From the NCBI GenBank assembly GCA_910574475.1, contig CAJTAT010000003.1:124001-188000 (forward strand): a DNA stretch of 64,000 bases, given 5' to 3'. Source of the DNA: Clostridia bacterium. GTDB lineage: Bacteria > Bacillota > Clostridia > Lachnospirales > Lachnospiraceae. Positions within the stretch are counted from its first letter, which is position 1. Each line of letters starts with the position of its first letter. Below, one piece after another: positions 1 to 64,000 of this stretch. A program made the translations under genes and the position numbers. The notes under the pieces are model-generated. The model saw nothing but the letters and a program-made list of their open reading frames with translations, ran no database searches and was not told the origin of the DNA.

Positions 1-572
1 AAAAAATGCATCAGCATATAAGCACACATTAATGACACATGCTCTTCTTGCAGTATTCGGTAGATTTCTCTGCGGTCAGCCAAAACCACCTCAATATCCT
101 CATTTTCTTCCATTTCTTCTTTGGAAATCTTCCCATCAGCCGTTCCATACACAGCTGCGCAAGATTCATCTGTCATACCGATGGTTGTAAAATAAGGGTT
201 GGAATAAATGGGATCTACTTCTATAGGGTGAAAGATCAGTCCTGTCTCCTCACGGAGCTCCCGAATTCCAGCTTCATGAAAGTCTTCCCCATCATCTACC
301 AGACCGGCGGGAAATTCGTAGATATAATCCCCAATGCTATAACGATATTGACGGATGAGGACTACTTTCTCTTTTTTTTCGCCATAAAGGGCATAGATGA
401 CCACACCGTCAGGTTTGTTTATTCCAGTACTTAATTTTAGCTCCTCCACAGTTTTCGCTCTGGAGGATACATGATAAAGATGATGCTTTCCATTTTTATT
501 CAGCACTTCCAGATCAAAAAAATTTAAAAACTGATTCTGTGTAATCTGTTTCACTTTCTGTATCCGTTTCAT
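1..572 (-). CDS. Nudix hydrolase, ADP-ribose pyrophosphatase-like (3' end cut off by window)
   Basis: The reverse-strand frame from the ATG at 570–572 stays open to the window edge, so the C-terminus is missing. It contains a complete Nudix box, PAGLVDDGEDFHEAGI followed by RELREETGL, matching the GX5EX7REUXEEXGU consensus whose glutamates bind the catalytic metal. The preceding PAGL and the upstream VVLIRQYRYSIG segment are typical of ADP-ribose/nucleoside-diphosphate-sugar pyrophosphatases of the NudF group. The likely role is cytoplasmic hydrolysis of ADP-ribose-type compounds (family inference). It is co-directional with the DUF554 gene upstream, about 60 bp away. Confidence 0.85.
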   Translation of the reverse strand, partial: MKRIQKVKQITQNQFLNFFDLEVLNKNGKHHLYHVSSRAKTVEELKLSTGINKPDGVVIYALYGEKKEKVVLIRQYRYSIGDYIYEFPAGLVDDGEDFHEAGIRELREETGLIFHPIEVDPIYSNPYFTTIGMTDESCAAVYGTADGKISKEEMEENEDIEVVLADRREIYRILQEEHVSLMCAYMLMHF

Positions 573-633
573 GTTCGAAACTCCTCTCCTACTCTGCCAT
601 TCATCCATGATTCTGTATCACTCTTACCATTTT

Positions 634-1323
634 CTACATAAATCGACACAAAAGTATGGGCAAAAATACTGCTGGCACTGAATTCATAACACAGATTTTA
701 TATTTAAATATCATATTAATGCCAATTCCAATGATCAAAAGAGAACCCACACAGGTCATCTCATTTATCACAGAGGTGGTGAGAAAAGGTTCTACAAGCT
801 GTGCGCACAGGGCAATGGTCCCCTCATAGACGAGACATAGGATTCCAGAGAAAATAACGCCAAATCCAAGACTCGAGGCTAAGACAATGGCTGCAATTCC
901 GTCAATAAGGGACTTGGCGATTAAAGTACTGTGATCCAGAGAGAGACCACTCTGAAGAGAGCCTACGATTGACATGGCACCTGTACAAAAAAGAAGGCTG
1001 CTGGTGACAAATCCTTCTGCCACTGAGCTGTTGCCACTTTTGCTAGTTCTAAACTTAGACTGAATCCAGGCTCCTAAGCCTTCCAACCTCTGATTGAGAT
1101 CCAGAAATTCTCCTATTACAGTTCCCACAGCCATAGATACAATTGCAATTAATATATTTTCACCCTCAAAGCTCCCACTGATTCCAATATAGATGACACA
1201 GAGTGCCATAGCTTTCATAATGGAATCACCCATTCGCTCTGGCATGCCTTTTTTTAATAAAAGCCCCAGCAGGCTTCCCAGGAATACGGTGATGGCATTG
1301 ATTACTGCGCCTGTCAATATCAT
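634..1323 (-). CDS. DUF554 (YqgA-type) integral membrane protein
   Basis: This 229-residue, strongly hydrophobic protein has about six to seven membrane segments. It shows the family hallmarks: an N-terminal GAVINAITVFLGSLLG, then AVGTVIGEFLDL, a cytoplasmic stretch near residue 90, and FCTGAMSIVGSLQSGL. Proteins of this family have no firmly established function and are only described as putative membrane transporters or channels. The start is preceded by a G-rich ribosome binding site. It lies 20 bp downstream of rsfS, so it may be the distal gene of the housekeeping cluster. Confidence 0.85.
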   Translation of the reverse strand: MILTGAVINAITVFLGSLLGLLLKKGMPERMGDSIMKAMALCVIYIGISGSFEGENILIAIVSMAVGTVIGEFLDLNQRLEGLGAWIQSKFRTSKSGNSSVAEGFVTSSLLFCTGAMSIVGSLQSGLSLDHSTLIAKSLIDGIAAIVLASSLGFGVIFSGILCLVYEGTIALCAQLVEPFLTTSVINEMTCVGSLLIIGIGINMIFKYKICVMNSVPAVFLPILLCRFM

Positions 1324-1343
1324 TTGTACTGTTTTCCCCCCTA

Positions 1344-1703
1344 TTACTCTAAATCATCAAGAGAAATGGAAGTTCCGTCCCGCCAGATGCGCTCCAGATC
1401 ATAGAAGAGCCTGTTCTCCTCATCAAATACATGGATGATAATATCACCATAATCTAAAAGTATCCAGTTGGCCGTGTGATACCCTTCTACTTGTCTGGGC
1501 ACAAAGCCGAGCTTGTGAAGCTCTTCCTGCACATTGTCAACCATAGCCTGAACCTGGTTTTTGTTGGAACCGCTGGCAATTAAAAAGTAATCTGCAAGGA
1601 CACTGATAGTAGAGATATCAAGGATACGGATATCTCTGGCCTTTTTATCATCAAGGGCTTTCCAGGCTGTCTTTGCCATTTGCTTGGATTGCTTTGGTGT
1701 CAT
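1344..1703 (-). CDS. rsfS: Ribosomal silencing factor RsfS
   Basis: This 119-residue protein has the RsfS/Iojap fold signatures: a DIRILDISTISVLADYFLI strand-helix region, then IASGSNKNQVQAMVDNV and GDIIIHVFDEENRLFYDLE near the C-terminus. The family binds ribosomal protein L14 and blocks subunit joining when nutrients run low. It follows yqeK and nadD on the same strand, the standard Firmicutes order nadD–yqeK–rsfS, which supports the call. Length is normal for the family. Confidence 0.95.
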   Translation of the reverse strand: MTPKQSKQMAKTAWKALDDKKARDIRILDISTISVLADYFLIASGSNKNQVQAMVDNVQEELHKLGFVPRQVEGYHTANWILLDYGDIIIHVFDEENRLFYDLERIWRDGTSISLDDLE

Positions 1704-1735
1704 AGTTTTTGTTCTCCTTCTATTAAAAGTGTCTC

Positions 1736-2338
1736 CTAGACCTTCTGCTGCTCTAATTTTTCCCGATAATATTGATAGGCTTTAAGGGTCATCTCATCAA
1801 TTTCTCCTGATTTGCCCCCCAAATACTCTAAAGTGTCAGAAAGAATCCGATACAGAGCCTGGTCTATATCCATAAAGGCCAGCTTCCGTACCTCAGCCAG
1901 ATTATCAGCCTTGTTTCGGCGGGGTTCTATATAGTCAGCTATATAAACAATCTTGTCAAGCAGAGACATATTGGGTTTCCCTGTAGTATGATTTAAAATA
2001 GCGCTGATCACTTCCTTATCTGTGATCCCATATTTGTGCATAGCCAAAAAAGCTCCCAGCTTTGCATGGAGCAAAAAAGGATTCCGACGTTCAATTTCTG
2101 TCATTTGGATATTATGCTTCTCACAAAGCTTCAGCTTTTTTCCATTAGGAATACATTTTGCACAATCATGAAGAAGTCCTGCCAATTGCGCTTTCTGTAT
2201 ATCAAATTCATAGCGCATAGCCAGGGCGGAACACATAAACATGACACCCATGGTATGCTGGTAGCGCCCCTCGTCCATTTCATGCTTAATCTTTTTTTCA
2301 TAAGCTTTCATATCATAATTTTTCATCAGATTCCCCAT
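1736..2338 (-). CDS. yqeK: HD-domain hydrolase YqeK (symmetrical Ap4A hydrolase family)
   Basis: This 200-residue HD-superfamily protein has an HTMGVMFMCSALAMRY helix, the HD motif in LLHDCAKCIP, and downstream HAKLGA and NHTTGKPNMSLLDKIVYIADYIEP, in which further His/Asp ligands lie. YqeK proteins hydrolyse Ap4A to two ADP. The gene starts three bases after the nadD stop codon, implying translational coupling. Met5 could be an alternative start (MKNYDMKAYEKK), but the difference is minor. Confidence 0.93.
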   Translation of the reverse strand: MGNLMKNYDMKAYEKKIKHEMDEGRYQHTMGVMFMCSALAMRYEFDIQKAQLAGLLHDCAKCIPNGKKLKLCEKHNIQMTEIERRNPFLLHAKLGAFLAMHKYGITDKEVISAILNHTTGKPNMSLLDKIVYIADYIEPRRNKADNLAEVRKLAFMDIDQALYRILSDTLEYLGGKSGEIDEMTLKAYQYYREKLEQQKV

Positions 2339-2341
2339 TTC

Positions 2342-2968
2342 CTATTTCTCAGTAATATATAATCCATGTTCCCGAATATAGGCCTCCACAGAGGCAGGCA
2401 CATAGTATCGAATGGTCTGGTTCTTCTGCACCCGCTCTCGTATCATATTAGAAGAAATATCAATATTGGGTGTCTCCAACTGATAGATTCTCGCATCAAA
2501 ATCTTTGATCAGCCGATCCATTTGGTTGCGCAGTTCCATTACTTCCATCCGATCCCTTGTAGCCGCCAGGATGCGGCAACTGTCACAGATACGCTTTGGT
2601 TCTTTCCATGTGCGAAAATGAATAAGAGAATCAGCTCCCAAAATAAAGTAATAATCAGTATCAGGATGCCTTTTAGTCAAAAATTCCAGAGTCTCAAACG
2701 TATAGTGATAATCTTGGGGTGTTTTTTCAAAATCTGATACTTGCAGATGTTCGTTGTCGGCCACTGCCAGCTCAGCCATATGAGTGCGTTGTTCCATTGT
2801 GGCATTTACCTGTCCAGGCTTGTGTGGGGGATTGCCGTTGGGCATAATAAGCACATAATCTAGAGAAAAAGACTCATAAGCATTTTCTGCCAGGATTAAG
2901 TGCCCTGTATGAATGGGATCAAAGGTTCCTCCTAAAATTCCTACTTTCTTTCTTCTCTGCTTCTCCAT
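2342..2968 (-). CDS. nadD: Nicotinate-nucleotide adenylyltransferase
   Basis: The protein (208 residues) begins with GILGGTFDPIHTGHL, the nucleotidyltransferase (T/H)xGH motif. ILGADSLIHFRTWKE and the C-terminal SSNMIRERVQ (ISSTxIR-type) motif follow, all diagnostic of NadD. The enzyme adenylates nicotinate mononucleotide in NAD synthesis in the cytoplasm. It lies between yhbY and yqeK in a tight minus-strand run. Length and motifs are normal. Confidence 0.96.
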   Translation of the reverse strand: MEKQRRKKVGILGGTFDPIHTGHLILAENAYESFSLDYVLIMPNGNPPHKPGQVNATMEQRTHMAELAVADNEHLQVSDFEKTPQDYHYTFETLEFLTKRHPDTDYYFILGADSLIHFRTWKEPKRICDSCRILAATRDRMEVMELRNQMDRLIKDFDARIYQLETPNIDISSNMIRERVQKNQTIRYYVPASVEAYIREHGLYITEK

Positions 2969-2983
2969 TCCCTCTACCTCAGA

Positions 2984-3280
2984 CTATTTTGGCAGTAAGA
3001 TCTTTTTGACTCTGTCTTCCTTACCCTCTTTATAGAGAACAATCTTTTTCCCTATTACTTGTACGACTTGAGAATGAGTACGCTCAGCAATCATTTCAGC
3101 AATCTGTTTTGGATCATCTACACAGTTCTGCAAAACACTAATTTTAATTAATTCTCTGGCCACCAACGCCTCATCAATCGCTGTAATTAATTCTGGGGTC
3201 ACAGAAGATTTCCCCACTTGAAAGATGGGATCCATAGTCATGGCAAGGCTTTTTAGGTATGCTCGCTGTTTACTTGTCAT
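2984..3280 (-). CDS. yhbY: YhbY/CRS1-type RNA-binding protein
   Basis: I start this at an internal ATG giving 98 residues (MTSKQRAYLKSLA…). It is preceded by AGGAGAAC at the right distance, and the upstream extension would only overlap obgE without homology. The sequence shows the CRM fold: QVGKSSVTPELITAIDEAL, ELIKISVLQN and a GKKIVLYKE strand. YhbY-like proteins associate with pre-50S ribosomes. It lies 10 bp downstream of obgE, which fits a ribosome-assembly role. Confidence 0.92.
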   Translation of the reverse strand: MTSKQRAYLKSLAMTMDPIFQVGKSSVTPELITAIDEALVARELIKISVLQNCVDDPKQIAEMIAERTHSQVVQVIGKKIVLYKEGKEDRVKKILLPK

Positions 3281-3290
3281 AATTGTTCTC

Positions 3291-4583
3291 CTATCGGAAG
3301 TATTCAAAGGCAAGGCCATACATGCGGACTGTATCGCCCTCCTGGATGCCTGCTTCTTCCAGCTCATCTAAAATTCCAGTATCTTTTAAGAACTTCTGAA
3401 AGAAAGCAAAGCCTTTTTCTGAATCCAGATTCGTATATCCCAACATTTTTTCAATCTTGGGGCCTTCTACAAGGTAGACACCTTCCTCTTCTGTGGATTT
3501 CTCCACAGTATAGGGAAGATTCTCATATACCATTTCTTCCTCTGGAAAATACTCTTGCTGAAATATAATGGGCTCCTGACTGGTAGTGTCCAAAAGTTCT
3601 CTTGTATATTGTAAAAGCTCTTTTAATCCCGTACCTGAGACTGCGGAAATTGGAAAGACCCGAATTCCCTGAGGCTCAAACTCTTCTCTCAGACGCTGGA
3701 CTGGAGATTCCCTGTCCTCCTCAAAGATGGCATCCACCTTATTGGCCGCAATGACCTGGGGCCGTAAGGCTATCTCCTGATTGTATGCCTTTAATTCCTG
3801 GTTGATGGCATAGACGTCTGCCACTGGATCCCGTCCCTCTGTGGATGCAGCATCCACCATATGAATGATGGCTCTGGTACGCTCAATATGGCGCAAAAAC
3901 TCATGGCCCAGACCAACACCCTCTGAGGCTCCCTCAATAAGTCCTGGAATGTCTGCCAGAACAAAGCCACCGCCCTCCAGATCCACCACACCTAAGTTGG
4001 GGTTTAAGGTTGTAAAATGATAATTGGCTATTTTAGGTTTCGCATTGGTGACTCGGGATAGAAGAGTTGATTTTCCCACATTGGGGAAGCCCACCAGTCC
4101 TACATCTGCAATCACCTTCAGCTCCAACATAACTTCCAACTCCTGAGCTGGCTGCCCTGGCTGGGCATACTTGGGCACCTGCATGGTGGAAGTGGCAAAA
4201 TGCTGATTGCCTGCACCTCCACGGCCCCCTTTCAGAATTACCTGACGGTTATTACCGCCAGACATATCTGCGATCACCTTTCCACTCTCAGCTTCTTTGA
4301 TCACAGTACCTTCTGGAACCTTTAATATGATATCACTACCATTTTTCCCATGGCAGCGCCTTTTCCCACCCTCTTCTCCATCCTGGGCCTTGTATTTGCG
4401 CTTATGACGGTATTCAGACAGGGTATTCAATCCCTCGTCCACTTCAAAAATCACATCGCCGCCCTGACCGCCGTCACCGCCGTCTGGACCACCGTTGGGA
4501 ACATAGAGCTCTCTGCGAAAGCTTACATGCCCGTCACCGCCCTTTCCAGAACGGATCCATATTTTTGCTCTGTCTGCAAACAT
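3291..4583 (-). CDS. obgE: GTPase Obg/CgtA
   Basis: This 430-residue protein has all three Obg domains. The N-terminal glycine-rich Obg fold spans about residues 1–158 (GGPDGGDGGQGGDV repeats). The G domain carries the P-loop GFPNVGKST at 165–173, DIPGLIEG (G3) and NKVD (G4). A C-terminal OCT domain from about residue 350 ends in RMYGLAFEYFR. The family is essential for 50S maturation and links to stringent control. The start is supported by AGGAGCACATT before ATG. A strong hairpin lies just upstream of this ribosome binding site. Confidence 0.97.
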   Translation of the reverse strand: MFADRAKIWIRSGKGGDGHVSFRRELYVPNGGPDGGDGGQGGDVIFEVDEGLNTLSEYRHKRKYKAQDGEEGGKRRCHGKNGSDIILKVPEGTVIKEAESGKVIADMSGGNNRQVILKGGRGGAGNQHFATSTMQVPKYAQPGQPAQELEVMLELKVIADVGLVGFPNVGKSTLLSRVTNAKPKIANYHFTTLNPNLGVVDLEGGGFVLADIPGLIEGASEGVGLGHEFLRHIERTRAIIHMVDAASTEGRDPVADVYAINQELKAYNQEIALRPQVIAANKVDAIFEEDRESPVQRLREEFEPQGIRVFPISAVSGTGLKELLQYTRELLDTTSQEPIIFQQEYFPEEEMVYENLPYTVEKSTEEEGVYLVEGPKIEKMLGYTNLDSEKGFAFFQKFLKDTGILDELEEAGIQEGDTVRMYGLAFEYFR

Positions 4584-4599
4584 AATGTGCTCCTATGAA

Positions 4600-4625
4600 C
4601 GAGTAGGGATGATTTTCCCTACTCG
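4600..4625 (-). repeat. Perfect 10-bp inverted repeat in the obgE leader
   Basis: CGAGTAGGGA and TCCCTACTCG form a perfect 10-bp stem with a six-base loop. The hairpin would sit in the mRNA immediately 5' of the obgE ribosome binding site. It has no following T-run, so it is not a simple terminator. It could act as a translation-control or RNA-stability element; this is inference only. Confidence 0.6.
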
Positions 4626-4680
4626 CCGCTCTGGACGCATGTTGCGGTAGCAACTAACTTCCATTTGCGCCCCTATGCAT

Positions 4681-4711
4681 AAAAAGGCTTCAAATCTACC
4701 GACTTGAAGCC
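4681..4711 (-). terminator. Rho-independent terminator after rpmA
   Basis: On the minus strand GGCTTCAA–9 nt–TTGAAGCC is followed directly by TTTTT, a perfect 8-bp stem with a U-tract. It lies 10 bp beyond the rpmA stop, so it would end or attenuate the rplU–prp–rpmA transcript before obgE. Confidence 0.9.
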
Positions 4712-4720
4712 TCATTCAAA

Positions 4721-5008
4721 CTATTCTGCTGCTACTGGAACGATAGAAACCTGTTTCTTATCTCTTCCTTTTCTTTCAAATCTGACAATGCCGTCTGTCA
4801 ATGCAAACAAAGTATCGTCTCCACCGCGGCCTACATTCACACCTGGATGAATCTTAGTTCCACGCTGTCTGTAAAGAATATTTCCAGCCTTCACGAATTG
4901 TCCGTCAGCTCTCTTTGCTCCCAATCTTTTTGATTCGGAATCTCTACCATTTTTGGTAGAACCAACACCCTTTTTATGGGCAAAAATCTGAAGGTTCATC
5001 TGTATCAT
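4721..5008 (-). CDS. rpmA: 50S ribosomal protein L27 with cleavable N-terminal prepeptide
   Basis: This 95-residue protein carries the L27 core [17 protein letters not shown] and [15 protein letters not shown]. The N-terminus reads [14 protein letters not shown], matching the Firmicutes L27 extension (NLQ-[FI]-F-A) that the Prp protease removes so that mature L27 can reach the peptidyl-transferase centre. The protease gene lies directly upstream. These facts are seen; cleavage just before the Ala is inferred from staphylococcal L27. Confidence 0.97.
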
Positions 5009-5011
5009 GGT

Positions 5012-5338
5012 CTATACCTCCTTGAATATAATCCTGATATATTGTTTCCCATAGTTGTTTTGAATATCTGTTAGCCCAAGTACCATGGAATCAATCAAAA
5101 GACTTGCTCTCTCAGACAAAGGTTCTGGAAAACTGCATGTGAGGAATCCATTTTTTTCTTCCCCTGAAAATGCATCCTCCGTAAAAGCCTCCAGAGAGTT
5201 CACCGTATTCACAGTAAGAACACTCACTGCAGCGCAGATGATATCAAAACCATCCTCTGCATAGCCTGCATGTCCCTCCACCGAAAACTTTGCAAATTGA
5301 TTGGAATTTTTATGTTTATATAGGGTAACTGTTATCAT
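5012..5338 (-). CDS. prp: Ribosomal-processing cysteine protease Prp
   Basis: This 108-residue DUF464/YsxB-type protein has the catalytic pair in EGHAGYAEDGFDIICAAVS: His23 and Cys35, spaced as in characterised Prp proteins. Prp cleaves the N-terminal extension of L27. The gene sits between rplU and rpmA, the conserved Firmicutes arrangement, and ends three bases before rpmA starts. Substrate, enzyme and genomic order are therefore all consistent. Confidence 0.95.
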   Translation of the reverse strand: MITVTLYKHKNSNQFAKFSVEGHAGYAEDGFDIICAAVSVLTVNTVNSLEAFTEDAFSGEEKNGFLTCSFPEPLSERASLLIDSMVLGLTDIQNNYGKQYIRIIFKEV

Positions 5339-5386
5339 AACAACTCATTTTGCTACTTGGTCTCAGTATTTTTTCATTGCAAATTT

Positions 5387-5695
5387 TTATACAGAGATCT
5401 TTTCGATCTTCACTTGTGTATACTGCTGTCTGTGGCCGTTTTTCTTGTGATATCCAGATTTTCTCTTGTACTTGTAAACGATAACCTTCTTGCCTTTTCC
5501 GTCACCGATCACTGATGCAGTCACAGTTGCTCCGGCTACGGTCGGATTTCCAACTGTAAGTGTGTCTCCGCCAACAGCAAGAACCTGGTCGAACTGATAC
5601 TGTGCACCAGCCTCTGCACCGAGCTTTTCCACCTTGATAACATCGCCTTCAGATACTTTGTACTGTTTACCACCTGTTGCAATAATTGCGTACAT
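5387..5695 (-). CDS. rplU: 50S ribosomal protein L21
   Basis: I begin the 102-residue protein at [14 protein letters not shown], preceded by GGAGGTGCCAT; the longer upstream frame is untranslated leader. Features are the N-terminal [11 protein letters not shown] and the C-terminal [19 protein letters not shown] rRNA-binding segment. It is the first gene of the rplU–prp–rpmA operon and has a clear sigma-A promoter and a leader of roughly 80 bases. Confidence 0.97.
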
Positions 5696-5776
5696 ATGGC
5701 ACCTCCTATTATCATTACTCGCCAACTTCGGTGATGTGTCTAAAAACCACATACTTATACCCCATTGTGCGGCATC
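5696..5776 (-). promoter_or_regulatory. Possible L21 autoregulatory leader
   Basis: About 80 transcribed bases lie between the promoter and the rplU start. Firmicutes L21 operons commonly carry a structured leader here, so this is a candidate by position and length. I could not confirm the consensus secondary structure by eye. Confidence 0.35.
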
Positions 5777-5782
5777 TTTCAT

Positions 5783-5811
5783 ATAGTAGCATGCATGGAA
5801 GGAAAAGTCAA
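5783..5811 (-). promoter_or_regulatory. Sigma-A promoter for rplU operon
   Basis: On the minus strand TTGACT and TACTAT are separated by 17 bp, upstream of the L21 leader. It is back-to-back with the ABC-F promoter on the other strand, with only 7 bp between the two -35 boxes. Confidence 0.85.
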
Positions 5812-5818
5812 GGATTTA

Positions 5819-5846
5819 TTGACTTTTGCCGCGTTTTCGTTATAAT
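5819..5846 (+). promoter_or_regulatory. Sigma-A promoter for the ABC-F gene
   Basis: TTGACT and TATAAT are 16 bp apart on the plus strand. The predicted transcript begins close to base 5853 and therefore opens with the long inverted repeat described next. Confidence 0.8.
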
Positions 5847-5849
5847 ATA

Positions 5850-5894
5850 GTAACAGTTCAGGCGAACAGGAAGATACCCCATCTGAACTGTTAC
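5850..5894 (+). repeat. 12-bp perfect inverted repeat in the ABC-F 5' leader
   Basis: GTAACAGTTCAG and CTGAACTGTTAC pair perfectly around a 21-base loop, at the very start of the predicted ABC-F mRNA. There is no U-run after it, so it is not a simple terminator. It may stabilise or regulate the leader. Confidence 0.7.
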
Positions 5895-5930
5895 ATCGTA
5901 TATGAGATACTACAAAAAGAAGAGGTTATT

Positions 5931-7862
5931 ATGATACTAGCATGTCAAAACATCCATAAATCATTCGGAACAGATGTCATCCTAAAGGATGCTTCTTTTC
6001 ATATAGAAGAACGAGAAAAAGCAGCCATTGTGGGAATCAATGGGGCCGGCAAATCTACCCTGCTCAAAATCATTGTCCATGAACTTGACGCAGATTCCGG
6101 GGAAGTAGTCCTGGCAAAGGGACGGACTCTCGGATATCTGGCACAGCATCAGGACCTGGAAAGTGATCGTACTATTTACCAGGAATTATTAGAGGTCAAA
6201 AGGGACGTGATTGACCTGGAGAAAAATATCCGGGCTCTGGAGCAGAAAATGAAAGGCTTAAAGGAGGATGACCTGGAGGCAGCTTTGAATACGTATACCC
6301 GCCTCAATCACGAATTCGAACAAAAAAACGGCTATGCCTATCAAAGTGAAGTGACAGGCGTCCTCAAAGGCCTTGGCTTTTCAGAGGAAGAATTTGAAAA
6401 GCCAGTAAATACCTTATCTGGTGGGCAGAAGACGCGGGTATCTTTAGGAAAGCTCCTCCTCTCCCGCCCAGACGTTATTCTTCTGGACGAGCCTACCAAC
6501 CACCTGGATATGGCTTCGATTACCTGGCTGGAAACCTTCTTATTAAATATAGACGCCTCTGTTATTATTGTAGCCCATGATCGATATTTTCTCAACCGGG
6601 TTGTCACAAAAATTGTGGAGATAGACAATAGCCAGGTCACGACTTTTCTTGGTAGCTATTCTGACTATGCAGCCAAGAAAGCTCAGCTTCGTGAAGCCCA
6701 GATGAGCGCCTGGCTCAACCAGCAAAAAATCATCAAACATCAGGAAGAAGTCATTGCAAAACTAAAATCCTTTAATCGGGAGAAAAGTATCCGGCGTGCA
6801 GAGAGTCGGGAAAAGCTGCTGGATAAAATGGAAGTCCTTGATAAACCCACTCAGGTAAAATCTGAGATGAATATTCGTCTGGAACCTGAGATTGTAAGCG
6901 GCAACGATGTGCTGTCCGTGGAAGGCCTGTCAAAAGCATTTGGTTCCCTCTCCCTTTTTATGGATTTAAGCTTTAACATAAAGCGGGGAGAGCGGGTGGC
7001 TTTGATTGGCAACAACGGAACAGGGAAGACTACCATCTTAAAGATCTTAAATGGTCTTTTGGATGCAGATGACGGTTCTTTTCGTCTGGGCTCGAAGGTC
7101 AGGATTGGCTACTATGATCAGGAGCACCATGTGCTCCATATGGAAAAGACTTTGTTTGAGGAGATCTCTGACACCTATCCCAATCTGGACAACACAAAGA
7201 TCCGCAATACACTGGCTGCGTTCCTGTTTACTGGGGATGATGTATTTAAGAGAATTTCTGACTTGAGTGGCGGGGAGCGCGGACGAGTATCATTGGCAAA
7301 GCTGATGCTCTCTGAAGCTAACTTTCTCATTCTGGATGAGCCCACCAATCATCTGGATATTATCTCCAAAGAGATTTTAGAGCAAGCACTCAATCACTAT
7401 ACAGGTACTGTACTCTATGTGTCCCATGATAGATATTTTATCAATACCACAGCTACGCGGATTCTGGATTTGACGGAGAAAACTCTTGTAAATTATATTG
7501 GTAACTATGACTACTATCTGGAAAAACGGGAAGAGCTGGCTTTGAAATCTTCTGCTCTTCTAGTCTCTGGCCACCCAGCCACTTCTGCCTTGATAAAAGA
7601 AGAGGTGGTTTCCGAGGGTAAGCTGGACTGGAAGCAACAAAAAGAAGAACAGGCCAAAGTTCGAAAGCGGGAAAATGATTTAAAAAAGACGGAAGCTGAA
7701 ATCTTTGACCTGGAAACCCGGGATGGTCAGATTGATGACCTTCTCGTCCAAGAAGAAATCTATACAAATCCAGCCGAATGTCTGAAGCTGCAAAAGGAGA
7801 AGGAAACTATCTCCCAGCGTCTAGAACAACTTTATGAAATGTGGGAAGCACTGGCTCAATGA
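5931..7862 (+). CDS. ABC-F family ATPase (YdiF-like), translation-associated
   Basis: I use the ATG at 5931 (643 residues), where MILACQNIHKSFG matches family N-termini; the longer frame lacks homology. It has two ABC domains without membrane segments: Walker A GINGAGKST (35–43), LSGGQKTRV and LLDEPTNHLD; then GNNGTGKTT, LSGGERGRV and ILDEPTNHLD. A charged inter-domain linker (P-site tRNA interaction motif region) separates them, and a C-terminal coiled coil follows from about residue 560. ABC-F proteins act on ribosomes; some resolve stalling and others protect from antibiotics. The overall look is closest to housekeeping YdiF types rather than resistance factors, but this is not certain. 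It overlaps the convergent SGNH gene by 7 bp. Confidence 0.88.
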   Translation: MILACQNIHKSFGTDVILKDASFHIEEREKAAIVGINGAGKSTLLKIIVHELDADSGEVVLAKGRTLGYLAQHQDLESDRTIYQELLEVKRDVIDLEKNIRALEQKMKGLKEDDLEAALNTYTRLNHEFEQKNGYAYQSEVTGVLKGLGFSEEEFEKPVNTLSGGQKTRVSLGKLLLSRPDVILLDEPTNHLDMASITWLETFLLNIDASVIIVAHDRYFLNRVVTKIVEIDNSQVTTFLGSYSDYAAKKAQLREAQMSAWLNQQKIIKHQEEVIAKLKSFNREKSIRRAESREKLLDKMEVLDKPTQVKSEMNIRLEPEIVSGNDVLSVEGLSKAFGSLSLFMDLSFNIKRGERVALIGNNGTGKTTILKILNGLLDADDGSFRLGSKVRIGYYDQEHHVLHMEKTLFEEISDTYPNLDNTKIRNTLAAFLFTGDDVFKRISDLSGGERGRVSLAKLMLSEANFLILDEPTNHLDIISKEILEQALNHYTGTVLYVSHDRYFINTTATRILDLTEKTLVNYIGNYDYYLEKREELALKSSALLVSGHPATSALIKEEVVSEGKLDWKQQKEEQAKVRKRENDLKKTEAEIFDLETRDGQIDDLLVQEEIYTNPAECLKLQKEKETISQRLEQLYEMWEALAQ

Positions 7863-8860
7863 TTTTCCAGTGCTTCCTGAAACTCTTTTAAATTCTCCAC
7901 TGTTACATAATACCCAAATCCCTGACTTTCTAAAGTCTCATCTGTTACGCCGTTGAAGATGCGATCAATGATCATATCTCCCACTTCCTCTTTAAAGTGG
8001 CTGGCTTCATAGTAATTAGACTGATCTGTAGTAATATCATTGATTCCACTGAAATTATAATAGTCTGTGGGATCGGAAATCCATTCCAGAAAGACCTCAT
8101 ACCCAAAATTTTTAGATTCTTCATACGTTTTATAGTAGATGGGATTGGTAAATACAATCAGATTAATACCATATTCCTCACATAACTGTGCCGTTTGTCG
8201 GATGCTTAATACAGCCTCACTCATATAATCCCGATAATAGTCTTCCCAGTAAGGAGCATCTCCCTCCCAGGTAGTCTTTAAAGAGGGATTTCGCTTGCTG
8301 CAGCCAGACCTGTAATAGCGCTCTACATAATCTGGATCGTTGACTTCATGTTCACGTATTGTTTTCAGAGAAAGAAGGACGCCACGAATACTGAAATAAT
8401 TTGCATAAAAGGCTGGTTTATTCGTCCTTGGATAAGGAATTCGGTAAAACTGCTTATCGTGGATGGAAGGATCTACAAAGCAGGAAATATTATCTACGCC
8501 GATCATGACATTTTTGGGAATAATTCCATGAGCAATAAGCTCCCGCAGATTTTCCAAATGCTCCTGAGGCAGCCCCTCTGAGTAAGACATATTGTACCAA
8601 TTTCCCTCAGGTATCTTCTCCACATTGATAAAGCCTGTCCTGGAAGAGCCAAAGAGAAAAGAGTCAAATTTATCTGGATTGTGCAAGATGTATTGCATTT
8701 TAATATAATTACTATTGGGCTCCACACCGTTATCCCGGATTCTCTTCCAATGAAATACATTGTAGGGATCCACAATCATAGGAATTGCAATCTCAAGAGT
8801 CAGGATAAACAGGATAAAGGGAGCAATCTTTCGCAGAAATTTTTTCATACTTGTCACCAC
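7856..8860 (-). CDS. SGNH-like membrane-anchored protein paired with MBOAT (copy 1)
   Basis: This 334-residue protein has one N-terminal membrane helix (about residues 8–30) and an extracytoplasmic domain. FLFGSSRTGF supplies a GxSS-type nucleophile serine. DQSNYYEASHF near residue 285 supplies a candidate Asp/His pair, as in SGNH/AlgX/DltD-like partners. It lies six bases after an MBOAT gene, and such pairs transfer acyl (often acetyl) groups onto cell-surface polymers. The acceptor polymer is not known. Catalysis is inferred from motif placement only. Confidence 0.7.
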   Translation of the reverse strand: MVTSMKKFLRKIAPFILFILTLEIAIPMIVDPYNVFHWKRIRDNGVEPNSNYIKMQYILHNPDKFDSFLFGSSRTGFINVEKIPEGNWYNMSYSEGLPQEHLENLRELIAHGIIPKNVMIGVDNISCFVDPSIHDKQFYRIPYPRTNKPAFYANYFSIRGVLLSLKTIREHEVNDPDYVERYYRSGCSKRNPSLKTTWEGDAPYWEDYYRDYMSEAVLSIRQTAQLCEEYGINLIVFTNPIYYKTYEESKNFGYEVFLEWISDPTDYYNFSGINDITTDQSNYYEASHFKEEVGDMIIDRIFNGVTDETLESQGFGYYVTVENLKEFQEALENH

Positions 8861-8866
8861 AATATA

Positions 8867-10321
8867 TCAGAATTGAAAATACACAAATTCATATTCGCCC
8901 AACTGACGGCTATAAAGGATGGAAAACAGTAACAAGAAATATATCACATATCGAACAGGCTTTTGATATCGTCCAAGCCAGTTCCAGATACTTATCTTCA
9001 GTTCCATTAGATCGTGGAACAGCATAATCAGAATAAAAAAACCAGTCAATAAAAGAGGTTTTAACCCAAATGTCTGTTCCAGACTTGCAGCCCGGAATGT
9101 CTCATATCCTGTAGCAAGGTAAGTTCTCGGATCCGCGATTCCAGAAAAGAGATGGGATACCACATATCCTGCGTCCGACAGGCTGTTTGCCCTGAAAAAA
9201 ATCCACGCAAAACAGACAAAAAGGAAGGTAAACAGTATCCTCACTCCATGCGTTCCCTCTTTTTTGGGTGGAAAATAATGATTCCACTCTTTTTCAATGA
9301 CCTGACCCAGACCATGAATCAGCCCCCAGACACAGTAAGTCCAATTGGCTCCATGCCAGAGACCGCTGCACAAAAAGGTGACGATCAGATTGAAACGGGT
9401 GCGCCAGGCTCCTTTTCGATTGCCACCCAGAGGAATGTATACATAATCCCGAAACCAGGTAGAAAGGGAAATATGCCATCTGCTCCAAAATTCTTTGATG
9501 GAGGCTGAAAAATAAGGACTTTTAAAATTGGTCATCAAGTCAATATCCAAAAGCTCTGCCACACCTACTGCAATATCAGAATACCCGGAAAAATCGCAGT
9601 AAATCTGAAATGCAAAAAGCAAGGTTGCAATCAGAAGCGGAAGTCCGGTAAAATGAGTCACCTGATTATAGACCACATCCACATAGATTGCAATGGAATC
9701 TGCAATGGCAATCTTCTTAAAAAATCCCCAGGCAATCATTTTTGCCCCATGGATAGCTTTATCTGAATGAAAGGTGTGTTCTCCCTCGATCTGAGGAAGC
9801 AGATTTCTGGTACGTTCAATGGGGCCAGCCACAAGCTGAGGAAAAAAGGCAATAAATGTGGCATACTTTCCAAAGTGGCGACATGCCTTCACCTCTCCCC
9901 GGTAAACATCGATCACATAGCTTAACGTCTGGAAGGTGTAGAAAGAGATCCCCACCGGAAGCATCAGTTTCAATGTCACATCCTGCACTGGGATTGCCAT
10001 TCTTTGCAGGCAGTGTGTCACAGTAGCGCTCAGAAAGTTAAAATATTTAAAGAAGAACAGTACTCCCAAGCTGATGATAAGGGCCACCAGCATACAGAGC
10101 TTCCGCTTTTTTTTACTTTCCGTGCGCTCCATCAGCAAAGCTGTCCCATAAGAGACGATTGTAGTCAGTAAAATAAGAACTACATACTTTACGTTCCAGC
10201 TCATATAAAAGTAATAGCTAGACAAGAACAGGATGCCCCAGCGGTATTTCTGGGGCATAATCCAATAGATTGTAAATACAATTGGCAAAAAAACATAGAA
10301 AGCATTGGAATTAAACAGCAT
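8867..10321 (-). CDS. MBOAT-family O-acyltransferase (copy 1)
   Basis: This 484-residue polytopic protein begins [20 protein letters not shown]. It has the MBOAT signatures [55 protein letters not shown] (conserved core split here for brevity) and [13 protein letters not shown] with the catalytic histidine. The family carries acyl groups across the membrane (AlgI, DltB, PatA). The start codon overlaps the end of icd by 11 bp, and the SGNH partner follows. The unusual neighbour suggests co-transcription with icd. Confidence 0.92.
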
Positions 10322-11528
10322 GCAAAAGTTCCTCTAAGGTTCTTCTGATTTCTTTGATAAATTCTTCACTGGAAAGAACGACAGGATTGGGCAGAGTGGT
10401 GATCAGAGCCAAATCTTTTGTCATCTTCCCAGACTCAATCGTCTTACAGGAGGCCTCCTCAAGTTTATCTGCAAAGTTTATCAGAGCTTGATTTCCATCC
10501 AATTCTCCCCGCTTGCGCAGAGCACCTGACCAGGCAAAAATAGTAGCCATAGAGTTGGTAGAAGTCTCCTCTCCTTTTAAGTGCTTATAATAGTGGCGCT
10601 GTACGGTTCCGTGAGCTGCCTCGTACTCGAAATATCCGTGGGGAGATACGAGTACAGAGGTCATCATAGCCAGAGAGCCAAAGGCTGTGGCAATCAAATC
10701 GCTCATCACATCGCCATCATAGTTCTTGCAGGCCCAGATATATCCGCCCTCTGATTTGATGACACGGGCAACTGCATCGTCAATGAGGGTATAAAAATAT
10801 TCAATACCCAGACGATCAAATTCTTCCTTGTACTCTTTCTCGTAAATCTCCTGAAAGGTATCTTTAAAAAAGTGATCGTATTTTTTAGAAATGGTATCTT
10901 TTGTGGCAAACCACAAATCCTGCTTTTGGGATACTGCATAGGAAAAGCAGCTTCTTGCAAAGCTTTGAATAGAGCTTTCCAGATTGTGCATCCCCTGAAC
11001 GATCCCACCCTCTTTGAATTGATGGATCGTCTCACGAAGCTCTGTGCCATCCTCCCCGGTAAATACAAGCTCACATGTTCCTGGCCCAGGAATCTTAAGC
11101 TCGCTGGCCTTATATACATCACCATAGGCATGACGTGCCACTGTAATAGGCTTTTTCCATGTCTTTACATAAGGTTCAATTCCCTTAACAATAATCGGAA
11201 CCCGAAAAACGGTTCCGTCCAAAATCGCGCGAATGGTCCCGTTGGGACTCTTCCACATCTCTTTTAAGTCGTATTCCTTCATGCGAGCTCCATTGGGAGT
11301 GATAGTCGCACATTTAACCGCAACACCATATTTCTTTGTAGCCTCAGCAGATTCCACTGTAATTCTGTCATCCGTTCTATTGCGGCTCTCCAGCCCCAAG
11401 TCATAATACTCTGTATTTAAATCCACAAATGGCAGAAGAAGCTCCTCTTTTATCATCTTCCAGAGAATCCGTGTCATCTCATCTCCGTCCATCTCCACCA
11501 GTGGTGTAGCCATCTTTATTTTTTCCAT
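10311..11528 (-). CDS. icd: NADP-dependent isocitrate dehydrogenase, IDH1/2-like homodimeric type
   Basis: This 405-residue protein begins [19 protein letters not shown] and continues with [28 protein letters not shown] and [12 protein letters not shown]. These resemble the eukaryote-like subfamily of NADP isocitrate dehydrogenases rather than the Escherichia coli Icd type. It converts isocitrate to 2-oxoglutarate. It has its own upstream promoter and a GAGGAGGACAG ribosome binding site, and is translationally linked to the MBOAT gene downstream. Confidence 0.93.
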
Positions 11529-11573
11529 CTTCTGTCCTCCTCAAACCTTTGGCAAAAGCCAATTCTGTTCCTT

Positions 11574-11602
11574 ATTATAGTCTATCTTGGATTTATCTGC
11601 AA
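11574..11602 (-). promoter_or_regulatory. Promoter for icd–MBOAT–SGNH
   Basis: On the minus strand TTGCAG–17 bp–TATAAT, with a perfect -10 box but a weak -35. The start would lie about 40 bp before icd. Confidence 0.6.
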
Positions 11603-11632
11603 GCTTCTATTCTGAAAAAATCTTTCTGGTTT

Positions 11633-13336
11633 TTACAATCTAGCCATATTCTGGAAGCTGGCATATAGATCTAGGGTCCCGTATCCCCAGGAGCGGTTGG
11701 GATAAAGCTGTGAAGAACTGCGATTAGCTCCCCGAAGTAAAATTTGCTTAATCTCAGAGGTTCCCATAGTTATCCGATTCATCCGCACCACGCCCCATTC
11801 CAGAAGAAGAGCTGCCGCTCCTGCAGTAATAGCTGCAGACGCACTCGTTCCTGTTACAGTCGTAAAATAATTATTTGGCTCAAAAGCTTGAACCTGTACC
11901 CCGGGAGCTGCAATATCCGGTTTAACGCGTCCCTTTCTAGTGTAGCCCCTGCTGGACTCAATGTAAATACTATTATTTTGCGCTTGGTATCCAGCCGCGG
12001 TGATTGTTGTATCTGTATTAGCTGGAGCTGTCAGGGTAATGTCAGGATTTGGATTCAAAAACATGGTATCTTCTGAGATAAATCCAGACACAGGCAGCCA
12101 AATATTATAAATTCCATGAATGATATTCGTTCCATAGACCCGCAACCGCCAAATGCCTGGTGTGGGATTGAACATACGGATCACAATAAGCTGTTCTCCT
12201 GTATAGGGATCAAGTGTCGGAAAGTCTATGTATACCACAGTACCTTCAAACAAAAGATTATACTGTCGATTTCCCATTTCGGATGTCACTTTGGGGATCT
12301 CCTCCCCAGAGGGGGATATCAGGGAAACTGACAGCACGTCAGGTAACGTACTCCACAGCTCCATCATTAATCCATATTCATTCTCTGCCACTCTAAGCTC
12401 TACGTCTTCAAACTCCCGTCCATCCATAATACTTCCATAGAAATGATGTCCCTTATTTGCCTCATTTCCGGCAGCCACTGTGACACAGCGTCCCTGTCGT
12501 ATTGCCACAGAAGAGAGGAACATAGACAGAGGCAGAGTCCCCTCATGGCCGCCCATATTGCTGCCCAGGGCAATACAGATCACCAGAGGCTTTTTTTCTC
12601 TCAGTGCCAGTTCATTCAAATATCGAACACCCAGCATGATATCATTTTCCTGATAGGCCTCTGCATCCTGGCGAACCATAAAATACTGTTTCAGATAATT
12701 TTTCGCTGGTTTTAGCTTTACCACTGCCAGTTGTGATTTCGGTGCAGCTCCAACCCAGTCTCTCTCTTCATCATAGCTTCCGGCTGCAATGCTAGCCATC
12801 TGGGTTCCATGTCCCAACAGATCCTGGCTTGGCACAATTTCCAGAGGATTATCACTGTTCAGAGCTCGGTTAATATCATCCCTTGTATAGATACTTCCAT
12901 AAGAGATACCTTTGGGAAGAGGTCCTGTCTGATCTGCCTGATCCCAAATTTCCAAAATTCGTGTACTTCCATCCAAATTTCGAAAGCAGTCATTCTGATA
13001 GTCAATTCCCGTATCGATCATTCCCAGAATGACCCCTTCTCCCTGCAAATGTAGTACAGGCTGAGTCTGAATCCCTAAGATGCCGCTGGCCTCTAGGCTC
13101 TGGTTTTCTAAAAGTGTATACAAGGTGGGAAACTGTTCATAATTATAGGGCTGTCTGCCATATCCAAACCTTTGTAAAAGCTTGGTATCTACATAAAATA
13201 TAGTATAAAACTCATTGAGAACCTGAAAACAGAAATTTGGATACAGACGTTGCAACTCCTCTTCTCTGTAATTGGTTCTCCAGATAAAATCAACATAATC
13301 CTCTGATATAATCTTATCTCTACAATCCTCAGCCAT
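11633..13336 (-). CDS. S8 subtilase, CspA/CspB-like
   Basis: This 567-residue protein has a complete catalytic triad: Asp108 in GMIDTGIDY, His176 in GHGTQMAS and the serine in TGTSASAA near residue 515. The N-terminal region of about 95 residues (VLNEFYTIFYVDTKLL, LLENQSLEASGILGIQ) and a large jelly-roll insertion between His and Ser match Clostridia Csp-type proteases. Csp proteins process the cortex hydrolase SleC during spore germination in clostridia; other members have unknown substrates. No signal peptide is visible. A second subtilase lies 2.4 kb away. Confidence 0.88.
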   Translation of the reverse strand: MAEDCRDKIISEDYVDFIWRTNYREEELQRLYPNFCFQVLNEFYTIFYVDTKLLQRFGYGRQPYNYEQFPTLYTLLENQSLEASGILGIQTQPVLHLQGEGVILGMIDTGIDYQNDCFRNLDGSTRILEIWDQADQTGPLPKGISYGSIYTRDDINRALNSDNPLEIVPSQDLLGHGTQMASIAAGSYDEERDWVGAAPKSQLAVVKLKPAKNYLKQYFMVRQDAEAYQENDIMLGVRYLNELALREKKPLVICIALGSNMGGHEGTLPLSMFLSSVAIRQGRCVTVAAGNEANKGHHFYGSIMDGREFEDVELRVAENEYGLMMELWSTLPDVLSVSLISPSGEEIPKVTSEMGNRQYNLLFEGTVVYIDFPTLDPYTGEQLIVIRMFNPTPGIWRLRVYGTNIIHGIYNIWLPVSGFISEDTMFLNPNPDITLTAPANTDTTITAAGYQAQNNSIYIESSRGYTRKGRVKPDIAAPGVQVQAFEPNNYFTTVTGTSASAAITAGAAALLLEWGVVRMNRITMGTSEIKQILLRGANRSSSQLYPNRSWGYGTLDLYASFQNMARL

Positions 13337-13450
13337 TTTCTTCCCTCTAAAGTGAGCCTTACTGCAATATATGTTACTTAGTGGTTTTTGTCACTCTTCC
13401 ACCTGGTTGTTTGGATTGTTTACCACTGGCTCCTCATAGATATTACAGTA

Positions 13451-15592
13451 CTAATTCCTACTAAACCAGGCCTCCAAAACCTGTCTATCCTTTTCCACGA
13501 CATAACCGCTGCCTCCTCTTCCTTTTACATCTTCCACCATGCTCACAATTAATATAGGATATTCTACGGTACTCTCTGCCGTAAACACAGCAAACCATCC
13601 AAGTTCCGTACCAGAAGTATCATCTTTGGATGCTTTTATCTCTGCTGTTCCCGTTTTCCCTGCCAGAAGGATATCTTCTCTATGTACCCCATATCCTGTT
13701 CCATGAGGATCATTCACTACTTTTATCAGTCCCTGGAAGATAGTATCTGCTGCCTGGGCAGAAAATGCTTCTGGAATCCAGTACTCCGGTACCGCCTCCT
13801 GCTTGTAAAGTAAATAAGGCTTTAAGATATTCCCCTCATTACAAAAGGAAGAATAGATACATGCCATGTGCAGAGGATTAATTAAAATCTGTCCCTGTCC
13901 GTAACCGCTGTCTGCCAATTGAATCTCTGTGTCAATATGCTCAGTATTAGAATATTGGGTCTTTGCTATTCCCATTTCAAAAGGCAGATCCTGACCAAAT
14001 CCCACTTTCTTTAGATAAGTCTCCATATTGTTGGTTCCTATTTTTAAAGCAGCCTTTGCAAAATAAATATTGTCCGAATAAATAAGTGCATTTTCCAGAA
14101 TCGCAGGCTCATATGCATGAAGTGTAGTCACATAATAAGATCCCCAAGAGGAATCTTTTTGCCATCTGAGCCCTTCTTGTCCATAATCCTCCGTTTCATT
14201 CACTGTCCCTGAGTCCAAACCAATTGCCCCGGTAATTGGCTTAAATGTGGAACCTGGACACCACACCTGCCGAAAACGATTATACAGAGGTTTCTTCTTG
14301 TCCTCATTTAGCTCATTCCACTTCTCACTCGACAAGCCCATGATAAAATCATTGTTATCGTAGGACGGTGTGCTGACTAAGGCCAATACTTCCCCTGTGT
14401 AGGGATTCATGGCTACAGAACAACTTTTATCCTCCAAAAACTGTTCATATAATGCCCGCTGGATGTCAATATCAATGGTTAACTGTATATCCTGTCCATG
14501 TTGAACAGGCACATTTGCGAGCTCCATCTTTTCTTTGCCTTCCACATCTACAATATAAATTCTACAGCCGTTTTCTCCTTTCAGCTCCTTTTCAAATAGT
14601 CCTTCCATTCCATTTCTGCCGATGACACTGTTGGCTGTATATCCTTCCCCTTCATGTTTTTCCAAATCTTCTGCCGTAACATTTTGGACATAACCTACCA
14701 AATGTGCTGCCGCCTCTTCACAGGGATATTCGCGAACTTTTGTATCCGATATCATAATTCCTTTTATTTCAAGAAGCATCTCCTGCCTCTCCCTCTCCTT
14801 TAGCATTTCCTCCTCAGGCTCTGGCTTTAACAGTTCTAACTCATCTACTTTAGGAATCGTTTTCAAGGGAACAAAAGAATCTTCTTTTACCCATCCCGCA
14901 GACAGCTTTTTATCAATCATCTCAGGATCCATCTCTAAAAGCTCTGCTGTCTTTTGAACGGCCTCCTCTCTGTCCTCCAGTTTGCCGGGAACCATTCCCA
15001 CGGAGGAGGCGAGCCCCTCTCCTGCAAGCATGCGGCCATTTCTGTCCAAAATATTTCCCCTCATTGCCTGAGTGGTAGACACTCTGACCTTATCCGTAGA
15101 TTGCAGTCCAGGAAATATAAGAGAATCCTTCCATATCAATTCATACGTTTCTTCTCCCTCTTCGAAAAATGCTTCGTTCTCAAAGCTAATCTCTCCAGCT
15201 ACTGTATCAAAAGACATTTGATAAGTTACAGACATCTGGTCCTCATGATAGCCAACCACTTCTATTTCCATCTCTTGTATCTCAATTCCCTCATAAATGG
15301 CCGAATTGCGCTTTACAAAATCCTCCTTTTGAATCTTTTCTCTGGATTCTTCATGGAGCATTCCGTACATTTTTTCATATTCCCCATTTGGAATACAGTT
15401 CATATAATCCACTAATACTTCCTCCGCCCCCTTCCTCTCAGGTAGCTTTCCTCCAACTTCCGCCCTCCATACAATCACTCCACCCAAAACCACTCCCATT
15501 ATCCCCAATACTCCCAATAAAATCCCCAAATTTCTCTTTCTCCTCTGATTTAACTTTCTACCACGCATCCGCTTAACTTTTCTGCTTACCAT
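13451..15592 (-). CDS. Class B penicillin-binding protein with MecA_N-type domain
   Basis: I start at the second Met because GGAGG precedes it by 8 bp (713 residues). One membrane anchor lies near residues 22–42. An NTF2-like MecA_N domain follows (about 55–165), then a dimerisation domain (RGNILDRNGRML) and the transpeptidase domain, with SxxK in CPGSTFKP (Ser448), SDN (506–508) and KTGT (646–649). This architecture is that of low-affinity PBPs such as PBP2a/PBP5, and of many ordinary clostridial PBPs. It cross-links peptidoglycan at the outer face. Motifs alone do not show beta-lactam resistance. Confidence 0.9.
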   Translation of the reverse strand: MVSRKVKRMRGRKLNQRRKRNLGILLGVLGIMGVVLGGVIVWRAEVGGKLPERKGAEEVLVDYMNCIPNGEYEKMYGMLHEESREKIQKEDFVKRNSAIYEGIEIQEMEIEVVGYHEDQMSVTYQMSFDTVAGEISFENEAFFEEGEETYELIWKDSLIFPGLQSTDKVRVSTTQAMRGNILDRNGRMLAGEGLASSVGMVPGKLEDREEAVQKTAELLEMDPEMIDKKLSAGWVKEDSFVPLKTIPKVDELELLKPEPEEEMLKERERQEMLLEIKGIMISDTKVREYPCEEAAAHLVGYVQNVTAEDLEKHEGEGYTANSVIGRNGMEGLFEKELKGENGCRIYIVDVEGKEKMELANVPVQHGQDIQLTIDIDIQRALYEQFLEDKSCSVAMNPYTGEVLALVSTPSYDNNDFIMGLSSEKWNELNEDKKKPLYNRFRQVWCPGSTFKPITGAIGLDSGTVNETEDYGQEGLRWQKDSSWGSYYVTTLHAYEPAILENALIYSDNIYFAKAALKIGTNNMETYLKKVGFGQDLPFEMGIAKTQYSNTEHIDTEIQLADSGYGQGQILINPLHMACIYSSFCNEGNILKPYLLYKQEAVPEYWIPEAFSAQAADTIFQGLIKVVNDPHGTGYGVHREDILLAGKTGTAEIKASKDDTSGTELGWFAVFTAESTVEYPILIVSMVEDVKGRGGSGYVVEKDRQVLEAWFSRN

Positions 15593-15698
15593 TCCATTTA
15601 CCTCCATAGGTTCCTCTATTAGCTGTTCTTATATATTACATTTGTAAGATTTTAAAGTCAAGCACATTTTTGATTTATTTATATGCAAGAAGCCAACT

Positions 15699-15738
15699 GC
15701 TGCGCGCGTCCAGTAGGAAATGAATGGATGCGCGCAGC
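15699..15738 (-). repeat. GC-rich 12-bp hairpin between subtilase and PBP genes
   Basis: GCTGCGCGCGTC and GATGCGCGCAGC pair over 12 positions with one wobble, around a 16-base loop. It lies just after the stop of the 15744 subtilase. No T-tract follows on the minus strand, so termination is only possible. GC content is well above that of the surroundings. Confidence 0.5.
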
Positions 15739-15743
15739 GTTTC

Positions 15744-16658
15744 TTATATACATAAGTCTAAAAGCCCTGGCAAATAAATCATCCCTCTCCCCTGCTGATT
15801 CCTGGGTAATCCCAGGTCACGACAAGAATGATATAGCTTAAGCTTTACGTCTTTATTCGTCATATATCTCTTTCCAGAAAGTAGCAGTGCAATGCACCCA
15901 GCTACCACTGGCGTTGCCATAGAAGTTCCCGATTTAGCAGTATAAGCCTTTCCACCCAGCCTTCTCCAACATGCATTACAGGAGATGAGATAAGCCCCTG
16001 GCGCCACCACATCCGGTTTACAGATACAGGAGCTGGTAGGCCCTCTTCCAGAATAATTTGCCCTGCGTTTTCCCATCACTTTTACTGGCTGATTATCATC
16101 GGAGCATCCCACTGTGATCACTTTGGGACTTGTTCCGGGAGCTGTAATACTTGTATTCTCCGGCCCCTGATTTCCCGCCGCTGCACAGACCACAAACCCG
16201 GCGTCCCAAGCCTCTTCCACTGCTTCCAATAAGTTTGATTCTCTCTCCTTTTCCTGTATGGTGCTTCCCATGGAAATATTAATGATCCGCACATCGTACT
16301 CCCGCCCATGATCGATCAGCCAGTGAAGCGCCTGAACCACAGAGGCACTATTTCCATTTCCCATCCTGTCCAGAACTTTCATAGAAACAAAATGACACCG
16401 CGGCGCAAGTCCTTGATACCTGCCACCGGATGCCACTCCAGTTCCTCCAATAATGCCAGAGATATGTGTCCCGTGACCACAGTCATCGGAAACGTCTTGT
16501 GTATAAGTCAAATAATTATAAGAGTATACTAATCGTCCTCTCAAATCTGGATGATTTCTGTCCATTCCAGAATCTAACACTGCAACCCCAATCCCCAGCC
16601 CATCACAACCACACCTGTATGCATAGTCAGCTCCTACGAGCTCACGTACACGATTCAT
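15744..16658 (-). CDS. S8 subtilase (short, AprX/intracellular-like)
   Basis: The preferred start is the internal ATG giving 304 residues, MNRVRELVGADYAYRCG, with AGGAG 11 bp upstream; an alternative start at 16703 overlaps the MFS gene. The triad is Asp29 in AVLDSGMD, His62 in CGHGTHISG, and serine in SGTSMATP near residue 250. There is no signal peptide and no pro-domain, suggesting an intracellular or AprX-like protease. It is probably co-transcribed with the MFS gene before it. The substrate is unknown. Confidence 0.88.
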   Translation of the reverse strand: MNRVRELVGADYAYRCGCDGLGIGVAVLDSGMDRNHPDLRGRLVYSYNYLTYTQDVSDDCGHGTHISGIIGGTGVASGGRYQGLAPRCHFVSMKVLDRMGNGNSASVVQALHWLIDHGREYDVRIINISMGSTIQEKERESNLLEAVEEAWDAGFVVCAAAGNQGPENTSITAPGTSPKVITVGCSDDNQPVKVMGKRRANYSGRGPTSSCICKPDVVAPGAYLISCNACWRRLGGKAYTAKSGTSMATPVVAGCIALLLSGKRYMTNKDVKLKLYHSCRDLGLPRNQQGRGMIYLPGLLDLCI

Positions 16659-16689
16659 TAAAAAACATACTCCTTGCTTTTTTATTATC

Positions 16690-17925
16690 TTATGCATCAG
16701 CACGCTTTACTGCCATTCGAAACAGGACAAATCCCACAGCAAACATAACAGCAAGAACAGCCACACCTGCTCTGGAAGTGTCAAAAAGCTGGGTGCTGAT
16801 TCCCATTAGCAAGGTTCCCATAAAAGCTGCACCTTTCCCGAAAATGTCGAAAAATCCAAAATACTCTGTAGCCTTTTCCTTAGGCACAATTTTGGCAAAA
16901 TAAGACCGGGACAGGGATTGAATGGCTCCTTGAAATACAGCAACCCATACAGCCAAAAACCAAAATTCCCAAGTCTTGTCAAGCTGCAGAGCAAACAGTA
17001 CCACACAGAAATATCCGACTATGGAAACTTGAATGAGTACCGTATTACGCACCTTCTTGGAGAAATATCCAAAAAGAATGGAGCAAGGAAAAGCCACAAC
17101 CTGTGTGAGGAGCAAAGCTAGCAAAAGATTCGTGTCTGTAATACCCACATCTTTTCCATAGGAAGTAGCCATATCAATAATAGTATAGACTCCGTCAATA
17201 TAGAAAAAGAAAGCTAAAAGAAAAAACCAGATCTCCGGCCTTTCCCGAATCTCAGAAAAGATACGTCCAAGCCTTGCAAAGCTGTCTTTAAATGGATGGG
17301 CACTTAGCTCTACATAATATTTCTGTTCATACCCCCGTAAAAGAGGTAATGTCACCAGAAGCCACCAGGCAGCGTTGACCAAAAAGGCAATTGCCATAGC
17401 CACAGTACCAGAAAGACCAAGCTGATCCGAAAACAGGACAAAGACTAAGCTAAAGACAAATGGGATACAGCTTCCAATATACCCCCAGGCATACCCCTGA
17501 GCAGACACCACATCCATCCGCTCATCCGTTGTGACATCTCCAAGCATGGCGTCATAAAAGACGAGGCTGGCATTAAGGCCCACCTTTGCCAACACATAGA
17601 CCACAAGGAAGAAAAGCCAACTCTTGGGAAGAGCAAGTCCCGCACACCCCAAAACACCCATCATCATAAAGAAAGTAAATACTGGTTTCTTAAATCCTTT
17701 TGTGTCTGCCAGACATCCAAGCACTGGACCGAGAACTGCCACAATCATTGTCACCAAAGAAGTGGCATAGCTGAAATATGCAGTGGAATCTGCAGCGGAG
17801 ATTCCACTGACCTGGGCTATATTTTTATAGTAAATAGGGATAATCGTGGATGCAAGCAGAACAAATGCAGAATTGCCCACATCATAAAGAATCCATTGTT
17901 TTTCTAATTTTGTAAATTTGCCCAT
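16690..17925 (-). CDS. MFS transporter, UMF1/Atg22-like
   Basis: This 411-residue membrane protein has about 12 helices. The N-terminus LEKQWILYDVGNSAFVLL and the segment DAMLGDVTTDERMDVVSAQG, followed by GYAWGYIGS, are hallmarks of the UMF1 family of the major facilitator superfamily, related to yeast vacuolar Atg22. Substrates in bacteria are generally unknown. It overlaps the longest version of the downstream subtilase gene by 14 bp and starts 23 bp after the phospholipase-like gene. Confidence 0.88.
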   Translation of the reverse strand: MGKFTKLEKQWILYDVGNSAFVLLASTIIPIYYKNIAQVSGISAADSTAYFSYATSLVTMIVAVLGPVLGCLADTKGFKKPVFTFFMMMGVLGCAGLALPKSWLFFLVVYVLAKVGLNASLVFYDAMLGDVTTDERMDVVSAQGYAWGYIGSCIPFVFSLVFVLFSDQLGLSGTVAMAIAFLVNAAWWLLVTLPLLRGYEQKYYVELSAHPFKDSFARLGRIFSEIRERPEIWFFLLAFFFYIDGVYTIIDMATSYGKDVGITDTNLLLALLLTQVVAFPCSILFGYFSKKVRNTVLIQVSIVGYFCVVLFALQLDKTWEFWFLAVWVAVFQGAIQSLSRSYFAKIVPKEKATEYFGFFDIFGKGAAFMGTLLMGISTQLFDTSRAGVAVLAVMFAVGFVLFRMAVKRADA

Positions 17926-17948
17926 GTTTTTGTGCTCCTACTGATAAA

Positions 17949-18737
17949 TTATGAAAAAATATACTCTAATCTGGAGCTAAGCGGCGTGCTTGTATCTATC
18001 CCAGACACATATTCCTGAATGACACCAATGGTAGGGGCTACTGCGTTTCCAAGTCGTTCCTTTAAAATCTCCCGGCTTTCCCCACACTTAGGGTTAGGAA
18101 TTCCAGTCATAATAAGGCCTCCTAAATCCCTCTTTTGCCTTGTAATGGCAGACACAGTCTCAAAAAACTTCGCTTTCCTCTTTCCAGGGCATTGAAATGC
18201 ACGGATACAGAAGCGGAATCCAAGGATACAAGCATCAATCTGTCTGGCTGTCACATTCTCATACACAGAAGCAATCGCTTTCTCTGTCTTCCAATCCCGA
18301 ACCAGATGACAGGTGCAATTATGTCTTGTGGGGTCCAGGTGATCCACCTCCATCAGATAACGGTCAAAATCTGTCTCAATCTCCAAGTGACCCAGATGAT
18401 GTATTTTCATGTAGCTGTTAATGTAGGGGTGACATTCACTGTCCAACATAAAGTGGCATAAAAATCCACACAGGTAGGACAAAAGGATCCTGTTTGGCCT
18501 CTCCTGGTACCGCTTTCTTGCTTTTTCAAAAAAGGTGCTGGCCAGCTCATTGTGCATCCTGACTCCCTGCTGATTCACTCGGTTTTTCCCAATAGGACGA
18601 TAATAAAATAATAAATCTGGGCCATGAAGTCCCAATAGATAGGCGGGTTTATTCTCTTTGATTATCTGTTGTATCTCCTTTGGCAAAGCTTTATAGACAA
18701 ACTTGCCGAATTTATAATGTGCATAAACGGCTGGCAT
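17949..18737 (-). CDS. Zinc-dependent phospholipase C-like protein
   Basis: This 262-residue protein is all-helical in appearance. Metal-ligand candidates occur in order: MPAVYAHYKFG (His7), LLGLHGPDLLFYY, RMHNELAS and GFLCHFMLDSECHPYI. This His/Asp pattern matches the zinc-dependent phospholipase C family common in Firmicutes, whose members often have no known substrate. No secretion signal is seen. It begins 23 bp before the MFS gene, suggesting an operon. Confidence 0.8.
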   Translation of the reverse strand: MPAVYAHYKFGKFVYKALPKEIQQIIKENKPAYLLGLHGPDLLFYYRPIGKNRVNQQGVRMHNELASTFFEKARKRYQERPNRILLSYLCGFLCHFMLDSECHPYINSYMKIHHLGHLEIETDFDRYLMEVDHLDPTRHNCTCHLVRDWKTEKAIASVYENVTARQIDACILGFRFCIRAFQCPGKRKAKFFETVSAITRQKRDLGGLIMTGIPNPKCGESREILKERLGNAVAPTIGVIQEYVSGIDTSTPLSSRLEYIFS

Positions 18738-18767
18738 TGAAAAAGACTCCTTTTCTCTCTATTTTAT

Positions 18768-18792
18768 CAATAAATAGTTGTTTTATTTATTG
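18768..18792. repeat. 9-bp inverted repeat in divergent intergenic region
   Basis: CAATAAATA and TATTTATTG pair perfectly around a 7-base spacer, 30–55 bp upstream of the phospholipase-like gene. It may be an operator, but the region is AT-rich, so chance is possible. Apart from this, 18738–18893 holds only weak promoter-like sequence. Confidence 0.35.
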
Positions 18793-18893
18793 TCTCACAA
18801 AGTTATGGAATATACAAGTAAAATTCGTTATCACACATTTTACACTTTCACATACTATGAGATTGTAAATAATTATTTTTGGAGGATTTTCTC

Positions 18894-19145
18894 ATGAGTG
18901 ATTTAACTGCAACAAACTGTGGATGTGGCGAAATGACTAACAATGGATGTGGATGTGGTAGCTGGATTTGGATTATCCTGTTGCTGTGCTGCTGTGGTGG
19001 CAATAGCTGTGGATGCGGCAATGGTATGGGCAACTTCGGTGGCGACAATGGCGGATGTTGCTGGATCATCCTTCTGCTTCTTCTCTGCGGAAACGGATTT
19101 GGAAATGGCTGTGGCAACGGCAATGGCTGTGGATGCGGCTGCTAG
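18894..19145 (+). CDS. Glycine/cysteine-rich small protein ('high-cysteine' chorion-like family)
   Basis: The start follows GGAGGATTTTCTC. The 83-residue protein has 16 Cys and 24 Gly. It alternates CGCG/GNG runs with two very hydrophobic segments, WIWIILLLCCC (about 25–35) and CCWIILLLLLC (about 56–66). Similar short proteins are common in Clostridia and are annotated 'chorion class high-cysteine HCB protein'; no function is established. It is monocistronic, with its own strong terminator. The composition suggests a membrane-associated, disulphide-rich or metal-binding structural role, but this is speculation. Confidence 0.75.
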   Translation: MSDLTATNCGCGEMTNNGCGCGSWIWIILLLCCCGGNSCGCGNGMGNFGGDNGGCCWIILLLLLCGNGFGNGCGNGNGCGCGC

Positions 19146-19159
19146 TCTAGTTAACTTAA

Positions 19160-19192
19160 AAGAGCCGGCTCTTAATGGGCCGGTTCTTTTTT
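19160..19192 (+). terminator. Terminator of the glycine/cysteine-rich gene
   Basis: AAGAGCCGGC–9 nt–GCCGGTTCTT forms a 10-bp stem followed by T4 (six T in all). It lies 14 bp after the stop codon. Confidence 0.92.
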
Positions 19193-19219
19193 GTAGTGCG
19201 CCCATACTGTGCGCACTAC
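19193..19219. repeat. Perfect 9-bp inverted repeat between two terminators
   Basis: GTAGTGCGC and GCGCACTAC flank a 9-base loop. The repeat lies directly between the plus-strand and minus-strand terminators, giving three adjacent hairpins in about 100 bp. Confidence 0.6.
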
Positions 19220-19257
19220 AAAAAGGGCAGGTACAGTTTTCTTTAACTGCACCTGCC
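19220..19257 (-). terminator. Terminator of the RpiR-type gene
   Basis: On the minus strand GGCAGGTGCAGTT–6 nt–AACTGTACCTGCC (one G·U pair) is followed by CTTTTT. It lies about 22 bp beyond the stop of the 19280 gene. Confidence 0.88.
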
Positions 19258-19279
19258 TGTTTTAAAAATATCATACACA

Positions 19280-19912
19280 TTAATTTTTATTATCAAGAAT
19301 AATCGCCCGAAGGGTTTTTCTGCTTTTTTCTTTTATAATTTCCGATTTCTGGGAAACCAGCCCCATATACAGTGTATCAATAATAGCAAACTCTGCGGTT
19401 CTTCTGGCAATCTCATCGTGCCCCGGCGTATAATCCGTAGTAGCTGTAAAAATCTTCATATCTGCATATTTGACAAGCTCACATTTTGCGTAATGTACAA
19501 TACACAGTGTCTTTGCCCCATTTTCCTTGGCGATACGAAGGGCATCTACTACCAGTTTTGTTTCTCCTGAAAAGGAAATTCCAATTGCCAAATCGCCTTC
19601 CTTCATCAAGCTGGCAGTAGCTAAAGCTAAAGCCACATCGCTGTAAGCTGAACTTTGTACCCCGATTCTCTGAAACTTTATATGAGCGGCCTCACAGGCC
19701 ACCCAAGCGTCTCCCACTCCGAAAAAATTAATTTTATCCGCATGAACCACATCACTACACCCAGCAATTTCCGAATATTCTGCCAGCGTATAACTGCATA
19801 CTTTCTCATAGTCATCCAAAATAACATCTGCAACCTTCTTTTCTGATTTTGTAAGCGAAGGATACAAAAAACGAATCTTAACAAAAATTTCATCATCTAT
19901 GCTGGTTGCCAT
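19280..19912 (-). CDS. RpiR/MurR-family regulator with internal deletion of the HTH recognition helix
   Basis: The N-terminus (IFVKIRFLYPSLTKSEKKVA, then DVILDDYEKVCSYTLAEYSEIAGCSD) is the RpiR HTH domain up to the second helix. The sequence then jumps directly to VVHADKINFFGVGDAWVACE, the start of the SIS sugar-phosphate domain, which is intact (GISFSGETKLVVDALRIAKE). In the family, about 60–70 residues normally lie between these points, including the TVVRF-type recognition helix. The protein is 210 residues instead of about 280 and the frame is kept. It probably cannot bind DNA normally. It may be a remnant or a sugar-phosphate-binding protein. Confidence 0.8.
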   Translation of the reverse strand: MATSIDDEIFVKIRFLYPSLTKSEKKVADVILDDYEKVCSYTLAEYSEIAGCSDVVHADKINFFGVGDAWVACEAAHIKFQRIGVQSSAYSDVALALATASLMKEGDLAIGISFSGETKLVVDALRIAKENGAKTLCIVHYAKCELVKYADMKIFTATTDYTPGHDEIARRTAEFAIIDTLYMGLVSQKSEIIKEKSRKTLRAIILDNKN

Positions 19913-19958
19913 ATTCTATTATCCCTTCTCATTCCTATGAATTTATCTTAATCTGGTC

Positions 19959-20108
19959 TTATTTTTTTGTCAATTTATTTTTTGTCATAGCATTATAACC
20001 GTCTGAAGCCTTATTATTTTGGGTATCTTCTTCTCTTTTTCTCTGTTTCAGACATTCCTCATCAATTTCGTAGACGGTTGTATCATCAATAATCAATCTC
20101 TCTGTCAT
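19959..20108 (-). CDS. Small hypothetical protein (49 residues)
   Basis: GAGAGGA lies 8 bp before the ATG at 20106–20108, which decides this start (MTERLIIDDTTVYEIDEECL…). The N-terminal half is acidic and ordered-looking, and the C-terminal half is lysine/asparagine-rich. I do not recognise a characterised family, though short proteins with a similar LIIDD-VYEIDEEC opening look familiar from Lachnospiraceae. It lies upstream of the RpiR-type gene on the same strand. Confidence 0.55.
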   Translation of the reverse strand: MTERLIIDDTTVYEIDEECLKQRKREEDTQNNKASDGYNAMTKNKLTKK

Positions 20109-20239
20109 TGCAAAATTCCTCTCAAAATTTCTAAAATTCCTTATTATTATATTCATATTTTCATTTCTCGCACATATCTTTTATAGTGTACCCTCTCTTA
20201 AAAAGGCACCATAGGCATAGGAAATAAGGAGGATGGACT

Positions 20240-20599
20240 GTGAATCCAAATGAAGATTTCTATAAAATGCTTCACGATGTTCAAGTCAAATGCAATGAGC
20301 TAAATAAAAAAATTGACTCTGTTATAAGAATTATGGAAGTTTTTACAACTTATATGCAATATTCAAATATGATGTCGGATTTTAATCCCGACTCTTTTTC
20401 TCAAGTCATGTCAGAAGGGAGTGAAAGTATGAATCCAAAAGATTTGCAGAAAATTATGAATGTAGCAAAGCAATCCGATCAACAGATGTCTCAGGATGAC
20501 TTCAATCAGATCTTTGATACATTGAAGCAAGGAAAATCACCAGAAGAAGTTGCCCGTATGGAGCAAATGGTACAATTGGCAAAAAGCTTTATGAAATGA
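20240..20599 (+). CDS. Hypothetical helical protein (119 residues), GTG start
   Basis: AAGGAGG precedes a GTG codon at 20240, fixing the start (MNPNEDFYKMLHDVQ…). The protein is predicted mostly helical and Met/Gln/Asp-rich. It has an N-terminal coiled-coil-like stretch (CNELNKKIDSVIRIMEVF) and two related 'MNPKDLQKIM' / 'MSQDDFNQIF' segments. No membrane helix or signal is present. The function is not recognised. It is monocistronic with a strong downstream hairpin. Confidence 0.65.
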   Translation: MNPNEDFYKMLHDVQVKCNELNKKIDSVIRIMEVFTTYMQYSNMMSDFNPDSFSQVMSEGSESMNPKDLQKIMNVAKQSDQQMSQDDFNQIFDTLKQGKSPEEVARMEQMVQLAKSFMK

Positions 20600-20606
20600 T
20601 ATAGTG

Positions 20607-20660
20607 CCCTCAGTAGACAATAGGATACTTGATTCTTTGTCTACTGAGGGTAAATCTTTT
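20607..20660 (+). terminator. Hairpin terminator after the 20240 gene
   Basis: CCCTCAGTAGACAA and TTGTCTACTGAGGG form a perfect 14-bp stem with a 16-base loop, followed after six bases by a short T-run. The long loop and delayed T-run make it a less classical terminator. Confidence 0.7.
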
Positions 20661-20684
20661 TCTTTATAGGGTTCGTAAATTCTG

Positions 20685-21980
20685 TCACTCTTTTGTGTCC
20701 TGATTGATAAACTCAATCTTCACTTTGGAATATACAATCTTCTGGCTGTGATACAGTCCATAATATCCAGACTGCATATAACTGACAGCAATAGCCAGGA
20801 AGAAAAACGGAGCTGCCTCAAAGCCAAACATCTCAAAACTAATAAGCAAAGATGAAATGGGACTGTTTGTCACCCCGCAGAATACAGCGGCCATACCACA
20901 AGCAGTGCCCAGAGCTGGAGATAGATGAAGAAAATGACTCATCAGACAGCCGAAGGTAGCCCCAACAAAAAAAGCTGGAACAATCTCTCCACCTTTAAAG
21001 CCGCCAGATAAGGTGATTGATGTAAACAAAATTTTCAGAAGAAAGGCGGCCCAGAGTACATTTCCCTCCATGGAAGCCTCCACAATATCCATACCAGCTC
21101 CCAGATAATCTGTCGTTCTCAAAAGTTTGGTCAGTAAAATAATCAAACAGCCCGCAATGACAGCGCGCAGATAAGGATTTGGAATGTAATTTTGAAACAA
21201 GTGCTCCATTTTATGTAAAACAATGCAAAAGAGAATACTGACTGCCGCACAGGCCAGACCCAAAATCAAGACTTTCCCTGCATTTAACAGATTAAAAGCG
21301 GGAAGATTCGAAATTACAAAGTGTTCTCCTGACAAACCAAAATAGCGGGCTACAGCTCCGGCTATATAAGAGGATACCACACAGGGTACAAGAGCTGCAT
21401 AGTACATGATTCCCACACTGGCCACTTCCATAGAAAAAATGGCTGCGGCCATAGGTGTTCCAAAAAGGGCAGAAAAGGCGGCGCTCATACCGCACATAAT
21501 CACCACTCTTCTGTCACTCTCGTCAATGCGAAAGCACTTTCCCAGGAACTCACCGATACTGCCCCCAAGCTGCAATGCCGCCCCTTCTCTTCCCACAGAA
21601 CCGCCACACATATGTGTAAGCACCGTAGATATATAAATCAATGGCGTCGTCTTGATGGGAATCTCTTTTTTCGCGTGAATCGTATCCAGAACTAAGTTAG
21701 TACTGCTTTTTTCCTGATGTTCCCACTTATACATCCAGACGATCATGATTCCAACCAGAGGCAGGCCATAAAGAATCCACGGGTATCTACCCCGCAGTTC
21801 TGTCACAAAGCCAATATTTTTTCCGAAAAGAGTTCCCACAACCCCCAGTACAACACCTGTAACTGATGCAAAGAAGAGCCAACGTGCCAGCATTATCAGA
21901 CGATTCCAAATGGTAATATGAATCCATGCTTCTGTTTTTTTCACATTTTCCTGTAACAGTTCCTTTGTTTCCCTTTCCAT
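20685..21980 (-). CDS. CLC-family anion transporter (fluoride-type features possible)
   Basis: I choose the Met at 21980 (431 residues) because GAAGGG precedes it and it avoids overlapping the neighbour. About 10 hydrophobic helices are visible. The gating-glutamate motif reads THMCGGSVGREGAALQLGG, and NLVLDTIH replaces the canonical GSGIP central-serine motif. These two features resemble the fluoride/proton antiporter branch of CLC (family memory, not tested). ISFEMFGFE lies near the C-terminus. It is the last gene of the rnf–Gx–NusG run, four bases after the NusG-II gene. No fluoride riboswitch is visible upstream. Confidence 0.82.
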   Translation of the reverse strand: MERETKELLQENVKKTEAWIHITIWNRLIMLARWLFFASVTGVVLGVVGTLFGKNIGFVTELRGRYPWILYGLPLVGIMIVWMYKWEHQEKSSTNLVLDTIHAKKEIPIKTTPLIYISTVLTHMCGGSVGREGAALQLGGSIGEFLGKCFRIDESDRRVVIMCGMSAAFSALFGTPMAAAIFSMEVASVGIMYYAALVPCVVSSYIAGAVARYFGLSGEHFVISNLPAFNLLNAGKVLILGLACAAVSILFCIVLHKMEHLFQNYIPNPYLRAVIAGCLIILLTKLLRTTDYLGAGMDIVEASMEGNVLWAAFLLKILFTSITLSGGFKGGEIVPAFFVGATFGCLMSHFLHLSPALGTACGMAAVFCGVTNSPISSLLISFEMFGFEAAPFFFLAIAVSYMQSGYYGLYHSQKIVYSKVKIEFINQDTKE

Positions 21981-21984
21981 CCTT

Positions 21985-22347
21985 TCATTCCCTTCTATTC
22001 TGTGATGCAGATTCCACTGTGACAATTACCTGGTTTGGCATACAGACAATGGTTTCCCCAATCTCAGATACAGGTTTTTGATGAACACAGATTTGATCCG
22101 GGCAGGAAGCCTCTGTTATATCTGCCTGTCCGTCATGTATCTCCAGATCATTCTTTCCGCCCTCTTTTCCCTCAATTACGAATTTTGTCTCTTCTTCCAG
22201 GGAAAATCTTGCCTGCTCTTCTTCTCCTACATAGACGACCACTTCATCCCCTGCTCCATGATTCAGTAATTGATATCCCCATAAAAAGATTACTATCACT
22301 ACTACCAAAAATGAGAGCAGATAAAGATCTTGTCTCTTCAAACTCAA
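21985..22347 (-). CDS. NusG domain II-containing secreted/anchored protein
   Basis: This 120-residue protein has one N-terminal membrane helix (about 8–25) and an extracytoplasmic NusG-II-like domain ending in CPDQICVHQKPVSEIGETIVCMPNQ. Such proteins occur beside Rnf and heptaprenyl-diphosphate-synthase component I-like genes in Clostridia. Their function is not established, though the conserved CxxxxC...C arrangement suggests redox or cofactor links. Its start overlaps the Gx transporter stop by four bases (ATGA). Confidence 0.85.
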   Translation of the reverse strand: MSLKRQDLYLLSFLVVVIVIFLWGYQLLNHGAGDEVVVYVGEEEQARFSLEEETKFVIEGKEGGKNDLEIHDGQADITEASCPDQICVHQKPVSEIGETIVCMPNQVIVTVESASQNRRE

Positions 22348-22856
22348 CGCTCCTGTCTTTCATATAGACTTAAATATGGCTTTACTCGCACAGTTACGAA
22401 CCCTGCCAGCAGACCAATCATCAAACCTGCCACTGTGCCTGCTCCCAGAAGGAAAGGAAAATAATAAAGGAGGGCACTGTTCTTTACAATCACGACGGCC
22501 AACAAGATCTGGCCCAGATTATGGGTGACGCCGCCAATGACACTGACGCCAACCACACTCAGCCTAGACACGCGTCTGGCAATTACCATACAAATATAGC
22601 TTAACAGACCTCCTGCCAAACTGTAAACCATGATGGACAGATTCGTAAAGGTAAAACCAACCAAAAAAATCCGCACCATAGAAACCGCAAGGGCTGATTT
22701 TTCTTCCAGGCAATACAGAGCGATTACTGTGACGAGATTAGCCAGTCCCAGCTTAATTCCTGGTACGACAAAGGAAAAAGGAATCAACGTCTCCACATAG
22801 CTTAATAGAAAAGCCAGTGCCACTAGCATCCCGTAGGCTGCCACCCTCTTCGACAT
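22344..22856 (-). CDS. Gx transporter family membrane protein (HepPP synthase component I-like)
   Basis: This 170-residue protein has five to six helices and typical motifs: YVETLIPFSFVVPGIKLGLANLVTVIALY, here cited as the VPGIKLGLAN signature, and GVTHNLGQILLA. The family is related to ECF-type substrate-specific membrane components; some members are annotated as heptaprenyl diphosphate synthase component I. It follows rnfB with GGAGGGAATCAA as ribosome binding site. The conserved association with Rnf and the NusG-II protein suggests a role in flavin/quinone-type cofactor supply (inference). Confidence 0.85.
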   Translation of the reverse strand: MSKRVAAYGMLVALAFLLSYVETLIPFSFVVPGIKLGLANLVTVIALYCLEEKSALAVSMVRIFLVGFTFTNLSIMVYSLAGGLLSYICMVIARRVSRLSVVGVSVIGGVTHNLGQILLAVVIVKNSALLYYFPFLLGAGTVAGLMIGLLAGFVTVRVKPYLSLYERQER

Positions 22857-22901
22857 TTGATTCCCTCCATGTTCTCATTTCTATTTTATAGCTGTATCGC
22901 T

Positions 22902-23714
22902 TTACGTATGCTGCCTGGGCTTGACACGAATCACCTTTGTAGGACATTTTTCTGCACAGGCGCCACATCTTACACACTTTTCATAGTCAATCTTTGCCAG
23001 GTTATCTGTCAAAGAAATAGCATCGTACTGGCAAGCCTTCACACAGGCGCCACATCCAATACAGCCTGCATCGCAGGCTTCCCGCACAGCCTTTCCCTTA
23101 CTGTTAGAATTACACTGTACCCTGAATTTTGCCTCATAGGGAACGAATTCAATCAGGTTGTTGGGGCAGGCTTTGATACATTTTCCACAGGCTTTGCAAG
23201 CTTCTGGATCCACTACAGCTATTCCATCCACCAGATGAATGGCATCAAAAGGACACACCTTTGCACAAGTTCCAAAGCCAAGACAGCCATAAACACACTT
23301 TTTGGGAGTCCTGCCTGGAGCCACCACAGCCATTTTGCAATCCTGAACACCATAATAATTGCTTTTGTTTCGGGTCTTGCCACAGACGCCGGCACATTTG
23401 ACAAAAGCTGTCTTTCTTACAGAGGTTCCTGCCGCCACTCCCATGACCTCCCCGATGGCCTTACTCACAGAAGCGCCGCCTACAGGACAGGCGCCCACCT
23501 CTGCTTCTCCTTTCGCGATAGCTGCAGCCAAAGCGTCGCAGCCTGCAAAACCACAGCCTCCACAATTGTTACCAGGAAGTAATTCCCGGACTTTTGCCTC
23601 TTTCTCATCCACTTCCACATGAAACTTCGCGGCTGCTGCCACCAGCAGAAGGCCCACAAGCAGACCGACAATTCCAATTACCAGAGCTGCTGATAAAATT
23701 CCTGTCACATTCAT
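22902..23714 (-). CDS. rnfB: Rnf complex subunit RnfB (iron-sulfur protein)
   Basis: This 270-residue protein has an N-terminal membrane helix (about 5–28). The CGGCGFAGC cluster motif near residue 52 follows, with ferredoxin repeats CKACGKCIKACP, CIGCGACVKACQ and CVRCGACAEKCP. RnfB accepts electrons from reduced ferredoxin in the membrane-bound ferredoxin:NAD oxidoreductase, which pumps Na+ or H+. It is the last rnf gene of the CDGEAB operon, as in other clostridia. Confidence 0.96.
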   Translation of the reverse strand: MNVTGILSAALVIGIVGLLVGLLLVAAAAKFHVEVDEKEAKVRELLPGNNCGGCGFAGCDALAAAIAKGEAEVGACPVGGASVSKAIGEVMGVAAGTSVRKTAFVKCAGVCGKTRNKSNYYGVQDCKMAVVAPGRTPKKCVYGCLGFGTCAKVCPFDAIHLVDGIAVVDPEACKACGKCIKACPNNLIEFVPYEAKFRVQCNSNSKGKAVREACDAGCIGCGACVKACQYDAISLTDNLAKIDYEKCVRCGACAEKCPTKVIRVKPRQHT

Positions 23715-23733
23715 TACTCTTTCCTCCTACTGT

Positions 23734-24333
23734 CTAAATTAAACCTGAGAATCCAAAAAATGCAATCGCCATGAGACAAGCAGTCAGCAATACAATCGGT
23801 GCTCCCTGAAAAGGCTTGGGAATGTCATTGTAAGCAATCCGCTCCCGAATTCCAGCCATAATTACAATGGCAATGGTAAAGCCCACAGCCGTTCCGAACC
23901 CATTCATCACACTGGATGCCAATGCGTTCCATCCTCTCTGTGCAAAGAGATACTCTTTCTGAACATTCTGAAGTACTACCCCAAGAACTGCACAGTTGGT
24001 GGTGATCAGCGGAAGATACACGCCCAAAGCTTGATATAATCCAGGACTTGTCTTCTTAAGGAACATTTCGACTAACTGTACCAAGGCCGCAATAACCAGA
24101 ATAAATACGATGGTCTGCAAGTACTCCAGTTTCAGTTTTACCAAGATAAAATCATAAATCAAACTAGCCACTGCTGAAGAAATGGTGATAACAAAAATAA
24201 CTGCCATCCCCATACTGGCGGCTGTCTTTACCTGCTTGGACACTCCAAGGAAAGGACAGAGGCCAAGAAACTGACTGAGTACCACATTATTTACCAGCGC
24301 AGCGCTGATTAAAATTAAAATCAATTCTTTCAT
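23734..24333 (-). CDS. rnfA: Rnf complex subunit RnfA
   Basis: This 199-residue protein has six membrane helices and the RnfA signatures NNVVLSQFLGLCPFLGVSK and LPLITTNCAVLGVVLQN. RnfA and RnfE form an antiparallel membrane pair that carries electrons across the membrane. Overlap and spacing with rnfE and rnfB (15–20 bp) show one operon. Confidence 0.96.
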   Translation of the reverse strand: MKELILILISAALVNNVVLSQFLGLCPFLGVSKQVKTAASMGMAVIFVITISSAVASLIYDFILVKLKLEYLQTIVFILVIAALVQLVEMFLKKTSPGLYQALGVYLPLITTNCAVLGVVLQNVQKEYLFAQRGWNALASSVMNGFGTAVGFTIAIVIMAGIRERIAYNDIPKPFQGAPIVLLTACLMAIAFFGFSGLI

Positions 24334-24348
24334 GATTCGTCCCTCCCA

Positions 24349-25035
24349 TTAATTTTTTGCATCTGTACAGCCCTGAGACTGCCCACAGGAAGCACAGTTC
24401 CCATCACAGCCCTCTACCTTTTTATTGCCATTGTGCTGTATATTCATGGCATTTAAGAAGGCAATAATCAAAGCCAGGACTAAAAATGCTCCTGGAGCCA
24501 GCACAAAAATAGAAACTGGCTCATAAGCTTCTGGAAGAGACATGGCAAATGGAGTCCCTGAAAGTAGGGTTCCCGCTCCAATCAACTCCCTGAAAAAACC
24601 GATACAAGTCAAAGCAATGGAAAATCCAAATCCCATTCCCAGTCCATCAAAAACGGAAAGTCCCGGTGAATTTTTAGAGGCATAGGCTTCCGCGCGCCCC
24701 AATATAATACAGTTTACCACAATCAGAGGAATATAAAGCCCAAGAGCGTCATAAAGAACTGGGATATACGCCTGAATCAAAAGCTGTACAATGGTTACAA
24801 GAGAGGCAACCACCACAATATAAGCCGGAATACGAACCTTGTCAGGAATGATATTCCTGAGAGCTGAGATAAGCAAATTCGAAACTACCAGCACTACCAT
24901 CGTGGAGAGCCCCATCCCCAAGCCATTAAAGGCTGAGGTCGTAACTGCCAATGTAGGACACATGCCAAGCATCAGGATAAAGGTAGGATTCTCTTTTACG
25001 ATACCATTATATAATCGTTCTGCATACTTATTCAT
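24349..25035 (-). CDS. rnfE: Rnf complex subunit RnfE
   Basis: This 228-residue protein has six membrane helices, with NPTFILMLGMCPTLAVTTSA and YIPLIVVNCIILGRAEAYA typical of RnfE. The C-terminus carries a short cysteine-rich tail (CDGNCASCGQSQGC) beyond the last helix, which is not part of the core fold and could bind metal or be functionally neutral. It is encoded between rnfG and rnfA. Confidence 0.95.
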   Translation of the reverse strand: MNKYAERLYNGIVKENPTFILMLGMCPTLAVTTSAFNGLGMGLSTMVVLVVSNLLISALRNIIPDKVRIPAYIVVVASLVTIVQLLIQAYIPVLYDALGLYIPLIVVNCIILGRAEAYASKNSPGLSVFDGLGMGFGFSIALTCIGFFRELIGAGTLLSGTPFAMSLPEAYEPVSIFVLAPGAFLVLALIIAFLNAMNIQHNGNKKVEGCDGNCASCGQSQGCTDAKN

Positions 25036-25054
25036 ATTTTTCCTCCTTCTCCTC

Positions 25055-25675
25055 CTACTTTAATGCGGATTCTCGTGCAAAATAAATCGCCGTATTCACC
25101 GCATTTGTAACTGCATTTGAAGTAAAGGTGGCGCCACTTAAGGCATCAATCTGGTTTTCTTCCACAGCGCCGCTCTTTGTGACTTCAAAGCTCTCTACAC
25201 TTTTATCTTTGAATTGATTCTTAAAATCCTCTTCTGTAGCTTTCATACCCAGGCCTGCTGTCTCATTAATCTCTAAGTAGTCAATGCCAGACACAAAAAT
25301 GCTTCCATTCTCCTCCCGAATTCCCACAGCCAGGCTAATGTTCCCGCCATATCCGTCTTTTGAGGTGGTCTTTATGATCATCCCCACCAGGTTATCAGAA
25401 CTGTCATAAGCATATAAGGCATCATCCACAGTTACATTTCCCAGATCCAGCTCACTGCCCTCCAACAGACTGCCAGAATCCTCTACCTTATCGTCGAGAG
25501 TATCATCATTTTTAAAGCTCTCAGCTCCCGGACACACTGCTCTGTAAGCTTCTGCATTGGCCTCAATCTGCTGCCGTGCAATCGGATCCTTTGTCAGCTC
25601 ATAGACACCGCCCAGCAGAAAGCCCGAAATCAGGGTAATCGCTGTCAATATCAGTACATCTCTCACTTTTGTCAT
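25055..25675 (-). CDS. rnfG: Rnf complex subunit RnfG (covalent FMN)
   Basis: This 206-residue protein has one N-terminal membrane helix and an extracytoplasmic FMN-binding domain. The flavinylation motif is DALSGATFTSNAV, in which the threonine after SGA is linked to FMN by ApbE. ApbE is not encoded in this window. It overlaps the rnfD stop by four bases. Confidence 0.95.
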   Translation of the reverse strand: MTKVRDVLILTAITLISGFLLGGVYELTKDPIARQQIEANAEAYRAVCPGAESFKNDDTLDDKVEDSGSLLEGSELDLGNVTVDDALYAYDSSDNLVGMIIKTTSKDGYGGNISLAVGIREENGSIFVSGIDYLEINETAGLGMKATEEDFKNQFKDKSVESFEVTKSGAVEENQIDALSGATFTSNAVTNAVNTAIYFARESALK

Positions 25676-26601
25676 GCTTTCCCCTCCAATCCAAATGCCT
25701 TCGGGACAGTTACTTTTTCAATCAGCGGTACCAGAAGGTTGCCAAGAATCAATGCATATGACACACCTCCTGCAGAGCTTCCCCACAGCCGGAAGATACC
25801 TGTGAGAATTCCCAGAAGTACCGCGTAGATGACTCTTCCTCTCTCTGTAATAGGACATGTCACATAATCAGTAGCCATAAACCAAGCTCCCAGCATCAAC
25901 CCGCCGCCGCATAGTTGAGCTGACAGGTAATACATATCCAGGCCATGCCCCCCAAACAACATAATAAAAACCAAGAAAGATCCAAGATAAATCACAGGAA
26001 TCGTCCAGCGAATCACCCCTTTTATCAAAAGATAGATTCCCCCTGCCAGAATTGCGATAACAGATACCTCTCCTATTGTTCCTGTAATAAAACCAGTAAA
26101 CATGGCCGCCACATCTACGGTTTCCCCAGCTTTCAAAGCGGTAAGAGGCGTTGCACTTGATACGCCATCTACATCAAAAGTGGTCATTCTCCCTGCAAAG
26201 GAAATCAAAAGAAAACATCTGGCAGCCATAGCCGGGTTCATAAAGTTCTGGCCAATGCCTCCAAAAAGCTGCTTTACAACTAAGATGGCAAAGATACTAC
26301 CCAACATAGGAATCCATAATGGAACCGTAGAGGGCATATTTAAGCCAATGAGAAGTCCTGTCACTATGGCGCTTCCATCACTGACTGTAACCTTTCTCTT
26401 GGTGCATGTCTCAAATACATATTCTGTAAGGACAGCAAATCCCACAGATACAACCATAATGCAGAGGGCATAAAGCCCAAACCGATATACGCCAAACACA
26501 GTTGCCGGAAGCAGGGCCAAAGCCACATCTAGCATAAGATTTTTGGTGGTAACATGGCTTCTGGCATGCGGTGATGACGATACATTTAACAATCCATTCA
26601 T
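25672..26601 (-). CDS. rnfD: Rnf complex subunit RnfD
   Basis: This 309-residue protein has eight to nine hydrophobic helices and signatures GSAIVTGLLIGLNMPSTVP and FGGIGQNFMNPAMAARCF. The covalent-flavin site reads VSSATPLTAL rather than the common SGAT, keeping the key threonine. RnfD, with RnfG, carries FMN and forms part of the ion pathway. It is co-operonic with rnfC and rnfG. Confidence 0.95.
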   Translation of the reverse strand: MNGLLNVSSSPHARSHVTTKNLMLDVALALLPATVFGVYRFGLYALCIMVVSVGFAVLTEYVFETCTKRKVTVSDGSAIVTGLLIGLNMPSTVPLWIPMLGSIFAILVVKQLFGGIGQNFMNPAMAARCFLLISFAGRMTTFDVDGVSSATPLTALKAGETVDVAAMFTGFITGTIGEVSVIAILAGGIYLLIKGVIRWTIPVIYLGSFLVFIMLFGGHGLDMYYLSAQLCGGGLMLGAWFMATDYVTCPITERGRVIYAVLLGILTGIFRLWGSSAGGVSYALILGNLLVPLIEKVTVPKAFGLEGKA

Positions 26602-26621
26602 GTCTTCTCTCCCCCTTCCTC

Positions 26622-27959
26622 TTACTTCGCTGCCTGCGCCGCCTGTCGCCGGCGTTCCGCAACAGCTTTTCTGGCCTGTTTAAAACTTTGAGTCAGGGGC
26701 AATTTAGCCGGGCAGGCGTAGGTACAAGAGCCACATTCGTAACATTCCATTCCATATAATTTTTCGAACAAATCCAAATCATACCGCTCACAGGATTCCC
26801 GCATTTTCTGGGGAACTAGTCCGCTTGGGCACACTCTTACACAGCGTCCGCAGTGGATGCAGGCGCTGGGTTCGAATTCTGCCACCGCGTCTTTGCCAAG
26901 AGCCAGCAGGGCAGAGGAAGTCTTTGTCACCGGAACATCCAGAGTAGTCAAAGCATTTCCCATCATGGGGCCGCCTGCAATCACTTTTTCTGGCTCGCAT
27001 ACATATCCCCCTGCAGCCTCCACAAGCTCGGCGTAATTAGTACCTGTTTTTACACTGAAATTTCTCGGGTCTGCAATAGCGTCTCCCGTAACAGTCACGA
27101 CTCTGCGCATAAGAGGCGTCTGTTCGCATACTGCCATACCCACGGAAATCACTGTATCTGTATTGCTCACTACACAGCCCATATCGGCGGGAAGCTTTTT
27201 TGAATTTAACTTTCTTCCACTGACTGCGTAGATCAGGTTTCTCTCTGCTCCCTGAGGATACTTTGTCCTCAAGGGGCGTACTTCAATTCGCTCCTCTCCC
27301 TGAACAACCTCTGTCAACCGTTTGATGGCTTCTGGCTTATTTTCCTCAATAGCAATCACGCCCCTTGCGCGTTCAAAGAGGCTTAGAATCACTTTTAGTC
27401 CTGTTACTATCCGCTCTGGTTCTTCCAGCATCATGCGATAGTCGCTCGTAAGGTAAGGCTCGCACTCTGCTCCATTTACAATCACATAATCAATGGCTCC
27501 ATCATCTTTGGGGGTCAGTTTGACATGGGTGGGAAACCCAGCGCCTCCCATACCCACAATCCCTGCGGCTTTGATGGCTTCACGAATCTCCTCTTTTGTC
27601 ATCTGTGTATAATCCCTTGGAGTTCCCAGGCCTTCCACCGTCTTATACTCCCCATCATTTTCCACAATAATAGAATCCGAAATAACACCTGTCACGAGCA
27701 TCCTTGGCTCTATTGCCTTGACCCGTCCTGAGACAGAACTGACCACATTGGCAGATACAAAACCGGATGCCTCTCCAATAATCTGGCCTGCCAGCACTTC
27801 ATCTCCAGGCGCCACCACTGCTTTGGCAGGCGCTCCAATATGTTGAGATAAAGGATAGACCATCTCTCCCTTTGGCAGATATTCAGTAACGGGTTTATCT
27901 TTGGACATGTCTTTTCCGTCAAAGGGATGTACCCCTCCTTTAAAAGTTGCATAACTCAT
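26622..27959 (-). CDS. rnfC: Rnf complex subunit RnfC (NADH dehydrogenase-like)
   Basis: This 445-residue protein has an N-terminal barrel-like region and a flavin/NAD-binding core (GIVGMGGAGFPTHVKL; NGAECEPYLT). The C-terminus holds two 4Fe-4S motifs, CIHCGRCVRVCP and CYECGSCTYACP. It is the NAD-reducing cytoplasmic subunit. It is first in the rnfCDGEAB order and starts 51 bp after leuS with GAGGGACTGAGCA as ribosome binding site. No terminator separates it from leuS, so some read-through is likely. Confidence 0.96.
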   Translation of the reverse strand: MSYATFKGGVHPFDGKDMSKDKPVTEYLPKGEMVYPLSQHIGAPAKAVVAPGDEVLAGQIIGEASGFVSANVVSSVSGRVKAIEPRMLVTGVISDSIIVENDGEYKTVEGLGTPRDYTQMTKEEIREAIKAAGIVGMGGAGFPTHVKLTPKDDGAIDYVIVNGAECEPYLTSDYRMMLEEPERIVTGLKVILSLFERARGVIAIEENKPEAIKRLTEVVQGEERIEVRPLRTKYPQGAERNLIYAVSGRKLNSKKLPADMGCVVSNTDTVISVGMAVCEQTPLMRRVVTVTGDAIADPRNFSVKTGTNYAELVEAAGGYVCEPEKVIAGGPMMGNALTTLDVPVTKTSSALLALGKDAVAEFEPSACIHCGRCVRVCPSGLVPQKMRESCERYDLDLFEKLYGMECYECGSCTYACPAKLPLTQSFKQARKAVAERRRQAAQAAK

Positions 27960-28010
27960 TGCTCAGTCCCTCTTTCAAAAATATACTTCTATGCCCGTGA
28001 GCAGCGATTT

Positions 28011-30428
28011 CTACTTTTTCACTACAATATTTATGATCCGTCCAGGCACGTAAATTTCTTTTACAATCGTCCCCTCCAGTCGGTCGGCTACAGCTGCTTT
28101 TCCGGCAGCAATAGCATCCTCCTTGGAAATATCAACGGAGATCTTTACCACTCCTCTGGTCTTTCCGTTAATCTGGACAGCAATCTCCACCTCGTCATCC
28201 TTCATAGCCTCTTCGTCTGCAGAGGGCCAGCCATGTGCAAATACACTGTCTGTATGTCCCATCTGCTCCCAGAGTTCTTCCGCAATATGAGGCGCAAAAG
28301 GCGCCAGAAGAGTAATGGCTGCCTCTAAGGTATCCCTGTCAATGCCGCCCTCTTTCTTGGCCAGATCAATCATTTTATTATTATACTCCATAAAGCCGGA
28401 GATAACCGTATTTAAACTAAAATTATCAAGACGGCTGGTAATATCATAGATCAGCTTATGACGCAGCTTTACACTCTCGGCCGTCTCTTTTACATCCTTG
28501 TCCTTATTATCCAGAACAAGGCCCCAGAAACGCTTCAGGAAACGGGAGACGCCGTCGATTCCACGATCATCCCATTCGGCATCCAGCTCAGGTGGTCCTA
28601 CAAAGAGCTCGTACATACGCAGGGCATCACAGCCATAGTCGCGGATCAAATCATCCGGCGAGACCACGTTGCCCTTTGATTTACTCATCTTAATTCCATT
28701 CTTTCCAGTGATCATACCTTGATTAAACAGCTTGGTAAATGGCTCGTCAAAGTTAACCACACCGATGTCATGCAAAAACTTAGTGTAGAAACGGGAGTAA
28801 AGTAAGTGCAGCACTGCATGCTCCACGCCTCCGATATACATATCAACAGGAAGATATTCATCGGCTTTCTTTCTGCTTACCAGTTCATCCTGATTGTGAT
28901 TATCCACATAGCGCAAGAAATACCAGGAAGATCCAGCCCACTGAGGCATGGTGTTCGTCTCACGCTTTGCAGGCGCCCCACAGACAGGACAGGTGGTATT
29001 CACCCACTCATCAATAGCCGCCAGGGGAGACTCTCCCGTTCCGGTTGGCTGATAGCTCTCAACGTCTGGCAGTGTGAGGGGAAGCTGATCCTCTGGAACA
29101 GGAACATTTCCGCAGTGAGGACAGTGAATAATAGGAATGGGCTCACCCCAATAACGCTGACGGGAAAATACCCAGTCACGCAGCTTATAATTCACCGTCT
29201 TTTTGCCGACTCCCATCTTTTCTACAATGAGGGGAGCTTCCTTTTTCAGATCTGCGGACTCTCTTCCGTTCCAGTCACCAGAGTTGATCATGGTTCCATT
29301 TGCCTCAGTATAAGCCTCTGTCATATGTTCAATCTCTTTGCCATCCTTGGCAATTACCTGAATAATAGGGATGTTGAACTTGGTGGCAAATTCAAAGTCA
29401 CGATCGTCGTGGGCAGGCACGCACATGATCGCTCCTGTACCATAGTCAGCCAGTACATAGTCGGACAGCCAAATAGGAAGCTTGGCCCCATTCATAGGGT
29501 TGACCGCATAGCTTCCTGTAAATACGCCTGTTTTCTCCTTATCCTGTACACGATCTACATTGGAGCGCATGGATGATTTGAGAATATACTCCTCCACTGC
29601 CTTCCTTGTCTCTTCTGTAGCCAGTTCTTTAGCCAAAGCATGTTCTGGCGCTAATACCATAAATGTGGCTCCATAGAGCGTATCCGGCCTTGTGGTATAG
29701 ACTGTGATTTTATCCTCCCGGCCGTCTACAGGGAAATCCACCTCAGCGCCGTAAGACTTTCCAATCCAGTCTGTCTGCATCTTTTTTACTTTCTCTGGCC
29801 AGTCCAGCTTGTCCAGATCATTCAGGAGGCGATCAGCATAGGCGGTAATCTTTAGCATCCACTGGCGAAGATTCTTCTTTGTAACGGTAGTTCCGCAGCG
29901 CTCGCAGACGCCGTTCACCACTTCTTCATTGGCCAGCCCCGTCTTGCAGGAAGGACACCAGTTAATGGGAAATTCCTTCTCATAGGCTAATCCCTTTTTG
30001 AACATTTGCACAAAGATCCACTGGGTCCATTTGTAAAATCCTGGATCTGTCGTATTAACCTCCATATCCCAGTCATAGAGGGCAGCAATATCGTTGATCT
30101 GCTTTTTAATGTTAGCTACATTTTCTGCTGTAGATTTAGCCGGGTGAACTCCCATCTTAATGGCATAATTTTCTGCCGGAAGGCCAAATGCATCCCATCC
30201 CATTGGGTGAATGATATAATGTCCCTGCATCAGTTTATAGCGGCTCCAGACATCACTGATGACGTAGCCTCTCCAATGTCCTACATGAAGTCCGTTTCCA
30301 GAAGGATACGGAAACATGTCCAGACAATAATATTTTGGTTTTTTCCCATCCTTTTTATTTACTGGGTTCTTCTCCCAGTTCTTGCGCCATTTCTCTTCCA
30401 CTGCTCTGTGGTTAAAAGGTGCTGCCAT
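28011..30428 (-). CDS. leuS: Leucyl-tRNA synthetase
   Basis: I use the internal ATG at 30428 (805 residues, MAAPFNHRAVEEKW) because AGAGGAG lies about 8 bp upstream. The class I motifs are HVGH at 48–51 and KMSKS near residue 570, with a CP1 editing domain between. The C-terminal anticodon-binding region ends in VPGRIINIVVKK. It charges tRNA-Leu in the cytoplasm. Only about 75 bp separate it from the preceding gene, too short for a T-box leader. Confidence 0.97.
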   Translation of the reverse strand: MAAPFNHRAVEEKWRKNWEKNPVNKKDGKKPKYYCLDMFPYPSGNGLHVGHWRGYVISDVWSRYKLMQGHYIIHPMGWDAFGLPAENYAIKMGVHPAKSTAENVANIKKQINDIAALYDWDMEVNTTDPGFYKWTQWIFVQMFKKGLAYEKEFPINWCPSCKTGLANEEVVNGVCERCGTTVTKKNLRQWMLKITAYADRLLNDLDKLDWPEKVKKMQTDWIGKSYGAEVDFPVDGREDKITVYTTRPDTLYGATFMVLAPEHALAKELATEETRKAVEEYILKSSMRSNVDRVQDKEKTGVFTGSYAVNPMNGAKLPIWLSDYVLADYGTGAIMCVPAHDDRDFEFATKFNIPIIQVIAKDGKEIEHMTEAYTEANGTMINSGDWNGRESADLKKEAPLIVEKMGVGKKTVNYKLRDWVFSRQRYWGEPIPIIHCPHCGNVPVPEDQLPLTLPDVESYQPTGTGESPLAAIDEWVNTTCPVCGAPAKRETNTMPQWAGSSWYFLRYVDNHNQDELVSRKKADEYLPVDMYIGGVEHAVLHLLYSRFYTKFLHDIGVVNFDEPFTKLFNQGMITGKNGIKMSKSKGNVVSPDDLIRDYGCDALRMYELFVGPPELDAEWDDRGIDGVSRFLKRFWGLVLDNKDKDVKETAESVKLRHKLIYDITSRLDNFSLNTVISGFMEYNNKMIDLAKKEGGIDRDTLEAAITLLAPFAPHIAEELWEQMGHTDSVFAHGWPSADEEAMKDDEVEIAVQINGKTRGVVKISVDISKEDAIAAGKAAVADRLEGTIVKEIYVPGRIINIVVKK

Positions 30429-30472
30429 TTTCTCCACTCCTCTTTTTGTTATAGTCATATTCGCTAAATTTT

Positions 30473-30500
30473 ATCATAACACATAGGGGTGATTTGTCAA
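30473..30500 (-). promoter_or_regulatory. Promoter for leuS
   Basis: TTGACA–16 bp–TATGAT on the minus strand, a near-consensus sigma-A promoter ending about 45 bp before the leuS start. Confidence 0.85.
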
Positions 30501-30505
30501 GTAAT

Positions 30506-32119
30506 TCAATCCAACCCAATTACCTGCCAAGTATCCACTCCTTCCAGACATTCCATAGTAATCCGATCCCCTGGCTCATACCGGACGATACCTACGAATT
30601 CTGCCAGACTGACGTCAAAGATATCCTCTGAATTCTCCAGAATCACATAATAGTGAGTATTTCCATCAATCACGCCTGACTCTATCTTCTTAATGATGCC
30701 AGTCCGCGCCTTTATAGCAGAGGAATCCGTATGTGTGATCTGGTTTGTCTGCAAAAGCGTAATATAGGACTTCTCACATTCTGCCACAGTGTCTCCAATA
30801 GCCACAATCTGATACCTTTGAATGTTGACCATAGCATACTTTTTCACAAGGCCTGCATCATCCTTCAGAGCCAGGAAATATGTGGGCTCATCAGAGATAT
30901 TCAAAAGTAAGGGAAATGTTGCATGGTAGCCCAGATTCTGTACCTGCCCTTCCGCTGATGACATGGCTGAATACTCCTCTGCTCCAGCGCAGGAATAATA
31001 CCGCGTCTCCATGGTTCGCTGGTTCATCAATACAAAGCCTACATTAGACTCATCACCTGCCACAGAAGTCACGCCAGTGTAAACCCACACATCATCATCC
31101 ATAGCAATAAAATTATAGCCATCTGTCGTCTTGAGGCAATCCTTCTGACCTAAAATACTGTTGAAATAGCCGTGCTTTAGGCTGCCATAATAGTCATACA
31201 GTTCAATCAAAAGATCGGCTGTATAAGCCCGATCTACCCATTCTGGCACATCTGCCACGTCTACGCTCTGTGTCTCACCAGTCACAGCATTACATAATAC
31301 TACCTTTCCAATCGTCTGACCACCAAAAAGGCCAATATTAAACTTTTTTACCGGACAAATCCAGTAAGGTGTTCCCTCTTCATCAATCTCAAAACTGATC
31401 TGGTCAAAAATATAGGTGGGATAAGAGAAACGTAGATGCCTGTAGATGTTCCGTCCAAAATACTCTGACTTAGAGTAACGTATCGGCTGCTCAAGCTTCA
31501 CACACTCTGTCTCCTGGGTTGTCATATCAATCATAATATAGGCGGGAATCCCAGAGCTGTGATTGGTCAGCCATTTGATAGGACTGGCATAGACGAGAGG
31601 CGTCACCCGCACAGGCTTACCCTGATAGTTGATTTGACTGTATAGGCTGCTGACCTCAAACTGGGACACATATTCTACCATGCTTCCCATCTTCCGGTTT
31701 CCCAAAAGTTCGGCTGAAGCTTTGTCAAGCAAGGGGATCTGGTTATAATTTACCTGTTTGATATCTTCCGTAAATTCCCGTTCCTCCACAGCCAAAAGCT
31801 TTTGGTAGGCATCTGCATTTACAATGGGTGAGGACAGAAGTGTTCCGATAAGAAGTACCACAACCATCACCAGCAGCACCCCAAAGCCAGCTTTCGTAAA
31901 GCTAAATCCTTTCTTGTCTTCAAAAGTAACAGCTCCCTTCTTTGTAAACCGAAATTTCCGAAAGGAACCAAGAAGCACCAAAACCAGCCATCCCACAATC
32001 AGGAACATCCAGGTTCCTAACGAGTGAATGTTAAATGCAGGGATCGTCACATAGTAGTATGCAAATGCTGCACCTAACCCTAAGATTAGCGCCAATAGCT
32101 TCCATAATAATTTTTTCAT
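30506..32119 (-). CDS. Membrane protein of unknown function (537 residues)
   Basis: Three predicted membrane helices lie at about residues 4–24, 35–52 and 80–98. A large soluble domain of about 430 residues follows, with repeated beta-like segments (GKPVRVTPLVYASPIKWL, GTPYWICPVKKFNIGLFGG, YNFIAMDDDVWVYTG). I do not recognise a characterised family; no catalytic motif stands out. The topology suggests an envelope protein with a large outside domain. It lies between the EF-G-like gene (with terminator) and leuS (with its own promoter), so it may be transcribed alone; I did not find a promoter for it. Confidence 0.75.
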   Translation of the reverse strand: MKKLLWKLLALILGLGAAFAYYYVTIPAFNIHSLGTWMFLIVGWLVLVLLGSFRKFRFTKKGAVTFEDKKGFSFTKAGFGVLLVMVVVLLIGTLLSSPIVNADAYQKLLAVEEREFTEDIKQVNYNQIPLLDKASAELLGNRKMGSMVEYVSQFEVSSLYSQINYQGKPVRVTPLVYASPIKWLTNHSSGIPAYIMIDMTTQETECVKLEQPIRYSKSEYFGRNIYRHLRFSYPTYIFDQISFEIDEEGTPYWICPVKKFNIGLFGGQTIGKVVLCNAVTGETQSVDVADVPEWVDRAYTADLLIELYDYYGSLKHGYFNSILGQKDCLKTTDGYNFIAMDDDVWVYTGVTSVAGDESNVGFVLMNQRTMETRYYSCAGAEEYSAMSSAEGQVQNLGYHATFPLLLNISDEPTYFLALKDDAGLVKKYAMVNIQRYQIVAIGDTVAECEKSYITLLQTNQITHTDSSAIKARTGIIKKIESGVIDGNTHYYVILENSEDIFDVSLAEFVGIVRYEPGDRITMECLEGVDTWQVIGLD

Positions 32120-32130
32120 ATTGCCTCCTC

Positions 32131-32172
32131 AAAAATCCGAAAGTCCATGCCGTAATCAGCATAGACTTTCGG
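32131..32172 (-). terminator. Terminator after the EF-G-like gene
   Basis: On the minus strand CCGAAAGTCTATGC and GCATGGACTTTCGG pair around an 8-nt loop, followed by ATTTTT. The stem has one wobble. The T-run abuts the ribosome binding site of the next gene. Confidence 0.88.
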
Positions 32173-32225
32173 GTCATATGTCTTGTGCATCATTTCAAAC
32201 TCTGTGAAACATACACCAGATAAAG

Positions 32226-34304
32226 TTACTCTGCCTCAGCAGCTCTCGCCGCCACTTCTCTCTCCTGTACATCAGACGGGGCCTGCTCATAACGGGCAAA
32301 CTCGTAAGCATAGACACCGCTTCCGCCTGTCATTGAACGCAGGTCGGTAGAATATCCAAATATTTCTGTCATAGGTACATCAGCCACAACCTCCTGCTTG
32401 CCGCCTGCCACTGGGTTCATGCCAAGGACACGGCCACGGCGCTTGTTCAGATCTCCCATTACATCGCCTGTATATTTGTCTGGAACTGTCACAGTGATAG
32501 TGCAGATGGGCTCTAAGAGAACGGGGCTGGCGTCCATAAAGCCTTTCTTGAAGGCCTGAACAGTAGCCGTCTTAAATGCCATCTCAGAGGAGTCCACCGG
32601 ATGGTAAGAGCCATCGTACAGAACTGCCTTCACACCTACCACCGGATATCCGGCCAATGGTCCCTTTGTAACAGATTCCTGTACACCTTTTTCCACTGCT
32701 GGGAAGTAGTTCTTTGGAACAGCACCGCCTACAACAATCTGATCAAATACATATGCTGTCTCCAAATCTCCAGAAGGCTCAAATGTCATCTTCACATGAC
32801 CATACTGTCCATGGCCGCCAGACTGCTTCTTATATTTAGAATCCACATCGGATTTCTTGCGGATGGTCTCCCGGAATGCAACCTTTGGCTTGCTAAGTTC
32901 TACTGCCACCTTGAACTTCTCTTCCAGTTTGCTCACCACTACATCCAGATGCTGATCGCCCATACCATAGATCAGAGTCTGGCGATTCTCAGAATCATTC
33001 ACAGATTTCAGAGTCAAATCCTCTTCCATCATCTTAGCAAGCGCCTGAGAGATCTTGTCCTCATCTCCCTTATTCTTTGCTTTGTAGCACATATAAGTAT
33101 AAGGTTTGGAGATCTCCGTTCTTCCGTATACTACAGGAGTGGCTTTTGTAGACAAGGTGTCTCCCGTCTTTGTGGCAGAGAGTTTGCCGATAGCTCCAAT
33201 ATCTCCCGCATGGAGCTCTGATACTTCAATGGGCTTATTTCCCTGCATCACATAGAGCTTGCTCAGCTTTTCCTCTACTTCTTTGTCCTGATTGTAAAGG
33301 GCATCGTCAGATTTGATGACGCCGGAGCTTACTTTGATCAAGGAGTATTTTCCAATAAAGGGATCCACAATGGTCTTAAATACATATGCAGATTTCGCCT
33401 TGGAAAAATCATAGTTTGCCTCAAAAATTTCATTAGTCTTTGTATTGATTCCATTGCAGGCTTTCTTGTCCGGGCTTGGGAACAACTCAACGATATCATT
33501 CAGCAGATTGTGAATGTTGCGCAGCTCTGCACTGGATCCCATAGACACAGGAATCACGGAGCCGTCAGCCACGTTAAACTTCATTGCCGCACGAATCTCG
33601 CCTACTGTAAATTCCTCACCGTTAAAATAGCGCTCCATAAATTCGTCTGAGGTCTCTGCCACTGCATCCAAAAGGGCTTCTCGGCAGATGGCCAAATTCT
33701 CCTTGGAATACTCAGGGATCTCGCAGGGCTCTCTCTTGCCGATATCTGTAAACCGACGGCCTTCCATCTTACACACATTGATATAGCCCACAAACTTCTC
33801 ATTCTCACGAATAGGCTGATAGAAGGGAGCAATCTTCTTGCCATACCGCTCTGTCAGGTCCTCCACAACCTGACGGAAGGAGGCATGATCCACATCCATC
33901 TCAGTCACAAAGAACATTCTCGGCAGCTTATACTTTTCGCACATCTCCCAGGCTTTCTCCGTTCCCACTTCCACGCCAGCTTTACCAGATACCACAATAA
34001 TCGCTGCATCTGCTGCTGCCACTGCTTCCTCTGCCTCTCCTACAAAATCAAAATACCCCGGAGTATCTAAAATATTCACCTTGCAATCCTGCCAAATCAG
34101 CGGGATAACAGATGTACTAATAGAAAACTTTCTCTTAATCTCTTCCTTATCATAGTCACTGAGGGTATTTCCGTCAGTTACTTTTCCCATACGTGTCGTG
34201 AATCCTGATACATATGCCATGGCTTCCACCAGACTGGTCTTACCACAGCCGCCATGTCCCAAAAGGACTACATTGCGAATCTTGTCAGTTGTGTAAATAT
34301 TCAT
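32226..34304 (-). CDS. Elongation factor G paralogue (EF-G-2-like)
   Basis: This 692-residue protein has the EF-G domain order (G, II, III, IV, V). The P-loop is GHGGCGKTS (16–24). G3 reads DTPGYFDFVGE, with Tyr where classical EF-G has the catalytic His. G4 reads VTEMDVDHAS instead of NKxD. Domain IV/V motifs are present (GGHGQYGHVKMTFEP; GVKAVLYDGSYHPVDSSE). Paralogues with these changes are common in Clostridia, and their role is unclear. Canonical translocation activity should not be assumed. It has its own promoter and terminator. Confidence 0.88.
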   Translation of the reverse strand: MNIYTTDKIRNVVLLGHGGCGKTSLVEAMAYVSGFTTRMGKVTDGNTLSDYDKEEIKRKFSISTSVIPLIWQDCKVNILDTPGYFDFVGEAEEAVAAADAAIIVVSGKAGVEVGTEKAWEMCEKYKLPRMFFVTEMDVDHASFRQVVEDLTERYGKKIAPFYQPIRENEKFVGYINVCKMEGRRFTDIGKREPCEIPEYSKENLAICREALLDAVAETSDEFMERYFNGEEFTVGEIRAAMKFNVADGSVIPVSMGSSAELRNIHNLLNDIVELFPSPDKKACNGINTKTNEIFEANYDFSKAKSAYVFKTIVDPFIGKYSLIKVSSGVIKSDDALYNQDKEVEEKLSKLYVMQGNKPIEVSELHAGDIGAIGKLSATKTGDTLSTKATPVVYGRTEISKPYTYMCYKAKNKGDEDKISQALAKMMEEDLTLKSVNDSENRQTLIYGMGDQHLDVVVSKLEEKFKVAVELSKPKVAFRETIRKKSDVDSKYKKQSGGHGQYGHVKMTFEPSGDLETAYVFDQIVVGGAVPKNYFPAVEKGVQESVTKGPLAGYPVVGVKAVLYDGSYHPVDSSEMAFKTATVQAFKKGFMDASPVLLEPICTITVTVPDKYTGDVMGDLNKRRGRVLGMNPVAGGKQEVVADVPMTEIFGYSTDLRSMTGGSGVYAYEFARYEQAPSDVQEREVAARAAEAE

Positions 34305-34354
34305 GCCTATTCCTCCGAATACATAATTTAACGGTTTTTACCCGCCATGTATAT

Positions 34355-34383
34355 ATTCTACTAAAAGTTTGGGAGAAGTTCAA
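34355..34383 (-). promoter_or_regulatory. Promoter for the EF-G-like gene
   Basis: TTGAAC–17 bp–TAGAAT on the minus strand, about 50 bp before the start codon; the gene has a GGAGGAATAGGC ribosome binding site. The rest of 34305–34468 shows no gene. Confidence 0.75.
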
Positions 34384-34468
34384 GCCTTTTATGCAGATTT
34401 GACAAAGTAACCGTATCTAGTTCAACCATCCTCTGTAAATATAGGTGAATAGCGCGGGCCAAACAGCT

Positions 34469-35638
34469 TCATTCGTGAAGCGTCCTTATTCTGTGATAAT
34501 ATTGTACACAAATTAGCGCCCCTATAACAGCCAAAAGCCCTAGTCCCCCAAACCCCAGGCGCAGGCCGGCGCCATCCATCACCATGCCAAGAAAGACTGG
34601 AGCTGCCACTGCTCCAATGCCGCCTCCAGTTGACAAGATTCCAGCTACCTGAGCAGAATGTCCGGGACAGCTTTCTACTCCCAGGCTCATCAAATTCGGC
34701 CAGACAGATGCCAGACTGAGGCCAATCAGGGAAAAACAGAAATATCCCAGAGGCAGGCAGGGAAAGAAAAGTAACAGTCCAAGGCAGCAACCCGCTCCCA
34801 GGAAACTACATATTAAAATCATTTTTCGATATTGATAAAAAAGACCACAGAGCAACCGGCCTAAAGCCATACACATCCAAAATAATGAGAGAATATTAGC
34901 CGCATGTTCCGGGCACTGCAACTCTGTGGTCACAAAGCCATCCAGATAATAGCTGATCCCGCACTCCAGGCTGGTATACACAAAAAATCCAACAGCCAGA
35001 TACAGGATTTCTCTTCTGACAGGAGAAGATGTCTGCTCTGACATTTGAACAGTATGAACGGTGTCTCTTCTCGCTTCCGGCAAAGTTCCAAGTCCAATTA
35101 CAGCTCCTACTATCCCACAGAGAAGAAACAGGCTCTGATAATTCCATCCCAGGTAGCTCCTTCCAAGCTCCAGTAACTGAGGTCCCGCCATAGCTCCAAG
35201 ACTGAAAAAGCACTGGGACAAATTCATATATTTTCCTGCCTTCTCCTCATGTATCTCTCCAAGAAGTGCAGAGCTTACACTTTCACAGACACTGTATCCG
35301 CTTCCTATAGCAAATGCACACATAAATAAGCTTCCAAATGTCTGAAAAACAGACATTCCTGCACAGCCCAAAGCAAAAACCAGGCAGGATGCAGACAAAA
35401 CTCTGCATCTGCCTTTTCGATCCGCAAAATGCCCCACCAGCAAAGGCATAATCACAATGGCGCCGTACTGCCCTGACACCAGCACGCCACTCAGGTGGGA
35501 AGATAACCCTACAGTTTCTACAATCTTCAAGAGTGAGATCTGGAATCCCCCTGATTCAAGTCCCAGTAAAAACAGAATCAGAAAACAAGTGATGGTCTGC
35601 CTCGTCTTTCGATTACCTGTTATTTCCATACTTTTCAT
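34469..35638 (-). CDS. Major facilitator superfamily transporter
   Basis: This 389-residue protein has about 12 hydrophobic helices. The MFS motif A region GHFADRKGRCRVLSASC lies between helices 2 and 3. It overlaps the end of the PfkB kinase gene by 26 bp, so translation is coupled. It is the last gene of the large sugar-type ABC operon. Its substrate is unknown; the context with a carbohydrate-like kinase suggests a sugar, nucleoside or related compound. No strong ribosome binding site is visible; Met4 is an alternative start. Confidence 0.85.
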   Translation of the reverse strand: MKSMEITGNRKTRQTITCFLILFLLGLESGGFQISLLKIVETVGLSSHLSGVLVSGQYGAIVIMPLLVGHFADRKGRCRVLSASCLVFALGCAGMSVFQTFGSLFMCAFAIGSGYSVCESVSSALLGEIHEEKAGKYMNLSQCFFSLGAMAGPQLLELGRSYLGWNYQSLFLLCGIVGAVIGLGTLPEARRDTVHTVQMSEQTSSPVRREILYLAVGFFVYTSLECGISYYLDGFVTTELQCPEHAANILSLFWMCMALGRLLCGLFYQYRKMILICSFLGAGCCLGLLLFFPCLPLGYFCFSLIGLSLASVWPNLMSLGVESCPGHSAQVAGILSTGGGIGAVAAPVFLGMVMDGAGLRLGFGGLGLLAVIGALICVQYYHRIRTLHE

Positions 35639-36638
35639 AGAGCTTTAGAACCTCATTTTTTGTCTGAACTCCATCAGAAGCATTTGCCTTGCTTAAAGAA
35701 GCTGCAGCCGTACAGGATCCAAGCTTCAGGCCTTCTGACAGAGGCATCCCTGTCTCTGCTGCATAGAGGACGCCTGCACAAAAGGCATCTCCGGCCCCGA
35801 CAGTCCCTTTGATAAAGCCTTTGGGGAGTGTTAGACTTGGAAACTCACAATAGCTCTCTCTTTCATCTATGCCGCAGCCAAGCTCTGGACAGTGAATGAC
35901 CGCCCAGGTGGACACACCAAGGGCCCGCAGTTTAAAAAGCGCCTCTTTCATATGTTCCTGATGCAAACGTCCATTTTCGTCCCGCAATAATACGCCTGTA
36001 ATTTGCTGAGCCTCCAACTCATTAATAATACAGTAATCCGTGTACTTCAAAGCTGGGGGAACCAAACATTCAAATCGTTCCCCAGCTTCGGATACTACAT
36101 CTATGGAAGTTTTCAGCCCATGCTCCCGAGCCAGATGAAGAAGTCTGGCCATACGTGTTCCATATTCTTCATCTGGCTCATCCAGGTAAGGCAGCAGCAA
36201 AATATAGCCCATATGAAAGATGTCTGCATCCATCCTGTCCCATTCTATCTCCTGCCTGCCATACTCAGCGCTGGCGCCGGCATATTGAAAAAAGGTACGC
36301 TCCTTCGTCTCATGGTCGCTCATGACAATCGTAAACGAAGTCTGGCTATCGCGTCTAATCATAGATAAATCCAGATTCGGATATCTCCCCATTTCTTCCA
36401 TGATAAGATCCCCTTCTGCATCGTGACCTACCAGGCCGGAGGCCATGAGGGGAAGCATAGGATCTAGCCTGGCCAGATCCAGCAGAACATTGCAGACAGC
36501 TCCCCCTATGGTCCGTCGGGCTTCCCCTGTGATATGTGTCAATTCATTTTGCCTGGGCCATGTTTCTATGGGATATGTAATATCTACAATCATATTACCT
36601 CCACAGCAAATGCCTCTTTTTTTCCTTTCTTTTTCCAT
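35613..36638 (-). CDS. PfkB/ribokinase-family kinase
   Basis: This protein is about 341 residues from the ATG chosen here; a GTG 12 bp upstream is also possible. Family motifs are GGAVCNVLLDLARL near the N-terminus (substrate side) and the anion-hole motif GTVGAGDAFCAGVLY near residue 265, in which Asp is the catalytic base. The family phosphorylates ribose, fructose-phosphate, nucleosides and similar compounds. It begins just after the M24-like gene and is coupled to the MFS gene. The exact substrate cannot be read from sequence. Confidence 0.9.
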   Translation of the reverse strand: MEKERKKRGICCGGNMIVDITYPIETWPRQNELTHITGEARRTIGGAVCNVLLDLARLDPMLPLMASGLVGHDAEGDLIMEEMGRYPNLDLSMIRRDSQTSFTIVMSDHETKERTFFQYAGASAEYGRQEIEWDRMDADIFHMGYILLLPYLDEPDEEYGTRMARLLHLAREHGLKTSIDVVSEAGERFECLVPPALKYTDYCIINELEAQQITGVLLRDENGRLHQEHMKEALFKLRALGVSTWAVIHCPELGCGIDERESYCEFPSLTLPKGFIKGTVGAGDAFCAGVLYAAETGMPLSEGLKLGSCTAAASLSKANASDGVQTKNEVLKLYEKYGNNR

Positions 36639-36654
36639 ACCAGCTCTCACTTTC

Positions 36655-37842
36655 TCATGAATCTGCGATCCGTTCTATCAGCATCCTGCCATAATCTGAA
36701 AAAGCTTCTGTCCCCTCTGCCGTCACCAAAAAGCCATCTTCAAACCGGATACCCTGCCTGTGCTCATTATCCCCCAAATATACACAGGTGCAAAAAGTCA
36801 TTCCTTCTTCTAAGGGGTAGTCAGAATTCGATTCAATCCATGGATACTCTCCCTCCATCAGCCCGGTACCATGTACAGGGCCATACAGAATATGATGTTC
36901 CTGCCCGAAGGATTTCACTGCCTGGTAATATGCATCATATACCTCTTTTGCATTGACGCCGGCTCTTGCCGTATCAAGAATGGCGCGCTGTCCAGCCAGG
37001 CTGGCCTCTATCAGAGAACGCTGTACGGGATTGGCCCATCCCATCACCACCGCTCTTCCCATAGTAGAAGCATAGCCTTCATAGCGCGCTCCAATCTGAA
37101 TCTGTACCATATCCTGTGGCTGAATAACTTTTCCTCGGCATCTTCCTATAGCCAGATTGGAACCTTCCCCTGTAAGAATCCAGCAGGGATATGCCTCTCC
37201 TTCTGCACCTTCTTGATACATAGTACTCACTGCTATTCCACGAACCTGCTCTTCCGTCATGCCTGGCCGGATTTCTGCTATCACTCTTTTCATGGCACAT
37301 TGGGTGATTCGATAAGCCTCACGCATGCAGGCAATCTCTGCCGGAGACTTTACTGCTCTTAATTTTGACACCAACAGATCCGCCTTGAGAAGCTTTGGGT
37401 TTCCAAGATTCCTTACAGCCTCCTCCAGGGCAAGATACACTACATGGGAGAGAAGGCAAGTTCCCACAATCCCAATCGTTTCTGGGTTTTGTCCACCCAT
37501 TGCCTCCTGAATAGCTTCTGTCATGGTACACAGCTTTGCATCTGGGTATTCTGGCTCTGAAGATTCCCGAAAGGCAAGTATCCGTCGGATCCGGGAAATC
37601 TTCGATACAGATCTTGCAAATGTCTCGCTCTCCGGTCCTATGATCAAGGTAGGTTCGCCTGTAGCAGGAATCAAGACTCCTGCCACCTCAAAATTTGGCC
37701 AATAATTACTGTAGTATCGAATATATTGAGGCTCTGTCTCATTTCCATAGGCAAATAGCAGGTGAATCCTTTCTTTTTGCATGAGTGCCTGTGTCCGGGT
37801 GATCCGTTCCTGAAATTCTTTTTTATCTATAACTGCCTTCAT
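36655..37842 (-). CDS. M24-fold protein lacking metal ligands (copy A)
   Basis: This 395-residue protein has a creatinase/prolidase N-domain (about 1–150) and an M24 pita-bread C-domain (GMTEEQVRGIAVSTMYQEG; GPVHGTGLMEGEY; GIRFEDGFLVT). In metal-dependent M24 peptidases the ligands are two Asp, one His and two Glu. Here the first Asp site reads QIQIGARYEGYAS, with Gln for the ligand. The second Asp is Thr (STMGR), and the GMxxxxEP glutamate is replaced in GMTFCTCVYLGD. The histidine and last Glu remain. It is therefore unlikely to be a metal peptidase; a creatinase-like metal-free hydrolase is possible. AGGAGAGGAG supports the start. Confidence 0.82.
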   Translation of the reverse strand: MKAVIDKKEFQERITRTQALMQKERIHLLFAYGNETEPQYIRYYSNYWPNFEVAGVLIPATGEPTLIIGPESETFARSVSKISRIRRILAFRESSEPEYPDAKLCTMTEAIQEAMGGQNPETIGIVGTCLLSHVVYLALEEAVRNLGNPKLLKADLLVSKLRAVKSPAEIACMREAYRITQCAMKRVIAEIRPGMTEEQVRGIAVSTMYQEGAEGEAYPCWILTGEGSNLAIGRCRGKVIQPQDMVQIQIGARYEGYASTMGRAVVMGWANPVQRSLIEASLAGQRAILDTARAGVNAKEVYDAYYQAVKSFGQEHHILYGPVHGTGLMEGEYPWIESNSDYPLEEGMTFCTCVYLGDNEHRQGIRFEDGFLVTAEGTEAFSDYGRMLIERIADS

Positions 37843-37862
37843 AGAGCTCCTCTCCTTTTTTG

Positions 37863-38255
37863 TTATTTAAACTGTTCGTACTGTGCCTCCCACCGGATTT
37901 TTTTGCGATATCTCTGAGGCGTAGAATCTGTGACTTTTTTAAACACTTTAATAAAATAGTTGGGATCCTTATATCCTACCGCCTCACTGATCTCCCCTAC
38001 GCTCTGCTCTGTATCTTCCAGCAATTCTTTGGCCCTCTGAATTCTCAGTCCAGTGAGATATTCCGTAAAGTTCATACCTGTAGCTTCTTTCAGAAGCTTA
38101 CCCAGATATCCCGGCGACAGATACAAATTCTCAGCCACTTGGTTCAAGGTAAGTTCTTTCCTGTAATTTTGTTTCATATAATTCAGAATTTGCGACACAA
38201 TGGGCGTATAGTTTACTCCCTTTTTTTCTGATGCGTCACAAGTGTTTGTTATCAC
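37863..38255 (-). pseudogene. Response-regulator remnant: AraC-type DNA-binding domain only
   Basis: The frame (130 residues from a GTG) holds a complete AraC HTH domain: LTLNQVAENLYLSPGYLGKLLKEATG and VGEISEAVGYKDPNYFIKVFKK. Only a short linker precedes it; the receiver domain and most of the linker expected for this YesN-type regulator are absent. The GTG overlaps the stop of the preceding truncated kinase gene. It could still make a DNA-binding protein, but the arrangement looks like the right-hand end of a deletion that also removed the kinase catalytic part. Confidence 0.72.
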
Positions 38256-38869
38256 TCTTCAAAACAAGTCACCATACTCACCAGCATCAGAGCCAAGATC
38301 CCGATTACCATAGGGGCGGCAATGCCAAGAATGGTCAGTTGATGGGAAATCGCATTTCGCAATGCAGCACTGTCATTATAAAAATGCATCATTAGTTCCT
38401 GGGCATCTTTCTCAATATAAGCTTTAATTTCCAAAGCCCTTGCATAATCCCCACTAAAAGCTCCTGTCTCATTCATTTCCAGGTAATGGATGGCGGACTG
38501 CATTTTCTCCCCATAGGAAAAAACCAGATTTTGGATATCCTGAAACTGGTAGTAAGCATCATAGTCTGTATAATACATTTTCATATTCCGAACTTGATCT
38601 GTCAACTCCTTGTAGGAATCTTCAAATTCTTTCTCTTTTTGGGAGAGATCCATCTGGAGAAGGTTACCGGAAGTCTGGCTTACCTCTTCCAAAAGCTCTA
38701 AAAGTACTGTCAGCTCCTGATTTACCTCATTTATCTTTTTAAAGTCCCCCATAGGCGCAGCGATGCCAGTAAATAGGAGTATGAGCAACGCCGAGGAGCT
38801 TAAAAATGCTACAATTGCAATAAACCAAAGCCTTTCTTTTAAGGAGTAGGTAGTAATCAAATGTGCCAT
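38252..38869 (-). pseudogene. Sensor histidine kinase remnant: sensor and membrane helices only
   Basis: This 205-residue frame has membrane helix 1 (about 14–38), a helical extracytoplasmic sensor domain (about 39–170) and membrane helix 2 (about 172–196). It then ends in VTCFEE and a stop. A HAMP linker, phospho-acceptor histidine domain and ATPase domain should follow. It is preceded by AGAGGTAAGACG as ribosome binding site. Together with the next frame it marks a deletion joining kinase and response regulator genes. In the intact state it would sense the ligand carried by the adjacent binding proteins (inference). Confidence 0.72.
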
Positions 38870-38874
38870 TCGTC

Positions 38875-39852
38875 TTACCTCTCTGGATAGTAGTCCGCAA
38901 GATTTTCCCCGGTAATCACATAGATTTCTGAGTCAACCTTGACTGGAATCTTCTCACCTGATTTATATTTATACAGATAAGCAATCGCCATTTGCCCCAC
39001 ATAGGTGGTATCTTCTACAAGTGTGGCATCTAAATATCCATCCTTGAGAGCCTCCAAAACCTCCGGGGAATCTCCCATTCCCACCACTTTCAGATGGGAA
39101 TCTTCATGATTTTTCTGGTACTGTACCAGGGCCATGGTAGTCGTCTCATTCAGGCAAAAGGCAGAATCATAGCCAATTCCAGAGGAGAAGGCCTCTTTGT
39201 AGGCATTGTATGCATTTTCAAAATAAGTCTTGTCCAAATACACCTTATTAAAAAACATTCCGCTTTTTTGCTCAATGTAGTCGGAGTACCCCAATACTTT
39301 CTGTCTGGATTCCAGATCATTTTCCGATGCAGGGGGGAGAACAATCACGGTGCGGGCCAGGCCGTGTGTATAAGTTTCCAGAATACGGGCTGCCTTCTCC
39401 CCACATTCATAATAATTGATGCCAATATATGCTTTTCGTTGGCTGCCATTGATATCATTGCCAATGGTAATGACAGGGATTTTTTCTCCGGCAGCCCGAT
39501 CAATCAACAATCCAATTTCTCTTGTAGATGGAATATTTGTGATAATTCCATCTACATGAGCCTCAATAGCCTCCTCAAAACTTTCTATGTGACGATTCAT
39601 CTCTGAGAGGCGAAAGGTGCGAAAGGTAATCCATACATCATATTCCTCCATAGCAGCTTCCACTCCGCGCCTTAAGTCTTTTGCAGAGGAATCATTCTCC
39701 CCGGAGAACAGACACACAAACCGATATTCTTTTGGTTCCATCGTATCTGTAAGTACATAGCTGTCAGAACTGCCAAGCTCATTCAGCAACAGAAACACAC
39801 CAGCTATCAAAACGAGCAGAAGACTCATCCACGTTACTGCCTTTGCTTTCAC
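38875..39852 (-). CDS. Membrane-anchored periplasmic-binding-like protein (sensor partner)
   Basis: I prefer the GTG at 39852 (325 residues), with GAGGTGAGG upstream, over a TTG 15 bp earlier. One N-terminal helix (about 7–24) has no lipobox cysteine. The rest is a type I sugar-binding fold: GIITNIPSTREIGLLIDRA, VITIGNDINGS, GYDSAFCLNETTTMAL, GYLDATLVEDTTYVGQ. Such anchored binding proteins next to a YesM/YesN pair usually deliver ligand information to the kinase. Here the kinase is truncated. Confidence 0.8.
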   Translation of the reverse strand: MKAKAVTWMSLLLVLIAGVFLLLNELGSSDSYVLTDTMEPKEYRFVCLFSGENDSSAKDLRRGVEAAMEEYDVWITFRTFRLSEMNRHIESFEEAIEAHVDGIITNIPSTREIGLLIDRAAGEKIPVITIGNDINGSQRKAYIGINYYECGEKAARILETYTHGLARTVIVLPPASENDLESRQKVLGYSDYIEQKSGMFFNKVYLDKTYFENAYNAYKEAFSSGIGYDSAFCLNETTTMALVQYQKNHEDSHLKVVGMGDSPEVLEALKDGYLDATLVEDTTYVGQMAIAYLYKYKSGEKIPVKVDSEIYVITGENLADYYPER

Positions 39853-39872
39853 ACCCTCACCTCGCAATCCTG

Positions 39873-40919
39873 TCAGAAGTCAAAGCTGTCTACATTTTCT
39901 ACTGTGATATCCAAAGGCTCTGCTAAAATAATTTCATTATTCTGCATACGAATTGTACCATAACCTTCAAGCTCAGTTCCATCCTGAATCTCAACTCCGT
40001 CCACAATAGCATTTGCCACCCGGACAGTCAAATCTCCAAACTTGGGAACATCCCAAAGAATAGCCTGATACATAGAACCATCTTTGAGGTAGTCATTGCT
40101 CATCCCCGGCTCACAGGCGCCAGCCACTACGATGTCTTCTGTTTTTCCCGCATCGCGCACTGCCTGAGCTGCTGCCGGCGGCGCTGGAGAAGTGACCCCT
40201 AAGATTCCTTTCAAATCTGGGTAAGCGCTGATAAGATTCTGTGCTATGGTGTAGGCCTTATCCTGATCGTCATCACAGGGCTCTACGGTTACACATTCCA
40301 TATCTGGGTACTGTTCTTCTGTCTGAGCTTTTGCAGCCTCTACCCAAGCTGCACAGTCTGCTGCCGTCAGGGCGCTGGTAATAATCGCATATTTTCCCTG
40401 GCCCCCCATTCCTTCTGCCAGAACATCCAGCATATGTCTTCCAAACTGCTCATACTCAATACTGTTTACGAAGGCATCCCGTGCGGAGATATCCACATCA
40501 CAGCCCCAGGTAATTACCTTAATTCCTTCCTCTCTTGCCTCTTTTAAAATAGGGAGAATGGACTCAGAATCCGTAGGCTGGATACAGATGGCATCTACCT
40601 TCTGTAAAATCAAATCGCTTACGATGTTTGTCTGTGACACGGCGTCTACAGAAGTCGGCCCTACGTATAAAACATCAACCCCCATCTCCTTTCCGGCCTC
40701 CTGGGCCCCCTCATTAGCCACCTCAAAATAAGTAATTCCAACCTGCTGAGGAACAAAGGCAATGACCCTTTTATCATCGTCTGTTGACCCATTTTCTGAA
40801 CTTTCCGGTACTGAAGCCGGACTCTCAGACTCCTGGCTGGAAGAACCAGAAGACTGGCATCCATTTAATGTTCCCAAAATAAGTATTGCTGCAAGTGCTG
40901 ATGCAAAAAATCTCTTCAT
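39873..40919 (-). CDS. Sugar-type ABC substrate-binding lipoprotein (LsrB/RhaS-like)
   Basis: This 348-residue protein has a lipoprotein signal ending LGTLNGC (Cys21), a Ser/Glu-rich linker, then a type I binding fold: GITYFEVANEGAQEAGKEMG, VDAICIQPTDSESILPIL, ITWGCDVDISARDAFVN. These resemble LsrB and RhaS proteins (AI-2 and rhamnose). It is the extracellular receptor of the transporter encoded upstream. The ligand is not identified from sequence. Confidence 0.88.
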   Translation of the reverse strand: MKRFFASALAAILILGTLNGCQSSGSSSQESESPASVPESSENGSTDDDKRVIAFVPQQVGITYFEVANEGAQEAGKEMGVDVLYVGPTSVDAVSQTNIVSDLILQKVDAICIQPTDSESILPILKEAREEGIKVITWGCDVDISARDAFVNSIEYEQFGRHMLDVLAEGMGGQGKYAIITSALTAADCAAWVEAAKAQTEEQYPDMECVTVEPCDDDQDKAYTIAQNLISAYPDLKGILGVTSPAPPAAAQAVRDAGKTEDIVVAGACEPGMSNDYLKDGSMYQAILWDVPKFGDLTVRVANAIVDGVEIQDGTELEGYGTIRMQNNEIILAEPLDITVENVDSFDF

Positions 40920-40948
40920 ATTTTTCTCCTTTTCTACGATAGCATGTT

Positions 40949-41893
40949 TTAATTTGCTGTTTTTGTTCTGGAAAATGTAGGTAATAGGTTAGAATTGATG
41001 ATAACTACAGTCACCAGAGTCACACCGATAATTAACTGCTGGATGAAAGAGGAAACTCCCACATGATTCAATCCATTGGAAAGCATAGAGAGAATTGTAA
41101 CCCCCAAAAAGGTTCCCACAGGAGATCCTTCTCCCCCTGAAATGCTGGTTCCCCCCAATACAGCTGCTGCAATACAGTTGGTCTGGTAAGAGCTTCCCAA
41201 ATCCAATCTGGCAGATGCCACTCTGGAAGACATGACCACTCCAGCTACTCCAGCCAGAAGGCCACTGATGATATACGCAGACATAACCACTTTCGTCACT
41301 GCAGTTCCAGAGTACTGTGCCGCCTTGGGGTTATTACCCACTGCATAAATTTTAAGCCCCCATGGAGTAAAGCGAAGTAATACAAACATTAGAACTACAA
41401 TGGCTGTAAAAAGCCATGTCTGAGCCGGGATTCCCAAAACCTCCCCCTGTCCCAGAAAGTAATAAGCTTCTGGAAAGCCCGACAAGGCATTTCCTTCACA
41501 GATCACATAAGAAATGCCTGTAAACAGCATAGACATGGCCAATGTGAGCAACATCGGTGGCACGCCAAGCTTTGCTACAAAAAGTCCCGTAAAGCTTCCC
41601 ATTAAGAGAGCTGCACATAAGCCTGTAAGAATTGCTGCCGGCATAGGCAGGCCTGCTTTCATCACTGAGATTATGACAATGGATGTCAGTCCACAGACAG
41701 AGCTAACGGTCAAATCAATCCCTGACACCAGGATTGTCAGCATCATTCCCATTGACATGATCCCAAATTCCGCCATATGCTCTGTGATGGACAAGAGATT
41801 TCCCAGGGACAGAAAGTATTTGCTTGCAATGGAAAAATAGATCCCTAATCCTGCCAGAAGAGCCACCAGCAAAATTGTATTTGACTTTTTCAT
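40949..41893 (-). CDS. Sugar ABC transporter permease (RbsC/LsrD-like)
   Basis: This 314-residue protein has about eight to ten helices. The permease EAA-like region is AVLGGTSISGGEGSPVGTFLG. It is paired with a second permease that overlaps its start by four bases. Two different permeases plus one double ATPase is the arrangement of Lsr- and Rha-type transporters. Confidence 0.9.
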   Translation of the reverse strand: MKKSNTILLVALLAGLGIYFSIASKYFLSLGNLLSITEHMAEFGIMSMGMMLTILVSGIDLTVSSVCGLTSIVIISVMKAGLPMPAAILTGLCAALLMGSFTGLFVAKLGVPPMLLTLAMSMLFTGISYVICEGNALSGFPEAYYFLGQGEVLGIPAQTWLFTAIVVLMFVLLRFTPWGLKIYAVGNNPKAAQYSGTAVTKVVMSAYIISGLLAGVAGVVMSSRVASARLDLGSSYQTNCIAAAVLGGTSISGGEGSPVGTFLGVTILSMLSNGLNHVGVSSFIQQLIIGVTLVTVVIINSNLLPTFSRTKTAN

Positions 41894-42888
41894 AATGTTT
41901 TCACCTCCAATCCTTCCAGCTCTTCGTCTACATCAATGGGCATCTGCTTCTTCTTTAAATACAGCTCCTGAATCACATTCATAGTGATAGTAATGATCAA
42001 AATAGCCCCCAGAGCAAATTTTTGCCAATAAGTAGGTACATACAGTAAAATCAAAACATTATCAATCAATGTCATCATGATTACGCCCAACACTGTTCCA
42101 ATTGCTGTTCCGCTGCCTCCCAAAATACTCGTTCCACCCATAACAACCGCAGCCACGATTGTCATTTCCAGGTTCACAGAGCCATTGGGCTGCACATTTC
42201 CCACACGGGCCGCATTGACCAGGCCGGCAATTCCACACATGACTCCCGCATATACATACACCCCAAAAAGGGTCTTTTTTTTGTGAATTCCCACGCGAAA
42301 GGCTGCCTCTTCATTTCCTCCCACCGCATATATGGAACGCCCAAACTTTGTATATTTTAAGATGCCTGTTGTAAGAAGTACCACCAGGGTGACAAGGTAC
42401 ACAGACACAGGAAGCCCTAAAAATCTGTCTCTAGTAAGGCCTGTCAGCCATGAGGGCAATGACATAATCCATTTTCCACTGGTGGCATACAACAATCCTC
42501 CCCTGTATATATTGAGGGTACCCAGTGTGGCGATAATAGGAGGAACATTCAAAATCGCAATCAGGCTTCCGTTGATCATACCCAGAAGCATCCCCGCCGC
42601 CAATGCTGCCAGGAACACGAGAAGCAAATTTCCCGAGGACGACTTTGCAATGGTTCCCACCACAAAGGAGCAGACCACCATCTCCGCCCCTACGGCAATT
42701 TCAATCCCTCCAGTGATAATCACCATGGTCATTCCACAGCCTAATATGATATTGGGAATACTGTTGTTCAAAATATTCGAGAGATTATTTCCTGTCAAAA
42801 ATGCCGGAGAAAGGATGGATACCAGGATTCCAAAGACAAGAATCATGATAAATAAGGTAAACTCTCTGGATTTTACAAAGTGCTTCAT
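41890..42888 (-). CDS. Sugar ABC transporter permease (RbsC/LsrC-like)
   Basis: This 332-residue protein has about eight to ten helices. The conserved loop is AVVMGGTSILGGSGTAIGTVLG, equivalent to the loop in the partner permease. Both flanks overlap neighbouring genes by four bases, so it is strongly coupled. Its C-terminus carries an acidic tail (DVDEELEGLEVKTL). Confidence 0.9.
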   Translation of the reverse strand: MKHFVKSREFTLFIMILVFGILVSILSPAFLTGNNLSNILNNSIPNIILGCGMTMVIITGGIEIAVGAEMVVCSFVVGTIAKSSSGNLLLVFLAALAAGMLLGMINGSLIAILNVPPIIATLGTLNIYRGGLLYATSGKWIMSLPSWLTGLTRDRFLGLPVSVYLVTLVVLLTTGILKYTKFGRSIYAVGGNEEAAFRVGIHKKKTLFGVYVYAGVMCGIAGLVNAARVGNVQPNGSVNLEMTIVAAVVMGGTSILGGSGTAIGTVLGVIMMTLIDNVLILLYVPTYWQKFALGAILIITITMNVIQELYLKKKQMPIDVDEELEGLEVKTL

Positions 42889-44402
42889 TTTATTTCCTCC
42901 CTTTTCCCCTGAGGCAATGCGTATTCCATGATTTTTTCCTGGGTGGCACTGTTTGCATGAAGTTCTGCCACCAGGCGTCCTTTGCGCATAACCAGAATCC
43001 GATCCGTCAAAGTGAGTACCTCCTGAAGCTCTGAAGAAACTACAATAATTGCCATCCCTTCTGCAGCCAGTCTTCGCAGCAGCTTGTGGATCTCTATCTT
43101 TGAGCCAATATCTACTCCGTAAGTAGGTTCATCTACCAGTAAAAGCTTAGGGTTGGAGGACAGCCATTTGCCGATGACAATCTTTTGCTGGTTGCCTCCA
43201 CTAAACTCCCGAACCTTCCGCTCTGGAACTCTGGGGCGGACATCCATCTGTTCCATCATGTCCCCTGTCATACTCATCAGTTTCTTTCTGTTCAAAAACC
43301 CCAATTTACTTCGAAAGCGCTCATAATTGACCAGGTTTACATTGTCATGGACATCAAACTCCATGACAAGACTCTCCGTCTGTCTGTCTTCCGGCACAAA
43401 GGAAATCCCATGGCGTTTCGCATCCTGAGTTCCTTTTAGCTGAACCAGATTCCCATCCAACCAAATTTTCCCCTCATCTGGCGGCAACAATCCAAACAGG
43501 CTTTTCATCACCTCTGTCCGCCCTGCGCCTACCAGGCCTGTGATGCCCAGAATTTCTCCCTCTTTTACGGAAAAGGAAATATCCTTGAAATGTCCCTTTT
43601 TGCTGATATGCGACACTTCAGCTACTACACGTTCTGTGGCATTGCTGGTTTCGTTCAGCTTGATGTATTCAATATTGCGTCCCACCATCATGTGAATAAT
43701 TTCCTGCTCCGTCACCTCTGAAACAGGCTTTGAGCCTACAAAAGTACCATCCCGCAGCACCGTCATCCTGTCTGAAATGGCCATTACTTCATCCAGTTTA
43801 TGGCTGATAAAGAGCACTGAGATTCCATCTTTTTTCAGCTTTCGTATAATTTCAAAAAGAACTTCCACCTCACTGCGGGAAAGAGAGGCCGTAGGTTCGT
43901 CCATTACAATCAGCCTGGCCTCAAAAGCAATCGCTCTGGCAATGGCCACCAATTGCTGTCTGGCAATGCTCAGATTTCCCAGTTTCTCATAAATGGGAAT
44001 CTCCACATTCAGGCGCTTTAGAGTCTCTTTTGCCATCTGATCGTATTCTTTCCACTGTATCCAGCCTTTGCGGGAGATGTCCTTTCCAATACATAGGTTT
44101 TCTGCCACAGTTAAATTGGGAAACAGGCAGAGATCCTGGTAAATGACACTGACGCCTTTTTGGATGCTTTCATTAATATCATTGAATTTCACTGGTTCGC
44201 CACATATTTCCATTCTTCCGCCTTCATCCGGCTTATACACACCTGACATAACTTTGATTAAGGTAGATTTTCCCGCCCCATTTTCCCCCAACAGGGCATG
44301 GACCTCCCCAGGACGGATATGAAGCTGCACCTGATCAAGCGCTTTGACTCCGGGAAAGGTTTTGCTGATATTCTCAAGGCTTAAAAAATAATCCTGAGCC
44401 AC
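42885..44402 (-). CDS. Sugar ABC transporter ATP-binding protein (RbsA-like, two domains)
   Basis: This 505-residue protein contains two ATPase domains. The first has Walker A LLGENGAGKSTLIK, signature LSIARQQLVAIARAIAFEA and VMDEPTASLS; the second has GLVGAGRTEVMKS and FSGGNQQKIVIGKWL with LLVDEPTYGVDIGSK. The degenerate second Walker A is typical of RbsA/XylG/MglA. It powers the two permeases encoded downstream. It starts right after the M24-like gene. Confidence 0.94.
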   Translation of the reverse strand: MAQDYFLSLENISKTFPGVKALDQVQLHIRPGEVHALLGENGAGKSTLIKVMSGVYKPDEGGRMEICGEPVKFNDINESIQKGVSVIYQDLCLFPNLTVAENLCIGKDISRKGWIQWKEYDQMAKETLKRLNVEIPIYEKLGNLSIARQQLVAIARAIAFEARLIVMDEPTASLSRSEVEVLFEIIRKLKKDGISVLFISHKLDEVMAISDRMTVLRDGTFVGSKPVSEVTEQEIIHMMVGRNIEYIKLNETSNATERVVAEVSHISKKGHFKDISFSVKEGEILGITGLVGAGRTEVMKSLFGLLPPDEGKIWLDGNLVQLKGTQDAKRHGISFVPEDRQTESLVMEFDVHDNVNLVNYERFRSKLGFLNRKKLMSMTGDMMEQMDVRPRVPERKVREFSGGNQQKIVIGKWLSSNPKLLLVDEPTYGVDIGSKIEIHKLLRRLAAEGMAIIVVSSELQEVLTLTDRILVMRKGRLVAELHANSATQEKIMEYALPQGKREEIK

Positions 44403-44403
44403 A

Positions 44404-45759
44404 TTAGAACCCCCTCCCTACGAAATGCTGGATATGAATGGGCAAATGATTTAATACTTTTACCTCTTCCTGATATTTTCCCAAAGTTTTTTCCACCAAA
44501 ACATAGTCCATATCCGGGATGCGCACATCAAACCAGTCATTTCCAAAGCCACGCACAGCCACATCCAGCATGGTTACTATCTGAGAGCCTAAAGGCTCCT
44601 CGGAAGCCAGGGTAATGGCTCCATAAAATTCCTGACACTCTGTATAGCCTCCATTGTGCGTGCCCGTATAGGGCTTTAGCACAGACATATCAATCTCTTT
44701 TCCGATAAATTTAGAGACTTCTTTTGATTTTCCTGTAAAATAGTCCACCAGGGCCTGTTCCTGAAGCTTGGCCGGTTTATGATTCCTGGCCACATCAATG
44801 TAGGCGTTCAGTCCCACCTGAAAAGCTTCCTTCGTAAATGAAAACCAGTACTTTTGGCTCTCTGTCAGCTTAGAGGGATGATCCACACAGACCACAGAAG
44901 CTCTTTCACAGGCTGTAAGACCGTCACATTTGGGGCCGACTCCAAGCAAAACATAGTCCCCCTCTTCTATTTTCCGGTTGGTTGCCTTCCCAATCAGAGT
45001 ACGGTTGTTTTGACCGGATGCAACGCTGATATCAAATCCTAATTGTTCCGCACCCAATTCCATAGCAATCGCGTAACCCCATTGGGCCACCTGAGTCTCA
45101 TATAGTCCAGGTCTCAGTACGCTGGCCATTCCTTCAAGCATGACATCACAAATGAGGGCAGCCTGCTCAGTCATTCGCATTTCTTCATCAGATTTAATAT
45201 ATTTGATTTTATAATAAAGTTCCTGGGCATCTGTCACGACTCGCTCCGGGTCTTTAAAATAATCCACAAACCAGCAGTACATACTGGCCGGTACTACCTC
45301 TGCCGGCGATAAAAAAGCAATATTTTCCGGTTTCCTGCCGCAGGCCTCCTCCAGCACACCTTCCATACTGCAGGCTTCCACCGGGTAGTCCTCATCGGCC
45401 AGCTTCAGCATTTCCACCTTGCGAACCTTACAACCCGAACGGTAAGCCAACTGCTCCGCACAGTAGCCTCCCTCCAGTCCTGCCAGCAAAAAGAAGCCTT
45501 TTTTTCCGATAATTCCTGCCACCGGTTCCACACTGATGTTCGTATTCCCTCCCAGATAAGGCACGTCTCCATGATAGTGTTCATCACTGTAGACAAATCC
45601 GCAGTCATATCCATGCTCCTCAAGAGCGGCTATCACTTTTTTCTGTCTGGCTAAAAACTCTTCTGTGGAAATTCTTCTCTCTTTATCAAAGTCTGGAGCT
45701 TTTCCCAAGATATCTCCTATGATATCTGCCTGCTTTTTCCATACGCTCAAATCAACCAT
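44404..45759 (-). CDS. M24-fold protein lacking metal ligands (copy B)
   Basis: The start is the ATG at 45759 preceded by AGGAGGATCGT (451 residues); a longer frame lacks support. It has an N-domain (about 1–190) followed by an M24-like domain (GLYETQVAQWGYAIAMELGAEQ; RKIEEGDYVLLGVGPKCDGL). Where metal-dependent M24 enzymes have Asp ligands, this has LGVG and CERAS. The glutamate position in GSQIVTMLDVAVRG also differs. A GTHNGG histidine remains. It is the first gene of the ABC operon. A metal-free, creatinase-like or non-enzymatic role fits better than peptidase activity. Confidence 0.78.
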   Translation of the reverse strand: MVDLSVWKKQADIIGDILGKAPDFDKERRISTEEFLARQKKVIAALEEHGYDCGFVYSDEHYHGDVPYLGGNTNISVEPVAGIIGKKGFFLLAGLEGGYCAEQLAYRSGCKVRKVEMLKLADEDYPVEACSMEGVLEEACGRKPENIAFLSPAEVVPASMYCWFVDYFKDPERVVTDAQELYYKIKYIKSDEEMRMTEQAALICDVMLEGMASVLRPGLYETQVAQWGYAIAMELGAEQLGFDISVASGQNNRTLIGKATNRKIEEGDYVLLGVGPKCDGLTACERASVVCVDHPSKLTESQKYWFSFTKEAFQVGLNAYIDVARNHKPAKLQEQALVDYFTGKSKEVSKFIGKEIDMSVLKPYTGTHNGGYTECQEFYGAITLASEEPLGSQIVTMLDVAVRGFGNDWFDVRIPDMDYVLVEKTLGKYQEEVKVLNHLPIHIQHFVGRGF

Positions 45760-45823
45760 ACGATCCTCCTTTTTTCCTCTGGTACATTTTGACCAAATCT
45801 GGCTGTAACCTTGATTTTTCTTT

Positions 45824-45852
45824 ATTATAAATAGACAATTTAGAAAACACAA
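45824..45852 (-). promoter_or_regulatory. Promoter for the M24/ABC operon
   Basis: TTGTGT–17 bp–TATAAT on the minus strand, about 65 bp before the copy B start. It probably drives the whole run down to the MFS gene at 34469. Confidence 0.75.
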
Positions 45853-45869
45853 AGCACTCAAGTTTTTAA

Positions 45870-45964
45870 AAATAGTACTTTTCCATTCAATTTTTCACAA
45901 AACTTCGTCATATTTACATATAATTTGTTTTGATTTACTATTTTTGTGTGCAAAAGTGCTATTT
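45870..45964. repeat. Separated inverted repeat upstream of the ABC operon
   Basis: AAATAGTACTTTT (45870–45882) and AAAAGTGCTATTT (45952–45964) are inverted copies with one mismatch, 69 bp apart, just upstream of the promoter. They might be paired regulator sites. The region 45760–46003 has no gene and is AT-rich, so chance is possible. Confidence 0.35.
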
Positions 45965-46003
45965 GTGTTTAAATATTCCCATTGAAAAGAATTTCTCCTG
46001 GAC

Positions 46004-46041
46004 ATAAAAAATGAGGCTTAGAGTAGAAACTCAAACCTCAT
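46004..46041 (-). terminator. Terminator of the NRPS operon
   Basis: On the minus strand ATGAGGTTTGAG and CTCTAAGCCTCAT pair (one bulge), followed by TTTTTA. It lies about 30 bp beyond the acyl carrier protein stop. Confidence 0.8.
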
Positions 46042-46070
46042 TTCTTTCAAAAAAATATAAATTCACAAAA

Positions 46071-46289
46071 TTATGCATGCAATTCTAAATATTCCAATAT
46101 ATCTTCCACACACACAAATTTACTTAAATCTCTGTCTGAGATATCAATGTCAAAAGTCTCCTCAAACTCTGTAATGATTGACACCAAATCAAAGGATGAC
46201 AATTCCAAATCAGCCCTCAACTGTGACTTCTTAGTAATTTCTTTCACTTCCGTGTACCCTGCAAGAATCTTCTTTACTTGTTCAAACAT
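46071..46289 (-). CDS. Stand-alone acyl carrier protein of the NRPS cluster
   Basis: The start is fixed by GGAGGAGACAGAGA; its ATG overlaps the NRPS stop by eight bases (72 residues). The carrier motif is LRADLELSSFDLVSIITEFEE, cited here by its LSSF core; the second serine aligns with the phosphopantetheine serine of DSL motifs. It is acidic and short, like fatty acyl carrier proteins. It probably accepts an acyl group from the AMP-ligase and donates it to the first condensation domain (inference). Confidence 0.85.
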   Translation of the reverse strand: MFEQVKKILAGYTEVKEITKKSQLRADLELSSFDLVSIITEFEETFDIDISDRDLSKFVCVEDILEYLELHA

Positions 46290-49200
46290 TCTCTGTCTCC
46301 TCCAAATATCCAACTTTTTGAAAAAATGTCACATACTTTTTCAAATAATCCAAATCAATATCTGCCCATTCAAAGCCAAGCCTTTTTAAGTATTGAACGG
46401 TAAAATCATTTTCAATCTGTATCTTGCTGTCATAGATAATCCGATCATTGGAATCTAAATCATTGATAAAGGTTTCAAAAATAAATTCCATGCCTTCCTG
46501 CTCCGCAGTCTTTCGCAGTGCGTCTGTAAACCTTTCGCCACTGACTATTTTCAGAGGATATCCCAGTCTCTCAAAATAAGTGTCTAATCGATCCATATAG
46601 ACGACTTTCGGGCTATTAAGATGAAATACCGTCTGCTCTGTACTAAAATGCCTGGCAATGGTCATCAGAGCACTGGCTGCCTCATCCACAGGTGTGAATT
46701 CCAGATAAAGCTCCATCAAATAATCGGGGAACATTTTCATCTCTAAGACTGCCTTCACACGTTTCAAAAACGCATTGGTTTCATAATTCTTTTGGAACCA
46801 GCCATCCAAAAACCGATTGGTCAGATTTCCCATCCGCATAATATTGGCGCGCAAGCCCTGATGCATAGCCTTGAGTACTTCCCATTCTGCCTCAAATTTG
46901 CTTCGGGCATACACGTTTTCCAGAGACTGGCCTACATACAGATTATGCTCATAAAAATTGATATTTTCTGTGTTCACGTATCCGTCAAAATGATCTACAA
47001 AGCTGTTTCCTGATACACTGAGCGTGGAAATGTGAATGAGCTTCGCTTTTGCTTCAAAACAAAATTGAATCAAACCTTTTACAGATTCTACATTTGCCTC
47101 ATAGAAATATTGATAAGATCCGTAATGCTTGACACTGGCTGCCCCGTGAATCACAGTATCAACCTTTGACCACAATTCTTCATATTCCTGGTTCGACAGC
47201 CCGAATCTTTCTTCCTGCAAATCAGCACATAAAATCTTGATACGTCCGCAATATTGATACTTATCTTTAAAATAATAGCTGCAAAGATTCCAAAAACGAT
47301 CTTCACTCTCTTCCACATCTTTTCCCCGGACAAGACAGTATGCCGTTCCTCCATCATGCTCTAAAAAGTCTGCAAGAATATGAATTCCAAGAAAGCCTGT
47401 GGCCCCTGTCAACAAAATATTACCTATCTCTGACTTTTGAAAATTACTCACACATTCCATTTTATTTTTACTCAAAATAGGCTCTATATTTTTGAAATCC
47501 AAATCTGCAAAAGAAATCTCCAATTTATTTCCTGTCTCAATGCAGACGGCAAGCTTCTGTACGGTTGGATAGTCAAACACATTTTGTAAATCAAAATAAA
47601 TACCCTCATAATGAGCCATGGATACAAACTCAATTGCTTTCAGACTATCTCCACCCAGGTCAAAGAAATCATCATTGCGGCCCACAGGTACATAATCCAA
47701 CACTTGTTCTATGATTTCTGCCAGCTTTTTTTCTAACTGTCCCTGGGGACTTACATACTCTGTGGTGCTTTCCATACAGTCAAGGGCCACTTCCGGCAGT
47801 CCTTTCCGATTGAGCTTTCCGCTGGAGGTCAATGGCATTTCAGACAATCGTGTAAAAATATGCGGCATCATATAGCGTGGAAGCTTTTCTTGTATGTTTC
47901 TTTTAATATCTGCCAGGTCAACTGGTGTTGCTTCCGTGTAAAAAGCACAAATTACCTGCCGTCCATCTTCTTGTCTGCGCACTGCAACTACAGCCTGTAA
48001 CACACCACTGACGGAACAGATGGCACTTTCTATTTCTCCAAGCTCAATGCGAAGCCCACGAATCTTTACCTGAAAATCATTTCTTCCTACATAGACCAGA
48101 TTCCCGTCTTTTCGCCAGTAGGCCAGATCTCCTGTCCGGTACAGTTTTCCTTTTCCAAAGGGATTCTCTGGAAATCTTTCCTGGGTCATTTCTGGTTGAT
48201 TTAAGTATCCTGCCCCCACTCCGTCCCCGGCAATACAGAGTTCACCAGTGGTTCCTATGGGTGAAAGTCGCATATACTTGTCCACAATATAAATCTGGGT
48301 ATTTGCAATGGGTTTTCCAATGGTAATATCCTGTTCTGACTCCACTTCCCCGTTGGTTGACCAAACAGTGGTCTCCGTTGGTCCATAAATATTGAAAATG
48401 CGGGCCGGAGTAAGCTGCCGTAACTCAGAAATCAGAGAGCCGTCCACTGCCTCACCCCCAAGAATCAAGGCTTTTAAAGTCTTCAAATATTCGCAGGCAA
48501 GGGGATCCTGAATAAGAGACCGCATCTTTGTGGGCGTTGTCTGCATAACGTCAGCCGGCAATTTTTTTAACAGGGCATTTAATTCCGACTGCAATGTTGC
48601 CTGCTCCTCATTAGCAAATAAAATAGTCAGTCCATTTGCAAGGGGCAAAAGACTCTCGGTGACAAAAATGTCAAATCCAACTGTTGTTACAGAGAGGATT
48701 ATTTTATGATTGTTTTGAACTATTTTATGAACCACATTATTATTATTATTATTATTATTATTCACATAGTTCAAAACATTCCTGTGTGTCAACAATGTTC
48801 CTTTTGGTCTTCCTGTAGAGCCTGATGTGTAAATGCAATAACAAATCTCTTCTCCTGAAAAAACAATGTTTGGATCATCAATTTCGTTATTATTCAGCAA
48901 TTGGGAAAGGGTATCTTCTGTAACACACAATTTTGCATTGCTATCTTTAAGCATATAAGAAATTCGTTCCTTTGGATAGTTTGGATCCACAGGCAAATAA
49001 GCTGCGCCAGCTTTCAAAATTCCAATCATGACTGCTATCAGATGACTCTTTCTTGGCAGCATAAATGCCACAATATCTCCTGATACCACACCTTGCTCCA
49101 TCAGCCCATGAGCAATTCGGTTCGCCTGCTTATTTAGCTCTGCATAAGTGAGCACTCTGTCACAGGCTATAATTGCTGTCTGGTCTGGTATTTTCTGGGC

Positions 49201-50877
49201 TTGCTCTTCAAAGAGCATATGTACACCTTTATCTTTCAGATATTCCACTGCCGTATGATTAAAGGCGGAGCACAGCATGGCCTCTTCCTGTTTTGTGATT
49301 ACAGAAATATCTTTCAAAAGACATTCTTCATGTAACATCTCTTTCAGTACCAGCTTATAGCCCTCGAGAAAACGTCGTATCGTACTTTCCTGGTACAAAT
49401 CTGTACAATATTCTGCCAGGATTGTCACATTTTCTCTTCTAGGCATCAGGTAAAAGGTAAAATCATACTTTGAGGATGTTACTGGGACGGGCAGGATTCT
49501 GGCCTTTTCATCTCCAAAAACAATGTCTGTCATAGCCTCACTTTGATAAGCGAACATTACATCAAAAAGGGGATTTCGATCTGGTGTATTGACATTCAGT
49601 TTTTTAACTAGTGCGCTGTAGGAATAGTCTTCATGAGCCATGGCTTCTACAGAGGTTTCCTTCACCTCTGACAAAAACTCTTTTACTCTTTTTGTACCTA
49701 TGGGCCGATTTCGTAGTGCAACGGTATCGACAAACATACCAAGTGTATGTAAATATCTGCCCTGTCTCCCACTCATGGGCATGCCCACCACAATATCTTC
49801 ATTCCCTGAAAACTTGGACAGTAGAATATAAAAAGCGCCCATATAGAACATATAGGGAGTCATGTTCCAATTTTTGCATCTTGTAAGAATTTCATGGTGA
49901 AGGAGATGATCTATAGAATCATAAAGTCCGCTGCCCTGAAAGCTGCGTTTCTGTTTTCTCTTATAATCGGTATTTAATTCCAGCACTGGCGGCTCTTCTT
50001 TATAGACAGAGAGCCAATAGCTTTCACTCTCCTGGGCCTCTCTATTTTGCAAGGCGAATTGTCTGTAGGAAGCCAGGCTTCCTCTAAGTTCCCGTCCCAT
50101 ATAGACTTCATTGAGCTCTTTGACAAAGATAGAGATGGAGGTCCCATCTGTTATTATATGATGCATGTCAATGAAAACTGTATTTTCCCAGTAACCCACA
50201 CGCAAAAGGGGGGCTTTTGTCAAGTCAAAAGGCCGGATAAAAGCTGAAAAATCCTGGCTTGTAAGCTGTTCTAATTGAAATTCTACGTCTTTTTCCAGGA
50301 TCTGTAGGATGGTTCCATCTTTATTTTCAAACCGTGTGCGCAAGATCTCATGTCGCTCAATCAAAACCAGGATAGCTTTTTGAAGCCGGGCTACATCAAG
50401 AGACCGGGCTTGAAATACATAGGGCACATGATAGGCTGTGCTATCTTCTTGCATACTCTGCGCTGTATAAATGCGCATCTGTGCCTCTGTGGCAGGCACA
50501 TCGCCAGAGAAGTCATCTGCTTTCTCAACCATGTCCACAGCTTCTAGTATCTCTGCCAAGTCCTCTAAGGTATCACAGGAAAATATCTTCCTGGAATCTG
50601 TGCGATAGCCTGATTTTTCCAGAGAAGCCAGCAGTTCTATCGCCCTTAAGCTGTCTCCACCCAGATCAAAAAAATTGTCCAGAATACTAATTCTATCAAT
50701 TTCCAAAACTGTTTTAATGGATGCAATCAGAACTTGTTCCTGTATGGTTCTGGGAGCAAGATAATCTACAGAGACGGTAAGATCTGACGGTTCAATTTCT
50801 GGAAGTCCTCTGCGATCCACCTTTCCGCTGAATGTTAAAGGAAGGCTTTCAAGATATGTAAAGCTGTGAGGAACCAT
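46282..50877 (-). CDS. NRPS, second part: PCP1–C2–A2–PCP2–thioester reductase
   Basis: Frame of 1531 residues; the listed first Met has no ribosome binding site and lies inside module 1. In order: end of A1 (FSGKVDRRGLPE), PCP1 with LGGDSLRA (Ser76), C2 (about 120–540) with HHIITDG (239–245), A2 (about 560–1040) with YTSGSTGRPKG and IYGPTETTVW, PCP2 with LGGDSLKA (about 1073), and a reductase domain (about 1160–1531) with TGATGFLG, HISTLSVSGN and YARSK. The reductase should release the peptide as an aldehyde. A perfect (AAT)9 tract encodes Asn706–714 in A2. It continues the 50835 gene after a one-base frameshift. Confidence 0.9.
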   Translation of the reverse strand: MVPHSFTYLESLPLTFSGKVDRRGLPEIEPSDLTVSVDYLAPRTIQEQVLIASIKTVLEIDRISILDNFFDLGGDSLRAIELLASLEKSGYRTDSRKIFSCDTLEDLAEILEAVDMVEKADDFSGDVPATEAQMRIYTAQSMQEDSTAYHVPYVFQARSLDVARLQKAILVLIERHEILRTRFENKDGTILQILEKDVEFQLEQLTSQDFSAFIRPFDLTKAPLLRVGYWENTVFIDMHHIITDGTSISIFVKELNEVYMGRELRGSLASYRQFALQNREAQESESYWLSVYKEEPPVLELNTDYKRKQKRSFQGSGLYDSIDHLLHHEILTRCKNWNMTPYMFYMGAFYILLSKFSGNEDIVVGMPMSGRQGRYLHTLGMFVDTVALRNRPIGTKRVKEFLSEVKETSVEAMAHEDYSYSALVKKLNVNTPDRNPLFDVMFAYQSEAMTDIVFGDEKARILPVPVTSSKYDFTFYLMPRRENVTILAEYCTDLYQESTIRRFLEGYKLVLKEMLHEECLLKDISVITKQEEAMLCSAFNHTAVEYLKDKGVHMLFEEQAQKIPDQTAIIACDRVLTYAELNKQANRIAHGLMEQGVVSGDIVAFMLPRKSHLIAVMIGILKAGAAYLPVDPNYPKERISYMLKDSNAKLCVTEDTLSQLLNNNEIDDPNIVFSGEEICYCIYTSGSTGRPKGTLLTHRNVLNYVNNNNNNNNNVVHKIVQNNHKIILSVTTVGFDIFVTESLLPLANGLTILFANEEQATLQSELNALLKKLPADVMQTTPTKMRSLIQDPLACEYLKTLKALILGGEAVDGSLISELRQLTPARIFNIYGPTETTVWSTNGEVESEQDITIGKPIANTQIYIVDKYMRLSPIGTTGELCIAGDGVGAGYLNQPEMTQERFPENPFGKGKLYRTGDLAYWRKDGNLVYVGRNDFQVKIRGLRIELGEIESAICSVSGVLQAVVAVRRQEDGRQVICAFYTEATPVDLADIKRNIQEKLPRYMMPHIFTRLSEMPLTSSGKLNRKGLPEVALDCMESTTEYVSPQGQLEKKLAEIIEQVLDYVPVGRNDDFFDLGGDSLKAIEFVSMAHYEGIYFDLQNVFDYPTVQKLAVCIETGNKLEISFADLDFKNIEPILSKNKMECVSNFQKSEIGNILLTGATGFLGIHILADFLEHDGGTAYCLVRGKDVEESEDRFWNLCSYYFKDKYQYCGRIKILCADLQEERFGLSNQEYEELWSKVDTVIHGAASVKHYGSYQYFYEANVESVKGLIQFCFEAKAKLIHISTLSVSGNSFVDHFDGYVNTENINFYEHNLYVGQSLENVYARSKFEAEWEVLKAMHQGLRANIMRMGNLTNRFLDGWFQKNYETNAFLKRVKAVLEMKMFPDYLMELYLEFTPVDEAASALMTIARHFSTEQTVFHLNSPKVVYMDRLDTYFERLGYPLKIVSGERFTDALRKTAEQEGMEFIFETFINDLDSNDRIIYDSKIQIENDFTVQYLKRLGFEWADIDLDYLKKYVTFFQKVGYLEETENV
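48736..48762 (-). repeat. (AAT)9 microsatellite encoding nine asparagines
   Basis: Nine perfect ATT units on the plus strand read AAT codons in the NRPS. They lie just after the A3 core and before the A4 region. Triplet gain or loss would keep the frame and change the number of Asn residues. No other such tract was seen in the window. Confidence 0.95.
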
Positions 50878-53534
50878 GTATTTTGGAAGCTTTTTCCAAT
50901 TTGCGCCCTTATGTTTCCTGTTTCCATTCTTTCCCCTGTATAAAAGGCACAGATCATCTGTCGATTCTCCTGATTTTTGCGAACCACAACAACCGCCTGT
51001 GTAATCCCTTCCACACTGGCAATTACATTTTCAATCTCTTCAAGCTCCATGCGAAGTCCATGGACCTTTACCTGAAAATCATTTCTCCCCACATAGATGA
51101 GTCTCCCATCCTCTCGCCAGTAAGCCAGATCCCCGGTCTTGTAGAGCCTTCCCTCTCCAAATGGATTGTTTACAAATTTTTCATCCGTCAGTTCCGGCCG
51201 GTGTAAATACCCTGCTCCAACCCCCTCTCCAGCAATACAAAGTTCTCCGGGGACGCCCACGGGCACCGGTTGCAAGTAAGAATCTACTATATAAATCTGC
51301 GTATTTGCAATAGGCTGTCCAATAGTAATGTCCCCATCTTTGATTTCTCCAAAGCTGGCCCCCATAGTTGTCTCTGTAGGCCCATATCCATTAAAAATGA
51401 TTCCTTTTGTATACAAAGACAATGTTGCATATTGCTGTTCTGTAAATGCTTCCCCTGCCACCATAACAACTTTAACTTCTTTCATTCCTCTGGCAAATTC
51501 ATGCTGTCCAAGATACGCCAGTAGTTTTGTAGGAGTACAATATATAGCATCCACAGAATATTTAACTGCCAGTTTGCCAAGCCTGGCAGGATTTCTCATT
51601 TCCTCGTCTGTAGCCAGTAAAAGAGAGAGGCCATGCAAAAGAGAAGTGAAGATTTCTGTAGAAAAAATATCAAAAGAAATAGAGCCTATAGAAAGCAGGC
51701 ATTTGCAATGTTCCACTACTGTCTGATAGCATTGGTTATATTTGTTAGCCCTACAGTGATTGACTACATTTCTATGTGTAACCAGCGCGCCTTTGGGATT
51801 TCCTGTCGTGCCAGAGGTGTAGATACAGTAGCACAAATCATTACTTGTCATAACAACATCCGGCTGATGATTCTTGTCATAGTCCAAAAATTTTCCAATA
51901 TTTTTCTCTGTAAGGAAAAGTTTTGCGCCGCTGTCTGCCAACATATAATTTACCCGTTCCTGGGGATAATCCAGATCGATGGGCAGATATACACCGCCAG
52001 CCTTAAGGATTCCAAGTATCGTCACAAGTAAGCTGCTTTCTCTTGGCAGAGCAAAAGCAACAATGTCTCCTACGTTTATCCCCTGCCCAATCAATCCCTG
52101 TGCCACTTGATTGGCCTTATCATTCATTTCTTTGTAAGTCAAAATTTTATCACAGGCAATGACTGCCGTTTCCTGAGGAGTTCTTGCCGCCTGTGCCTCA
52201 AAAAGCTGATGGACGCACAGATCTTTAGGGTATTTAATCACTGTATCGTTAAAGTCCTGCAATACCAGTTTTTTCTCAGAAGTGGATAGCATTTCCAACT
52301 CATACAGTTTTTTCTCATCATTATCCATTGCATCAAAAAGCAAATTTTTTATGTGTCCATACAAACTTTCAATTTCTTGTTCTTTCAATTTTTCCGTCTG
52401 ATAATCACAGTGAATCCGAAGTACGCCTTCCCTGTCCCGATCCTCAATATGGATCTGTAGGCTCTCTGTCTGCGCCCCACTGTGATACCAGTTGCTTTCA
52501 AAGGCTCCCTCTGTACCTGTAATCGCTGCATTTTGATAGCTGAGTATCACATCATATAGTTTTTCTCCAAAGTTGTATTCCCGGCGGATATCTGTTAGCA
52601 TGTCAGCATAATTGTATTTTTGATGACGAATGATAGAAAATATCTCATTCTTAACAGAAGAGAGGTTTTCAGAAAAAGAGGCATGGTTATCCAATTTTAT
52701 CAGTAAGGGAATGGTATGAATGAACATCCCCATTGTATTTTTTTCTTTCACCCCTGTGCGATTCAGGATGGCTGTACCAATATAAAAGGTGTCCACATTC
52801 ATCTTAATACGGTTCATATACACGGCAAAAGCTGTCATAAACAGGGGAAAAACAGAGGTATTCTGCTTATCTGCATATGCAAATATGCGTCCTGAATCTG
52901 CCACATCCATCACAAAGGTTTTTCGGCAGGCTTTGATAGATGAGCTCTGTTTTTCAGACAGGTATATAGGTTCTTCACATTTTTTAAACTGTTCCAAAAA
53001 GAATGTCCTATCTTTGTCATAGCGAAGACTTTGCATATAATTGTCTTCGCTGGCAATATAGTGAAGATAAGAATAAGTCTTAGGTATCCTGCCATCTAAA
53101 AGGGCACAGAACTGAGAGCCCACCATAGAAAGTGTCCATGCATCTCCAATGATATGATGCATCTTCACAAGGATTCCATAACTGTCAGATAGCAAAACGA
53201 TCTTTATTTCACATAGAGGACCATAGAGCTCCAAAGGTTCTTTCGCGTATTTACTGGCATAAGCTTGAAAGTCTTTTTTCTCTGCAAATCGCAACACAGC
53301 TAATTTTTGCTCTGTATTAGGGACAACTTTCTGCATAGTCCCATTCTGGGTCTCCGCCATTTGAATTCTAAGGGCCTCATTCAATTCATACAGTTGGTGA
53401 ACTGCACGTTCAATCGCAGAAAGTTCTCTCTGTCCTTTCAGCATAATGCTGCCACAGATGACTGCAATGGAACCTCCTAAAAATTTTTCCATATCATAAA
53501 TTGATTTTTGTGGTTTTGTTAATCTGTACATCAT
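50835..53534 (-). CDS. NRPS, first part: C1–A1 (frameshifted at the end)
   Basis: Frame of 899 residues. C1 (about 1–430) has MHHIIGDAW (His126–127, Asp131), a condensation motif with Ala for the usual Gly. A1 (about 435–890) has YTSGTTGNPKG, GYGPTETT, YKTGDLAYW and VGRNDFQVKVHGLR. After AQIGK the frame turns to FQNTWFL and stops. Adding one A to the A-run at 50891–50895 gives GKKLPKYMVPHSFTY, the expected end of A1, joining the next frame. C1 likely accepts an acyl chain from the acyl carrier protein. AGAGGGG precedes the start. Confidence 0.88.
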   Translation of the reverse strand: MMYRLTKPQKSIYDMEKFLGGSIAVICGSIMLKGQRELSAIERAVHQLYELNEALRIQMAETQNGTMQKVVPNTEQKLAVLRFAEKKDFQAYASKYAKEPLELYGPLCEIKIVLLSDSYGILVKMHHIIGDAWTLSMVGSQFCALLDGRIPKTYSYLHYIASEDNYMQSLRYDKDRTFFLEQFKKCEEPIYLSEKQSSSIKACRKTFVMDVADSGRIFAYADKQNTSVFPLFMTAFAVYMNRIKMNVDTFYIGTAILNRTGVKEKNTMGMFIHTIPLLIKLDNHASFSENLSSVKNEIFSIIRHQKYNYADMLTDIRREYNFGEKLYDVILSYQNAAITGTEGAFESNWYHSGAQTESLQIHIEDRDREGVLRIHCDYQTEKLKEQEIESLYGHIKNLLFDAMDNDEKKLYELEMLSTSEKKLVLQDFNDTVIKYPKDLCVHQLFEAQAARTPQETAVIACDKILTYKEMNDKANQVAQGLIGQGINVGDIVAFALPRESSLLVTILGILKAGGVYLPIDLDYPQERVNYMLADSGAKLFLTEKNIGKFLDYDKNHQPDVVMTSNDLCYCIYTSGTTGNPKGALVTHRNVVNHCRANKYNQCYQTVVEHCKCLLSIGSISFDIFSTEIFTSLLHGLSLLLATDEEMRNPARLGKLAVKYSVDAIYCTPTKLLAYLGQHEFARGMKEVKVVMVAGEAFTEQQYATLSLYTKGIIFNGYGPTETTMGASFGEIKDGDITIGQPIANTQIYIVDSYLQPVPVGVPGELCIAGEGVGAGYLHRPELTDEKFVNNPFGEGRLYKTGDLAYWREDGRLIYVGRNDFQVKVHGLRMELEEIENVIASVEGITQAVVVVRKNQENRQMICAFYTGERMETGNIRAQIGKSFQNTWFLTALHILKAFL

Positions 53535-53539
53535 AGTTG

Positions 53540-54978
53540 TCAGCCCCTCTTAATTTTTTGCGTCGTTGTTTTTTCAAATGCAGTCTTCCTGAATTTTACT
53601 TCCTGAATCCTTTTATATCCAGGAAGTTCCCTGTTTATCCTCGCAATGTGATCTTGAATCCCTGTCTCATCTTCCGTAAAGATTTCTGCTGTAATCCTGT
53701 CATTTTCACCATAGACAATGACTTCCTGTACTTGTTCTATCTCTAATATCCTGGCTTCCAGTTCTTCAGCCGAAACATTTTTTCCATTGCTTAGAATAAT
53801 CAGATTCTTTTTATTTCCCCGTCGCGAATCTGAATCTCACAGCATGGCAGCGGAAGTCCCACACTTCCCTTCTTTGTATATTGATTGCGGTTGACTGCTA
53901 CCACAGGAGAGCACTCTGTAATTCCATAGCCATTGAGAACTTGTATTCCTATATCATCCATTCCATCTATGTACTTCTGTTCTAAGAAGGCTCCCCCACT
54001 CACAATCAATTCAAGATTTCCTCCAAACTGAGCGTGTATCGAATGGAAAAACTTTTTTCTTATATCTACTCCACATTTTCTCAGTGCATTGCTCAGAATT
54101 ATCAAGGCCTTTAAAAGCTTATCTTTCTTTTGTTCTTTTGCTGTTTTCCAAATTCCTTGATACATAGTCTCAACATAAAGAGGAACTAAGAACATATTTC
54201 GAGGTTGAAATATGTTCAGATCGGTAAGGAATGAACGCAAACTTTTATTGATACAGATTGGTTTCCCATAAAGAAGCATGACTAAAATATTGGCTGTAAA
54301 TGCAAAGGTGTGATGGAGAGGCAAAGTAAGCATAGACGCGCCTGCTATCCATACGTTTTGACAGGAAGCAACTGTATCAATCATCAGATTTTTTTGAGTC
54401 AACATAACCCCTTTGGGAATTCCTGTGGTTCCAGATGTAAATATAATAGAGCAGACAGCATCTTCATCCACCTCTCCTGCCTGGGTATCACACACGCCTT
54501 TAGCAAGCAGTTCCCTTCCACGTTCCAAAAAAGAGGCAAATTCTTTCATATTATAAATCTGGGAAACCGTCTCTGTTTCAGTCATTTTCTTTGCCGTATC
54601 TGTATAGGAATCTGCATATACAAGCGCTTCTGCCCCACATCGTACCAGCAGCAAACGAATCTCTTCATCCGATAATTCTTTGTCAATAGGAATGATAATA
54701 TTAGAACCCAATACTACTGTAAAATAGGTAAGAATCCAGGAGTAGCTATTTTCTCCAAGTACAGCTATCTTTGCCTTTTTCAATCCCTGGTGATAAAAAA
54801 AAGCTTTTAAAGCTTCTATCTCCTGCTGAAATTGCTGGTAGGTGATTGTTTTGATTGTTTTATTTTTGTCCAGGTATTGGAAAGCTGTTTTTTGAGGATT
54901 ATTTTCAGATTGAAAAGAGATAAGTTGTTTTAAATTTGAAATAGGGGGATGGTTGTATAGAGGATAATTTTGCATCAT
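53540..54978 (-). pseudogene. Acyl-AMP ligase (long-chain acyl-CoA synthetase-like) with internal out-of-frame deletion
   Basis: The first 392 residues (53800–54978) include FTSGTTGIPKGVML (A3) and GYGITECSPVVAV (A5), ending IRDGEIKRI and a stop. Another frame then runs on (53540–53805) with KKNLIILSNGKNVSAEELEA, GENDRITAEIF and TTTQKIKRG, the expected C-terminal subdomain with its lysine. The connecting piece of about 45 residues, including the GWFKTGD-type motif and hinge, is missing. A GGAAAT at the junction could be microhomology. The intact enzyme would adenylate a fatty or aromatic acid for the acyl carrier protein. Confidence 0.85.
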
Positions 54979-55028
54979 CGATTCCTTCCTTTCACGTTAT
55001 TCCCACATAATCATTAACTCATTTCTAA

Positions 55029-55057
55029 ATTTTAACATTACGTTTTACGAATTTCAA
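55029..55057 (-). promoter_or_regulatory. Promoter for the NRPS operon
   Basis: TTGAAA–17 bp–TAAAAT on the minus strand, about 50 bp before the AMP-ligase start. It faces the XRE gene and lies about 30 bp from the 15-bp palindrome. Confidence 0.75.
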
Positions 55058-55085
55058 GTATTTTTATCGCTATAAGAGAATATAT

Positions 55086-55100
55086 TAATCCATTGGATTA
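55086..55100. promoter_or_regulatory. 15-bp palindrome, candidate XRE operator
   Basis: TAATCCATTGGATTA has perfect 7-bp halves around a central T. It lies between the divergent AMP-ligase and XRE genes. Partial half-sites (TTCCATTG; AATCCATTA) follow toward the XRE start and overlap a weak promoter for that gene. Binding by the adjacent XRE protein is inferred from position. Confidence 0.6.
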
Positions 55101-55155
55101 TTCCATTGTTCAAAGAAATCCATTAAAATGAGAACTATAAAAGGAGGGTTCAATT

Positions 55156-55506
55156 TTGACGAGCGACAGAATTGAAATTGGTAAGCGCATCCGTAATTTC
55201 AGAATCAATAACAGCTTAACCCAGGCACAATTTGCAGAAAGTTTGAATGTCTCTACCAATTTTATTTCTGAAATAGAAACGGGGAAAAAGAATATTTCCC
55301 AAGATACCTTATGTCGTATTTGTGAACACTATCATCTCTCGGCAGATTATTTGTTGTTTGGGAAAACAGTTTCTTCAACATCTGCCCACACTCTTTCTGA
55401 TTTTCTCTCTTCTCTCTCATTGGAAGATATTCCAACAGTCATTGATTATTTAGAAGCAATGATGAGAATCAAAAAATTGGATATGAAAAATTCTATAAAG
55501 CAATAG
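55156..55506 (+). CDS. XRE-family transcriptional regulator
   Basis: TTG start with AAGGAGG 8 bp upstream (116 residues). The XRE HTH covers about residues 8–62: LTQAQFAESLNVSTNFISEIETGKK. The helical C-terminal region (LSDFLSSLSLEDIPTVIDYLEAMM) may mediate dimerisation. Divergent orientation and the palindrome suggest control of the NRPS operon and of itself. Apart from a promoter and two small hairpins, the 290 bp downstream holds no gene. Confidence 0.9.
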   Translation: MTSDRIEIGKRIRNFRINNSLTQAQFAESLNVSTNFISEIETGKKNISQDTLCRICEHYHLSADYLLFGKTVSSTSAHTLSDFLSSLSLEDIPTVIDYLEAMMRIKKLDMKNSIKQ

Positions 55507-55656
55507 AACCGTGAAAAAATCTTTGTATTGTCTTAAAATAAAAATGGCGTAAAGCCTCTCATAATTTAATAGATAAAACTAGTAATAATTCATTATCACT
55601 CCCAAAATGTAATGTCTATTTTTAATTCTATGAATGTAAATTTCTTCCACACACTC

Positions 55657-55686
55657 TATACAAATTCATTTTTTATATGGTATAAT
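55657..55686 (+). promoter_or_regulatory. Promoter for the second MBOAT/SGNH pair
   Basis: TATACA–18 bp–TATAAT on the plus strand; the -10 is perfect and the -35 weak. It lies about 110 bp before the MBOAT start. The region from 55507 to here shows no gene or clear structure. Confidence 0.65.
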
Positions 55687-55689
55687 GAA

Positions 55690-55739
55690 TTGCACTGATG
55701 TGCAAACAGGTCATCAATTTAATGCTGAAAATTGGTGAC
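55690..55739 (+). promoter_or_regulatory. Structured leader of the second MBOAT gene
   Basis: Two hairpins lie just after the predicted start point: TTGCAC–TGAT–GTGCAA (6 bp) and GTCATCAATTT–8 nt–AAATTGGTGAC (11 bp, one wobble). No T-run follows. I could not match this to a known riboswitch. TTGCAC/GTGCAA could instead be a protein operator. Confidence 0.45.
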
Positions 55740-55796
55740 ATATGATAGTTATATCACTCTACACGAATGATAAAGTTGAGTAAGGGAGAAGTTTTC

Positions 55797-57284
55797 ATGC
55801 TGTTTAACTCAATTGACTTTTTATTTTTCTTCCCTGTCGTGGTTAGCATTTATTTTTTTATTCCCCGGAAAATGCGATATATCTGGCTTCTTATCTCCAG
55901 CTACTATTTTTACATGAGCTGGAATCCCAAATACGCATTGCTTATGGGCCTTTCCACTATTATCACCTTCGTAAGCGGTCTGCTTATTGAAGCTTGTAAT
56001 CAATCGACAGATCCCCAAAGGGAGCTACACAAAAAAATATGTGTTGCCGGAAGCCTGATCAGTAACCTTTTGATCTTAGGCGTATTTAAGTATGCAAATT
56101 TTATTCTGGACAACTTAAGCGGCGTTCTGTCAGCTCTTGGACTGGGAACCATAGAGAGAAGGCTTGATTTTCTGCTGCCTGTGGGAATTTCTTTCTATAC
56201 TTTTCAAGCTTTAAGCTACACGCTGGATGTATATCAGGGAAAAATAAAGGCGGAAAAAAATATAATCCGTTATGGACTGTTTGTCTCCTTCTTCCCCCAA
56301 CTAGTGGCGGGACCCATTGAGCGCTCTAAAAACCTTCTGGGTCAGATTCAAAAGATTGAAACTATAAATGTGTGGAATTATGAACGAATTTGCAATGGAG
56401 CTCTTCTGATGTTCTGGGGACTTTTCCAAAAGCTTGTCATTGCCGACCGGGCAGCCATTCTTGTAAAGCAGGTGTATGGCAACCCTTATTCCTATGGTTT
56501 TTTTGAAATATCCATTGCCACAGTACTCTTTGCCTTTCAGATCTACTGTGACTTTGGCGGCTACAGTTGTATTGCCCGAGGGGCAGCACAGGTTATGGGC
56601 TTTCAGCTTATGCAGAATTTCAGACAGCCTTATTTGGCTACCACCGTCAAAGACTTCTGGAGGCGATGGCATATATCTCTGACCTCCTGGTTCACGGATT
56701 ACCTTTATATTCCTCTGGGTGGAAACAGAAAGGGATTCTTGAGAAAATATTGGAATATCCTGGTGGTATTCGCTGTCAGCGGCTTATGGCATGGTGCTCG
56801 CTGGAATTTTGTTGCATGGGGGCTTCTCCATGCCTTCTACCAGATATCAGGAGATATCTATGGAAGAATCAAAAAGCGTTTTATGCCTCCCACCTCTCCA
56901 CAGAGAGACTTATCTTTAAGTGCCAGAATCCGAAAAGTCCTGTTCACCTTTTTGCTTGTTGATTTTGCCTGGATTTTCTTTGTAGTAAACGGGTTCCGGG
57001 ATGCGATTGTCATTCTAAGGCAAATGGTTTCTGTCTGGAAAACCACTCCATTTTTTAACCTTGGACTGGACATGGGGAATTGGATCGTCTTAATAGTGGC
57101 AATCCTGATATTATTTATCACAGACCTTCTGCATGAGAGGAAGCTCTCCATCTTTTTAGCCGTAGGCCGCCAGGAAATCTGGTTTCGCTGGATCTTATAC
57201 CTGGGGCTGATATGGAGTATTATCATGCTTGGAATATATGGAATTGACTACGATTCCAGCCAATTTATTTATTTTCAGTTTTGA
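55797..57284 (+). CDS. MBOAT-family O-acyltransferase (copy 2)
   Basis: The start at MLFNSIDFLFFFPVVVS is chosen by homology to copy 1 and AAGGGAGAAG upstream (495 residues). Signatures are [46 protein letters not shown] and LWHGARWNFVAWG with the catalytic His. It is followed 13 bp later by an SGNH-domain gene. The pair probably transfers acyl groups to an extracellular polymer. Copy 1 at 8867 is on the other strand and clearly diverged. Confidence 0.92.
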   Translation: MLFNSIDFLFFFPVVVSIYFFIPRKMRYIWLLISSYYFYMSWNPKYALLMGLSTIITFVSGLLIEACNQSTDPQRELHKKICVAGSLISNLLILGVFKYANFILDNLSGVLSALGLGTIERRLDFLLPVGISFYTFQALSYTLDVYQGKIKAEKNIIRYGLFVSFFPQLVAGPIERSKNLLGQIQKIETINVWNYERICNGALLMFWGLFQKLVIADRAAILVKQVYGNPYSYGFFEISIATVLFAFQIYCDFGGYSCIARGAAQVMGFQLMQNFRQPYLATTVKDFWRRWHISLTSWFTDYLYIPLGGNRKGFLRKYWNILVVFAVSGLWHGARWNFVAWGLLHAFYQISGDIYGRIKKRFMPPTSPQRDLSLSARIRKVLFTFLLVDFAWIFFVVNGFRDAIVILRQMVSVWKTTPFFNLGLDMGNWIVLIVAILILFITDLLHERKLSIFLAVGRQEIWFRWILYLGLIWSIIMLGIYGIDYDSSQFIYFQF

Positions 57285-57297
57285 GGGGAATACTGAT

Positions 57298-58629
57298 ATG
57301 CGTAAATTTAAAATTTTTATGAAAGTTGTATGTTTTGGCATGCTATGTTTACTGTGTGGAAAATTATTCCGTTATTTGCTAATTGATGACACGGCCTCCT
57401 ACACCCGTATTATGATGCACGAGCTTTATCACATGGAGTCCAATATTGACGTCCTGTTTGTAGGATCTTCCCACTGCTACATCTCTTTCGTACCACAGAT
57501 TGCAGATGAAATCTTACAGAAAAATACCTTTAATGCCGGCTCTGCCTCCCAACAGTTAGACGGTTCTCTGGCTGTCATGAAAGAAGCCGTCAAATACCAT
57601 GACATTGAACGGATCTATCTGGATGTTTATTACAATATTGCTCTGAAAGATCCCTATAAAGAACGCTCCGATCTGACAGATACTTATATCCTCTCTGACT
57701 ATACAAAACCTTCCTTACATAAAATAGATTACTTATTAAGCGCCAGCTCCAAAGAATATTATGTCAATAGCTTTATTCTGGCCAGAAGAAATTGGAAGAA
57801 ACTTTTTGACCCTGAATATATCTCCGAAGTCTGCGAAAAAAAGGCAGATGATGGTTATCAGGACTACGATTATGAATATGTAGCCACTGACAATGAAACC
57901 TACATGGGAAAAGGTTATGTGGCCAACCGCTCCGTCATGACAGAGGGCGCTTACTGGATATCAAATCCCTTTCCATCCATCAATGAGGACACCATGTCAG
58001 ATGACTGGAAAAATTCCCTGTCAGAAATCATAGACTTTTGCCATGATCAGGAAATCGAATTAATCCTGGTGTCAACTCCCATGCCCAACTTCCGCTTAAA
58101 ATGTGTGGGCAACTATGACGATTATATTACTTATATTAATGAATTTATTGAGGGAACCGACGTAAAATATTACGACTTTAATCTGTGCAGAGAAACTTAT
58201 ATTCCTCATCACGACGGAGCCTTTGCAGACAATAACCATTTGAACTGCTACAGTGCAGAAATATTTACAGAAGTCTTCTCAAAATTTTTTGCAGGACAAA
58301 TCTCAGAGGAAGAGCTCTTCTATGATTCCTATGAAGAAAAACTCCAGCATCTTCCAGAGGATGTCTACGGCATTGTTGTAGAGGAAAACAAAGAAAATTA
58401 TTTCATCACCATAACCCCCGTCTCCACTGCCCCCCTGGACGAAATCACCTGCCAAGTCATCCGAAAGCCGGACAATGGAACCCCCATAGAAGCTCCAAAC
58501 GCAGAGCCCTTAACAGAAATCCCCTATCCAGAAGGAGAACACGGCACCTTTGAAATCATCACTTATCTGGAAGGAGAAGAGGTGAATCACGTATTTGTGG
58601 AGTATGGGATGGAAGATAAAGTCGCATAA
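57298..58629 (+). CDS. SGNH-like membrane-anchored protein paired with MBOAT (copy 2)
   Basis: The start at 57298 follows GAGGGG and overlaps no coding sequence (443 residues). One N-terminal helix (about 8–28) is followed by VLFVGSSHCYISF (GxSS, nucleophile serine). AFADNNHLNCYSAEIF near residue 320 gives the DxxH pair. A C-terminal region of about 90 acidic residues (PLDEITCQVIRKP; HGTFEIITYLEGEE) forms an extra beta-type domain not found in copy 1. Likely role: extracytoplasmic transfer of the acyl group delivered by the MBOAT partner. Confidence 0.78.
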   Translation: MRKFKIFMKVVCFGMLCLLCGKLFRYLLIDDTASYTRIMMHELYHMESNIDVLFVGSSHCYISFVPQIADEILQKNTFNAGSASQQLDGSLAVMKEAVKYHDIERIYLDVYYNIALKDPYKERSDLTDTYILSDYTKPSLHKIDYLLSASSKEYYVNSFILARRNWKKLFDPEYISEVCEKKADDGYQDYDYEYVATDNETYMGKGYVANRSVMTEGAYWISNPFPSINEDTMSDDWKNSLSEIIDFCHDQEIELILVSTPMPNFRLKCVGNYDDYITYINEFIEGTDVKYYDFNLCRETYIPHHDGAFADNNHLNCYSAEIFTEVFSKFFAGQISEEELFYDSYEEKLQHLPEDVYGIVVEENKENYFITITPVSTAPLDEITCQVIRKPDNGTPIEAPNAEPLTEIPYPEGEHGTFEIITYLEGEEVNHVFVEYGMEDKVA

Positions 58630-58720
58630 TCGAGTCCAGGCAGGGAACGATGCATGTGCGCGGCGTCCGTCAACCAATATAGTATAAAATAACATTTCAC
58701 CACTTTAAAGCAAAACAGTC

Positions 58721-58749
58721 TTGACATTCCCCCAAAAACCTCGTAAACT
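58721..58749 (+). promoter_or_regulatory. Promoter for the aromatic amino-acid operon
   Basis: TTGACA–17 bp–TAAACT on the plus strand, with perfect -35. It lies about 60 bp before the DAHP synthase start. The rest of 58630–58808 holds no gene. Confidence 0.8.
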
Positions 58750-58808
58750 AAACATTGCTGTAAGATTCAAAATTTTCTACTAATTTCTGAGAAACGAGGC
58801 CAAAAATT

Positions 58809-59822
58809 ATGATTATTGTAATGAAACCCCATGCCCCCAAATCATCCGTGGAGCATGTAGTAAAGACTATTGAGACTGCCGGGCTGGACGCACATCTTTC
58901 AGAAGGAAAAGAAGTCACCATTATCGGCGTCGTTGGCGATAAAACCCGTCTGCGTATTTCTAATCTGGAAATTGCTCCTGATGTGGACAAAATTGTCCCC
59001 ATCACTGAGAGCTATAAACTCAGCAACCGAAAGTTTCATCCAGACCCCACTACCATTCAAGTGGGGAACACTTCCATCGGCCCAGACAATTTGACTGTAA
59101 TGGCTGGTCCCTGCGCCATTGAATCTGAGGAGCAGCTTCTTTTAATTGCCAAGTCCGTAAAAAAAGCTGGAGCTACTCTTCTGCGCGGCGGAGCCTACAA
59201 GCCCCGCACCTCCCCCTACTCCTTCCAGGGTCTGGAGGAAGAAGGACTGCGTTATATGAAAAAAGCACAGGAGGAGACAGGATTGGCTACCATCTGCGAA
59301 GTGATCAGTGAGACTTCCATTGAAGCTGCTGTGAAGTATGTAGATATGCTTCAGATTGGAGCCAGAAATATGCAAAATTTCCAGCTTCTGAGGGAGGCAG
59401 GCCAGTCTGGGCTTCCCGTTATGTTGAAGCGTGGCCTCTCTTCCACCATCGATGAATGGCTCAATGCTGCAGAATATATTATCGCAGAGGGCAATCGAAA
59501 TGTAGTGCTCTGTGAGCGGGGAATCCGTACCTATGAGACAGCCACACGCAATACCCTGGATATCAGTGCTGTTCCCGTATTAAAATCCAAGACGCATCTT
59601 CCAGTAATTGTAGATCCCAGCCATGCAACGGGCGTGCGGGCTTATGTCGCCCCCTTGTCTAAATGTGCGGTCGCAGCAGGGGCTGACGGGCTGATGATTG
59701 AGGTACATAACAATCCAGCCTGTGCCCTCTCTGACGGTCCCCAGTCTTTGACCTTCGCCCAGTTTGACGAATTGGCAAAAGAGTTGAAAGCTTACGCTGC
59801 TCTTTCTGGAAGAGCCTTTTAG
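58809..59822 (+). CDS. aroF: 3-Deoxy-7-phosphoheptulonate (DAHP) synthase, AroF type with N-terminal regulatory domain
   Basis: This 337-residue protein has an N-terminal ferredoxin-like regulatory domain of about 70 residues ([18 protein letters not shown]), then the DAHP synthase barrel with [27 protein letters not shown] and [14 protein letters not shown]. The metal and substrate residues Cys in AGPC, Lys in YKPRTSP, and His in DPSHATG are present. It catalyses PEP plus erythrose 4-phosphate condensation, the first shikimate-pathway step. The regulatory domain implies allosteric control. Confidence 0.95.
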
Positions 59823-59842
59823 CTTAGGAAATGGAGAGAAAC

Positions 59843-60940
59843 ATGCAAATACAAACCATCGGCTTTGTGGGGCTCGGCCTTATAGGCGGCTCCATCGCCA
59901 AGGCCATCAAAGAATTTCATCGTGAAATCCAGATCATGGCTTATATGCGCAGCACAGATACACTCATTGAGGCGGCCAATGAGGGAACTGTGGATATTGC
60001 CTGTACAGGAGTGGACGGTCAGTTTTCATCCTGTGACCTTATCTTTCTTTGTGCCCCTGTCTCCACAAATGCCATGTATCTGGAACGCCTGAAACCTATT
60101 ATAAAGAAAAATTGCATTTTGACAGATGTGGGCAGCACAAAAACAGATATCCACGAAAAAGTCACTCAGCTTGACCTGGAGGAGCATTTTATTGGCGGCC
60201 ATCCCATGGCAGGCTCAGAAAAGACGGGATATGCCAATGCCAAACGTCATCTGATTGAGAATGCTTATTATATCATCACCCCTACTGTCAGGGTTTCAAG
60301 TGAAACGGTGGGTGCATTTGTCTCTTTTATCGCATCTTTGAAAGCACTCCCTCTTGTACTGGACTATCGGCAGCATGATTTTATCACTGCTTCCATCAGC
60401 CATGTGCCCCATCTCATTGCCTCCTCACTTGTGAATCTGGTTCACAGTCTGGACGGCGAGGAAGAATTGATGAAGCGGATTGCGGCAGGAGGGTTTAAAG
60501 ATATTACTCGTATCGCTTCCTCTTCCCCAGAAATGTGGGAGCAGATCTGTCTGACCAATGCCTCCAATATTACACAGGTTCTGGATTTTTATGTGAAACA
60601 ACTTTTAGAGCTAAAAAAGCAGCTTCAGGAAAAGGACAGTAAGAAACTGTATGAGTTTTTTGAGTCCTCCAGAGATTACCGGAATTCTATCCCAGACTCT
60701 TCTGCTGGGCCCATCAAAAAAACGTATGCATTTTACTGTGATCTGGTGGACGAAGCAGGGGGGATCGCCACACTTGCCACAATCCTTGCCACCAATGGAA
60801 TCAGCCTTAAAAATATTGGAATTATTCACAATCGGGAATTTGAAGAGGCAGTCTTAAAAGTAGAGCTCTATGACGAACCAGCCTATGACAAGGCTGTGGC
60901 ACTTTTACGAAAATACCATTACACCATCTATGAGCGGTAA
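59843..60940 (+). CDS. tyrA: Prephenate dehydrogenase with C-terminal ACT domain
   Basis: I choose the ATG with GGAGAGAAAC upstream (365 residues); an ATG four codons earlier lacks a good site. It has a Rossmann motif GFVGLGLIGGSIAKAI, GGHPMAGSEKTGYANA (active-site His) and FITASISHVPHLIASSLV. A C-terminal ACT domain follows (about 290–365; GGIATLATILATNGISLKNI). It converts prephenate to 4-hydroxyphenylpyruvate in tyrosine synthesis, and the ACT domain suggests tyrosine feedback. It lies 20 bp after the DAHP synthase. Confidence 0.94.
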   Translation: MQIQTIGFVGLGLIGGSIAKAIKEFHREIQIMAYMRSTDTLIEAANEGTVDIACTGVDGQFSSCDLIFLCAPVSTNAMYLERLKPIIKKNCILTDVGSTKTDIHEKVTQLDLEEHFIGGHPMAGSEKTGYANAKRHLIENAYYIITPTVRVSSETVGAFVSFIASLKALPLVLDYRQHDFITASISHVPHLIASSLVNLVHSLDGEEELMKRIAAGGFKDITRIASSSPEMWEQICLTNASNITQVLDFYVKQLLELKKQLQEKDSKKLYEFFESSRDYRNSIPDSSAGPIKKTYAFYCDLVDEAGGIATLATILATNGISLKNIGIIHNREFEEAVLKVELYDEPAYDKAVALLRKYHYTIYER

Positions 60941-60985
60941 TGATTCGGATATAATACGAGGAACGGGAAAGGAAGAAAACCATCC

Positions 60986-62266
60986 ATGAAATTTACACGC
61001 GCTAAGGCATTGAGAGGAGAATTGACTGTCCCAGGAGATAAATCCATCTCCCACCGGGCCATTATGTTTGGTTCACTGGCAAAAGGCTTAACCACAGTAG
61101 ATAACTTTTTAAAGGGGGCCGACTGTCTTTCTACCATTGATTGTTTTCGTAAACTGGGGATTTCCATTGAAGAAAAAGAAAATCAGATCAAGATTCAGGG
61201 TAACGGACTCCATGGACTTACCCAACCGGGACAAATTCTGGACGTAGGCAACAGCGGCACTACAATTCGCCTGATCTCCGGCATTTTAAGCGGGCAGTGT
61301 TTTGATGTAAGTCTCACAGGAGATTCCTCTATCCAGAAGCGTCCCATGGGACGTATTATAGAGCCCTTGTCACAGATGGGCGCTTCGATTCAAAGCGTCA
61401 AAGACAATGACTGCGCCCCCCTAAAGATTCAGGGCAAACTCCTGCATGGTATACACTATCAGACAAAAGTTGCCTCTGCCCAGGTCAAGTCCGCTATACT
61501 TTTGGCTGGATTGTACGCAGATTCCCCCACCAGTGTCACAGAGCCCGCCCTCTCCCGGAATCACACAGAGCTAATGCTGAACTTTTTTGGTGCAAAGGTA
61601 GAGACAAAGGGTGCCACCGCAACGATTCAGCCAGATCCGTTTTTAACTGGTCAGGCCATTACAGTTCCGGGAGATATCTCTTCCGCTGCTTACTTTATAG
61701 CTGCCGGCTGTATTACGCCCAATTCGGAACTGTTTATTCGCAATGTGGGCATCAATCCTACCCGGGATGGTATGTTAAAGGTATGTAAGATGATGGGAGC
61801 AGATGTAACCGTCCTGCCCCACAAAGTGCAGTCTGGGGAGCCTACTGCAGATTTGCTTGTAAAAACTTCTTCTCTGAATGGATGTACCATTGAAGGGGAT
61901 TTAATCCCCACACTTATTGATGAGCTGCCCATGATTGCTGTTATGGCCTGCTTCGCAAAAGGCACGACTGTGATCCGAGATGCGGCCGAACTAAAAGTCA
62001 AGGAGTCCAACCGTATCAATGTTATGGTTGAAAACCTTACGGCTATGGGGGCCCATATTACAGCCACTGACGACGGTATGATCATTGAGGGAGGCTACCC
62101 TCTCCAGGGTGCCGTTGTTGACAGTCATTTGGATCACCGGATCGCCATGTCCTTTGCTGTGGCGGGCTTGAACGCTGACGGGGAAACCGAAATCCTGGGA
62201 GCAGAATGTGTCAACATCTCCTACCCTGGCTTTTATCAGGATTTAAATCAAATTCAATCTTCCTGA
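60986..62266 (+). CDS. aroA: 3-Phosphoshikimate 1-carboxyvinyltransferase (EPSP synthase)
   Basis: This 426-residue protein has an N-terminal LTVPGDKSISHRAIMFGSL, DVGNSGTTIRLISG, GDSSIQKRPMGRIIEPL, a GDLIPTLIDELPMIAVMACFA (quoted by its IDELPMIAV core) and KVKESNRINVM. It makes 5-enolpyruvylshikimate 3-phosphate. The GNSGTT motif with RPMGR resembles class II enzymes, which often tolerate glyphosate; this is not tested. It ends the aroF–tyrA–aroA run. Confidence 0.95.
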   Translation: MKFTRAKALRGELTVPGDKSISHRAIMFGSLAKGLTTVDNFLKGADCLSTIDCFRKLGISIEEKENQIKIQGNGLHGLTQPGQILDVGNSGTTIRLISGILSGQCFDVSLTGDSSIQKRPMGRIIEPLSQMGASIQSVKDNDCAPLKIQGKLLHGIHYQTKVASAQVKSAILLAGLYADSPTSVTEPALSRNHTELMLNFFGAKVETKGATATIQPDPFLTGQAITVPGDISSAAYFIAAGCITPNSELFIRNVGINPTRDGMLKVCKMMGADVTVLPHKVQSGEPTADLLVKTSSLNGCTIEGDLIPTLIDELPMIAVMACFAKGTTVIRDAAELKVKESNRINVMVENLTAMGAHITATDDGMIIEGGYPLQGAVVDSHLDHRIAMSFAVAGLNADGETEILGAECVNISYPGFYQDLNQIQSS

Positions 62267-62282
62267 CAAAAGCCTAAGGATT

Positions 62283-64000
62283 TTATATCATATCAGAAAT
62301 TGCCTCCAATTTTGCTTTTTCACTGGCCTTTAGCTTTTGGCTATAGATCTGATCGATGAGATTTTTGGCCTGTTGATAATAAGTTTCCCTCAGGGACGGA
62401 TCTGTCTCCTCTAAAATCTTCTGCAGAAGTTCATCTGCTTCGTCGGCCAGAGCATGATCGTCCCTATAGTTTTGAATGGTATATCCGCTGGACAGTTCTT
62501 CAGAGCCATCTCTCCCCGGGTAATATTTTTCTTCTGCATTCTCCAGTTCTGTCAGAGATTGGAACGTGTAATGCTCCGAATCTTCCACAAGGATTTCCAT
62601 AACATTTTTCCAGATTTCTGCCGGGAAAGTTCCACCATATAGGTTATCCAGCTCTTTGGGCATATCGTATCCCACCCACACTGCCATAGAATAATCTGGG
62701 GTTATGCCCACAAACCAACCATCTTTACTGTTATTGGTGGTTCCTGTCTTTCCCGCTGCTTCCACTGTACTTTTCCAGTTCATTTTCTTTGCAGTGCCTT
62801 TGCTGATCACTCCCTTTAAGATGTCAATCATCTCATCTGTCTTTTCCGAAGTGTAAACTTCCTTCTCCTCATAAGGCCTATAGACCTCATCCCCATATTT
62901 ATCCTGGATAGAGACGATACAGTCTGTCTGCTGATAGATTCCGTGATTTGCAACGCAGTAATATGCATTTGCCATCTCCACCGTGGTGGTTCCGTAGGTA
63001 AATCCCCCCAAGGCAGAGGCCGGATAAAAGTCATCAGGAACAATTTTTGTGAAATTCATATTTTGCAGATAAGACAATCCTGTCTCAGGTGTAATCTCAC
63101 AAAAAAGTTTCCAGGCAACTCCGTTTTTGGAATTTTCTACGGCTGATCGCAGAGTCATTCTGGGACCTGTCATTTCTAACACATCGTCAGGATTTTCCTT
63201 TGCTTTATCAATGTCAATCTCTTCTACCATGGACTTGCCAGAATATCCGTTTTCCAGAGCTGGTAAATAAACAATCAGAGGCTTGATGGCGCTTCCTGGC
63301 TGACGATAAGACTGGTAAGCTCGATTCAGGGTATACGTATTGCCGCCTTGAGTCCTGCCTCCCACAATTGCCTCCACTTTCCCTGTGTCATTATTAATAA
63401 GTGTAGCTGCTCCCTGAAGACTATATTGCCCATTCAGGTCCAAGTCCTCATTAAAGGATAGTACACTATCAAGATTTTCTTGCAGGAGCTTTTGCTTTTC
63501 TTTATTTAATGTGGTTTTGATCGTGTAACCTCCCGTATATAGCTCCGTTCTTATCTGTTCGTATGTCTGATTATAAAGGTCTGTATAATCTGCATAATCT
63601 TCTGCTGTAAAAAAGCTGTACCGAAAGTTAAATCCATCCAATTTCATCAAATACCTTATGGCACAATCAATGGCATAAGTGGTCTCATAGTCTTTAATTT
63701 CCACAGGTTCTTTTACATTTAATTCAATTTTTTCACTGAGTGCCCGATTATACTCAATCTCTGTGATCATTTCATTTGTGAGCATATCGCTGAGAACTTT
63801 ATTGCGTCTGGGAAGTGCATTTTCAATATTTTTCAGAGGATCATAATAGGAGGGCGAATTGGGAATCGCGCACAAATAAGCCGTCTCATTAAGAGACAAC
63901 TCTGCCGCTGATTTATTAAAATAGAATTGTGCTGCCGCTTCAATGCCATAACAATTATTTGCAAAATAAATGTTATTGATATAAAATTCCATAATTTCTT
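62283..64000 (-). CDS. Class A penicillin-binding protein (N-terminus outside window)
   Basis: The visible 570 or so residues start in the glycosyltransferase domain end (EFYINNIYFANNCYGIEAAA). An inter-domain region and the transpeptidase domain follow, with SxxK in QPGSAIKPL, SKN in ENSKNGVAWK and KTGT in AGKTGTTNNSKDG. The C-terminal tail is glutamate/lysine-rich and coiled-coil-like (about the last 110 residues). It builds and cross-links peptidoglycan. The gene converges with aroA, whose stop is 17 bp away. Confidence 0.93.
   Translation of the reverse strand, partial: EIMEFYINNIYFANNCYGIEAAAQFYFNKSAAELSLNETAYLCAIPNSPSYYDPLKNIENALPRRNKVLSDMLTNEMITEIEYNRALSEKIELNVKEPVEIKDYETTYAIDCAIRYLMKLDGFNFRYSFFTAEDYADYTDLYNQTYEQIRTELYTGGYTIKTTLNKEKQKLLQENLDSVLSFNEDLDLNGQYSLQGAATLINNDTGKVEAIVGGRTQGGNTYTLNRAYQSYRQPGSAIKPLIVYLPALENGYSGKSMVEEIDIDKAKENPDDVLEMTGPRMTLRSAVENSKNGVAWKLFCEITPETGLSYLQNMNFTKIVPDDFYPASALGGFTYGTTTVEMANAYYCVANHGIYQQTDCIVSIQDKYGDEVYRPYEEKEVYTSEKTDEMIDILKGVISKGTAKKMNWKSTVEAAGKTGTTNNSKDGWFVGITPDYSMAVWVGYDMPKELDNLYGGTFPAEIWKNVMEILVEDSEHYTFQSLTELENAEEKYYPGRDGSEELSSGYTIQNYRDDHALADEADELLQKILEETDPSLRETYYQQAKNLIDQIYSQKLKASEKAKLEAISDMI

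What the first reader, a model, noticed from the sequence alone, without database searches (positions are those of the whole stretch)
46071..55506. NRPS–reductase cluster predicted to make an N-acyl dipeptide aldehyde
The genes seen are an acyl-AMP ligase, NRPS C-A-PCP-C-A-PCP-R, a stand-alone acyl carrier protein and a divergent XRE regulator. From family knowledge, a terminal reductase with its SDR triad (HISTLS, YARSK) releases peptides as aldehydes, and related gut-Clostridia clusters give protease-inhibiting aldehydes and pyrazinones. The combination with an AMP-ligase and separate carrier protein suggests an N-terminal acyl group. The specific product of this cluster is not known to me.
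Basis: partly seen in the sequence, partly recalled or inferred. Interest (0 to 1): 0.75.

Follow-up and report, generated by a model that had tools for sequence, protein, structure and literature searches.

The report
Broken N-acyl dipeptide aldehyde cluster
This is a member of a known family of bacterial gene clusters that make fatty-acid-capped two-amino-acid aldehydes (protease blockers), but in this genome two of its key genes read as broken, so it is more likely a recent fossil than a working pathway.

Summary
N-acyl dipeptide aldehyde is the best reading of the ancestral cluster: the first C domain groups with other starter C domains, ligase and ACP travel together, and four same-family genomes (G076, G095, G015, G354) carry C-A-T-C-A-T-R with ligase and ACP. 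Against the intact G076 orthologue, the NRPS changes frame inside the first A domain (50.94-50.91 kb), and the ligase lacks about 44 codons, including its TGD motif, and then changes frame (about 53.81 kb). Only one other of 16 genomes held for the genus has the cluster (G301); there most of the NRPS is deleted and ligase and ACP carry stops. The pieces shared with G301 show purifying selection (dN/dS 0.05-0.14), so the decay looks late. Assembly error is not excluded. The chemistry class is known (passages of PMC8518294 and PMC12327764). Ordinary, with a modest twist.

The parts
53800..54978 (-). acyl-AMP ligase, N-terminal part, open as 392 aa
   Evidence: PF00501 191 bits; matches residues 2-381 of the 517-aa G076 ligase at 57%
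53546..53818 (-). ligase C-terminal remnant in another frame; about 44 codons (382-425 of the G076 ligase, with HTGD at 409) missing before it
   Evidence: matches residues 426-516 of the G076 ligase at 53%; motif positions
50835..53534 (-). NRPS ORF 1: starter C1 and most of A1
   Evidence: PF00668 183 bits, PF00501 257 bits; matches 1-862 of the 2420-aa G076 NRPS at 54%
46282..50877 (-). NRPS ORF 2: end of A1, T1, C2, A2, T2, R
   Evidence: PF00668 274, PF00501 266, PF00550, PF07993 163 bits; matches 873-2420 of the G076 NRPS at 53%, in another frame from ORF 1
50910..50937 (-). frame break inside A1
   Evidence: edges of the two G076 matches
46071..46313 (-). stand-alone acyl carrier protein, intact; the first ATG in frame is codon 9 (46289), which overlaps the NRPS end
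   Evidence: PF00550 34 bits; carrier Ser aligned in 11 of 11 ACPs incl. window
55156..55506 (+). divergent XRE-type regulator; link to the cluster rests on position only
   Evidence: PF01381 47 bits

Best explanation
An N-acyl dipeptide aldehyde cluster that is decaying into pseudogenes. Ancestral mechanism: the ligase activates a fatty acid and loads it on the stand-alone ACP; the starter C domain joins the acyl chain to amino acid 1 on T1; C2 joins amino acid 2 on T2; the R domain reduces the T2 thioester and releases an aldehyde that would trap serine, cysteine or threonine proteases. In this genome the ligase has lost the stretch with its TGD motif and then its frame, and a frame change in A1 cuts C1-A1 from the rest. 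Shown: gene content, domain order, the breaks, an intact orthologue, intact distant relatives of the same layout, a more decayed relative in the genus. Inferred: activity of the ancestor, acyl chain, amino acids, and the lack of product here.
For: Domains. Breaks against intact G076. Layout C-A-T-C-A-T-R plus ligase plus ACP in G076, G095, G015, G354. Window C1 groups with first C domains of other loci at 100/100. Ligase and ACP together in 8 of 11 ligase loci fetched. G301 remnant with stops and a large deletion. dN/dS 0.124 (T2-R), 0.053 (ACP), 0.137 (ligase piece). R closest solved relatives are NRPS/thioester reductases. One PPTase of 216 aa in the genome.
Against: The genome is a 56-contig draft, and no reads could be checked. 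The ACP and the R domain are open and not visibly damaged. The two window lesions lie in stretches that G301 has lost, so it cannot be told whether any damage is shared. Substrates cannot be fixed. L072 has a first C domain of the same clade but no ligase match in its 19.5 kb.
Confidence: 0.72

Rival explanations
1. The cluster works: both breaks are assembly or sequencing errors, and the strain makes an N-acyl dipeptide aldehyde.
For: 56-contig draft; R and ACP intact; purifying selection on the shared pieces.
Against: A loss of about 44 codons in the ligase is not a typical base-calling error; a second genome of the genus has a wrecked cluster.
Confidence: 0.15
2. The NRPS is still made, as two overlapping ORFs or by ribosomal or transcriptional recoding at an A-rich run near the switch, and another acyl source replaces the lost ligase.
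For: The two NRPS ORFs overlap (50835-50877) and ORF 2 is otherwise open; the ACP is open.
Against: G076 reads through in one frame; the break lies inside the A domain, not at a domain border; no recoding signal was shown; no replacement ligase was identified.
Confidence: 0.1
3. Ligase and ACP belong with the neighbouring MBOAT/SGNH genes (55767-58629) in a cell-surface acylation system, not with the NRPS.
For: The MBOAT scores 158 bits against DltB, below its cut-off of 375; in L032 an A-domain gene sits beside MBOAT and SGNH homologues.
Against: They lie on the other strand beyond the XRE gene; G076 keeps ligase-NRPS-ACP with no MBOAT match in 19.5 kb; the window ACP overlaps the NRPS end.
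Confidence: 0.03

Closest known systems
Clostridium cluster BGC0001686 (N-octanoyl-Met-Phe-H and a longer-chain analogue; passages of PMC8518294)
   Same: Acylated dipeptide aldehyde class from an NRPS cluster
   Different: Its sequence was not held here, so identity and layout were not compared; the window copy is broken and its amino acids are unknown
Ruminopeptin (rup) cluster of Ruminococcus bromii (passages of PMC12327764 and PMC8518294)
   Same: Class: dipeptide aldehyde, described as N-acylated Leu-Glu
   Different: Sequence not compared; intact and characterised in vitro
Unnamed G076 cluster (L017)
   Same: Same genes and order of ligase, NRPS and ACP; 46-57% identity by domain
   Different: Intact; an extra A-domain gene follows the ACP; A2 pocket residues differ
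Aureusimine synthetase AusA (A-T-C-A-T-R, pyrazinones)
   Same: Dimodular with a homologous R domain (4f6c)
   Different: Window has a starter C, ligase and ACP; scores 1012 and 383 bits against a cut-off of 2500

Membership tests
N-acyl dipeptide aldehyde NRPS cluster | two modules in the order C-A-T-C-A-T ending in R | tested here: met
   domain order, though split over two frames
N-acyl dipeptide aldehyde NRPS cluster | NRPS readable as one protein | tested here: not met
   two ORFs in different frames; G076 orthologue is one 2420-aa ORF
N-acyl dipeptide aldehyde NRPS cluster | starter-type first C domain | tested here: met
   100/100 clade with the first C domains of L017, L020 and L072 in a 16-row tree; no characterised starter C was in the tree
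N-acyl dipeptide aldehyde NRPS cluster | complete acyl-AMP ligase | tested here: not met
   about 44 codons missing and frame changed
N-acyl dipeptide aldehyde NRPS cluster | stand-alone ACP with carrier serine | tested here: met
N-acyl dipeptide aldehyde NRPS cluster | R domain with SDR nucleotide motif and S/T-Y-K residues | tested here: met
   TGATGFLG, HISTLS, YARSK in the translation and aligned to 6vtj; roles of the residues recalled
N-acyl dipeptide aldehyde NRPS cluster | product is an N-acyl dipeptide aldehyde | not testable with these tools
   needs chemistry
Aureusimine synthetase AusA | NF047350 score at or above 2500 bits | tested here: not met
   1012 and 383 bits for the two ORFs, searched apart

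The most novel reading that the evidence does not exclude
The broken state is not simple death: in this genus the cluster is being remodelled, the NRPS is still made (split or recoded), the ligase is dropped, and acyl groups come from elsewhere, so that a different N-acyl dipeptide aldehyde is made.
Probability: 0.07. Interest if true: 0.5.

Novelty: new member of a known kind. Interest (0 to 1): 0.25.

Why it matters
Acylated dipeptide aldehydes inhibit proteases and can induce ER stress in gut epithelial cells (passages of PMC8518294). Genome-mining counts of such clusters may include dead copies like this one, so the presence of the domains is not evidence of production. The window and G301 show a cluster of this kind at two stages of loss in one genus after a period of selection.

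Tried and rejected
A-domain specificity: pocket residues read by eye on the stretches printed, with GrsA positions recalled from memory, give DITYMAGMG for window A1 and DITQIGIVW for window A2 (DLSFLAGMG and DCLFIGLIC for G076 A1 and A2). A2 looks a little like a recalled glycine code, but the second A domain of LgrA (aligned; its glycine specificity is recalled) shares few of these positions, so I assign no amino acids.

Recoding at the NRPS break: nothing beyond an A-rich run near the switch; kept as a rival. Promoter scan: 29 sites found, 28.0 expected, uninformative. tRNA and Rfam (gathering) scans of the window: nothing. The order search found G602 (L104): starter C-A-T-R, ligase, ACP on a 5.5-kb contig, R 55-57% identical, contig cut inside the C domain. 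Paper searches covered open-licence PubMed Central papers only; 'dipeptide aldehyde' with NRPS, gut, reductase and Clostridia gave 0 papers, Lachnospiraceae with biosynthetic gene cluster, pseudogene and nonribosomal gave 0. No structure prediction was run.

The odds now given were set at this filing; I have no earlier well-formed values to compare.

Full report
OBSERVATION. The minus strand of 46.07-54.98 kb encodes, in order of transcription, an AMP-binding ligase, NRPS domains C-A-T-C-A-T-R and a stand-alone ACP; an XRE-type gene diverges at 55156-55506. Scores are far above Pfam cut-offs. The held assembly (94.9% complete) has two condensation-domain matches, both in this NRPS, and one ACPS-family (PPTase) match, in a 216-aa ORF, Sfp-like by length.

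As sequenced the NRPS is not one gene. ORF 50835-53534 holds C1 and most of A1; ORF 46282-50877 holds the end of A1 and the rest. The orthologue in G076 (same family) is a single 2420-aa ORF; its residues 1-862 match the window at 53531-50937 in one frame and 873-2420 at 50910-46285 in another. The ligase is broken too: residues 2-381 of the 517-aa G076 ligase match 54981-53812, residues 426-516 match 53818-53546 in another frame, so about 44 codons are missing. In G076 that stretch holds HTGD at 409, the A7 motif in the usual naming (recalled). Intact copies therefore exist in relatives; the window copy reads as broken in two of its three biosynthetic genes. The ACP and the R domain are open.

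RELATIVES IN THE GENUS. Of 16 genomes held for the genus, only the window's own and G301 match with NRPS ORF 2 (E 1e-60) and with R (E 1e-90; 16 genus members are in its list). A ligase query at E 1e-30 gave 8 of 16, but 6 of these are 33-34% matches over about 260 residues, i.e. other ligases. An NRPS ORF 1 query at E 1e-20 gave 5 of 16: own, and 4 that match the A domain only; G301 has no match. In G301 a ligase fragment with a stop and a frame change is joined to T2-R, the C-A-T-C-A part is gone, and the ACP has a stop just before the carrier serine. These G301 lesions are not in the window. The two window lesions lie in stretches that G301 has lost, so it cannot be told whether decay began before the two split. 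An elongation-factor-like gene and a penicillin-binding-protein gene lie near the cluster in both genomes (window 32.2-34.4 and 62.4-64.0 kb; L038 4.1-6.2 and 6.5-8.1 kb), which fits common descent, though the gene order differs.

SELECTION. Between window and G301, dN/dS (Nei-Gojobori with Jukes-Cantor, own script) is 0.124 for T2-R (505 codons), 0.053 for ACP (78), 0.137 for the ligase piece (329) and 0.02 for the EF-G-like gene (690); PBP synonymous sites were saturated. dS values of 1.3-2.7 make these rough. The shared pieces thus carry mostly the mark of selection, which suggests late decay.

FAMILY CONTEXT. R-domain matches at E 1e-40 occur in 40 of 397 sampled family genomes. I laid out 23 loci (22 of the 43 places outside G000, and G301); ligase and ACP both lie beside R in 4 of 23 (L017, L020, L038, L071), and 3 more (L079, L081, L089) have a weak ligase match of 28-31%, probably part of an A-T-R enzyme; several loci are cut by contig ends. 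Three further places, chosen afterwards because G095 and G015 had shown ligase and ACP (G354 is from G015's genus), each show C-A-T-C-A-T-R or its parts with ligase and ACP a few kb after R: L105 (G095; T domains not matched), L106 (G015), L107 (G354), at 26-38% identity. Of 11 ligase loci fetched, 8 hold the ACP and L018, L019 and L021 do not; the 12th ligase match (G089) shows no ACP in L079. Window C1 groups with L017 C1 and the C domains of L020 and L072 at 100/100 in a 16-row tree. In the HHxxxD motif window C1 reads HHIIGDA; L020 and L072 lack the first His. L072 has no ligase match in its 19.5 kb, against a strict link of this C type with the ligase.

MECHANISM. Inferred from family knowledge: ligase plus ACP supplies an acyl chain, starter C acylates amino acid 1, C2 extends with amino acid 2, R releases an aldehyde. 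Acylated dipeptide aldehydes from Clostridium and Ruminococcus NRPS clusters are known (passages of PMC8518294 and PMC12327764). Dipeptide aldehyde clusters are reported among the commonest matched clusters of Lachnospiraceae, with Blautia named (passages of PMC11170972 and PMC10039858).

VERDICT. Parts list right; product class right for the ancestor; present function probably lost, with assembly error as the main rival. New member of a known kind, in decay.

Noticed in passing
window 48736-48762: Nine perfect copies of a 3-base repeat (ATT on the + strand) encode nine Asn in A2, in the stretch between the A3 and A4 motifs. G076 has no such run there. Copy number could vary without a frame change.
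   Followed up: partly
window 55767-58629: MBOAT acyltransferase (DltB-like, under the DltB cut-off) followed by a 466-aa protein without Pfam or NCBIfam match; in L032 homologues of both sit beside an A-domain gene. A second MBOAT gene lies at 8867-10321.
   Followed up: partly
L104 (G602:C59:1-5523): A genome of another family of the order has starter C-A-T-R, ligase and ACP, which if single-module would make an N-acyl amino aldehyde; the contig ends inside the C domain.
   Followed up: partly
L017:4986-6461: In G076 an extra 491-aa A-domain gene lies directly after the ACP, followed by 205-aa and 412-aa ORFs; role unknown, no such gene directly after the window ACP.
   Followed up: no
L038:9071-10705: In G301 the deletion leaves an open 544-aa ORF that joins a ligase fragment to T2-R; chance remnant or new fusion not tested.
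   Followed up: no
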